A stretch of DNA of 35,190 nucleotides from IMG/VR virus record IMGVR_UViG_3300050821_005564, positions 1 to 35,190 of that record; one strand, given 5' to 3'. A program made the position numbers and the translations under genes. A model generated the notes under the pieces. It did no database searches. It was not told the DNA's origin and saw only the letters and a program-made list of their open reading frames with translations. This stretch comes from a virus. This document shows positions 1 to 35,190 of the stretch, piece after piece. Position 1 is the first letter of the stretch. Each line of letters starts with the position of its first letter.

Positions 1-489
1 GTGGCCGGCGATGTCATCATTGGAAACTCCGACATGCCGGGAGCCAAGGAAATTGCCGCGCGCATCAAGCGGATTATTCCGCCACAAGCTTTGGGCGACG
101 ACGACACCGACCCGCAAGCACAAATCCAGAAGCTTGGCACACAGCTTCAACGAGCCCAGCAGATCAACCAGCAACTGATGCAGCATAACCAGCAGATGAT
201 GGACGATCTCAAGACAGAAAAGATTCAGCAAGACGGCAAGATGGCCATCGTGCAGCTGCAGACGGCCGCGCAAGTGGAAGTAGCCGCGCTTAATGCCAAA
301 CTGGATGCCGCCAGGCTGGATTTCGAGAAATGGGAATTGGGAGCTACGCAAGCGCATGAACTGGCTTTAGCCAAAGTCGGCCAAAAGGCCGCCGCGGATC
401 AGCAAGATTCCCAGCAAGAGCACGAAAAGGATTTGGCGGCCACTCCCCCTCCTCCGGATCCCAACGCAGCAGCACCACAAGGAGCATAG
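1..489 (+). CDS. Portal protein, C-terminal part (5' end cut by window)
   Basis: The frame is open from base 1, so the GTG there is not taken as a true start. The visible 162 residues are a long Gln/Lys/Glu/Ala-rich helical stretch (about residues 40-140) followed by a Pro/Ala-rich tail. That is the usual look of the C-terminal helical barrel of P22-type portals. The portal forms the dodecameric DNA channel at the head vertex. Position supports this: it lies directly upstream of scaffold and coat, and a new gene starts at 35163 behind the terminase and GroES-like genes, as expected for the portal start. No core portal domain is visible, so the call rests on context and composition. A separate coiled-coil virion protein is the alternative. 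Confidence 0.65.
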   Translation: MAGDVIIGNSDMPGAKEIAARIKRIIPPQALGDDDTDPQAQIQKLGTQLQRAQQINQQLMQHNQQMMDDLKTEKIQQDGKMAIVQLQTAAQVEVAALNAKLDAARLDFEKWELGATQAHELALAKVGQKAAADQQDSQQEHEKDLAATPPPPDPNAAAPQGA

Positions 490-768
490 ATGGCCATAAC
501 CAAAATCACCACGAGCGGTACGTTCCAACTCAAGACCATGCCGGGATACATTCGGGCGCTTAGCGTTCCGAATGCTGGAACCAACTGGACATTGCAGCTT
601 TTTGACGGCCCCAACCCGGCAGGAGGACTAATCAGCAACTATGGAGGAACCTCTCCGGGCACGCTGACAGTCAATACCGGCTTGCTTACCCCGCAATTCT
701 TTGGCGTGGGGATCCAAGTAGTTACCGCCGGCGCCGCTCCCGGAGAATTGGATGTGGACTGGATATGA
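490..768 (+). CDS. Small beta-rich virion protein, unknown function
   Basis: The 92-residue protein starts with ATG right after the portal stop, behind a good AAGGAG ribosome site. The sequence is rich in Thr, Gly, Asn and hydrophobic residues with no charged helices, which suggests a compact beta fold. Its end overlaps the scaffold gene in an ATGA junction. Lying between portal and scaffold, it could be a head decoration or vertex protein, but I do not recognise the family. Confidence 0.75.
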   Translation: MAITKITTSGTFQLKTMPGYIRALSVPNAGTNWTLQLFDGPNPAGGLISNYGGTSPGTLTVNTGLLTPQFFGVGIQVVTAGAAPGELDVDWI

Positions 769-1787
769 GCACGCCCGTAGTGCCTGTGGTGGAACCGGAA
801 GTCAAAGAGCGGCAAGAGACAGACGCCTATATAGCTGAACGAGCTAAAGAGCGCAACGCTCCTCCGCCTCCGGTAATCGTTGAGACAACTAAGCCAGCCA
901 CGCCAGAAGAATTGGCAGCCGCGATTCCTGAACCGCTAAAAGGAAAATCGGCCGAAGAGATTAAAGCAGTCCTAGACAACGCTATCCCTCCGGAAATGGT
1001 CGATCGCCAGGCCGTCGACGCCTACATTACGGAGCGCGATAAGACAAAAAAGCGCAAGAATCGCGGCGGCGCGCAGGCCCGAATTGACGAATTGACGAAA
1101 GAAAAAGCGGACGCCGAGGCCAAAGCAGCCACACTCGAAAAGGAAAAGACTGAACTAGCCGCCAAGGCTCCAGAGACAAAGCCAGTAGAAACTCCTTCTG
1201 TTGAGACTCCCAAAACTCAACCGAAGATGAATGAATTTACGGATGTGGAGCAATACTATGCCGCCATGGCGTTGTGGGCAGCGAAAGAGAACGGCCCCAC
1301 AGCCGTAGCAGCTCCAGCGGCAACACCTCCTCCAAAAGAACCAGAATACCTACAAGTTCGAAAAGAGGAGTTTGATAAGTTTCTTGAAAATGGGAAGAAA
1401 TTTGTGGTGGCTCACCCGGACTTCGACGCCACGCTGCAAGCGGCGCACGTTCGCGGCTTGACGATGAGTGAAATGGCGCGAACGACGATTACCCGCTTAG
1501 CTGTTCCGGAAGTAGCTTACTGGCTGGCCAAGCCAGAGAATGATCTTGCCGCAAGAACGTTTATGAAGATGGACGACCTCCAGCAATCGGCAGAAGTGGG
1601 TAAGATTGCCGAGCGTCTAGCTGTCAGACCTTCCGATTTTGTTTCGAATGCCCCAAGTCCTGGAATCCGGCTCACCGGAAACACCAATGGCGTGCGGCCA
1701 TCGCTGCAAGAACTGGCTGAACAAAACCAGACGGACGAATACCTGCGCGAAAGAAAGATGCAGAAACGCTCCGGGATGCGCAGATAG
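765..1787 (+). CDS. Probable capsid scaffolding protein
   Basis: The 340-residue protein is highly charged and helical. It has Lys/Glu/Ala coiled coil at about residues 95-130, Pro-rich linkers near 130-150 and 175-195, and a helical C-terminal half ending in a basic tail. The motif D-A-Y-I-x-E-R occurs twice, near residues 20 and 85, suggesting an internal duplication. Scaffold proteins direct coat assembly and leave the head before or during packaging; their basic C-terminus often contacts coat. Its place between portal and coat is the classical P22 gp8 position. Sequence alone does not prove the family; gene order and composition carry the call. Confidence 0.7.
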   Translation: MSTPVVPVVEPEVKERQETDAYIAERAKERNAPPPPVIVETTKPATPEELAAAIPEPLKGKSAEEIKAVLDNAIPPEMVDRQAVDAYITERDKTKKRKNRGGAQARIDELTKEKADAEAKAATLEKEKTELAAKAPETKPVETPSVETPKTQPKMNEFTDVEQYYAAMALWAAKENGPTAVAAPAATPPPKEPEYLQVRKEEFDKFLENGKKFVVAHPDFDATLQAAHVRGLTMSEMARTTITRLAVPEVAYWLAKPENDLAARTFMKMDDLQQSAEVGKIAERLAVRPSDFVSNAPSPGIRLTGNTNGVRPSLQELAEQNQTDEYLRERKMQKRSGMRR

Positions 1788-1790
1788 GTC

Positions 1791-1818
1791 TTGACATTGA
1801 CGTAAAAGGGCATATCGT
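1791..1818 (+). promoter_or_regulatory. Candidate sigma70-type promoter for the coat gene
   Basis: A perfect TTGACA (1791-1796) is followed after 16 bases by TATCGT (1813-1818), in the 129-base gap between scaffold and coat, the largest gap in the virion block. It would allow extra coat transcription. It shares the 11-mer ACATTGACGTA (1794-1804) with the early rightward promoter at 25828-25838. Confidence 0.5.
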
Positions 1819-1837
1819 AGCTCTGTATTTCCCCGTA

Positions 1838-1851
1838 GCGCGCTTGCGCGC
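1838..1851 (+). other. GC hairpin in the coat mRNA leader
   Basis: GCGCGC, TT, GCGCGC forms an inverted repeat 65 bases before the coat start, downstream of the candidate promoter. The real stem is probably 5 bp with a 4-base loop. There is no T-run after it, so it looks like a leader structure, possibly stabilising the mRNA, and not a terminator. Confidence 0.35.
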
Positions 1852-1916
1852 CAAAGTCAGTTCTCCGACAGGGACGGAATCGAACCTGATTCTATTCTTG
1901 AAAGGAGAACTCCTCA

Positions 1917-3134
1917 GTGAACCAGCTATTAACCATCGGTATGGTCACGATGGAATCCCTGCCAGTCCTCGAGAACGAACTGACCTTCACCAAGGAAGTT
2001 GTTCGAGAATACGACAAGGATTTCGCCAAGCAAGGCGCGCAAATCGGTACCATTCTGAACATTCGCAAGCCTCCCAAGTATACTGGCCGCTCGGGCCAAG
2101 GTCTTTCGACCGAAGACGCCATCGAAACGGTAGTCCAGTTGGTGCTAACCACGCAGTTTGGCGTAGACACCACATTCACTTCGGAAGACTTCACGCTAAA
2201 CATCGAGAACTTCGCCGACAGGTTCCTAAAGCCTGCCATGGCGCGCATCGCCAACAAGATTGACGCCGACGGCCTGCTTCAGTATCTGAACGTAGCCAAT
2301 GCAGTAGGTGTTCCAGGAACGCCTCCGAATGCCCTCCTGACTTATTTGCAAGCTATGCAGAAGCTGAATGACAATGCCGCGGCAAAGACTCCGCGAGCCA
2401 TCATCATCAACCAGGCCATGGAACCTCCCATCGTTGATGCCCTGAAAGGCTTATTCCAGTCCAGCGAACGGATTCGGGAGCAGTATGAAGAAGGCTACAT
2501 GGGCTATGCCATCGGCGCGGCATGGGCCATGGACCAGAACGTAGCTATAAACACCGTGGGCGCTTTGAACGGCGCGACAACCATAACGATCAATGCCGGA
2601 GGCCAGTCGGGCGCCTCGTTAGTGCTCTCAAATGCCGGTTCTGTGACTGCGTTGCTCAAAAAGGGCAATGTGTTCACGATTGGCAGCGGCACTACAGGCT
2701 GCTATTCGGTAAACCCGCAGGAAAAGACTTCCACTGGCTCGCTCCAGTGTTTCACAGTGACTGCCGATGTAACCAGTTCTGGCGGCGCAGCGACTGTGCC
2801 GATTTACCCGGCCATTGTGCTTTCCGGTCCTTTCCAGAACGTGGTTGCAGCTCCTTCTGCTGGCGCTTCGATCAACGTATTTGGAGCCGCGGGCGTAAAC
2901 TCACCGCAAGGGCTATGCTTCCACAAAGGATCTTTCACCTTGGGCATGGCCGACATGGTTCTGCCGACCGGCGGAGTCATCATGGCCGAGCGGAAGTCCA
3001 GCGACCAGTTAGGCCTGTCCATGCGCTACATCAAGGCGTATGACATTAACTCAGACCGTCTGCCTGGACGCTTTGACGTGCTCTACGGCTGGGCGACACT
3101 CTACGGCGAAACAGCTTGCCGCGTGATGGCGTAA
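1917..3134 (+). CDS. Major capsid protein, P22 coat family (HK97 fold)
   Basis: The 405-residue protein starts at GTG behind AAAGGAG. The N-terminal half carries features of the P22 coat family: early helix, a R-K-P-P-K-Y/R-x-G strand near residues 50-60, then T-x-x-D-F-T and a helix with A-M-A-R-I-A-N-K-I-D-A-D near 110-120. Residues about 215-320 form a Ser/Thr/Gly-rich beta insertion, comparable in position to the P22 insertion domain. The C-terminal part has A-Y-D-I-N-S-D and G-W-A-T-L-Y-G-E motifs typical of these coats. It makes the icosahedral shell. P22 coat folding depends on GroEL/ES, which fits the phage GroES-like gene at 34783. Confidence 0.88.
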   Translation: MNQLLTIGMVTMESLPVLENELTFTKEVVREYDKDFAKQGAQIGTILNIRKPPKYTGRSGQGLSTEDAIETVVQLVLTTQFGVDTTFTSEDFTLNIENFADRFLKPAMARIANKIDADGLLQYLNVANAVGVPGTPPNALLTYLQAMQKLNDNAAAKTPRAIIINQAMEPPIVDALKGLFQSSERIREQYEEGYMGYAIGAAWAMDQNVAINTVGALNGATTITINAGGQSGASLVLSNAGSVTALLKKGNVFTIGSGTTGCYSVNPQEKTSTGSLQCFTVTADVTSSGGAATVPIYPAIVLSGPFQNVVAAPSAGASINVFGAAGVNSPQGLCFHKGSFTLGMADMVLPTGGVIMAERKSSDQLGLSMRYIKAYDINSDRLPGRFDVLYGWATLYGETACRVMA

Positions 3135-3144
3135 GGAGAAAACG

Positions 3145-3819
3145 ATGGCCCTAGCTTACTCAACTATTGCAACTGCTCTTGGACCGACCGACACCAGCGT
3201 AACGCTGACCAGCGCGACGGGCATTAGCGTCTCGAACTACCAGGGCGTAGGCAGCACCGGAACCGTTTCCGGAGGCGCTATCACATATCTGCTCATCGAG
3301 CAGGAAATGGTGCAGCTCGTCAGTGGGACAAATCCCTACGCCATCAAGCGTGGAATGATGGGCACTCGCGCGATGCCGCACGCTGCGCTTACTCCGTTTA
3401 CCTTTGGAACTAACGTTGACTTCCTGAACTTTGTTCCAGCCACGAAACAAACTTCAGCGGTGCTGCCGGAACAGAGCGCTACTGGCTTATCGGCTTCGGT
3501 CGTTTCGGCTGCTTCCATCATTGCCAGCGGCCCTATCTTCCGCACCACAGGCACTGTGGCAATGACCAACATGCTTCCGCCGTCTTCAGCCAACCTAGGA
3601 AGCTCCGGGCCAAACTCAGAAGAGAATTACGTCAACGGAACCCAGGTTACAATCATCTTTGCGGGATCCGCCGGAGGGTTGACTTGGACTGCGGCCGGCG
3701 GCGGCACTGGACCGGCATTTGCCGTTGCAGGCACGGCCACTACGGCCCTGTCTTGTGTGACTTTCGTTCTGGATGGATCAAGCGGAGCACAGCTCTGGTA
3801 TCCATCAAGGCTGGCATAA
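3145..3819 (+). CDS. Head-associated virion protein, unknown function
   Basis: The 224-residue protein follows coat by 10 bases with an AAGGAG site. The N-terminal 80 residues (T-S-V-T-L-T, then E-Q-E-M-V-Q and R-G-x-x-G-T) have a beta pattern seen in many small phage head or neck proteins that bind edges of the capsid. The rest is Ser/Ala/Gly-rich and beta-like. It could be a decoration protein or a fibre-like head protein. No family is recognised with certainty. Confidence 0.7.
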   Translation: MALAYSTIATALGPTDTSVTLTSATGISVSNYQGVGSTGTVSGGAITYLLIEQEMVQLVSGTNPYAIKRGMMGTRAMPHAALTPFTFGTNVDFLNFVPATKQTSAVLPEQSATGLSASVVSAASIIASGPIFRTTGTVAMTNMLPPSSANLGSSGPNSEENYVNGTQVTIIFAGSAGGLTWTAAGGGTGPAFAVAGTATTALSCVTFVLDGSSGAQLWYPSRLA

Positions 3820-4257
3820 ATGGCTATTACGCATCGCGGAGCGTTCGATGAGAGCGCCGTAACCGACATCATCCAGACGGATGGCTCGCAGATAACCACT
3901 AGCGCTCTGGCTGGCCCTGCGACATTTGTCGCCAATGCCATCACCGGAGCAGACGACGTTTTCTATGTCAGCACGGCGGTAACGCCCGGGTCATTGACCA
4001 CCCGCACAGCCGCGCAGATGTATGCCGATCTGCAAGCCCTGATTGGAATTCAAAATCTGAACGGTTTTGCCTACACCTTGCGTGTCGTCAATACCGTCAT
4101 CACCAACACTCTGACGCTAGTGGCTGGGACAGGCGTAACCTTTGGGGGCGCCGGAGTCAATACGGTTGGCCCCACATCTTTCCGAGATTATGTTGTTGTG
4201 ATAGTGAATTCCGGAGCCATCACGATGACATCCACCGGCACCGGAACCTGGAGCTGA
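3820..4257 (+). CDS. Hypothetical virion protein
   Basis: The 145-residue protein begins at ATG immediately after the previous stop. It is Thr/Val/Ala/Gly-rich with few charges, again suggesting beta structure. It ends in a run of short strands with I-T-M-T-S-T-G-T-G-T-W-S, a pattern common at the end of trimeric fibre or decoration proteins. It is co-transcribed with the head genes, and its role is unknown. Confidence 0.7.
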   Translation: MAITHRGAFDESAVTDIIQTDGSQITTSALAGPATFVANAITGADDVFYVSTAVTPGSLTTRTAAQMYADLQALIGIQNLNGFAYTLRVVNTVITNTLTLVAGTGVTFGGAGVNTVGPTSFRDYVVVIVNSGAITMTSTGTGTWS

Positions 4258-4258
4258 T

Positions 4259-4540
4259 ATGAAACTGAAAGTAACCAAGAACACCCAATCGCCGAATGGC
4301 GACTTCACGCTGACGCTTACCGGGGAAGACGGAGTTCGCGGAACGCTGGAACTTCCCGTTCCGGCACCTGAAAAGGATGTTTTCCTTTACGAGGTGGGGC
4401 AAGAATTTACGCTGACAGCGGGGCCGAAGCCTGCGAAGCCTGTGACGCCCCCAGTACCTCCGCCTGCCCCTCCAAATCCTCCTGTTCCTTCAGCGCCAGC
4501 GCCTAAGCCGGCGACCCAGCCTGTTCAGGAGGTTAAATAA
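4259..4540 (+). CDS. Small protein with proline-rich tail
   Basis: The 93-residue protein has a beta-like N-terminal 60 residues with D-F-T-L-T-L-T-G-E-D-G-V-R-G-T-L-E-L-P. From residue 60 on it is a Pro/Ala/Val tail resembling a flexible spacer or a virion anchor. It joins the next gene in a TAATG overlap with an AGGAGG site. Family unknown. Confidence 0.7.
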   Translation: MKLKVTKNTQSPNGDFTLTLTGEDGVRGTLELPVPAPEKDVFLYEVGQEFTLTAGPKPAKPVTPPVPPPAPPNPPVPSAPAPKPATQPVQEVK

Positions 4541-5076
4541 TGCCAGTAGTCCGAATGCAGCCACGCAACAACGAAATGGTGCTTATCCGCGAGGTCAGAG
4601 ACTCGGCTGGCCGCACCGATGCACAAATACGCGCCATGGAGCAGAATGATCCGAAGCCTCCCTACATTACCGGAACGGATCGGCTCTATGCCGAGCAAGT
4701 AGCGGCAGAGAACAGGCTGTATCCCAAGGTTCTGTACCGTCTGGCCATCAAGTACAAAAAAGGGGCAGACGGCAAGCCCAACCTCGAGGAGCCCATCTAC
4801 AAGGGTGATCGCGTCAATCCCAATTATCCAATGCCGTATGCTCTTGCGATTGAGAATGGCTATCAGGGTCAAGTTACCGGCCATGGTTCAGACAAAGGCG
4901 TCAACATCGTCCACCCATACGAAACTTGCTTTGTGCCGATTGGCTGGGATCCTAATTTTCCTACTCCAATTGACGAAGCGGACTGCAAGAAAGATGAAGC
5001 CAAGCTCGTAAAAGACGGCTGGGTGCCCAACCCGAACGATCTGCAATTGCCGGAGCGCAACGTAGAGGTCAACTAA
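4540..5076 (+). CDS. Hypothetical protein of the head-neck region
   Basis: The 178-residue soluble protein is mixed charged, with many Pro, Asn and Asp residues and a Tyr-rich middle (K-V-L-Y-R-L-A-I-K-Y-K-K). The start is fixed by AGGAGG and the TAATG junction. No domain is recognised. Its position just before the gp4-like adaptor suggests a virion or assembly role. Confidence 0.7.
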   Translation: MPVVRMQPRNNEMVLIREVRDSAGRTDAQIRAMEQNDPKPPYITGTDRLYAEQVAAENRLYPKVLYRLAIKYKKGADGKPNLEEPIYKGDRVNPNYPMPYALAIENGYQGQVTGHGSDKGVNIVHPYETCFVPIGWDPNFPTPIDEADCKKDEAKLVKDGWVPNPNDLQLPERNVEVN

Positions 5077-5079
5077 CAC

Positions 5080-5811
5080 GTGAAAGGCGTCGATCTCTTG
5101 CAGAGCGCGGCGCGTCTAGCTGGCATTCTAGCCTCTGGCGAGAATCTCGTCGGCAATGAGCCTGCCGACTGCTTGATGATTCTTCAGCAGATGATGGACG
5201 AATGGCAGGCCGATGGCCTGAAGATTTTCACCGACAACATCAACATATTCCCGTTTGTTCTTGGCACGCAGACTTACACGCTGGGTACTGGCGGCAATTT
5301 CAACATTCAGCGACCGACCAAGATTACGCGCATGGGCTGCCAGATCCTCAGCAATCCAACCCAGCCAAGTGAAGTGCCCATTGCGTTGCTGGATACCGAT
5401 GGCTGGGCCAATGTGCGGGTCAAAAACATCTCCGGAAGCTACCCTTTGTTCTGCTATGACGATGGAGCCTTCCCGCTAAGAAATTTGAATTTCTGGGTCA
5501 TTCCCGGCCTAGCATGTAACCTTGTACTATACTCCTGGCAGCCGCTTTCAACTTGGCCAGACCTTGCAGTAACCGATGTCACTTTCCCGCCAGCCTATTT
5601 GCAGGCCATCCGGTACAACCTGGCCGTATATCTGGCTCCGGAGTTCGGAGTGCAAATCGCTCCGGAGATTATGCTGAAGGCCGCCGAATCGTTGTCGGCG
5701 CTGAAAGACATTAATCTGCCAGCACCGATTCTGAAGTGCGATCCCGGGCTAAGTGGAACAGGTGCGAGCGTGTACGATTGGCGCAGCGATACATTTATTG
5801 TGAGGCGATAA
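5080..5811 (+). CDS. Head-to-tail adaptor, P22 gp4-like tail accessory factor
   Basis: The 243-residue protein starts at GTG. It has the adaptor pattern: N-terminal helices with A-A-R-L-A-G-I-L-A-S-G-E and L-x-x-M-M-D-E-W-Q-A-D-G-L near residues 8-48, then a F-V-L-G-T-Q-T-Y-T-L-G strand near 59-70, an I-T-R-M strand, and the W-P-D-L / F-P-P-A-Y-L-Q-A-I-R-Y-N-L-A helix near 160-185. In P22, gp4 binds under the portal and holds the gp10 hub. The gp10-like gene follows, with one tiny gene between, matching the P22 order. Other gp4 homologues are shorter (about 166 residues), so this one is extended. Confidence 0.82.
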   Translation: MKGVDLLQSAARLAGILASGENLVGNEPADCLMILQQMMDEWQADGLKIFTDNINIFPFVLGTQTYTLGTGGNFNIQRPTKITRMGCQILSNPTQPSEVPIALLDTDGWANVRVKNISGSYPLFCYDDGAFPLRNLNFWVIPGLACNLVLYSWQPLSTWPDLAVTDVTFPPAYLQAIRYNLAVYLAPEFGVQIAPEIMLKAAESLSALKDINLPAPILKCDPGLSGTGASVYDWRSDTFIVRR

Positions 5812-5945
5812 TGTATAAGCGATGGCAATGGTACAGAATTACAAACAACCACGGCAGACAGTGGGCCATCCGTACACCTTGGATAGCCTTTGGCTTTTGC
5901 TACGACATCCAGATTGATCGGGCGCGTTGGTTTATAGGGAGATAG
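5811..5945 (+). CDS. Tiny Trp/Arg-rich protein
   Basis: This 44-residue frame starts in a TAATG overlap with the adaptor gene and stops one base before the hub gene. It is preceded by a GTGAGG site. It is unusually rich in Trp (6), Arg and Tyr. No family is recognised. The tight fit between two virion genes favours a real gene. Confidence 0.5.
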   Translation: MYKRWQWYRITNNHGRQWAIRTPWIAFGFCYDIQIDRARWFIGR

Positions 5946-5946
5946 C

Positions 5947-8325
5947 TTGGCAAGGTTCGACTTCTGCGGGGGAAGTTACACAGCGCAGGCCGTAAATGCC
6001 GACTGCCAGAGGTGTGTCAATCTCTATCCCGAAGTCAATGAATCAGGCGACGGGCGCAGCAAGATGGTGCTGAACCCAACTCCGGGAATAGCTAAGATCG
6101 CCGCTTTTGGAGGGTCTCCTCGGGGGCAGCTGGAGTACAATGGCCGCCTTTTTGTCGTAGCCGACACACAGCTTTATGAGATTACACAAACAATAGGCGG
6201 AACGGGCATGCCTATCGTCGTGTCTACCGCCGTCAGAGGCACGAATTTGGCCAACGATGGACTGCCGGCGTCGATGGCTGCCAGCCAGACGCAACTCTTA
6301 ATTGCTTCCGGAGGGTCAGTATATCTGCTCATTCTAGCCACCAATGCATTCAGCCAAGTTGCGGCAACGAATTTCACGCTTGCAACCGGCCCGGCCCCAG
6401 TCAAGCAGGTAGCGTTCTGCGATTCGTTTTTTTTGGCTTTGATTGCCAATTCGGGAACGGTTTGTATTTCAAATGTCTTTGACGCCTCGAGCTGGAACCT
6501 GAATGGGCAAATCGTTGTCAGTGTTTTCCCGGAAAACATTGTGGGGATGAAGGTAGATCACCGGCAATTGTGGCTGAGAGGCAACAAAAAGACTGTCGTG
6601 TATTATGCTTCGGGATCCATCAACGTTTTCGATGTGGTTCCCGGAGGGTTTATCGAACAAGGCGGAGCTGCGGCATTTGCCTGTGACTCCGTGGACAATT
6701 CGATCTTTTGGATTGGCCAGGATGATAAGGGAGACCGCGTTGCGTGGCGCGCGACAGGCTACAATGCCTCGAGAATCTCGACCCATGCCACGGAGCTAGC
6801 TTGGCAGAAGTATCCCAAGGCTTCTGACGCTGTCAGTTATGCATATCAACGCTTTGGCCATTCCTTTTGGGTGGTTCTCTATCCCTCGGCCAATAATGGA
6901 AATGGAGCTACCTGGGTCTACGATGTGGCGACCAATCTTTGGCATGAAAGAGATTTCCTTAACGAGACTTCCGGCGCCAGCATGGGACACCCCAGCTGGA
7001 ACCATTCTTTCTGGAATGGGACACACATTGTGGGGGATTGGCGATCCTCGAATCTCTATCAAATGGACGACAGTTTCCTGACAAACGCCGGTGTTCCAAT
7101 TGTCAGAGTTCGCCGAGCTCCGCACATCTCAACCGAACTTGAGGTGATGAAGCACACACGCTTTGAACTGGACATGGAGACTGGCCTGGGCCCGGAACCA
7201 CCGCTGCAAACAGGTGGAGGAACGCCAACAGTACTGACGCTCCAGGATAGCAGCGCTGGGTTGTGGGCACTGACCGTCAAAGATACGGGACTGCTGCAAA
7301 CTGCGCAAATACAGGCTTCCAACACTTTGGCTACGGATACGTTCACAAGGGCTAACGAAAACCCGCTGAATCCGGCAAACTGGTCGATTCTGGTTGGTTC
7401 TGGCCTGCAAATTGTAAGCAATACGTGCCGATCTGCCACGACCTCGCTTAGCGGAGAGCTTTACACCGGCGTTGTGTTTCCAAGCGACCAGTTCTGCCAG
7501 GTGCAGGCAGCGTCTGTAAATAATGCCGATGTCTATAGCATTTTGCTGATTCTGCGTGGCACGGATACCTCCAATTACAGTATGGCCGTTGTGGGCGTTC
7601 CAGGCACTCAGACTGTCAGTATTTTCAAGAATGTGGCAGGAGTCAACAATACGCTGGCAGGGCCTGTCGCCATCACCGTGGCAAATGGCGATGTGTTCAA
7701 ATTTACAGCCGTCGGTACGCAGTTGACCGGCTATCGAAACGGAGTGCAAGTCTGTTCAGCGGTTGATGGAAGCATCGTTTCTGGAAAGCCAGGCTTGAGC
7801 ATTTTTTCCAACCCGGCCACCGATGTTCAGCTTACGAATTTCTCAGCGGGAGGTGCCACCGGCGCCGGACCAGCTATATTTCTGAACATTGGAGCATCCA
7901 CTTGGCAGCTAGGTGTCACGACCGCCGGGCTTCTCACGACCACAAATGTAGCTTTCAGTGCCAGCAACCCTACGATAATCACCATGGTAGCGCCAGGCTC
8001 GGCATGGGATTTAAGCGTTACATCCGCGGGGCTGTTGCAGACCTCGCAGAACTTCACAACCTTTGCTAGAGGACCTCTTGTCTGGCTGAGATTCTCAGAT
8101 GACGGTGGCCACACTTGGTCTAATGCCCAGCCGCGCGATGCCGGGCAAGCAGGCCAGTACAAAGTAAGGGTGAGATGGGCACGACTTGGCCGGGCGCGGA
8201 TCCGAACGTATGAAATCAGTTGTTCAGATCCTATTGCGTTCAGAATTGTCGATGCGTATGTGAACAGCCAGCCAGGTTACGCGCCGAGCGAGCGACTAAC
8301 GCGCCAATATCAAAAAGTTGCGTGA
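5947..8325 (+). CDS. Tail hub / DNA-stabilisation protein, P22 gp10-like, with inserted lectin-like domain
   Basis: The 792-residue protein starts at TTG behind AGGGAG. Residues 1-420 follow the gp10 pattern: C-V-N-L-Y-P-E near 27, T-P-G-I, W-L-R-G-N-K-K-T-V-V-Y-Y near 206, and W-x-Y-D-x-x-T-x-x-W-H-E-R. The end (about 705-790) has L-R-F-S-D-D-G-G-H-T-W and R-W-A-R-L-G-R-A-R, also typical. P22 gp10 is about 470 residues; the excess is an insert at about 428-705. The insert holds a concanavalin/LamG-like module (D-T-F-T-R-A-N-E-N-P-L near 462, to about 640) flanked by three copies of a W-x-L-x-V...G-L-L-x-T repeat. The hub plugs the portal and carries the spikes; the insert may bind sugars. 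Confidence 0.82.
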   Translation: MARFDFCGGSYTAQAVNADCQRCVNLYPEVNESGDGRSKMVLNPTPGIAKIAAFGGSPRGQLEYNGRLFVVADTQLYEITQTIGGTGMPIVVSTAVRGTNLANDGLPASMAASQTQLLIASGGSVYLLILATNAFSQVAATNFTLATGPAPVKQVAFCDSFFLALIANSGTVCISNVFDASSWNLNGQIVVSVFPENIVGMKVDHRQLWLRGNKKTVVYYASGSINVFDVVPGGFIEQGGAAAFACDSVDNSIFWIGQDDKGDRVAWRATGYNASRISTHATELAWQKYPKASDAVSYAYQRFGHSFWVVLYPSANNGNGATWVYDVATNLWHERDFLNETSGASMGHPSWNHSFWNGTHIVGDWRSSNLYQMDDSFLTNAGVPIVRVRRAPHISTELEVMKHTRFELDMETGLGPEPPLQTGGGTPTVLTLQDSSAGLWALTVKDTGLLQTAQIQASNTLATDTFTRANENPLNPANWSILVGSGLQIVSNTCRSATTSLSGELYTGVVFPSDQFCQVQAASVNNADVYSILLILRGTDTSNYSMAVVGVPGTQTVSIFKNVAGVNNTLAGPVAITVANGDVFKFTAVGTQLTGYRNGVQVCSAVDGSIVSGKPGLSIFSNPATDVQLTNFSAGGATGAGPAIFLNIGASTWQLGVTTAGLLTTTNVAFSASNPTIITMVAPGSAWDLSVTSAGLLQTSQNFTTFARGPLVWLRFSDDGGHTWSNAQPRDAGQAGQYKVRVRWARLGRARIRTYEISCSDPIAFRIVDAYVNSQPGYAPSERLTRQYQKVA

Positions 8326-8332
8326 TAAGTAA

Positions 8333-8581
8333 ATGCCAAACTTCGCCAACCCTCCGGTAGACAGCGACTTTGAAACCAAAGGCCAGCCCTTGCCTTCTTT
8401 TCCTTGGGAGCAATGGTTTCAAGCCATTACCAGCAGATTCAATCAGCTGACCGTGCCACTGGCGACACCAAAAAGCTCATCGGCGCCAGGGGTGAAGGAT
8501 TCCATCACTTACGACCAGAATTTCGTGTATGTTTGCGTTGCGCCAAATGTGTGGAAGAGGAGCGCTTTAACCTCATTCTAA
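8333..8581 (+). CDS. Small virion protein with fibre-tip-like C-terminus
   Basis: The 82-residue protein has a W-x-x-W-F amphipathic N-terminal region. Its C-terminal segment (A-P-G-V-K-D-S-I-T-Y-D...Y-V-C-V-A-P-N-V-W-K-R) is a motif often seen at the ends of small phage tail or fibre proteins. It could be a fibre attachment or tail-tip part. It ends in a TAATG overlap with the next gene. Confidence 0.65.
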   Translation: MPNFANPPVDSDFETKGQPLPSFPWEQWFQAITSRFNQLTVPLATPKSSSAPGVKDSITYDQNFVYVCVAPNVWKRSALTSF

Positions 8582-8931
8582 TGGAATACAGGTTACTCAG
8601 ATACGAGGAGTGGGATCGAGCGGAAAGCTCGCTAGAGACTTTTGGCCAAAGACTTCCTTCAAAGGAAAATTCCATGCTGTCGGTAGCTGAACATGACGGG
8701 CAGATAGCTGGGATTCTTTGCTTCCATCCCGTTCTGCACGGAGAGCCGTTTTGGGTGCATGAAAGTTACCGCGGGCAAGTGGATATTAGGAAACTTCAAG
8801 CTTCTCTAGTCTCGGCACTCCCTCAAGGTCTTGAGTATTATGCTTTTACCCCTAGCCGCAAGATGCGATGGGTAGCTGGAACCTGCGGCATGAAGCTTCT
8901 GCCATGGGATGTCTGGAAGGGCATAGTCTGA
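8581..8931 (+). CDS. Hypothetical protein, possibly GNAT-like
   Basis: The 116-residue protein starts in the TAATG overlap; a longer upstream reading exists but would overlap the previous gene for 180 bases. It has strands resembling an acyltransferase core (M-L-S-V-A-E-H-D-G-Q-I-A-G-I-L-C-F-H) and a short helix. It lacks a clear acetyl-CoA loop (Q/R-x-x-G-x-G/A). Small acyltransferase-like proteins do sit among tail and ejection genes in related phages. The fold call is weak. Confidence 0.6.
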   Translation: MEYRLLRYEEWDRAESSLETFGQRLPSKENSMLSVAEHDGQIAGILCFHPVLHGEPFWVHESYRGQVDIRKLQASLVSALPQGLEYYAFTPSRKMRWVAGTCGMKLLPWDVWKGIV

Positions 8932-9683
8932 TGCCTCCACTACAGATACTTTCCGGAATTCTTGGATCGTCGGCAGCGGCCAATGCTCAGGCCGGGGCAG
9001 CCAATAACGCTGCAAAGCTCCAATACAATCTTGGCGAGCAGGCTCTTAATCAGAATCAGTCGCAATTCAACACTACGCAGCAGAATATTGCTCCATGGCT
9101 GCAAGCTGGCACTCAGGGCGTAAACTCCTTAGCGTCGCTGCTCTCAAATCCAGGGCAGGGGCTTTTAACTCCTTGGACACAGCAATTCAACGCTCCCACC
9201 GCGGCTCAGGCGCAAGCGACTCCGGGTTATCAGTTTGCCCAGCAACAGGGCCAAAACGCCATCCAGAACAGCGCCGCGGCCCAAGGCGGCCTTCTATCTA
9301 CCGGAGCGCAGAAAACCCTTGATCAGTACTCACAAGGGTTAGCCGATTCTACGTATCAACAGACCTACAACAATGCCCTGACGCAGTATCAGCAGAGTTA
9401 CAACATTTTCCAAGGAAACCAGACAAACACTTTTAACAGGTTAGCGGCGCTGAGCGGAGCAGGACAGACAGCCGCTCAGAATCTGGGACAACTTAGCCAG
9501 CAAGCAAGCAACACGAATGCGAACATTTCAGGGACCACCGGCCAACAGGTAGGCGGATCCATGATGGCGGCTGGCGCGGCAAACGCTTCGGGGTATGCCG
9601 GAATCGCCAACGCCGTGAATGGCGGAATCAATAGCATCAACCAGTTTGCGATGCTTTCCAGTCTCCTTGGGGGCGGTGGCTGA
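8931..9683 (+). CDS. DNA ejection protein, P22 gp7-like
   Basis: The 250-residue protein begins in a TGATG overlap. It is rich in Ala, Gln, Asn, Gly and Ser. It contains the conserved ejection pattern P-G-Y-Q-F-A-Q-Q-Q-G-Q-N-A-I-Q-N-S-A-A-A followed by G-G-L-L-S-T-G and Y-x-Q-G-L-A-D-S-T-Y-x-x-x-Y-N near residues 95-150, and a Gly/Ala-rich hydrophobic end. Such proteins are packed in the head and injected to build a conduit across the cell envelope. It heads a run of three probable ejection genes. Confidence 0.75.
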   Translation: MPPLQILSGILGSSAAANAQAGAANNAAKLQYNLGEQALNQNQSQFNTTQQNIAPWLQAGTQGVNSLASLLSNPGQGLLTPWTQQFNAPTAAQAQATPGYQFAQQQGQNAIQNSAAAQGGLLSTGAQKTLDQYSQGLADSTYQQTYNNALTQYQQSYNIFQGNQTNTFNRLAALSGAGQTAAQNLGQLSQQASNTNANISGTTGQQVGGSMMAAGAANASGYAGIANAVNGGINSINQFAMLSSLLGGGG

Positions 9684-11212
9684 TGGGCGGATTCCCGGCT
9701 CTCCAAATTAATAATCAGCAACCATCGCCTATCGCGGAGTATGCCCAAATCGAGCAAATCAAGGCCAGTCAGCAGCAGCAGCAAGCTACGGCATTGCAAA
9801 TAAAGCAGGAGCAGCAGAACTTGACAGACCAACATGCCGTAACACAAGCCATGCTGAATTGGGATGGCAAAGATCCTAACTCACTCGCCATGGGAGTCCT
9901 TAGAAATGGTGGTTCTGGCCAAGCTGTCTTTGGCGTGACACAAAAACTCCTAGCAACCAAGCAGGCCATAGGCGAGATCGCCAAAAATGATTCCATCACC
10001 GCCCAGAACAACGCCGAAACGATGGCCAAGCAAAACGATGCCTACCGCGGCCGGTTGTTGAACATCGCCGGAATTAAAGATCCTGCTGCCCAACAAACCG
10101 CTTGGGACAATGAGGTCACAAAAGAAGAACAGGCAGGAACCGTCAAGCCGGGCCAAATGTCGCATACCTACCCAGGGAACGAGCAAGCCACTATCCTCGC
10201 TAACAGCTTTGCCGTTGGCAGCCAATTGGTCAAGGAAGCCCAAGAGCGGCAAAAAATGTCTCTCGAGGCTTGGAAGCCTTCTGGCGGGACGCTGGTAAAT
10301 GCCATCACTGGAGAACGCATCGGCGGAATCGATCCTAGCCAAATTCCGCTTATCAACAAAGGCTTCGACGCTCGCTATCAAGTACTGCATCCCGGAGAAA
10401 CCGCGCCAGACTATTTCCAGTTGAAGCCCGGAGCATCGCCAACGGACTTTGACCGGGTGGACAAGCTTCTGGAAGCCACGGAGAAAGGAGCAGCAACAAA
10501 GGCCCAGCAAGATATAGTCAACGCCATGCGTTCGCAAACCTTCGAACTCCAACGCGACAAAACGGACATGAACCCCGTTGTCGGAACAGACAAAAACGGC
10601 CGTCAAGTTCTTGCGCCGCTGAGCCAGGCACAGCAGGCAGGCGTACAAAACCCCATGAAAGCCGATGCCGACATGGTGAACAAAGCTCTTGCTGCCCGGC
10701 ATTGGTTGTCGCTAGCCAACACACAGGCTCCGGCCGACGCCAAGCCGGAAGAGATGGGCATCATGCAGCTGGTCGATAAACTGGATTCTGAAGGAAAGCT
10801 TGGGAAGGTAGCCAGCCGGTGGAACGAGTTCATGGCTGGAAAAGTTGGTGCTGGCGACCCTGATGTGGCAGCTTTGCGGGCCAAGATGGGACTTTCAACG
10901 ACCTTGCTCATGCAGGCGCACGTTGGCTCAAGAGGTTCCGCGCAAATGCTTGAGCATTTCGAGGACTTGGCCAACCAAAAGAAACTCGATGGTCCAACAC
11001 TGAAAGCGGCATTAGGTGCCGAAGTGAATTACGTGCAAGACAAAGCCATGGACCCTAATCCGCCGGATTACAGCAAAGTCAAGGGGAAATCGGCTAAGCC
11101 GGAACTGCAATCGAAGCCCCCCGCGGGAGCTACGCATAAAGTGCAAGGCCCTGACGGGAAAATGCACTATACAAACGCCCAGGGAACGGTAGACATGGGG
11201 ATTGTGCCATGA
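9683..11212 (+). CDS. Probable internal virion / DNA ejection protein
   Basis: The 509-residue protein starts in a TGATG overlap. It is helical, Gln/Lys/Ala-rich, with a Q-Q-Q-Q-Q patch near residue 34, coiled coil in the first 60 residues, and a long charged middle. No catalytic domain is visible. It lies between the gp7-like gene and another hydrophobic, Gly-rich gene, the place of gp20/gp16 in P22. It likely travels in the head and enters the cell with the DNA. Confidence 0.6.
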   Translation: MGGFPALQINNQQPSPIAEYAQIEQIKASQQQQQATALQIKQEQQNLTDQHAVTQAMLNWDGKDPNSLAMGVLRNGGSGQAVFGVTQKLLATKQAIGEIAKNDSITAQNNAETMAKQNDAYRGRLLNIAGIKDPAAQQTAWDNEVTKEEQAGTVKPGQMSHTYPGNEQATILANSFAVGSQLVKEAQERQKMSLEAWKPSGGTLVNAITGERIGGIDPSQIPLINKGFDARYQVLHPGETAPDYFQLKPGASPTDFDRVDKLLEATEKGAATKAQQDIVNAMRSQTFELQRDKTDMNPVVGTDKNGRQVLAPLSQAQQAGVQNPMKADADMVNKALAARHWLSLANTQAPADAKPEEMGIMQLVDKLDSEGKLGKVASRWNEFMAGKVGAGDPDVAALRAKMGLSTTLLMQAHVGSRGSAQMLEHFEDLANQKKLDGPTLKAALGAEVNYVQDKAMDPNPPDYSKVKGKSAKPELQSKPPAGATHKVQGPDGKMHYTNAQGTVDMGIVP

Positions 11213-12405
11213 GCAGCGCTCCGCAACCTCTTTTCGACATGAGCAAAGCCGTTCCTTTGTTCGATATGTCGAAGGCGGAAGCTCTTGATCAGACTCCGCC
11301 AACTCCCGGAGTCGTACCAGGCAATAGAATCCCTCCGGAAATGAGAGGACATCCGGAAGAAGGACTGGACTGGAGCGATGTCAAATCGCATAGCAAAGCC
11401 GTCCTGGAATTAGCTGGAGGAGCGGCCGGCGGGGAGATTTCGGCAGCAAGAGGCCTGTTTGGAGCTCTTGTGCGCATGCTTGGCACTGGGATTGGGGCTG
11501 GAACTGGAAACGCCATAGGGCAAGAAGCAACCTCGGGAACAGTAGATCCTGTAGAGGCGGCTAAAACAGCAGGGAGTTTCGCTGCCGGCGGGGCGCTGGG
11601 AGAATTCGGAGCGAGTCTTCCGGCCTTGAAAAGTTCGCTAAGCCGGTTGATGTATACCCCCGAAGGGGAATTGTCTCCGCTGGCCAAGGCTGTTGTGCAC
11701 CCGACGGAGTTGCCTGAGCAGTTGCTTCGCAAGGTGATTCCTGAACCCACATCGGCTACAGGATTAACGAAAGCTGAGCAAGACGCCCTCGAACAAAAGG
11801 GCAGCGATCTAATGAAACGCCAAGCCCAACAGGATGCTCTTGACAGAAAAGCCGCCGCTGCGGCGCGGTTAGCTGCCAAAAATGCTCCTGAAACTCCAGA
11901 GCCTTCGCCGTTCGGCAGTGCCACATCCACGGCCCCTCAGGCACCAAAAGTCATAATGGATAGTCTCGGTATTCGTTGGGCTGTGGCGCCGGACGGAGCG
12001 CGCGTAACTATCCCAAAAGGGATAGCGGACGCCGACATACCGGCCTATGCTGCTCCAAAGCTGGACGAGCAGCGGCAGATCCTTGGCAACATCAAAGGAG
12101 ACATCCCGAAAGGCTCGGCAACGCCATTCGGAGACGCCACCACAACAACAGCCCCGGCAAAGATTGAATATGTGAACAAATTTGGAAAGCAAACGACCGG
12201 AAGCATCGTGGACCCTAGCTCGCCGCCGCCCGATGTAAAGGTGACTTACCAGTCCGTTCCCGGCAAGGAGCTCTATCAGAAGATGATGGGCGGCGATGGA
12301 AACGCGATTAGAGAATGGATGCGTAGAGGCCTCGAGCTGCCTGACAACGTTAAATTTATGGTTGAGGACGCGGGGGCAAAGCCTTGGCGGAACTATCAGA
12401 AATGA
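11209..12405 (+). CDS. Probable internal virion / ejection protein with tandem FDMSKA motif
   Basis: The 398-residue protein starts in an ATGA overlap. The first 25 residues carry two copies of P-L-F-D-M-S-K-A. This short linear motif resembles ones at the start of other podovirus ejection proteins, perhaps a binding or processing signal. Residues about 65-145 are Gly/Ala-rich and could insert into membranes (G-G-A-A-G-G-E, G-T-G-I-G-A-G-T-G-N-A-I-G-Q). The rest is Pro/Ala-rich and charged. A G-I-R-W-A-V-A-P-D-G-A-R-V segment near residue 253 looks like a repeat of a small beta motif. It is the last of the virion block before the signal-peptide genes. Confidence 0.6.
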   Translation: MSSAPQPLFDMSKAVPLFDMSKAEALDQTPPTPGVVPGNRIPPEMRGHPEEGLDWSDVKSHSKAVLELAGGAAGGEISAARGLFGALVRMLGTGIGAGTGNAIGQEATSGTVDPVEAAKTAGSFAAGGALGEFGASLPALKSSLSRLMYTPEGELSPLAKAVVHPTELPEQLLRKVIPEPTSATGLTKAEQDALEQKGSDLMKRQAQQDALDRKAAAAARLAAKNAPETPEPSPFGSATSTAPQAPKVIMDSLGIRWAVAPDGARVTIPKGIADADIPAYAAPKLDEQRQILGNIKGDIPKGSATPFGDATTTTAPAKIEYVNKFGKQTTGSIVDPSSPPPDVKVTYQSVPGKELYQKMMGGDGNAIREWMRRGLELPDNVKFMVEDAGAKPWRNYQK

Positions 12406-12446
12406 GTATGCCAACGGCGACTACCCAGAGGAAGGCATAAAAACAG

Positions 12447-13694
12447 ATGACAGTGGCGACAATGTACAGGGCTAGTTGGATCATAAAGGCCTCTAGAGCA
12501 ATACTGCTCTTGCTGGTCGTGTTTGGCTATAGTACCGCCGTCTTAGCCCAAGTGGCTGTGGCCCCTAGCCCGGTAGCTAAGCAGCAATTTTTTGGTGTAA
12601 ATGGGGCGCCGCTGGCCTCCGGATGCATCTTTACCTACATTTCCACGACAAGCACGCCTTTGGCAACCTATTCGGACTATACCGGCACGGCCCTCAATCC
12701 CAACCCAATAATCCTCGATAGCGGCGGATTTGCCTCCATCTGGCTGTCGAATGCCACATATCGCTTTGTGCTGGTTTCAGCTGGCGGCGTGAACTGTGCA
12801 TCAGGAGTGACGCAATACACAATTGACGGCATTTCAGCGTATACCATCGTGAACAGTCCGCAGAACCTCTTCTTGCTTGGCGCGACCTCTGATCCTGGCG
12901 GGACGGCCGGAGAACTGGCCTACCGCACAGACATTCCCTGCTTCCGGGGATTCACAGCTTTCTGGGACTGCTTTGTGACGCAGACAGCCACACAGACGCT
13001 GACCAATAAAACGCTGACCGCGCCGATCATTAATACTCCGACAATCATCACGCCAACTATTTCTACTCCCATTGTTAACGGCGCGGCGACAGGCACTGGC
13101 ATTCAGGGTACAGGCGCTAAACTTATGAGTTCTGGCGTAATCTCTGGAACGCTTGCTGCCCCGCTTTGCCTTGACGCCCAATCTGGAGCTACGACTACTG
13201 GCTGTGCACCAACAAACGGCGCCGCGGCTGGCTGCACAGCTATCGGCCCTGTCACGATCACAAACAACAATGCGGCGCAGAACTTGCTTTCCTGCTCTGT
13301 CCTAGCGAATGCGCTTTCAGCTGGAAGTCTATTAAATGTTGATCTTACAGGAGTAGTCAGTTCCGCTGCTGGCCAGACCATTACGATTTCCATGAGTCTT
13401 GGCGGTGGGACAGCTTGCGCGGCTACCTACTCAGCGGGAATAGCCAACTTCCAGCCATTCAACTACGTGGCTAAATTCTCGGTAATTACTTCCGGCGCCG
13501 GAGGGACGGCCAATATCAGTTGTGAAATCTTCGGACCTGGCGCGGCAGTAGCGGGAAACAATGGGGTAGTGGGGCTTCCGACTATTTCAGTGAACACAAC
13601 GATAAACAACACCTTGCTGATTACCGAGCAGATGGGCACGCTCAATGCGGGTAACAGCGTCACGGGGCAATTGCTGAAGGGAGTTGTGTTTTGA
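12447..13694 (+). CDS. Tail-fibre-like protein with N-terminal secretion signal
   Basis: The 415-residue protein begins with a basic start and a hydrophobic core (A-I-L-L-L-L-V-V-F-G) ending in A-V-L-A/Q, a good Sec signal with cleavage after residue 34. Residues about 48-115 match the domain found at the start of many fibres and spikes (N-G-x-P-L-A-S-G...T-Y-S-D...N-P-N-P-I-I-L-D-S-G-G...I-W-L). Residues about 175-205 have the fibre repeat T-L-T-N-K-T-L-T-A-P-I-I-N. The C-terminus is a beta-rich tip. I count 10 Cys, unusual for a protein folded in the cytoplasm. It could be a virion fibre with a hydrophobic anchor or a truly exported protein. Confidence 0.75.
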   Translation: MTVATMYRASWIIKASRAILLLLVVFGYSTAVLAQVAVAPSPVAKQQFFGVNGAPLASGCIFTYISTTSTPLATYSDYTGTALNPNPIILDSGGFASIWLSNATYRFVLVSAGGVNCASGVTQYTIDGISAYTIVNSPQNLFLLGATSDPGGTAGELAYRTDIPCFRGFTAFWDCFVTQTATQTLTNKTLTAPIINTPTIITPTISTPIVNGAATGTGIQGTGAKLMSSGVISGTLAAPLCLDAQSGATTTGCAPTNGAAAGCTAIGPVTITNNNAAQNLLSCSVLANALSAGSLLNVDLTGVVSSAAGQTITISMSLGGGTACAATYSAGIANFQPFNYVAKFSVITSGAGGTANISCEIFGPGAAVAGNNGVVGLPTISVNTTINNTLLITEQMGTLNAGNSVTGQLLKGVVF

Positions 13695-15322
13695 TTAAAA
13701 GATTTATTCTTGGCTTGGCGATGCTGATTGGCCTCTTTGCCATTACCACGGTTGAGATGTGGTTCAGCAAATCGCCAGAGGCGCGAGCCCAAACCAACAT
13801 TTTTTGCGCTGAAAATCTAGCTTGCACGGTTACCGGGATTTGGACCTTTAGTACCGCTCCGGTATTCAGTGCTTCGCCGGTGTTCTCGGCAGGAATAGGG
13901 GCAAACGCTTTTAACGGGCCATCCCCATGGGCTGATGTAACGAGCCCTCCATTTGGAGCCAAATGCGATGGCGTCACAGACGACACTACAGCCGTGCAGG
14001 CAGCCATAAACTCAGTTGCCAGATTCCAAAGCGGGTCAGGATCGCTCAATGGAGGCACGGTCTTCATCCCACCCAACAAGAATGCCTGCTTAGTATCCAC
14101 GTTGAATCTCGACAACACTATCAATGTGACGATCATGGGGCCGGGCTTCGCGCAAGGCTCTTCCGGGACCAACACAGCAACGATAAAGTTTACAGGTACT
14201 TGCGTTGGAGCGGCGTGCTTATCATCGAGGTCGGCTGTAGGGCTTACGTTTATCGGCGTACAACTGCTATTCTCTGGAGCTACAGCCGGCCCCATGTGGG
14301 ATATGAAACACTGCGCGGCGGGAGCTGGATGCGTCGGCAACGATGCCAACAATATCTCCTGCCATGCCTGCACCATTGGCGGACCGGGAGTGACCATAGG
14401 GCCAATCATCAATGCTGAGCAGGTCGATTTCGTATCTTTTGACAACTGGACAGTCTTTGAAAATGCCAGCGTATTCATCACCGGACCTACAAACAACGCG
14501 GAGTTTAGCGATCACGTGGTCTTTGACAAAGTGGAATTCAATACCTACGCAACATCGGCAATACAGAATGCCAGCGTCGATTGGTCCTGCACGCACTGCT
14601 ATTCGAACCCCAACAGCGGGTCTACCGGAGTGCCTTTCCTGAGCTATACGGGAGGCTACAATTCCATGCAGGACCTTTCCATTGCCTTTAGCACAATATT
14701 TGTGGCCAATTCTTCTTCCTCAAATGCGTTTACCGCCATTTCTGTTCCGACTGTAACCGGAGGATTTGGGGGCCTGAACGTCATCAGTAGTCTGATTTCG
14801 GAGCCCGCCGGATCAACCAACGGAATCCCAATCACAATAGGGAACGGACAGTACCTGACCTCGCAAGGAAACACTTTCAGTTCCTGGGGAACGGCATACG
14901 CTTTCGGCACCAACGATACGGTAAGCATAGGATCGAATCTATATTCCAACGTGTCGGCGCTGAATTCCGGTACTCCGGCATTCGGAACAGTGCAGAATCT
15001 AGCCGGGCAGACTTCTCTTTACGGGACTTTGACGGCTGGCGGGACTGTTCCAGTACTTACCGGGACAGGGGCTTGCGCGACGATTACGACGCAGCATGGC
15101 GGAGCTTTTGCCGGCGATGCGAAATGCACCGGAGTCACTGGAGCGAGCACGCTGACAATCACCTTCCCAACAGCTCCGAACGGCTATGTTTGCGATGTGT
15201 GGGACGAAACAACCAGGGCAAATGTGTTCGAGCAAACCTCGCACAGCCCAACGACTTGCGTTTTGACCGTGACTTCGGTTACGGCAAACGATGTGTTTGT
15301 ATTCAAAGCGGTGGCCTATTAA
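13691..15322 (+). CDS. Pectate-lyase-like tailspike protein with N-terminal secretion signal
   Basis: The 543-residue protein starts at TTG in a TTGA overlap. Residues 4-20 are hydrophobic and A-R-A/Q at 31-34 fits a signal peptidase site. Residues 82-108 carry the classic beta-helix spike start (D-V-T-S...F-G-A-K-C-D-G-V-T-D-D-T-T-A-V-Q-A-A-I-N), followed by G-G-T-V-F-I-P-P, the pattern of the Pectate_lyase_3 fold. The C-terminal 70 residues resemble a fibre tip (G-Y-V-C-D-V-W-D...T-T-C-V-L-T). I count 16 Cys, several in C-x-x-C pairs. Such spikes bind or cut surface polysaccharide. Export would be odd for a virion part. Confidence 0.8.
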   Translation: MIKRFILGLAMLIGLFAITTVEMWFSKSPEARAQTNIFCAENLACTVTGIWTFSTAPVFSASPVFSAGIGANAFNGPSPWADVTSPPFGAKCDGVTDDTTAVQAAINSVARFQSGSGSLNGGTVFIPPNKNACLVSTLNLDNTINVTIMGPGFAQGSSGTNTATIKFTGTCVGAACLSSRSAVGLTFIGVQLLFSGATAGPMWDMKHCAAGAGCVGNDANNISCHACTIGGPGVTIGPIINAEQVDFVSFDNWTVFENASVFITGPTNNAEFSDHVVFDKVEFNTYATSAIQNASVDWSCTHCYSNPNSGSTGVPFLSYTGGYNSMQDLSIAFSTIFVANSSSSNAFTAISVPTVTGGFGGLNVISSLISEPAGSTNGIPITIGNGQYLTSQGNTFSSWGTAYAFGTNDTVSIGSNLYSNVSALNSGTPAFGTVQNLAGQTSLYGTLTAGGTVPVLTGTGACATITTQHGGAFAGDAKCTGVTGASTLTITFPTAPNGYVCDVWDETTRANVFEQTSHSPTTCVLTVTSVTANDVFVFKAVAY

Positions 15323-15323
15323 C

Positions 15324-17150
15324 ATGCGAAAACTACTAATCCTTTTGCTTTTACCTTCGACCCTGCTGGCCCAGACACAGATTGGCGGGTCCAGCTCAGG
15401 CGGGGGCATCACGCAGGTAAGCTCGCTGCCAGGGAGCTGTACGGCTACAAGCGGACCCGTTCAACTCACGGTTGCGCCATTCGGTGTTTATGTGCCCTTC
15501 TTTAACGCCGGTGTATGCAGCTATGTGCTGGATGCGCAGCTTGGAGGGCCCATCCTTCCTGCCAGTTTAGGGGTAAAAGCCAATTGGCAAGTCACTTCTA
15601 CCGGCAGTGAGTTTACGGTCACAAGCGCCTCGAATATCGTCACCTGCACCACTTGCAACTTCACCACGACCGCCGCAATTGGCATGGAATTGTTTGCCAC
15701 GAACTGGACTGGATTTGATAATAACTACCCCACAGCAGTGGCAGTCATCGGTCAAGGAACCACCACGCCGGTAACGATCAGCTCGGTGGACAGCAACACG
15801 CAGGTGCACATCTCGGCAAGCGCCACAGGCAACGCAGGAACCACAAACTCAAACAATGGGACGCTGGCTTGGGGGTCGGACGACACGGCGGCATGGCATC
15901 TCGCTAAAGTAGCTGCTTTCGATGGGTTCTCCTGTTTGGCGCTCAATCCGCCAACAGGATTTACAAATTTGAACAATGGTGAATTTCAATCTGCTCCCTG
16001 CCACGGCGTTTCTGGCGGAGCAATCACTTCAAAATACCCTTCCATCACCGGCACCGGCATGGGCGGGAACATGACCTTTATCATTCCGCCGTGGTTCAAC
16101 GTGGCTGGCGGAACCTCTGGCTGCACTGTCGGGACGGGAGCAAGTTGTTTCGGCAACATCGGCCAGTGGGACAAAGTTACGTTCAACGGCTTCGGGCAAC
16201 ACACCTTAGGCATGTCTTCTAGTCCACTGTTCAGGACCGGGAACGACGGAACTTATACGAATTTGGCCTTTTTCGGACTCGGAGACTCGACGACAAACGT
16301 CAGCATTCAAGGCGGGTATCACATCATTTCTAATTGGATTGTGGACGGAGTAGGGTCCGGGCTGGGTGTGGGGGCTGTCAATGCTCATGGCGGCGTGTAT
16401 AGCATTTTTTCAGGGAACAATTCCGGCTCAAATTCACTAAACATCACTGGCGGGGCCGTGTTCAACTGCAACGGCTGCGCGTGGTTTTCCAGTGCAGTTG
16501 CCGGGCCTGCTGTGCTGATAAATAGCGGTTCCTTTTATTATGACGATGGCGGATCGTGCATCCTTGGAACAAACAATTCGTCGTGTTTCTCTGTTACGGG
16601 ACAATTATTTCTCACTAAGTTTGCTACCGGAATCAACTCTAACACCGGGTCGAGCGTCTACAACGTAGCCTCGGGAGGTAAAGCCTTCCTGCACGACAAT
16701 GTATTCAATTCGAGTGGAGCAGGTTCGAACTGCGGCAGCGTGAATGCGGCTGGCACGGTAGTGGACACTGGCGGAAATTCCTACACCTGCACGACTCTCG
16801 GCTACGCTCCAACGATCACGGCCACAGGTTTTGGGACTGGAACGATCACGCTTGATTCCGGCATCAATACCGCCGAACGCGCCAAGTTTACAATTACGCC
16901 GGCAGGTTCGCCGACAGCTACAGGAACAATCGTTTACACGTTCACGCAAACCTACACAATCACTGGTCAGCCGCCCGATTGTCATCTTGAACTAGGCAAT
17001 GGCACAGAGGCTTGGACGGCGCCCGTTACCGTACTTAAAACCAGCATTCTTTTGTGGACAACGACCTCTGTTAGCTGGTCGTGGACGGCAGGCGGGGCGC
17101 CAGGCACGACAGGAACGCTGTCAGGGAGCATCGAATGCTCGCCGCGATAG
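15324..17150 (+). CDS. Beta-helix spike-like protein with secretion signal
   Basis: The ATG at 15324 was chosen because it opens directly with a short signal (M-R-K-L-L-I-L-L-L-L-P-S-T-L-L-A/Q, cut after residue 16); an in-frame start 33 bases upstream would spoil this. The 608-residue protein is Gly/Ser/Thr/Asn-rich. A W-G-S-D-D-T-A-A-W-H-L-A-K motif near residue 190 resembles the spike D-D-T-x-A motif. A long repetitive beta region follows, with an Ig-like end rich in T-G-T. I count 16 Cys, many spaced as C-x-x-C. It probably is a paralogue in design of the previous spike. No catalytic residues can be assigned. Confidence 0.72.
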   Translation: MRKLLILLLLPSTLLAQTQIGGSSSGGGITQVSSLPGSCTATSGPVQLTVAPFGVYVPFFNAGVCSYVLDAQLGGPILPASLGVKANWQVTSTGSEFTVTSASNIVTCTTCNFTTTAAIGMELFATNWTGFDNNYPTAVAVIGQGTTTPVTISSVDSNTQVHISASATGNAGTTNSNNGTLAWGSDDTAAWHLAKVAAFDGFSCLALNPPTGFTNLNNGEFQSAPCHGVSGGAITSKYPSITGTGMGGNMTFIIPPWFNVAGGTSGCTVGTGASCFGNIGQWDKVTFNGFGQHTLGMSSSPLFRTGNDGTYTNLAFFGLGDSTTNVSIQGGYHIISNWIVDGVGSGLGVGAVNAHGGVYSIFSGNNSGSNSLNITGGAVFNCNGCAWFSSAVAGPAVLINSGSFYYDDGGSCILGTNNSSCFSVTGQLFLTKFATGINSNTGSSVYNVASGGKAFLHDNVFNSSGAGSNCGSVNAAGTVVDTGGNSYTCTTLGYAPTITATGFGTGTITLDSGINTAERAKFTITPAGSPTATGTIVYTFTQTYTITGQPPDCHLELGNGTEAWTAPVTVLKTSILLWTTTSVSWSWTAGGAPGTTGTLSGSIECSPR

Positions 17151-17482
17151 TCCTTCTCCTGCAACTGCATTTCGTTAGGCCGCATTTTCCGAGTATTGCG
17201 GAACGCCAAAGCTGCGGCTGCACGGTCCTTCCTCCGTACTTGGGGAATTTCACTATTCCTAAGAACGGGCAGTACCGCTTGGATTACAAGAATTTCTATC
17301 CCGGACAATTTGATGGGAAAACAGTGATCGCGGCGCCTCCGGAGATCATGGAGCATGAAGATTACGGCCTTCCGAACAAGACCCCAATCTATGTCGTAGA
17401 TGAGTCTTACGATCACATCACCGTGAAGTCGAAACCGGGCACTACATGGTGGTACAAAATTTATCTGGCGGTGCCAAAATGA
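17135..17482 (+). CDS. Small protein with hydrophobic N-terminus, probably secreted or anchored
   Basis: The 115-residue protein overlaps the spike gene by 16 bases and the next gene by ATGA. It opens with M-L-A-A-I-V-L-L-L-Q-L, a short hydrophobic segment without a clear cleavage site. A C-G-C motif lies near residue 29, and the rest is a Tyr/Pro-rich small domain ending in strands (T-T-W-W-Y-K-I-Y-L). No family is recognised. Its place inside a run of signal-bearing genes suggests an envelope location. Confidence 0.6.
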   Translation: MLAAIVLLLQLHFVRPHFPSIAERQSCGCTVLPPYLGNFTIPKNGQYRLDYKNFYPGQFDGKTVIAAPPEIMEHEDYGLPNKTPIYVVDESYDHITVKSKPGTTWWYKIYLAVPK

Positions 17483-18402
17483 AACGACTTCTATTCCTAT
17501 TGCTGTGGGCTGGGCCACTGCTCGGCCAAACAATTACGACCCAGCCTGTTTCTCAGACAGTGCAGGTTGGCGCCGTGGCTACGTTCACAGTGACAGCGAG
17601 CGCTGGTCCATGCAGGTCATTTTGGCTCATCAACGGAGCAGGGCATTACGGCTCTGTAGCCTCAACGATTTCTTACTCGCTGCCTCCCGCCACCCTGGCG
17701 ATGAACGGCTGGCAAATTCAAGTAGAACTCTATGGCTGCGCCGGCGGCGGAGCGAATCTCAACTCCAACACCGTAACCCTGACCGTTACTCCGTCGGTCA
17801 CGCTCAGTTCCATAGCGATTACCACGCCTTCTCCGATCATCGGGATCGGGCAGACCGACTCGCTGACCGCTACCGGCAGCTACAGCGACGGCTCAACGCA
17901 GAACCTCACCTCTGCGGCTACGTGGGCTTCGAGCGCAGCTACTATAGCTTCGGCATCTGGCGGAACTGTCCTGGGCCTCACTCTAGGGACAACGAATGTA
18001 ACCGCGACGGTAGGAAGCTTGTCAGCTTCGACGACCGTTACGGTCGAACCCTCTTTGGGCATCACGTTCACGCCGACGAATGAAGACGGCACAATTCCTG
18101 TCGCGCAGCTGGTCGTCAATCAAATCGTGCTGAACTCCGATGGCACACAGACAGCAACGCCAGTCTTGACGCTGCCCGACCCTGGCGGCGCTACCAGCAG
18201 TTCGCTGCTCTACAATCCTGCGGTCCTGTACGATGCAATATTCTTTTTGAACAATCAATCGGTGGGGCAGCCGCTGGTATTTTCTCCGGTGCTGATGTCC
18301 GTTATGATGCCGAAGATCAAATCCATGAGTTACAGCGTGGTTTTATGCGTCTCCACTTGTCCGGCGGGAGCCATCAAGTCGATGAGCTTTGTGGCCCAAT
18401 GA
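17479..18402 (+). CDS. Secreted protein with Ig-like and Big_2-type domains
   Basis: The start at 17479 forms an ATGA overlap and gives a clean signal (M-K-R-L-L-F-L-L-L-W-A-G-P-L-L-G/Q, cut after residue 16). Residues about 18-104 look like an Ig-like domain (T-T-Q-P-V-S-Q-T-V-Q-V-G-A-V-A-T-F-T-V). Residues about 107-190 match the bacterial Ig-like group 2 pattern (L-S-S-I-A-I-T-T...G-S-Y-S-D-G-S-T-Q-N-L-T...T-V-T-V). The last 115 residues are a separate beta-like domain. Such domains mediate adhesion on cell surfaces and on virions. The product is 307 residues. Confidence 0.75.
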   Translation: MKRLLFLLLWAGPLLGQTITTQPVSQTVQVGAVATFTVTASAGPCRSFWLINGAGHYGSVASTISYSLPPATLAMNGWQIQVELYGCAGGGANLNSNTVTLTVTPSVTLSSIAITTPSPIIGIGQTDSLTATGSYSDGSTQNLTSAATWASSAATIASASGGTVLGLTLGTTNVTATVGSLSASTTVTVEPSLGITFTPTNEDGTIPVAQLVVNQIVLNSDGTQTATPVLTLPDPGGATSSSLLYNPAVLYDAIFFLNNQSVGQPLVFSPVLMSVMMPKIKSMSYSVVLCVSTCPAGAIKSMSFVAQ

Positions 18403-18701
18403 GACGCATCTCGCTAGTGCTGCATGTTCCGATCACGGTGGAAATCGACACCGATATGATTACCGCTGTTGATGGCAGCAAGATTTCCGGGATTCCTTTG
18501 ACGCACAGAGAGCGCCAGGTGCTGAATTTGGTCTGTCAAGGCAAGCAGAACAAAAACATTGCCGCCGAGCTGAATCTGTCGGTAAGCACCATCAAGTTTC
18601 ACATATCCAGCATCCTTGAAAAGTATGAATGTTCCGGCCGAGCGGAACTGGCTCTGCGGTTGCAGCCTTTAGTGACTGACACCACGGTGAGCGTCCAGTG
18701 A
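18399..18701 (+). CDS. LuxR-type (GerE) helix-turn-helix regulator
   Basis: The 100-residue protein starts in an ATGA overlap. Residues about 33-85 form a full LuxR/GerE DNA-binding domain: L-T-H-R-E-R-Q-V-L-N-L-V-C-Q-G-K-Q-N-K-N-I-A at the first helices, then L-N-L-S-V-S-T-I-K-F-H as the recognition helix, then I-L-E-K-Y. There is no receiver or signal-binding domain, only about 30 N-terminal residues of beta character. A free LuxR domain at the boundary of spike and lysis genes is a candidate late regulator of phage genes or a modulator of host transcription. Confidence 0.88.
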   Translation: MRRISLVLHVPITVEIDTDMITAVDGSKISGIPLTHRERQVLNLVCQGKQNKNIAAELNLSVSTIKFHISSILEKYECSGRAELALRLQPLVTDTTVSVQ

Positions 18702-19120
18702 CGCCACTAGAGTCCGGCCTCATTATCACGCTGTTTGGCGTGGCGTTTACGGCCATCATTGCTTTGCTGGTCAGGATGAACGTGAAGATCGATCAGCAAG
18801 GCCGGGACATCGGCGTTTTGCAGACGCAAGTCTCCCCGTTATGGGCGCGGGTGCAAGCGCAAATTTCGAGCGACCTCCACCACCCTCGGATACGTTACGC
18901 GGAGATGGATGGGCTGCTAGAGAAGCTGGAGGCGTTGACAATCACCCAGCGGGAACGGGACCGCCTGAAAGTGCTGCTCAATGAACGCGCCACTGACATG
19001 CACGAGGACATCACCGATGACCAACGGAAAAAAGCGAAACTGATGATTGATATCATGGAGTTTGCCTTGAACGAAGCAAAGGAAACGGATGAACAAAGCA
19101 GAACGACCCGGGGGATTTAA
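18698..19120 (+). CDS. Membrane-anchored coiled-coil protein
   Basis: The 140-residue protein starts at GTG in a GTGA overlap. One transmembrane segment lies at about residues 7-26 (L-I-I-T-L-F-G-V-A-F-T-A-I-I-A-L-L-V), followed by basic residues and a long charged helix. The basic residues after the segment suggest the helix faces the cytoplasm. It may act in lysis or as an envelope protein, but no holin or spanin family can be named. Confidence 0.7.
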   Translation: MTPLESGLIITLFGVAFTAIIALLVRMNVKIDQQGRDIGVLQTQVSPLWARVQAQISSDLHHPRIRYAEMDGLLEKLEALTITQRERDRLKVLLNERATDMHEDITDDQRKKAKLMIDIMEFALNEAKETDEQSRTTRGI

Positions 19121-19365
19121 TGATCGATTGGCATCAAGTGGGGCAGTTGTTCCTTACCGTGACAAGCCCAATCCTTCTTTACATGTGGCGCAACCGGGAC
19201 ATGGCCAAAGCCGAACAGCAAAAGAAGCATGAAGAAAACCAGCGATTGCTTGAAGAGATTAAAGCCGAGAGAGCGTGGCTGCCCGCGCATGGGCACGCCG
19301 AAAGAAGTGGTCCGTTATGCGCAGAGAACATTCGCACCGGCCCAGACAAGGGCAACCGTGGATGA
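19120..19365 (+). CDS. Small membrane protein with charged helix
   Basis: The 81-residue protein starts in a TAATG overlap. A single hydrophobic segment at about residues 7-22 is followed by W-R-N-R-D and a Lys/Glu-rich helix to about residue 52. The remainder is disordered-looking. Size and build fit a holin-like or lysis accessory protein, unproven. Confidence 0.6.
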   Translation: MIDWHQVGQLFLTVTSPILLYMWRNRDMAKAEQQKKHEENQRLLEEIKAERAWLPAHGHAERSGPLCAENIRTGPDKGNRG

Positions 19366-19520
19366 TGGAATGCCCGGTCTGCGGGAAACGGAAGCCTGAA
19401 GTCCAGCGGTACAGGAAAATCGGCGGACATGACTACCCCATAGGGTGCTTCGAGTGCGATGAGCGGGCCAAAGCAGCCTATAGAGCCGTTACGCCAAAGG
19501 ATAAGCGGAAGAAATCTTAG
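19362..19520 (+). CDS. Small zinc-ribbon protein
   Basis: The frame starts at the first of two ATG codons in an ATGA overlap and encodes 52 residues. Cys pairs C-P-V-C and C-F-E-C are spaced as in a four-cysteine zinc ribbon. The C-terminus is Lys/Arg-rich. A nucleic-acid or protein contact role is likely but unproven. Confidence 0.6.
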   Translation: MMECPVCGKRKPEVQRYRKIGGHDYPIGCFECDERAKAAYRAVTPKDKRKKS

Positions 19521-19589
19521 CCCTGAGAAAGCGAGGAGTGGCACACGTTGAGGGCGATGGCCTGGCGCTGTCGCCTTCTAAAAAGGCCG

Positions 19590-19769
19590 ATGAAAACTTA
19601 CCAGATAGTTTCGGACACCGGCGAGTTGGTGGCGATGCTGACTTGCGACGGGCTGCTTTTTGATTTTGACCATCAGCAAGAGCACGTCATCCCGGCGGAC
19701 GGTGTGCAAGCAGTGCGATTGATTTTAGGCGACGGCTTCAAAATGGAGGAATGTGCAGTTAACTCTTGA
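19590..19769 (+). CDS. Hypothetical small protein
   Basis: The 59-residue product begins at ATG (M-K-T-Y-Q-I). A TTG start at 19548 with a better GAGGAG site would add 14 basic residues; the choice is open. It has a strand-rich, acidic-middle sequence and no known family. It overlaps the next start by 17 bases. Confidence 0.55.
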   Translation: MKTYQIVSDTGELVAMLTCDGLLFDFDHQQEHVIPADGVQAVRLILGDGFKMEECAVNS

Positions 19770-20142
19770 GCGTTTCAATTTCACGGACAAGAGCACGATT
19801 GGCTCGCTGGCAATCGACGAAAAACCATTCTGCTGGACGCTAGAACTTCCGATTGGCGACGGTGGCCCCGGTAGCGCCATTCCTGCGGGAACCTACAAGG
19901 TGGTGACGTACCCCTCGCCAAAGTTTGGCAGGCTAATGCCCTTGCTTGTGGATGTGCCGGGGCGCAGTAACATCGAGATGCATTGGGGAAACTCTCCGGA
20001 GGATACCGACGGCTGCATTCTGCTAGGAAACTCAATGCCTGGCACGGATTACATCGGCAATTCCCGCATCGCTTTTGACGACTTTTGGGAGCAGGCGCAA
20101 GGCTCGATGGAGCGCGGCGAATGTGCTATCACGGTTAAATAA
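19753..20142 (+). CDS. DUF5675 family protein, candidate wall-active protein
   Basis: The 129-residue protein starts at GTG behind GGAGGA. It follows the DUF5675 pattern: F-T-D-K-S-T-I-G-S-L near residue 11, W-T-L-E-L-P, then A-I-P-A-G-T-Y-K-V near 42-50, S-P-K-F-G-R, and H-W-G-N-S-P-E-D-T-D-G-C-I-L-L-G near 76-92. The spaced His and the D-G-C-I element resemble the H...S-x-G-C-I-R signature of YkuD L,D-transpeptidases, which would suit peptidoglycan work. That link is inference. It sits among membrane proteins in the probable lysis region, where no classical endolysin is found. Confidence 0.75.
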   Translation: MQLTLERFNFTDKSTIGSLAIDEKPFCWTLELPIGDGGPGSAIPAGTYKVVTYPSPKFGRLMPLLVDVPGRSNIEMHWGNSPEDTDGCILLGNSMPGTDYIGNSRIAFDDFWEQAQGSMERGECAITVK

Positions 20143-20163
20143 ACTGTGCTATAAGGGAGCAGC

Positions 20164-20448
20164 GTGAGTTCCTTTGTAAATTTCATAGAAGCCCATCAAG
20201 TACTGGCGACGCTGGCGGCTGGGTACACGTGGAGCGCCTTTATCAGTGCCCTTCCCGCACCGCAAGCCACTTCCAGCATGTTTTACAATTTCGTTTTCAA
20301 GTTTCTGAACGTGCTGGCCGCAAACATCGCGCGCGCGCAGAATAGCAGCGTCGAAAAAAGCCCTAATTTCCAAGCTGCGTTGAACAAGCAAACAGACTTG
20401 GCGGGTCAAGCTCCCATCGCAGTGGTTATTCCACCGGCACAGCCATGA
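20164..20448 (+). CDS. Hypothetical protein with hydrophobic segments
   Basis: The 94-residue protein starts at GTG behind GGGAGCAGC. Residues about 12-30 and 38-55 are moderately hydrophobic, then a charged and Pro-rich tail follows. It could be a peripheral membrane protein of the lysis region. Family not recognised. Confidence 0.6.
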   Translation: MSSFVNFIEAHQVLATLAAGYTWSAFISALPAPQATSSMFYNFVFKFLNVLAANIARAQNSSVEKSPNFQAALNKQTDLAGQAPIAVVIPPAQP

Positions 20449-20720
20449 GCACCATAACCGATGTCATCACGGACAGAGAGTTTCAGGTCAGCTCGCAATT
20501 CGCTCACTTTTTTACGGCGGCTTATCTCGTTTCGCAGTGCGGGCGCTGGGGACACAAGGGATTAATTATCGGAGTAGTGGGAATGACCATTTGGGCGAGC
20601 TTGAAAGAAGGGGTTTACGATCATTATTGGGAATCGCCAGCCGATCGCGGTTCAAGCTGGCTCGATTGGTCTTTCTACATGCTAGGCACGCTGGCAGGAT
20701 TGCTCACGGGGTTTCGATGA
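20445..20720 (+). CDS. Small membrane protein
   Basis: The 91-residue protein starts in an ATGA overlap. Hydrophobic segments lie at about residues 18-32, 39-52 and 76-90, the last ending M-L-G-T-L-A-G-L-L-T-G-F-R. A W-E-S-P-A-D-R-G-S-S-W-L-D-W loop lies between the last two. It may be a holin or another envelope protein. The last codons are echoed, with synonymous differences, at the end of the following HNH gene. Confidence 0.65.
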   Translation: MSTITDVITDREFQVSSQFAHFFTAAYLVSQCGRWGHKGLIIGVVGMTIWASLKEGVYDHYWESPADRGSSWLDWSFYMLGTLAGLLTGFR

Positions 20721-21178
20721 ATTTACCGGAAGAGCGTTTCTGGAAGTATGTTTACAAGACGGATGGGTGTTGGTTCTGGATTGGAACCCTGTCCGCTAAA
20801 GGCTATGGGCAACTTCGCGTCGATGATTCTTGTATTTATGCCCATCATCTTTCCTATCGGATTCACTTCGGGGATTACGATGGAGGACTATGGATTTTGC
20901 ACAAATGCGATACCACGCCGTGCGTAAATCCGGAACATCTCTATGCAGGAACCAGAGCGCAAAATATACAGGATAAAATCCTGGCTGGTCATGCCAATGG
21001 GAAATCCTTTCAAACGCACTGCAAGCGAGGCCATGAACTTTCTGGTGACAATGTACGTTTTTATGGGCCAACTAAGAGTTATCGGGCCTGTAGAGCGTGC
21101 TTTCGTTTACATAATGCCAATCGTCGGGATTCTTACGGGATTCAGATAGAGGAGCAACATGACGAAGAAACAACTTGA
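20717..21178 (+). CDS. HNH homing-type endonuclease
   Basis: The 153-residue protein starts in an ATGA overlap. It carries the HNH_3 pattern: G-C-W-F-W-I-G, G-Y-G-Q, A-H-H-L-S-Y near residues 44-49, then L-H-K-C-D-T-T-P-C-V-N-P-E-H-L-Y-A-G-T near 64-82, where the His, Asn and His of the beta-beta-alpha-metal site lie. A second Cys/His cluster (H-C-K-R-G-H, C-R-A-C) near residues 100-130 may bind zinc. Such free-standing nucleases spread by copying themselves into related phages. It interrupts a block of membrane-protein genes. Confidence 0.85.
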   Translation: MNLPEERFWKYVYKTDGCWFWIGTLSAKGYGQLRVDDSCIYAHHLSYRIHFGDYDGGLWILHKCDTTPCVNPEHLYAGTRAQNIQDKILAGHANGKSFQTHCKRGHELSGDNVRFYGPTKSYRACRACFRLHNANRRDSYGIQIEEQHDEETT

Positions 21179-21392
21179 GAAGCATATTGAACAGCTTGAA
21201 AAAGAACTCAGCGAGTTAAAGTCTGCAATGCTCGCTTTTTCCTTGATACAGAAGGTGACATTCATTCCCCAACCCTACCCGGTCTACCTGCCACTGCCGC
21301 AGCCTGTTTACGGTCAGCAGCAGATTACTCCGTGGAGCCCACAAGTCTATCCGATCATCACCTGCCAAGCCACTTCCGGGAGGACGCAATGA
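21159..21392 (+). CDS. Coiled-coil protein with Pro/Tyr/Gln tail
   Basis: The 77-residue protein has a strong GAGGAG site and overlaps the HNH gene by 20 bases. Residues 2-25 form a Lys/Glu/Leu heptad coil. The rest is Pro/Tyr/Gln-rich and probably flexible. No family is recognised. Confidence 0.6.
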   Translation: MTKKQLEKHIEQLEKELSELKSAMLAFSLIQKVTFIPQPYPVYLPLPQPVYGQQQITPWSPQVYPIITCQATSGRTQ

Positions 21393-21772
21393 AAAGAACG
21401 GCAGTATTTGTACTTGCTCTTGCGCTATCGCTGTCTGGCTGCGCTGCGCAGAAAGTCCATCCAGGCGCAGCTAATAGCTTTGACTCGGCTGCGTATGATT
21501 CGTTGCTCGTGGCCCATTCGATCATAGAAACCACGAAGCAAGAACTCTCGACCAGCGCCACGTACCCGGCCAGCATCGCTCCAGGAGTGCGCAACACGCT
21601 CGCCTACCTGATCGACAGTTACGACGTGGCGCAAAGGGCGTACATGATCTATCATGCCGCAGCCATGAACGGCACAGCCACCACACAGCAATCCGACACA
21701 GTAAGCGCAACCCTCGCCGATGTGAGTGCCAAGACTACGGCCCTGACAGCGGCGAAGAACGGAAAGCCATGA
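21389..21772 (+). CDS. Lipoprotein, possible outer-membrane spanin
   Basis: The start at 21389 (ATGA overlap) gives a lipoprotein signal: M-K-R-T-A-V-F-V-L-A-L-A-L-S-L-S-G-C, with lipobox L-S-G-C and Cys at residue 18. The mature part is a helical Ala/Thr/Ser-rich domain of about 110 residues. Phage lipoproteins in the lysis block often are outer-membrane spanin subunits, but those are usually shorter and Pro-rich. A superinfection-exclusion lipoprotein is an alternative. Confidence 0.75.
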   Translation: MKRTAVFVLALALSLSGCAAQKVHPGAANSFDSAAYDSLLVAHSIIETTKQELSTSATYPASIAPGVRNTLAYLIDSYDVAQRAYMIYHAAAMNGTATTQQSDTVSATLADVSAKTTALTAAKNGKP

Positions 21773-22014
21773 GCACCGTACCAACATCAAGCCCGGCCCC
21801 CGCCGGCGGGACTTCCACGCTCAGCAACATCCTGAACATCCTAAACACCATTCTCCCGATCTTGGCGTCCATTCCCGGTCTTGGGCTGCCTATCCAGATC
21901 GAGCAGGCGTTTCAGAAGATATTCAGCAACGCGTTGGCAGCCTATGAGGCGCAGACTGGAAAGCCATTGGATTTGACTTTGATTCCGCAAGAGGCACAGC
22001 TTCCGCCGCAGTAG
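21769..22014 (+). CDS. Hypothetical small hydrophobic protein
   Basis: The 81-residue protein starts in an ATGA overlap. A Ser/Thr/Pro-rich start is followed by an amphipathic to hydrophobic stretch (I-L-N-I-L-N-T-I-L-P-I-L-A-S-I-P) at about residues 20-45 and a soluble helix. It could associate with membranes. Family unknown. Confidence 0.6.
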   Translation: MSTVPTSSPAPAGGTSTLSNILNILNTILPILASIPGLGLPIQIEQAFQKIFSNALAAYEAQTGKPLDLTLIPQEAQLPPQ

Positions 22015-22062
22015 TGTTGTTTGTCACAGACGCGCACCTCGCGCGAGAGAGAGGATAAGGCT

Positions 22063-22314
22063 ATGCACAGGATCAGCTTGCTGCTAGGGCAAGTCCGCTA
22101 CGGGTTCTATGGCCTGCATGGATTCCTGGGGGTAATTTTAGGACTGATTCTCTGCATTATCATCATCTGGGGGATTTGGTCGATCTTCGACATCATTGCC
22201 GCGAAGTTTGCTAAGCCGGAGATCGCCTGGATGTTTCAAATCCTAAGGATCATCCTCATCGTGGTAACGGTGGTGTGGTTCGTGAATCAGATTTTCGCGC
22301 TGGCATGGTTCTAA
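22063..22314 (+). CDS. Two-segment membrane protein, holin candidate
   Basis: The 83-residue protein is read from ATG at 22063 behind a GGATAAGG site; a TTG 42 bases upstream is possible but adds a charged stretch. Two strong transmembrane segments are seen at about residues 18-41 (L-G-V-I-L-G-L-I-L-C-I-I-I-I-W) and 57-80. A short loop between them carries two Lys. Size and topology fit a class II holin. No sequence family can be named. Confidence 0.65.
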   Translation: MHRISLLLGQVRYGFYGLHGFLGVILGLILCIIIIWGIWSIFDIIAAKFAKPEIAWMFQILRIILIVVTVVWFVNQIFALAWF

Positions 22315-22315
22315 C

Positions 22316-22816
22316 GTGAGCGTCCGCGGACTAAATGAGCAAGAGTGGAAAGAGATTGAACTACTCCGGGCTATCCTCGAAGAGCAACGCGACGTACTCA
22401 GAGCCACCCAGCAGAACGGCCAGAAACTAGATAAGATTGCCGAGTTGTTAGCGGCAGAAGCGCCAGAACCAGCAACACTCGGTCAAATCCTTCAAATTAT
22501 AGGAGATAAAGCAATGCCGATCACAGGAACCAAAGTAGGCGGGACAAGCACCTTTCAAGTTGTGTGGAATGGCGGAATGACGCCGGGCGCCGCGGTCGTT
22601 TGGACTTCGAGCGATCCCGGCCTAACACTCGTCACCGACCCGACCGACACGACAGGGAACACAGTGGACGCAACCGACGCGGTAGCCGACACGCTCACGA
22701 GCTATACCTTGACGGCGGCAGGCACGGCTTCGGACGGCACGGCTGTCACAGCGACGGCCACAGTGCCTTTGCTGACGACTCCGGCCACCGGCGGCGTCAT
22801 CAACCAGTTGGTCTAA
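22316..22816 (+). CDS. Coiled-coil plus Ig-like domain protein
   Basis: The 166-residue protein starts at GTG one base after the previous stop. Residues about 5-50 form a charged helix (L-L-R-A-I-L-E-E-Q-R-D-V-L-R). Residues about 65-155 form an Ig-like, Big_2-style beta domain (T-S-T-F-Q-V-V-W...V-V-W-T-S-S-D-P...L-T-A-A-G-T-A-S-D-G-T) where Thr and Asp dominate. There is no signal peptide. It may be a late structural or lysis accessory protein. Confidence 0.65.
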   Translation: MSVRGLNEQEWKEIELLRAILEEQRDVLRATQQNGQKLDKIAELLAAEAPEPATLGQILQIIGDKAMPITGTKVGGTSTFQVVWNGGMTPGAAVVWTSSDPGLTLVTDPTDTTGNTVDATDAVADTLTSYTLTAAGTASDGTAVTATATVPLLTTPATGGVINQLV

Positions 22817-22869
22817 TACAGGCTTGGTGGTGCGCCTAGCCAGCGCTAACGATCCAGAGGGGCCGAAGA

Positions 22870-23037
22870 ATGGCAATCACCGGTCACAACCGGTCCCTCT
22901 CGCCACCAATTCTTTCCATGACCGACCGCTACCCCACAGAAGTAGGCTATGGCTCGCCAGGCGAAGCTACAGTGCTCGTGAATCCGTGCTACAAGCCGCC
23001 ACCGGTCAAACCAGTGCCAGTGGCGCCAACCAGCTAA
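22870..23037 (+). CDS. Small Pro-rich protein
   Basis: This 55-residue frame is preceded by AGAGGGG. The codons encode a Ser/Pro/Thr-rich peptide ending in K-P-P-P-V-K-P-V-P-V-A-P-T-S. It lies at the end of the rightward late operon and overlaps the end of the convergent leftward operon by 32 bases. An ACCGGT-CACA-ACCGGT inverted repeat (22879-22894) sits inside it. Its reality is moderately supported by the ribosome site. Confidence 0.45.
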   Translation: MAITGHNRSLSPPILSMTDRYPTEVGYGSPGEATVLVNPCYKPPPVKPVPVAPTS

Positions 23038-23194
23038 CGAGCGGCTCAAGCTTGCGAGCAATTTCATGGAATTTTGTGGCCGTGACTATGCTTCCTGTGT
23101 TCTCAGCGTGGTGAGCATACGTTCTCGCTAACTCAACCAGCGCCTTCAGCGCCACTCGCAGCTCCGCTAGTCGCTCAGTGGGAGGAGCGGGCAT
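23006..23194 (-). CDS. Small helical protein, paralogue of the 23954-24340 protein N-terminus
   Basis: The 62-residue product starts with M-P-A-P-P-T-E-R-L-A-E-L-R-V-A-L-K. The protein encoded at 23954-24340 starts M-T-P-T-P-L-T-E-R-L-T-D-L-R-V-A-L-I, and the two genes share closely similar DNA over about 45 bases around the start. This suggests duplication inside the operon. It is the last gene of the leftward operon and its function is unknown. Confidence 0.6.
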   Translation of the reverse strand: MPAPPTERLAELRVALKALVELARTYAHHAENTGSIVTATKFHEIARKLEPLVSWLAPLALV

Positions 23195-23376
23195 CAAAAT
23201 TCTCCCATCGCAATATCTTGCTGCGACAAACGAACAACGTCTTCCGCTTCCTTGTAAGTCACTTGGAGGGCGTTCGATTCGATTGCCCGGTCGTCGCCAG
23301 CCTGATAGCGGCGCATCGCGTCTCGGTACGCCGAGCATATTTCTTCAAGTGCGGACAGTAACTTTTGCTTTGTCAT
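23194..23376 (-). CDS. Hypothetical small helical protein
   Basis: The 60-residue product begins at the ATG of M-T-K-Q-K-L-L, which has a GGGAG site 7 bases upstream; longer in-frame starts exist. It is charged and alpha-helical with no known motif. It overlaps the next leftward gene by one base. Confidence 0.55.
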   Translation of the reverse strand: MTKQKLLSALEEICSAYRDAMRRYQAGDDRAIESNALQVTYKEAEDVVRLSQQDIAMGEF

Positions 23377-23407
23377 CGGAATGCTCCCAGCTCCTTTGCT
23401 GAATCTC

Positions 23408-23638
23408 TCATGCATCGCATGTATAGCAACTCCCGAATCGACCTTCAACCTTGGCGCGTTCCAAGACCATGCGGCTTCCCCCTGGCTGCATCATCGGTCC
23501 TTTATGTAGCACGCTCACGCATTTTTGTTTCTGCCGCGTGCGCACCCAAACCATTGACCGACACTCGATTGTTTCATCGCCTCCACCATAGAGATACTCC
23601 AACGCGTCAAGTTCCTCGCCGGTCAGCGCCTCGCTCAT
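23408..23638 (-). CDS. Hypothetical small protein with two-Cys C-terminus
   Basis: The 76-residue product starts M-S-E-A-L-T-G-E-E-L-D-A-L-E-Y-L-Y-G and ends G-S-C-Y-T-C-D-A, with four Cys in total. Its translation start region is part of a 31-base direct repeat also found at the start of the 24337-24573 gene. Function unknown. Confidence 0.6.
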   Translation of the reverse strand: MSEALTGEELDALEYLYGGGDETIECRSMVWVRTRQKQKCVSVLHKGPMMQPGGSRMVLERAKVEGRFGSCYTCDA

Positions 23639-23661
23639 CGCTTGCGCTCCACCACTCGCGG
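23631..23661. repeat. 31-base direct repeat, copy A
   Basis: These 31 bases are identical to 24566-24596. On the minus strand they cover a GGAG ribosome site, the ATG and the first codons of the 23408-23638 gene. The pair marks duplication of a translation start region within the leftward operon. Confidence 0.9.
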
Positions 23662-23666
23662 GTCCG

Positions 23667-23987
23667 TCATGGCTTTTCTCTCTCCTTGGCTGGAGGCTGG
23701 GCTGCGGCAGCTATTGTTTCTAACGCTGGTTTGCCTGGCAGCTCCCTACTGGCTGGCGTGGACGGTGGGGCGTGATTTGGCCATGATGCCGTTAATCCCG
23801 TGAAAGTATGGTATTCATGCTGCCCTAGATGACCTTCTTGTAAGTTGCAGATGTACTTGTTCTTGTGACCACATAGGTCCGCTGGGGCGGGTCGGTCGCA
23901 CTGGCAATCAAGGAACATTTTGCCGCATCTGTCGCAACCCGGCGCGTTGACCGCTATTTGCCCGGGCTTGGCGTTGTCGAATGGCAT
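23667..23987 (-). CDS. Cys/His-rich small protein
   Basis: The 106-residue protein has C-D-R-C-G-K-M-F-L-D-C-Q-C-D near residue 18 and a C-G-H...Y-I-C...G-H-x-G-x-H-E-Y-H cluster near 39-61. Both are good zinc-binding patterns. A Pro/Ala-rich tail containing L-P-G-K-P-A follows, and the same hexapeptide and its 17-base DNA (23725-23741 and 24168-24184) recur in the next gene upstream in the operon. Function unknown; nucleic-acid or host-protein binding is plausible. Confidence 0.65.
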   Translation of the reverse strand: MPFDNAKPGQIAVNAPGCDRCGKMFLDCQCDRPAPADLCGHKNKYICNLQEGHLGQHEYHTFTGLTASWPNHAPPSTPASRELPGKPALETIAAAAQPPAKEREKP

Positions 23988-24340
23988 TGGATTCGTACCT
24001 CCTTTAATATATCCTTCGTTTTGAACGAAAGCTGTTCGTGCCCCGTCGCGCTGTCAAAGTCCACTTCAATCCAATCATCGCCTTCTTCGATTACGCTTAC
24101 TTCGCCGCGAACCCATACTTCATCGCCTTCCCGTAGCGGCTCCGCTGGCGCTGCCGTAGCCGCTGGGGCTGGTTTGCCTGGCAGGGAGTCGAGGCCGGAG
24201 ACGAGCGGGTATAGCGAAGCTACAAAGTCAGCAAGCTCATCAATCGAACGTGCTCCTAGCTGTGGATGGCGCTTGTACAGTTCTGTGATCAGCGCCACTC
24301 GCAGGTCCGTTAGTCGCTCAGTGAGAGGAGTCGGGGTCAT
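23954..24340 (-). CDS. Two-part protein: helical N-terminus and SH3-like C-terminus
   Basis: The 128-residue protein has a helical N-terminus (residues 1-50) paralogous to the 23006-23194 product. An L-P-G-K-P-A linker follows near residue 53. Then comes a beta domain (E-G-D-E-V-W-V-R-G-E-V-S-V-I-E-E-G-D-D-W-I-E-V-D-F) that looks like a small SH3 or KOW-like barrel. It overlaps both neighbours. Role unknown. Confidence 0.65.
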   Translation of the reverse strand: MTPTPLTERLTDLRVALITELYKRHPQLGARSIDELADFVASLYPLVSGLDSLPGKPAPAATAAPAEPLREGDEVWVRGEVSVIEEGDDWIEVDFDSATGHEQLSFKTKDILKEVRIQCHSTTPSPGK

Positions 24341-24573
24341 AGGCGTACCTCTCGGCCATTGTGTTCTGCATACCAGCGCAGCTTCGCCTGCCTTGCGGCT
24401 TCTTCCACGCCGGTCTTTGCGTCAGGCCAGTAGGTTGATTTGGCTATCAGGCCGTCGTGTTTCATGGCGAGCACGGCCTTGCGGAGATTGAATTTCCCAA
24501 CCAAGTGAATGCGGTGCGCTAGGAACCATTCGACTTTCTGGGCAATCGTGGAAAGTGATGTTTTGTCGCTCAT
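24337..24573 (-). CDS. Hypothetical small basic protein
   Basis: The 78-residue product starts within a 31-base repeat that carries its ribosome site. It has a helical, Lys/Arg-rich sequence (H-L-V-G-K-F-N-L-R-K-A-V-L-A-M-K-H) and may bind nucleic acid. Its stop overlaps the next start by four bases (ATGA). Confidence 0.6.
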   Translation of the reverse strand: MSDKTSLSTIAQKVEWFLAHRIHLVGKFNLRKAVLAMKHDGLIAKSTYWPDAKTGVEEAARQAKLRWYAEHNGREVRL

Positions 24574-24596
24574 CGCTTGCGCTCCACCACTCGCGG
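24566..24596. repeat. 31-base direct repeat, copy B
   Basis: These bases are identical to 23631-23661. They cover the ribosome site and start of the 24337-24573 gene on the minus strand, 935 bases from copy A. Confidence 0.9.
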
Positions 24597-24610
24597 ATCG
24601 GGCAGAGGGG

Positions 24611-24829
24611 CTACAATGCTATTTTGGTTTTCGTTTGCCTTCGCCATTCAGCTTCCTCTTTCTTTGTCATGTACTTCACGCTCCCGTCAGGCCGGATGTC
24701 CTTAACTACTCGCTCGTTGGGAATGCAGTATTTGTGCGCGTATCCGCCAGCAACAATGCATCGTGGACCAACTTTCCCGCAGTAAATGCAATGTCTTGAC
24801 TTATGGCCCCACGGTAATCTCTCAGCCAC
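24611..24829 (-). CDS. Small zinc-finger-like protein
   Basis: The 72-residue protein starts at GTG behind a strong AGGAGGAG site. It has C-I-Y-C-G-K and later Cys residues (P-R-C, K-Y-C), a plausible zinc site, then a basic end with D-G-S-V-K-Y-M-T-K-K-E-E-A-E-W-R-R. Function unknown. Confidence 0.62.
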   Translation of the reverse strand: MAERLPWGHKSRHCIYCGKVGPRCIVAGGYAHKYCIPNERVVKDIRPDGSVKYMTKKEEAEWRRQTKTKIAL

Positions 24830-24856
24830 TCGCTCCTCCTCCGCTTCTAAGCCTGG

Positions 24857-25249
24857 TCAAAACGATGCAACAGCAATAGCTATCGCTGGCTTTACGACCC
24901 ACTGCGCTTTCGTATTTTCATCTACGTACTCTGGCGGAAAACTCATCCACGAGTTGCCTTGCTGCACCGTAACGCTATGCATCCACTTCTTACACTTCTC
25001 GCATTCTGCATGATACGGACAGCCAATGATTGAATAAACTCGAACGGGTTGGCCGCAGCATTCAGGGTTCTTGTCATCTGCGACCCACGTCCAGCCGAGC
25101 AACGTGCTCGCATCTCGTGGCGTCAGAAGCTTCATCCCCTTGTATTCCCCTTGCGCCACTTCATCGAACCATTGCTGTAAGGTATGCGTTTTCTTTGGCG
25201 GCTGAAACTCGCTCAAGTTCGTGCCACACGTTGGACAATGTTCACTCAT
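24857..25249 (-). CDS. Zinc-binding protein with two Cys clusters
   Basis: The 130-residue protein has a GGGGAGGGAG site. It carries C-P-T-C-G near residue 5 and a second cluster near 63-86 (P-E-C-C-G, G-C-P-Y-H-A-E-C-E-K-C-K-K-W) typical of phage zinc-ribbon proteins. The end is hydrophobic and Ala/Val/Ile-rich. Function unknown. Confidence 0.65.
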   Translation of the reverse strand: MSEHCPTCGTNLSEFQPPKKTHTLQQWFDEVAQGEYKGMKLLTPRDASTLLGWTWVADDKNPECCGQPVRVYSIIGCPYHAECEKCKKWMHSVTVQQGNSWMSFPPEYVDENTKAQWVVKPAIAIAVASF

Positions 25250-25284
25250 GCTCCCTCCCCCATACGCTAGTTCTCATCGCTCGT

Positions 25285-25470
25285 TCACGCTGGTTTGCCC
25301 AGCGCCCCCTGCGGAACCGCGCCGAAGTCCAACCAATAATGCACCGGGCAGTTGTCCTCGCCGTCGATGTCGCAGGTGCAGTTCTCGAAATCTTCGTCAT
25401 CCTCCGCCTTGCAATGCGGGCATGGCTCGGCGTCAGGGAACGTCTTTTCGTGAATCGCGCACCAAGCCAT
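25285..25470 (-). CDS. Small acidic Cys-rich protein
   Basis: The 61-residue protein has an AAGGAAGG site. It has C-P-H-C-K and C-T-C-D-I-D-G-E-D-N-C-P-V-H, so a zinc site is likely, embedded in an acidic stretch (E-D-D-E-D-F-E). It ends in L-G-K-P-A, the same tail motif that is internal in two other proteins of this operon. Function unknown. Confidence 0.62.
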   Translation of the reverse strand: MAWCAIHEKTFPDAEPCPHCKAEDDEDFENCTCDIDGEDNCPVHYWLDFGAVPQGALGKPA

Positions 25471-25553
25471 CGGCCTTCCTTACGTTAGTTGAGATGCTGC
25501 CCGCCCTGAGGTGTGTCCAAAAGCCGGTCCATTAGCTTGGCCTCGCTCGCCGC

Positions 25554-25745
25554 TTATCGCTTGACAAACTCAACGCGACGCTCTAAGCCCATTGCTTTCA
25601 ATAGCCTAGGACCGGGCCCGCGCCTGCCTTTCAATACATCAGTCAAGAATTGCTCGCTGATGCCGAGGGCTTCAGCCGTCGCTTTCTGCGTTCCATACTT
25701 CTGAATCTCCCGTAAGAGCTTTGCTTTGAATCCGTTCTCGTCCAT
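25554..25745 (-). CDS. Small Cro/CI-type helix-turn-helix protein
   Basis: The 63-residue protein carries a HTH: Q-K-A-T-A-E-A-L-G-I-S-E-Q-F-L-T-D-V-L-K-G at residues about 20-40, then R-R-G-P-G-P-R-L-L-K-A-M-G-L. This resembles short XRE-family DNA-binding proteins. The start ATG has no good ribosome site, while a -10-like TATAAG ends 8 bases upstream, so the message may be leaderless. It is the first gene of the leftward operon and faces the rightward early operon, the place of a lysogeny or early-gene switch. No integrase is seen. Confidence 0.78.
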   Translation of the reverse strand: MDENGFKAKLLREIQKYGTQKATAEALGISEQFLTDVLKGRRGPGPRLLKAMGLERRVEFVKR

Positions 25746-25752
25746 GCGCCAT

Positions 25753-25781
25753 CTTATACTATGCTGAAACGCTGATTGCAA
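25753..25781 (-). promoter_or_regulatory. Leftward promoter for the HTH operon
   Basis: On the minus strand, TTGCAA (25776-25781) and TATAAG (25753-25758) are 17 bases apart. Transcription would start about at 25746-25747, next to the HTH gene ATG at 25745. A TACTAGTA palindrome lies just upstream, near 25793-25800. Confidence 0.5.
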
Positions 25782-25812
25782 TAGAAAAAAAGTACTAGTA
25801 TTCATTTTTCCC

Positions 25813-25842
25813 TTGACACTTCTACGCACATTGACGTATTCT
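25813..25842 (+). promoter_or_regulatory. Early rightward promoter
   Basis: TTGACA (25813-25818) and TATTCT (25837-25842) are 18 bases apart, 23 bases before the first early gene. A second TTGAC box at 25831 forms a direct repeat within the spacer and may be an operator. The 11-mer ACATTGACGTA (25828-25838) recurs in the coat promoter. Confidence 0.6.
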
Positions 25843-25864
25843 CTTACTGCGAGGTGAAACACAG

Positions 25865-26095
25865 ATGACAAACACGGACAGCTACCAAGTGGGGCAGGAA
25901 GTAATAGCGAGATTCACTAACTCTTACAGAATCGTTGAATTCCGTGGGCGCATCGTCGGGCAGACCAAAAACTACTGGAAAGTAGCTTCTCTGGAGGCTG
26001 GCATCCAAGGCTCTCCTGCTGGCCGAGTGTTCCACATTTCTACAACGCTTGACCGCAAATATAGCGCGAATAACTCCATCCAAGGATTGGCCTAG
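25865..26095 (+). CDS. First early rightward gene, hypothetical
   Basis: The 76-residue product has a GAGGTG site. Its sequence (Y-Q-V-G-Q-E-V-I-A-R-F...I-V-E-F-R-G-R-I-V-G-Q-T-K-N-Y-W-K-V) fits a small beta-barrel or SH3-like fold. Being first from the early promoter suggests a host takeover or regulatory role, unproven. Confidence 0.7.
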   Translation: MTNTDSYQVGQEVIARFTNSYRIVEFRGRIVGQTKNYWKVASLEAGIQGSPAGRVFHISTTLDRKYSANNSIQGLA

Positions 26096-26097
26096 TT

Positions 26098-26301
26098 ATG
26101 GCGGAAGAATCTCTGTGCAAGCGTATGCAAAAGTTCCGCGAAAGGCACGGTGAGCATGCCTGTCCTTGGCCAGCATACTGGATTGCCGATGCTGGAGCAT
26201 TAGAGGGAGAAATAATGACTCTGAAAGCAGAAGTTAAGAGGCTTGGGAAATTGCTCGATGTTCGTGAAAACGAATATGACGAGCGCGAGCAGGACGTATG
26301 A
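26098..26301 (+). CDS. Hypothetical small coiled-coil protein
   Basis: The 67-residue product has a charged helix in its C-terminal half (L-E-G-E-I-M-T-L-K-A-E-V-K-R-L-G-K-L-L). It starts two bases after the previous stop and overlaps the next start with ATGA. Family unknown. Confidence 0.6.
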   Translation: MAEESLCKRMQKFRERHGEHACPWPAYWIADAGALEGEIMTLKAEVKRLGKLLDVRENEYDEREQDV

Positions 26302-26609
26302 GCGACTCAATCAATATGCGCGAGATGCACAGTTACCCCGATTGGGAACGCTTAGCACGACGACGCGATTTCGAGTGGTTCCAGCCACAAATGGAGCCTC
26401 AATGGGTTGCGTGGTGGGTTGAGATTCTCAAGCAATCTGAGGATTTTCCTGAACTATTCCCGCACGGCAAGTGGGCATCAATTCAACGGCTACAGGACAA
26501 ACTATCCGCGGTGGCGGCTGGCGAACGATTCAAAATACAAGAGCAACCGTATGAGGGAAGCATCACAGAGGACTATTACACTAGGCCAAAGCAAGGTAAG
26601 AGCAAGTAG
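26298..26609 (+). CDS. Hypothetical early protein
   Basis: The 103-residue product is acidic and Trp-rich in its centre (E-W-F-Q-P-Q-M-E-P-Q-W-V-A-W-W-V-E). It starts in an ATGA overlap. No family is recognised. Confidence 0.6.
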   Translation: MSDSINMREMHSYPDWERLARRRDFEWFQPQMEPQWVAWWVEILKQSEDFPELFPHGKWASIQRLQDKLSAVAAGERFKIQEQPYEGSITEDYYTRPKQGKSK

Positions 26610-26642
26610 CAAGGCAGCCTAGAAAACGAAACGAGGCGCACC

Positions 26643-27029
26643 ATGACACGCCAAGACCTGATTTGTGATGATTGCAACCACGAGATTTCAAAGCACGGTC
26701 CGGAGGGCTGCACGCACGAGCGCGGCGACTCCCACGAATCGGGGTATGCGCCGATGGCGATGGGGCCGTGTAACTGCCAAGCGTGGACAGCTGAACCTGT
26801 CAGTGCGGCTGACCTAGCCGAATCCATTGCCAAACTGGACGCCACAGCCAACCGCATCGCCGACGAACGGAATCTTTTGCTGACAGCGCTGCGTGGCCTG
26901 ATTGATGTCGAGGACTGCCATTACGACCATCATGGATATTGCCAAACGCACGGACAATGGAAAGCGGGAATCTGCCCGCAAGCACTAGCTAAACAAACCT
27001 TGCAAAGAATCGCTGAGAGGAAGCCATGA
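26643..27029 (+). CDS. Cys/His-rich early protein
   Basis: The 128-residue protein carries C-D-D-C-N-H near residue 8, then C-T-H and C-N-C, and later C-H-Y-D-H-H-G-Y-C-Q-T-H, a pattern likely to bind zinc. A helical middle (residues about 55-85) separates the clusters. Similar small Cys/His proteins are common in phage early regions. Function unknown. Confidence 0.65.
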   Translation: MTRQDLICDDCNHEISKHGPEGCTHERGDSHESGYAPMAMGPCNCQAWTAEPVSAADLAESIAKLDATANRIADERNLLLTALRGLIDVEDCHYDHHGYCQTHGQWKAGICPQALAKQTLQRIAERKP

Positions 27030-27211
27030 GCGAAGAGACGATGGACGGCAGAGTTTGTGGCAAATGTGACACCGTAATCTACCTGGATAGCTGCGCTTGC
27101 GAGCCGGACGAAGCCGAGCAGCGGGATCGTGAGCGGGTACGAGCCGAGGTCACGCGATGCTTGCTCAAGCTCGGCCTGGTTCCAGCTTCTCTTGTGAGGG
27201 AGCGCTCGTGA
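27026..27211 (+). CDS. Small Cys-rich protein
   Basis: The 61-residue product starts in an ATGA overlap and has V-C-G-K-C-D and S-C-A-C-E, four Cys in a ribbon-like layout, then a charged helix. It overlaps the next GTG start by 4 bases. Confidence 0.6.
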   Translation: MSEETMDGRVCGKCDTVIYLDSCACEPDEAEQRDRERVRAEVTRCLLKLGLVPASLVRERS

Positions 27212-28041
27212 AGGAAAATAGGCTGTTTTGGAAGATATTCACCCATGACTTTTGCTCGCCGCTGCAGGGCGGCAATCCCATCTTTGATGGCTCGCTGCCA
27301 TTCGAGTTGCCGAAAGTAACGCTCGATACCGGCGAGACGGAGTGCTCTTATGGCTGGAACTTTACTGATGACCTAGCCAAAGGACTGCGCATTGCCGGGA
27401 TGTGGCCGAACGGTAGGACGTCATGCGTGACAGTTATTGAGCCGAGCGAGGACCTAATCCAGCGTGGCGATAAATGGCGGTCGTCTGGCGGAACGATTCT
27501 GCGCTTTGCAACCGAGGTAGAGATCGGGCAGGGCATTGAGTCTCTCTCGAAAGTCTTTACTGGCCTTGAGAAGGAGATGGCAGGCGAGCAGATCGCTTGG
27601 AGGTACGCGCTTGGCAGACCTGAAGATAACGAAAAAGCCGTCGTGGAAGCACTGGAAAAAGCTCTTGCGCATCGCGGCCTCAAATGGACTGTCAAAAAAT
27701 ATGAGGATGCGTGGGATGCGCGGGCTGCGCGGGCTGCGCGGGCTGCGCGGGCTGCGTGGGCTGCGTGGGATGCGCGGGCTGCGTGGGCTGCGTGGGATGC
27801 GCGGGATGCGCGGGCTGCGTGGGCTGCGTGGGATGCGCGGGCTGCGTGGGATGCGCGGGCTGCGCGGGCTGCGCGGGCTGCGCGGGCTGCGCTAACCGTT
27901 TTTTTTGCTGCGCAAAAAGGTTGGATCAAAGACCCTGCTGACTTATTAACGCTCGGCCTGCGAGATGCTTATGCCAACGGGCTAGAAATAGCCTTGCCAA
28001 CCGAGAAAGATACCCTTGGCTACGCGATGGTGAAGTCTTGA
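27208..28041 (+). CDS. DUF7666-like protein with Ala-rich tandem repeat
   Basis: The GTG at 27208 was chosen for its GTGA overlap and GAGGGA site. The N-terminus ([43 protein letters not shown]) matches a phage and bacterial family I associate with DUF7666. The middle (about residues 167-229) is 21 tandem triplets (Ala/Asp)-Ala-(Arg/Trp), probably one long helix. A short globular end follows with V-F-F-A-A-Q-K-G-W. Other members also carry Ala-rich repeats of variable length. The function is unknown. Total length 277 residues. Confidence 0.72.
27706..27894 (+). repeat. 21-unit 9-bp tandem repeat (GMTGCGYGG)
   Basis: The repeat has units G(C/A)T-GCG-(C/T)GG, 21 in phase, the last ending CTA. 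Only two positions vary: the second base of codon 1 and the first base of codon 3. All four combinations occur. Products are AAR, AAW, DAR and DAW. The array keeps the reading frame, so copy number changes would alter helix length by three residues each. Confidence 0.95.
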
Positions 28042-28205
28042 CCCCTAATGACGCGTTTGCTGCTGTGGCCAAGCTGCTGGTCCCCATTGTAGGCAAAAGC
28101 CACAGGAGCGAGTCCCTAACGAGCGAGGAATGGGACCGCTGGACCGATGCCATTTTGTTGCTGGCCGAGAGCGAAAAGGCCAAGCTGAAGCCGGAGGACC
28201 AATGA
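28038..28205 (+). CDS. Small helical protein, TTG start
   Basis: This 55-residue frame starts at TTG in a TTGA overlap, the same arrangement as at 13691, and ends in an ATGA overlap with the ERF gene. It has two helices (A-F-A-A-V-A-K-L-L-V-P and W-D-R-W-T-D-A-I-L-L-L-A-E). It fills the gap between two certain genes. Family unknown. Confidence 0.55.
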   Translation: MTPNDAFAAVAKLLVPIVGKSHRSESLTSEEWDRWTDAILLLAESEKAKLKPEDQ

Positions 28206-28984
28206 GCGAAGAAATGAAGACAGAACTGGTAGAGATTTGGGAAGTCACAATGTCACCGGCGTGGACCGGAGCACTGGTCAAGGCTTTGGCCGCCGCTCAG
28301 CTTAAGTTCAAGCCAGTCGTGAAACAGACTGACAATGCGGCCTTTATGCGTGGCGGCAAGGCCAGCAAATACGCCGATTTGGCTGAATACATTGACGCTA
28401 CACAAGAAGCTCTGGCCAGCAATGGACTAGTGGTGAGTCAATGGCCCGACGTGGCGAGTGAGGCCAAAAGCATGTCGCTGGTTTCCTACCTCATGCATGA
28501 ATCCGGAGAATGGATGCGGGGAAGACTGACTCTGCCCGCGACTGGCCGGGACGGCTTCACCGCTCAGAGTTGCGGGAGTTCTATTACCTATGCCCGACGC
28601 TATTCTTATGCCGCGATCACCGGCTGCGCTTCTGAAGATGACGACGGCAACAGCGCTTCAGGAAGGGGCACTAGCGAGGCAGCGCAGGCGGTAGGTAAAG
28701 CAAAGGTCGAAGATCTGACCAAGAAGCTCAAGGATTCTATCGACGTCGTCAACGCCAAAAAGAACGGGCAAGAAGCCCTTTTCTATGTCTGGTACGACGA
28801 ATCGCAGACCGCGGAGATTACCGGAGCAGAGTCGCTCAAGACCGCCCACAAGGACCTGCTCAAGAAGCTATGGAACCCCGCTGCTCGCGCCCTTATCGCC
28901 AATGCCGACCAATTGGAATCCCTAAAATACGAGCTTGAACAGCGGAAGGTGGAGTTTCGTCCACTGAAAGCTGCCAACGCATGA
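28202..28984 (+). CDS. erf: ERF-family single-strand annealing protein
   Basis: The 260-residue protein starts behind GGAGG in an ATGA overlap. The ERF core is clear: [10 protein letters not shown] near residues 56-65, A-L-A-S-N-G-L near 70-76, [13 protein letters not shown] near 92-104, and the signature [13 protein letters not shown] near 126-138 with E-D-D-D-G-N at 145-150. ERF binds and anneals ssDNA, used in P22 to circularise the genome and in recombination. Downstream nuclease-like and RusA genes complete a recombination set. Confidence 0.9.
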
Positions 28985-29478
28985 AGTACGGTAGTCTCAC
29001 GTTTATCAGCGCTCACAAAGGGGCACAAGTAACCATGTGGCTCTGCCGATGTGATTGTGGTAGAGAGAAGTTATTCAGGATGGGCAATGTCAAGCAAGGT
29101 ACTGCCAAGACTTGCGGTACATGCAACCGATGGAAAAGGCGCTTCAGGCATGGAGGCTGTCAGGCGCACAGTGGAAAATCAGCAACTTATTGCAGTTGGG
29201 CAGAGATGATTCAACGATGTCACAATCCCAGGAACCGCAACTTCTCTGATTATGGAGCACGAGGCATTGAGGTTCATGAGGCGTGGAATGATTTTGCGAA
29301 CTTCCTGGCCGATATGGGGCAACGTCCTGATGGCTTGACCCTGGAGCGCATCAACAATAATGGAAATTACGAACCAGGGAATTGCAAATGGGCGACGCGG
29401 AAAGAACAAGCTAACAATCGCAGACCTAAGAAGAGAATGCCGTCTCATGGACCGGATGGAAAGTTCATATGGCTCTAG
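28981..29478 (+). CDS. Zinc-ribbon plus C-K-W-A-T protein, putative mobile endonuclease-like
   Basis: The 165-residue protein has an N-terminal zinc ribbon (W-L-C-R-C-D-C-G near residues 20-27 and K-T-C-G-T-C near 43-48). The C-terminal domain bears [42 protein letters not shown] and N-N-R-R. This layout is common in free-standing phage proteins related to AP2/HNH homing nucleases. Catalytic residues cannot be assigned by eye. ATGA overlap with the ERF gene. Confidence 0.75.
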
Positions 29479-29756
29479 TGCACAGCCGTGAAGAAGCCCT
29501 TCAACTGGTACGACACATGCCGGATGGCTGCTTTGTGGACGGTCTGCTCTTGGACGTTCCTAAACGCAGGCGCCGAGAACAGGCCATGAATAAGCGGCCC
29601 ATGCTCATCAAGCTGCCACCGGATCAGAAACTCAGGCTAGGCAAACAGCTGAACAGATTCATCGAGATCGGCACCAAAGACCTGGGCATCGAGATCATGC
29701 TGAAGCTTTTGGAGCAAGTGACGGACGAAGAATTGAAATCATGGGTGGCTCAATGA
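29469..29756 (+). CDS. Hypothetical helical protein
   Basis: The 95-residue product overlaps the previous gene by 10 bases; a start at 29586 is an alternative. The C-terminal 60 residues are helical and charged ([19 protein letters not shown]). Family unknown. Confidence 0.6.
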
Positions 29757-30037
29757 GAGACAAGCGCTTCGACAATAGGCCCACATCTCCGGAAGAGTTT
29801 CTGCTTATCCGGGCTGGTCATCACCTTTGGTTGGAATATAAGCTTTCGCTGAAACCTGGACGCCCCTGTACGTGGCAAACGGACGTGCTGCTTGCGGCCT
29901 TAGACACGGTTTGGGAGGCTAAGAGGTCTCTGAGGGCCATACTTCGCGCTGAGTGGCTGAAATCATGGATAAATCGCTCTGAGCGGGGAACTAAGGCTTT
30001 AGAGAAACATCGTGCACAAAAGTCCTCACAAGCTTGA
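29753..30037 (+). CDS. Hypothetical basic protein
   Basis: The 94-residue product starts in an ATGA overlap. It is basic and Trp-rich with helices (A-A-L-D-T-V-W-E-A-K-R-S-L-R-A-I-L-R-A-E-W) and a Lys/Gln end. It may bind DNA. Family unknown. Confidence 0.6.
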   Translation: MRDKRFDNRPTSPEEFLLIRAGHHLWLEYKLSLKPGRPCTWQTDVLLAALDTVWEAKRSLRAILRAEWLKSWINRSERGTKALEKHRAQKSSQA

Positions 30038-30344
30038 TTCTCTGGCTACCAAGGCCAGGAACTACCATTCGCGCTACAGCTACGTGAGCCGGAGAGTACA
30101 TCCGGGTACTGATCATGCTTGCGAGTATCTTTGCGGATTAGTGGATGTGGGAGAGCGCAGGCAGCTTATTTTCGAGCGCGACAAGTTCAGGTGTGTAGAC
30201 TGCGGCAAAGAAGTGAGCTGGACAGGCGGGCATTTGGCTCATAAGGGAAACACCAAGATTAGCCGATGCCATTGCATGGAGAATTTAAGATGCAAATGCC
30301 CTGATTGCCATCGCCAGAATGATCATAGCGGGAGGTGCTTCTGA
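30012..30344 (+). CDS. HNH endonuclease-like protein
   Basis: The 110-residue protein starts at GTG. It has a zinc pair C-V-D-C-G near residue 61, G-H-L-A-H-K-G near 73-79, C-H-C-M-E-N-L-R-C-K-C-P-D-C-H-R near 86-101, giving the H...N...H layout (H-L-A-H, E-N-L, C-H) of zinc-type HNH nucleases. Phage HNH proteins of this size work as recombination or packaging partners or as mobile nucleases. It overlaps the previous gene by 26 bases. Confidence 0.78.
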   Translation: MHKSPHKLDSLATKARNYHSRYSYVSRRVHPGTDHACEYLCGLVDVGERRQLIFERDKFRCVDCGKEVSWTGGHLAHKGNTKISRCHCMENLRCKCPDCHRQNDHSGRCF

Positions 30345-30514
30345 TGAAAAAGCTGCTTACGTGTGAAGACTTGGTAGAGCGCCAGCGGCAATGGGACAGG
30401 ACTTCTCCTGGGCAGGTCCGTTTGTGGCATGTCTTGGCGGGAGTTGGGGTGATTGCAGGGCTGACAGGACTTGGCTGGCTCTTGGTGTGGGCGGGGTATC
30501 AGCTGGAAAGATAA
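30344..30514 (+). CDS. Tiny membrane protein
   Basis: This 56-residue frame starts in a TGATG overlap. It has a charged N-terminus and one hydrophobic segment near residues 30-50 (V-L-A-G-V-G-V-I-A-G-L-T-G-L-G-W-L-L-V-W). Family unknown. Confidence 0.6.
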   Translation: MKKLLTCEDLVERQRQWDRTSPGQVRLWHVLAGVGVIAGLTGLGWLLVWAGYQLER

Positions 30515-30569
30515 GGCTTTTTGTAACTACAATGCAAAATCCATGGCTATCGCAAGGGTGACGTCGAGC

Positions 30570-30698
30570 ATGAGCCATAAACTGTGTCCTATCTGCCACG
30601 GCACATCCTGGGACTTGCGGGACGCTTACCGGGCCAGGCCGTGCAGGTATGTGAAGAATGGCCGGCATCTCCGGCAGAAGAAAAAGAAGGCCAAGTGA
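30570..30698 (+). CDS. Tiny basic Cys-containing protein
   Basis: The 42-residue product from ATG at 30570 begins M-S-H-K-L-C-P-I-C-H-G and has a further R-P-C, a possible zinc site, then a Lys/Arg-rich end. A start 27 bases upstream is possible. It ends in a GTGA overlap with the RusA gene. Small partners of this kind are seen beside rusA-like genes. Confidence 0.5.
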   Translation: MSHKLCPICHGTSWDLRDAYRARPCRYVKNGRHLRQKKKKAK

Positions 30699-31039
30699 CA
30701 CTCGATATTCCAGACGTACCGCCGTCGCCGAATAAGGTGCTGGGAAAGCATTGGCGGACGGTGGCGAAGGAGAAAGAGAAGTGGATTCTCTGGGTGCGGG
30801 CCAAAAGGCCGATGATCTATCTTAAACCCGTCGTAAAGATGCGATTGTCGATCATCCTAGCCCATTCTAGAGCCTACGACCATGACAACGCGTTTGCAGC
30901 CGTAAAGCCGGTGATCGACGCTCTAAAGCGCTGGCAATTGATTTTCGATGATTCGCCGGAGTACCTGGATTTAGAGGTGGTACAGACCAAGTGCCCGCAC
31001 AAGAAGCGGCATACGACGATTGAGCTGGAGGTGGCATGA
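30695..31039 (+). CDS. rusA: RusA-type Holliday junction resolvase
   Basis: The GTG in a GTGA overlap was chosen since the conserved N-terminus begins I-P-D-V-P-P-S-P-N-K-V-L-G-K-H-W-R right after it. The RusA pattern is complete: Y-D-H-D-N-A near residue 67, V-K-P-V-I-D-A-L-K-R near 75-84, L-I-F-D-D-S-P-E-Y near 88-96 (metal-binding Asp residues), and a late strand H-T-T-I-E-L-E. RusA cuts four-way junctions that arise in recombination and replication. The product is 114 residues, near the usual 110-130. Confidence 0.88.
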   Translation: MTLDIPDVPPSPNKVLGKHWRTVAKEKEKWILWVRAKRPMIYLKPVVKMRLSIILAHSRAYDHDNAFAAVKPVIDALKRWQLIFDDSPEYLDLEVVQTKCPHKKRHTTIELEVA

Positions 31040-31140
31040 AAGCTGTGACCGGCAAGGACATGCTGTGGATAGGGGCGGGGATGCTGTTTGGCGCGATGCT
31101 GTTTCTGTATTTCTGCGTTATTAGGAGCCTTCAGCCATGA
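31036..31140 (+). CDS. Tiny single-pass membrane protein
   Basis: This 34-residue frame lies in ATGA overlaps on both sides. It has one hydrophobic segment (L-W-I-G-A-G-M-L-F-G-A-M-L-F-L-Y-F). It fills the gap between two genes exactly. Confidence 0.5.
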   Translation: MKAVTGKDMLWIGAGMLFGAMLFLYFCVIRSLQP

Positions 31141-31370
31141 AGACGCTGGACGAGCTGATAGAGAAAGTGGACGGCATCGCCGAGTCACAAGGAAAGCTAT
31201 TGGCGGCGCTGAACGATCTGCAAGCCGAGTTCTCTGGTGATTTTGCGAAGCTCTACAACGGCCATGGGTTGGCGCTCAGCAAGATCGGGGAGTTGATTGA
31301 CGCTTGGAACCTGCTGACCAAGCAAAAGAAGCCATTAGGTAAGAGCCGCTCGAAACGCCGAGGTGGGTAG
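31137..31370 (+). CDS. Hypothetical small helical protein
   Basis: The 77-residue product is helical with a basic Lys/Arg/Ser end (K-K-P-L-G-K-S-R-S-K-R-R-G-G). It starts in an ATGA overlap. It closes the early operon before a promoter. Confidence 0.6.
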   Translation: MKTLDELIEKVDGIAESQGKLLAALNDLQAEFSGDFAKLYNGHGLALSKIGELIDAWNLLTKQKKPLGKSRSKRRGG

Positions 31371-31395
31371 GGCGGGGCTAGGGCACATTTTGGGC

Positions 31396-31424
31396 TTGAC
31401 AGGAAAGCAGAATGATTTATGCTG
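31396..31424 (+). promoter_or_regulatory. Promoter before the replication genes
   Basis: TTGACA (31396-31401) and TATGCT (31419-31424) are 17 bases apart in the 151-base gap between 31370 and 31522. It would drive the DUF1376 gene with an approximately 90-base leader. Confidence 0.6.
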
Positions 31425-31472
31425 AGCGCTCACGCTGGCGCGGCCTAACGGCTTCGGTCAGTATTTGGGGAC

Positions 31473-31494
31473 TGGGGCAGCCTACACTGCCCCA
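31473..31494 (+). other. Strong leader hairpin
   Basis: TGGGGCAG, CCTACA, CTGCCCCA is a perfect 8-bp stem with a 6-base loop, between the promoter and the AGGAGG site of the DUF1376 gene. No T-run follows. It may regulate translation or slow decay; a weak terminator is an alternative. Confidence 0.55.
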
Positions 31495-31521
31495 TCCTCA
31501 ATTCCCTTGTAGGAGGGACTT

Positions 31522-32418
31522 ACGAATTACTACAGGCGTTTTCCCGGCGACTATTTACGCGACACAAAGCATCTTTCGCTCGAAGAGCACGGAGCATACA
31601 ATCTCCTGCTCGATCACCTCTACTCCACTGAAAAACCTATCCAGAATCTAGAAGCTGCGTTCCGAATTTGCCAAGTCACAACCAGAATTCGTTCGCGTGG
31701 GCCAACTTCTGGTCAAAATCTGGTCATGAACTTGCTAACCGACTTTTTCATTCTTGGCGCATCAGGTGGGTATACACACAAGCGGGTAAACGAGGAGATA
31801 AAGCACACAGAATCAAGAAGTAATAAGGCTAAACAAAGCGCCGAAGCTCGCTGGAAAAAGGATGCGAACGCAATGCCAACGCAATGCGAAGGCAATGCTC
31901 TCCAGACTCCAGACTCCAGACTAAATTCAAATACTCCAACAAGAGAGGCCCTGGCCGATTGGGTGCCGCTCAGTTTGTGGGGGGACTATCGAGCGATGCG
32001 GGAGAAGCTGAAGCGGCCATTGACTCCGGGAGCGGTTGACATTTTGCTGGATGATTTGCGGAAGTTGCGGGACGGTGGCGAGGATGTAGCTGAGGTTTTG
32101 AAACAGGCGATTGCCGGAGGGTGGTTTGCGTTCAAGCCGATACGAAAGGAGAAGGTCAATGGACAGGCAGAATCGTTCGATGAGAGGCGGAGAAGAAAAT
32201 CAGCGGAAGCGATTGGCGATGTGCGCCGACGTGCTGAGCAAGTGGTTTCTGAAATGGAGCGAGGTCTTCCCGACTCACGAAGTGACGCGGATGCAGATAG
32301 CGACTTACGCGGAAGCGCTAGACGACCTGCTACCGGAAGAATTGGAAATAGCTTGTCGCCAAGCGACGCGGACAGCGGAACAATTCCCGAAACCGGGGCA
32401 CATTCGAAAAGCCCTTGA
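31522..32418 (+). CDS. DUF1376 replication protein, apparent ACG start
   Basis: The conserved DUF1376 start (N-Y-Y-R-R-F-P-G-D-Y-L-R-D-T, L-S-L-E-E-H-G-A-Y-N-L-L-L-D-H-L-Y) opens directly after an ACG at 31522, with AGGAGG at 31511-31516 five bases upstream. The in-frame TAG lies at 31510-31512, and the only ATG is at 31726, after the conserved part. This makes ACG, or a mutated or misread ATG, the likely start. Residues about 75-125 contain D-F-F-I-L-G-A-S-G-G-Y-T-H-K-R-V-N-E-E-I, also typical. DUF1376 proteins are phage replication initiators or loader partners. The last 86 residues overlap the next gene in another frame. Confidence 0.75.
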   Translation, partial: TNYYRRFPGDYLRDTKHLSLEEHGAYNLLLDHLYSTEKPIQNLEAAFRICQVTTRIRSRGPTSGQNLVMNLLTDFFILGASGGYTHKRVNEEIKHTESRSNKAKQSAEARWKKDANAMPTQCEGNALQTPDSRLNSNTPTREALADWVPLSLWGDYRAMREKLKRPLTPGAVDILLDDLRKLRDGGEDVAEVLKQAIAGGWFAFKPIRKEKVNGQAESFDERRRRKSAEAIGDVRRRAEQVVSEMERGLPDSRSDADADSDLRGSARRPATGRIGNSLSPSDADSGTIPETGAHSKSP

Positions 32419-32644
32419 AGGAACCACTCCGATCGACGACACGATTTATTTGGGAGTCCCGCAAATTTCCTATCCCGAACCAACACCAGAGGAACGCGAA
32501 GAGCAAAGAAAAGCGCGGGAAGAATATGCGGAAAAACTCAGAGAAGTTGTTGAGCCGGCAGGACCGAGATTTAAAATTCCACAATCCCAGCTGAGCATTG
32601 AGCAGCAAAAAGAAGAACTTAAGAAGCGCGGATACTTGCAGTGA
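32159..32644 (+). CDS. Probable replication or helicase-loader protein
   Basis: The ATG at 32159 has an AAAGGAG site. The 161-residue product has a helical core (V-F-P-T-H-E-V-T-R-M-Q-I-A-T-Y-A-E-A-L-D-D-L near residues 38-59, F-P-K-P-G-H-I-R-K-A-L near 75-85) seen in small phage proteins that accompany DUF1376 genes and often replace a helicase loader, and a charged coil to the end. It overlaps the previous gene by 260 bases in a different frame. A later start (M-C-A-D-V-L-S-K) would reduce but not remove the overlap. Confidence 0.65.
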   Translation: MDRQNRSMRGGEENQRKRLAMCADVLSKWFLKWSEVFPTHEVTRMQIATYAEALDDLLPEELEIACRQATRTAEQFPKPGHIRKALEGTTPIDDTIYLGVPQISYPEPTPEEREEQRKAREEYAEKLREVVEPAGPRFKIPQSQLSIEQQKEELKKRGYLQ

Positions 32645-32697
32645 GCGGGCAATTCGAGTAAGAGAGAGCCATCGGGAGCGTAGTACCCGAATTACGC

Positions 32698-32727
32698 TTG
32701 CAAGTACTCAAAAATAATGCCTAAATA
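32698..32727 (+). promoter_or_regulatory. Possible weak promoter before terminase
   Basis: TTGCAA (32698-32703) and TAAATA (32722-32727) are 18 bases apart, just before the ATG at 32733, which lacks a ribosome site. The -10 box is poor. If real, the message would be nearly leaderless, as for the HTH gene. Confidence 0.22.
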
Positions 32728-32732
32728 CCCAT

Positions 32733-33098
32733 ATGGGACGGCCAAAAGGCTCACAAAACCTGCTTCCTGAGGCTAGGCTGTTTGTTCAGCGCATCGAGAA
32801 GATGCTCAAGAAGGCTAACCCGGATACCGGCAGCCTTGAACGTCTCGCCTGCCGGCTGATGACCCATCCTGCCAATGAAGCTCTTGAAACTAAGTTCTTT
32901 GCCCACGAAGGACAAGTCACTGACCAGCGCGATGTGGTGAACTGGGCCGCTCGCCTGAAAGCTGCTGAAATTGCGGCAAATATCTGGCGCGTGCTGATGA
33001 ATTACAAGCACGGAATGCCGACCCAGACGCTTGACGCTAATGTGACGCTGAATTACACCGAGGCCCTTACTAAGATGCGGGCTAAACGTGGCCAGTAG
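32733..33098 (+). CDS. Probable terminase small subunit
   Basis: The 121-residue protein begins M-G-R-P-K-G-S-Q-N-L-L-P-E, a basic, DNA-contact type start seen in many phage terminase small subunits and DUF5681-like proteins. A helical body (residues about 35-105) follows. It overlaps the large terminase gene by 11 bases. Small subunits recognise the packaging site and load the large subunit. The call is mainly from position; no clear HTH is visible. Confidence 0.6.
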   Translation: MGRPKGSQNLLPEARLFVQRIEKMLKKANPDTGSLERLACRLMTHPANEALETKFFAHEGQVTDQRDVVNWAARLKAAEIAANIWRVLMNYKHGMPTQTLDANVTLNYTEALTKMRAKRGQ

Positions 33099-34551
33099 TG
33101 CGCTAGAACTCATTGAAGAAATTGCCAGTTATGCCTATGATCCGCTTGGACTTGTCAAAGCAATCTTTCCATGGGGGGAAGGCGAACTGGCGGCATCGTC
33201 TGGACCTCGCGCCTGGCAAGCAGAAGAACTAGCAGCGATTGGCGAGCATATCCGCAATCTCGATACGCGCTACATGCCATATCAAAGCGCCGTGGCGTCG
33301 GGGCATGACATTGGCAAATCCGCCCTGGTAGCTATGATTCTCAAGTGGGCGCTAAGTTGTTGGCCTGGCGCAAGATGCATCATTACAGCGAATACAGGAA
33401 ATCAGCTGAGCAGCAAGACTCAGCCGGAGGTCAGCAAATGGTTCAGGTTAGCTTATGACAAAGACTTCTGGGAAGTGCAAGCCACCAGAATCAGCGTCAA
33501 AGATGCAGAATATCGAGCGACTTATCGAGCGGATTTCGAAACATGGTCAGAATACAACACTGAGGCTTTCGCAGGGCTCCATAATGCTGGAAAGCTTATC
33601 CTGGTTATATTTGATGAGGCTTCGGCAATCAACCGGCCGATCTGGGAAGTCACGAAAGGAGCGCTAACCGATGAGAATACAGTCATCCTCTGGCTTGTCT
33701 TTGGAAATCCTACACTCAACGACGGTCCATTTTTTGAATGCTTCGGAAGTCAAGGGCACAGATGGCGCCACCGTCACATTGACTCCCGAACAGTGGAAGG
33801 AACTAATAAGGCACTATACAAGCAGTGGGAATCCGAAGAAGGCGAAGATAGTGATTTCTTTCGTGTGCGCGTGCGAGGAGTGTTCCCCCGCCAGGGAGAC
33901 ACGCAATTCATATCCAGTGAGGTGGTTCAGCGGGCAAGGCGCTATAAAGCAGAAGGTTATGAGTATCTTCCGAAAATCCTAGCCTGTGATGTAGCGAGGT
34001 TCGGTGACGATCAGACGGTTCTAGGCTATCGGCAAGGGAGGAAGTATGTCCAGCTTGAAAAGTTCAGAAACCGGGACACCCAGTTTACCGCCAACCGCGT
34101 CATTCACCACATCAATGCCCTCAAGCCAAATGCTAGCGTCATTGACGCCGGCGGCGTTGGCGGCGGTGTTGTCGACTACTGTAAAGCAGTTGGCTATGAG
34201 GTCATCGGATTCGACGGATCGGAATCAGCCTTCGATGCCGTCAAATACTTTAACCGACGTGCGGAGATTTGGGGCAAATGCAAAGGCTGGCTGGATGCGG
34301 GCGCTCAAATCCCAGACGAAGAAGAGTTGGCTTCTGACCTGACAGGCCCGCAATTCCACTACGCCCAAGGCAAACGCGCTCACGGTTCAGTGGTCATCGA
34401 AGCCAAGGAGATGATGAAGAAGCGTGGATTACGCTCGCCAGACAGCGCGGATACATTGTGTTTGACATTTGCTGTTGACGTAGCGCCTGAATCGGCACAA
34501 GATGCGTGGCAGCGACCGCCGCGCCAGCCAAAAGGTTGGATGGGAGTGTGA
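33088..34551 (+). CDS. Terminase large subunit (packaging ATPase/nuclease)
   Basis: The 487-residue protein starts at GTG. It has an ATPase domain with Walker A-like S-G-H-D-I-G-K-S at residues 71-78 and Walker B L-V-I-F-D-E at about 172-177 (D176, E177). The C-terminal RNase H-like nuclease has Asp residues at about D301 (A-C-D-V-A-R-F-G-D-D), D353 (V-I-D-A-G-G-V-G) and D452/D455 (S-P-D-S-A-D). It pumps DNA into the head and cuts the concatemer. The G-H-D-x-G-K form of Walker A is common in this family. Length is normal. Confidence 0.92.
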   Translation: MASSALELIEEIASYAYDPLGLVKAIFPWGEGELAASSGPRAWQAEELAAIGEHIRNLDTRYMPYQSAVASGHDIGKSALVAMILKWALSCWPGARCIITANTGNQLSSKTQPEVSKWFRLAYDKDFWEVQATRISVKDAEYRATYRADFETWSEYNTEAFAGLHNAGKLILVIFDEASAINRPIWEVTKGALTDENTVILWLVFGNPTLNDGPFFECFGSQGHRWRHRHIDSRTVEGTNKALYKQWESEEGEDSDFFRVRVRGVFPRQGDTQFISSEVVQRARRYKAEGYEYLPKILACDVARFGDDQTVLGYRQGRKYVQLEKFRNRDTQFTANRVIHHINALKPNASVIDAGGVGGGVVDYCKAVGYEVIGFDGSESAFDAVKYFNRRAEIWGKCKGWLDAGAQIPDEEELASDLTGPQFHYAQGKRAHGSVVIEAKEMMKKRGLRSPDSADTLCLTFAVDVAPESAQDAWQRPPRQPKGWMGV

Positions 34552-34553
34552 TC

Positions 34554-34778
34554 ATGCCTGCTTTTCTTGAAAAGAAGCTCAAATCCGAATATGGTTCTCA
34601 ATCGAGTGTGCCCTACAAGGTGATGAACAGCATTGGGGCCATGAATGGTAATAAACAAACGCCAAAGGGCGCAGCTATGCAAGCCAAGCATGTCAGCGAT
34701 GTCCTGCGCCATAATGCCCCAAAGGGCGACACCAGCGGCAAGCGCAGTTATCCCGGCCTAATTCATAAATCCAAGTAA
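34554..34778 (+). CDS. Hypothetical small basic protein
   Basis: The 74-residue product has a GGGAG site. It is basic, rich in Lys, Ser and Gly, and starts M-P-A-F-L-E-K-K-L-K-S-E-Y-G. Small proteins that open this way occur near terminase or portal genes in other phages. Function unknown. Confidence 0.65.
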   Translation: MPAFLEKKLKSEYGSQSSVPYKVMNSIGAMNGNKQTPKGAAMQAKHVSDVLRHNAPKGDTSGKRSYPGLIHKSK

Positions 34779-34782
34779 GCGC

Positions 34783-35163
34783 ATGATTGAGCCTCGCCAC
34801 AATCGGATCTTAGTCGAGCGCATCGATGAGCAAAGTGCTGTCGTGCTAACCGATGCGCCGAAAAGTATTAAGGGAAGGATTTTAGCTGTTGGTTCAGAAG
34901 TTGATACAGTGCGGCCGGGCATGAAAGTGCTGTTCAATAGTCGCTGGAACGACTTGGCGCACGCCGAGAACATAGGAACAGGAGCGGATGGACAGGGCCC
35001 GCTGGAACGCCCTTTAAGTTACAAGATGGCGAAGAATCTTCACCTGGTCACCGACATGGACATTTTCGCCATTGTCCCGCATTTCAATTTCAAGGCCTCA
35101 ATTACCGAAGACCGCCCGCAATTCATGCAGAACATTGAGATTAAAGGCCCATGGAATAGCTGA
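34783..35163 (+). CDS. GroES-like co-chaperonin
   Basis: The 126-residue protein follows the GroES pattern: M-I-E-P-R-H-N-R-I-L-V-E-R-I-D-E at the start, a mobile-loop-like S-A-V-V-L-T-D near residues 18-24 (V-V-L in place of I-V-L), K-G-R-I-L-A-V-G-S-E near 30-39, R-P-G-M-K-V-L-F-N near 44-52, and L-V-T-D-M-D-I-F-A-I-V near 88-98. It carries an extra 28-residue tail. GroES caps GroEL and lets it fold proteins. No GroEL is seen, so the host GroEL would be used. Phage GroES (T4 gp31 type) help fold coat proteins, and P22-type coats need GroEL/ES. Confidence 0.85.
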   Translation: MIEPRHNRILVERIDEQSAVVLTDAPKSIKGRILAVGSEVDTVRPGMKVLFNSRWNDLAHAENIGTGADGQGPLERPLSYKMAKNLHLVTDMDIFAIVPHFNFKASITEDRPQFMQNIEIKGPWNS

Positions 35164-35190
35164 TGGCCTATGACGTTCTAGACGACCAGC
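35163..35190 (+). CDS. Start of portal gene (3' end cut by window)
   Basis: An ATG in a TGATG overlap with the GroES-like gene opens a frame encoding M-A-Y-D-V-L-D-D-Q before the window ends. A portal gene is expected here by order (terminase, accessory, portal). The frame of bases 1-489 would be its 3' end, with about 1.5 kb missing in between if the genome is circularly permuted. Confidence 0.45.

Follow-up and report, generated by a model that had tools for sequence, protein, structure and literature searches.

The window, a 35,190-base IMG/VR virus record that was compared with relatives from metagenomic contigs, carries a row of genes (12447-18402) which, judging from their sequences, probably encode virion spikes that are exported through Sec, bonded by disulfides and joined to the particle at lysis. 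Predicted export, pairing of the cysteines and homology to tailspikes are well supported by the sequence comparisons; the attachment of the spikes at lysis is what we infer.

All genes of the row lie on the plus strand. Spike 1 (12447..13694, 415 aa, 10 Cys) begins with a predicted Sec signal peptide of 34 aa (12447..12548, MTVATMYRASWIIKASRAILLLLVVFGYSTAVLA/Q, site AVLA/Q, the slash marking the predicted cut), immediately after which starts a P22-type head-binding domain (12549..12866) with a predicted Cys60-Cys117 pair. Spike 2 (13691..15322, TTG start, 543 aa, 16 Cys) has a less certain predicted signal peptide of 33 aa (13691..13789, MIKRFILGLAMLIGLFAITTVEMWFSKSPEARA/Q, site EARA/Q), and spike 3 (15324..17150, 608 aa, 16 Cys; 17 Cys in a longer form called by the ORF tool from 15291) has one of 16 aa (15324..15371, MRKLLILLLLPSTLLA/Q, site LLA/Q). 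The signal parts of these three proteins contain zero Cys. The sequence-only reading had pointed to Sec-like N-termini and about 10, 16 and 16 Cys in these three genes, and its coordinates, N-termini and counts proved correct. Its list nevertheless ends one gene early, as the pattern is continued, weakly, by a fourth gene encoding an Ig-like (Big_2) protein of 307 aa with 4 Cys and a weak signal score (17479..18402, MKRLLFLLLWAGPLLG/Q). A small ORF (17081-17482) with a hydrophobic stretch, MLAAIVLLLQLHF, and a C-G-C motif overlaps 15324 at its end and 17479 at its start, and directly 3' of the row lies a gene for a LuxR-type helix-turn-helix protein (18345-18701; GerE, E 3e-18), a possible regulator.

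Signal peptides were scored with a home-made n/h/c-region scorer, on which a score of 4.0 was attained by about 0.1% of the shuffled N-termini of neighbouring proteins. By this scorer, n-, h- and c-regions and an A-x-A-type site were present, the weakest being 17479 and the site in 13691. Shuffles of the protein's own sequence matched the observed score in 3/2000 cases for 12447, 45/2000 for 13691, 0/2000 for 15324 and 125/2000 for 17479. The c-region of 13691 is unusually long, and the scorer puts its cleavage site elsewhere than EARA/Q; the predicted signal peptide is nonetheless supported by two homologues, L135 and L136, which show an A-x-A-type site before the same residues (...AARA/QTNTFC and ...EVQA/QTNTFC).

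Spike 1 probably corresponds to the main tailspike of a P22-like short-tailed phage. Its residues 36-155 align with the tailspike N-terminus of Xanthomonas phage PBR31 (39.7% identity), which is apparently a virion-binding domain (PMC10975493), and its gene occupies the slot of the PBR31 tailspike, which follows the genes for internal proteins A, B and C; this slot is fixed by the synteny of the ejection-protein genes. Run with hmmsearch against solved structures, a 44-row profile of the head-binding domain matched 7eeq, described as the 'tailspike head-binding domain' of Pam1 (E 5.6e-8), and 9vyg, the tail spike of Pan3 (about 1e-7). For the domain, AF2 gave a model with a pLDDT of 85; every entry at its Foldseek ranks 1-16 was a chain from a podophage tailspike or tail complex (Pan3, Pam1, P22, Sf6), and the same held for VIA-align ranks 1-14, with Z 7.6-10.6 against 6.8 for the row below. 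The model of full-length 12447 reached a pLDDT of 43, with the C-terminal part at low confidence. The P22-type domain is found in 12447 only, the N-termini of 13691 and 15324 being different.

The structural block runs from the portal end through the scaffold, a coat protein of P22 fold (phrog_283, E 4e-60), a gp4-like tail adaptor (5080..5811, plus strand; phrog_637, weak PF11650), a gp10-like head-closure or hub protein (5947..8325, plus strand; phrog_578, E 1e-87) and ejection-type internal proteins (8868..12405, plus strand; phrog_598, a DNA ejection protein, and two further genes) to the spike row. The gp4-like, gp10-like and ejection-type proteins are without signal peptides. Proteins in the ejection slots of the window and of its relatives are almost Cys-free, mostly with 0 per several hundred residues, and the adjoining spikes are Cys-rich. 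Elsewhere in the window, a DUF5675 protein (19753-20142, E 2e-31) is encoded in the likely lysis region, and a small putative lipoprotein with an LSLSGC lipobox (21332-21772), similar to L048:17760, is an outer spanin candidate. As to the host, a single scan of genome contigs gave Acinetobacter as its sole match, searches of plasmids returned either no match or remote relatives of P22-like coat type (Leptospira, Prescottella), and no tRNA genes were found in the 35,190-base window. The ...A/Q style of the signals led us to guess at Acidobacteriota, a guess that was kept out of the evidence.

We then determined how the signal peptide and the added Cys pair are distributed among homologues of the domain. 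A search with the domain only kept 80 IMG/VR loci, of which 79 were examined: 37 were signal-bearing, 41 were signal-less and one was cut. The Cys pair (near GC.FTY and GG.NC, both displaced together in L065) was present in 37/37 signal-bearing and 0/41 signal-less homologues, and ten GenBank phage homologues (including PBR31, P26218, VvAW1, BA3 and PAE2) had neither signal peptide nor pair. The sequence-only reading took virion spikes to be poor in Cys, which held only in part: some signal-less relatives total 12-16 Cys, but in none of them does the head-binding domain have the paired positions. Cys density by itself was rejected as evidence on account of these spikes. In the domain tree, the gain of signal and Cys pair is one switch (support 98/89), so that the contrast of 37 and 41 loci does not amount to 78 independent cases; single-linkage clustering at 60% fused signal-bearing with signal-less proteins through short sequences, and its Fisher value was therefore left unused.

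Cys parity is an independent line of evidence. For all proteins of the window and 25 relatives that contain Cys and are 150 aa or longer, with signal status assigned by the home-made scorer, the mature Cys count was even in 72/75 signal-bearing and 63/137 signal-less proteins. Once the set had been dereplicated at 30% identity and a stricter score applied, even counts were seen in 47/50 (p 2e-11) versus 25/55 (Fisher 4e-8). The counts span 2 to 26, so the even parity is not one inherited number. Three proteins were exceptions, two in L063 with 13 and 15 Cys and one in L073 with 17, and all four window genes (12447, 13691, 15324 and 17479) have an even count. A preference for even Cys numbers is an established mark of disulfide pairing in exported proteins (PMC7678975, citing Dutton 2008), and the bias in the signal-bearing set bears the signature of exported, disulfide-bonded proteins.

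The head-binding domain of the signal-bearing spikes is under strong purifying selection, with a dN/dS of 0.03-0.07 in pairs without synonymous saturation, while the rest of the same spikes gave 0.09-0.29, above the domain in each computable pair. Such selection indicates that the domain has kept a binding partner, which would most simply be the virion. This weighs against the proposal, covering two of the four options in the sequence-only reading, that the proteins are free capsule depolymerases or receptor decoys with no virion role, active in the periplasm or outside the cell, either at lysis or earlier. Predicted signal peptides and the disulfide signature would suit such proteins, as would the pectate-lyase-like part of 13691, and an exported enzyme with a tailspike-like beta-helix fold is known in WceF of Pantoea stewartii (PMC7949094); WceF, however, is bacterial, carries a Tat signal, acts on the exopolysaccharide of its own bacterium and is no virion part. 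For a free protein a virion-binding domain would be needless, yet 12447 keeps this domain under selection and in the tailspike slot, and no other candidate for the main tailspike was seen in the window. We regard this reading as unlikely. Export with disulfides and attachment after lysis is the option that was best supported, by even Cys counts, a signal on an ordinary domain and purifying selection.

Internal starts bear on a further possibility, namely that translation from the domain yields a cytoplasmic virion spike and that only a fraction of the product is exported. GTG codons do occur close to the site in several genes, that of the window among them, but no internal start at the domain is conserved, 6/26 homologues are without any near the site, and only one such start has a 4-base Shine-Dalgarno match. 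The Cys pair and the even counts suit the exported form, and dual products seem very improbable.

The signal peptide is predicted to be an addition to an otherwise ordinary head-binding domain. Signal-less homologues have their Met at the domain or a few residues before it (e.g., M-AVVTPTAKSQF), and signal-bearing ones read ...A/Q-V-x-V-x-P where the former begin. An uncleaved hydrophobic N-terminus that serves as an anchor in a membrane or, as in another of the earlier options, in the virion would accord with the long hydrophobic starts and with the placing of the 13691 site away from EARA/Q. It is disfavoured because the hydrophobic parts vary in sequence and length and still close with A-x-A-type sites that hold a constant position ahead of the domain, cleavage there would restore the N-terminus of the signal-less relatives, and the even Cys counts would be left unexplained; we give it very little credence. 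Equally hard to credit is superinfection exclusion by exported proteins that mask the host receptor, for although there are known cases of receptors being blocked by periplasmic proteins of phages (PMC12685063), such as Llp of T5 and Rtp45, those are small lipoproteins, whereas the proteins described here are large and modular, include a virion-binding domain and are encoded consecutively in a structural block.

The remaining genes of the row, and genes of the relatives, widen the set of candidate exported proteins. Phage receptor-binding proteins typically consist of a conserved N-terminal module and swapped C-terminal parts. The N-terminal module of spike 2 (13790..13849, plus strand, QTNIFCAENLACTVTGIWTF) was found in six other phages ahead of differing C-terminal parts; the proteins of all seven phages are signal-bearing with even Cys counts, 14-20 in the six others. 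Spike 2 also gave weak matches to PF12708 and to the pectin lyase 7chu (a beta-helix fold). After its predicted site, spike 3 begins with QTQIGGSSSGGG, which resembles the QTQIGGGGGG found close to the N-terminus of L048_13441. In seven sister phages, a gene near the coat gene has a predicted signal and four mature Cys (L052:1204, L053:1631, L057:28, L066:4863, L067:5685, L071:5541 and L072:3460) and appears to be a second structural slot switched to export; its relatives in the window (3145-3819), L048 and L061 are without a signal peptide and have one or two Cys. The PHROG matches of 3145 were weak and to tail proteins, and from the gene order we would guess that its product is a surface protein. 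By tblastn, neither 13691 nor the coat-adjacent protein of the sister phages matched the GenBank phages. Signal-bearing spikes of pectate-lyase type also occur in phages of other kinds (L011:9791, L012:7491, L026:3802 and L030:9890, with 8, 8, 14 and 10 Cys, respectively), hinting at a convergent origin.

Taken as exported virion parts, the proteins of the row would be the spikes and fibres with which a P22-like phage binds its receptors, made, unlike known relatives, as Sec precursors. Cleavage at A-x-A/Q would leave an ordinary tailspike N-terminus, and the signal peptides, even Cys counts and homology suggest the periplasm as the place where the chains fold and acquire intrachain disulfides, a working host Dsb or VKOR system being assumed. 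Capsids and tail hubs would be assembled in the cytoplasm as usual. As the hub genes 5080 and 5947 are without signal peptides, spike and hub should stay in separate compartments until the inner membrane opens, and the separation points to docking at or after lysis: once the membrane is breached, periplasmic spikes would meet finished heads and dock through the retained, selected head-binding domain onto the gp4/gp10-like hub. The P22 tailspike is the last part added and docks on finished heads in vitro. A likely benefit would be a disulfide-hardened spike outside the cell.

Compared with known systems, spike 1 shares with P22/Sf6-type podophage tailspikes (P22 gp9; Pam1, Pan3 and PBR31) the head-binding domain by profile and fold, a gene position immediately behind the ejection-protein genes of a P22-like structural block, and a more variable C-terminal part. 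It differs in that the examined tailspikes start with Met at the domain, while in spike 1 a predicted Sec signal precedes the domain, a Cys pair is added and the total number of Cys is even. Export of phage proteins by the host Sec system before lysis is known for endolysins (fOg44 Lys44 and the SAR endolysins of P1 and 21; PMC6116005), which are lysis enzymes and not virion parts; no muralytic domain was matched in the four signal-bearing window proteins in Pfam or PHROG. RcGTA was considered as an earlier case of virion parts being exported and rejected, its paper making no mention of any, and no report of exported tailspikes was found in the open-access literature searched.

Tailed-phage virions are taught as being assembled in the cytoplasm. 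If the spikes described here are indeed exported and docked at lysis, the last step of virion assembly would depend on lysis, and virion proteins would be able to use the disulfide machinery of the host periplasm. For annotation, a tailspike with a signal peptide and an even number of Cys would then be a trait and not a gene-calling error. The broader proposal, that tailed phages of one lineage produce their outward-facing parts (the spikes and, in sister phages, the coat-adjacent protein) extracytoplasmically as exported, disulfide-locked proteins that join otherwise complete virions only at lysis, seems to us about evenly balanced on the sequences compared. Spikes made in this way would be a common pool among co-released virions, and co-infecting phages could share them (phenotypic mixing).
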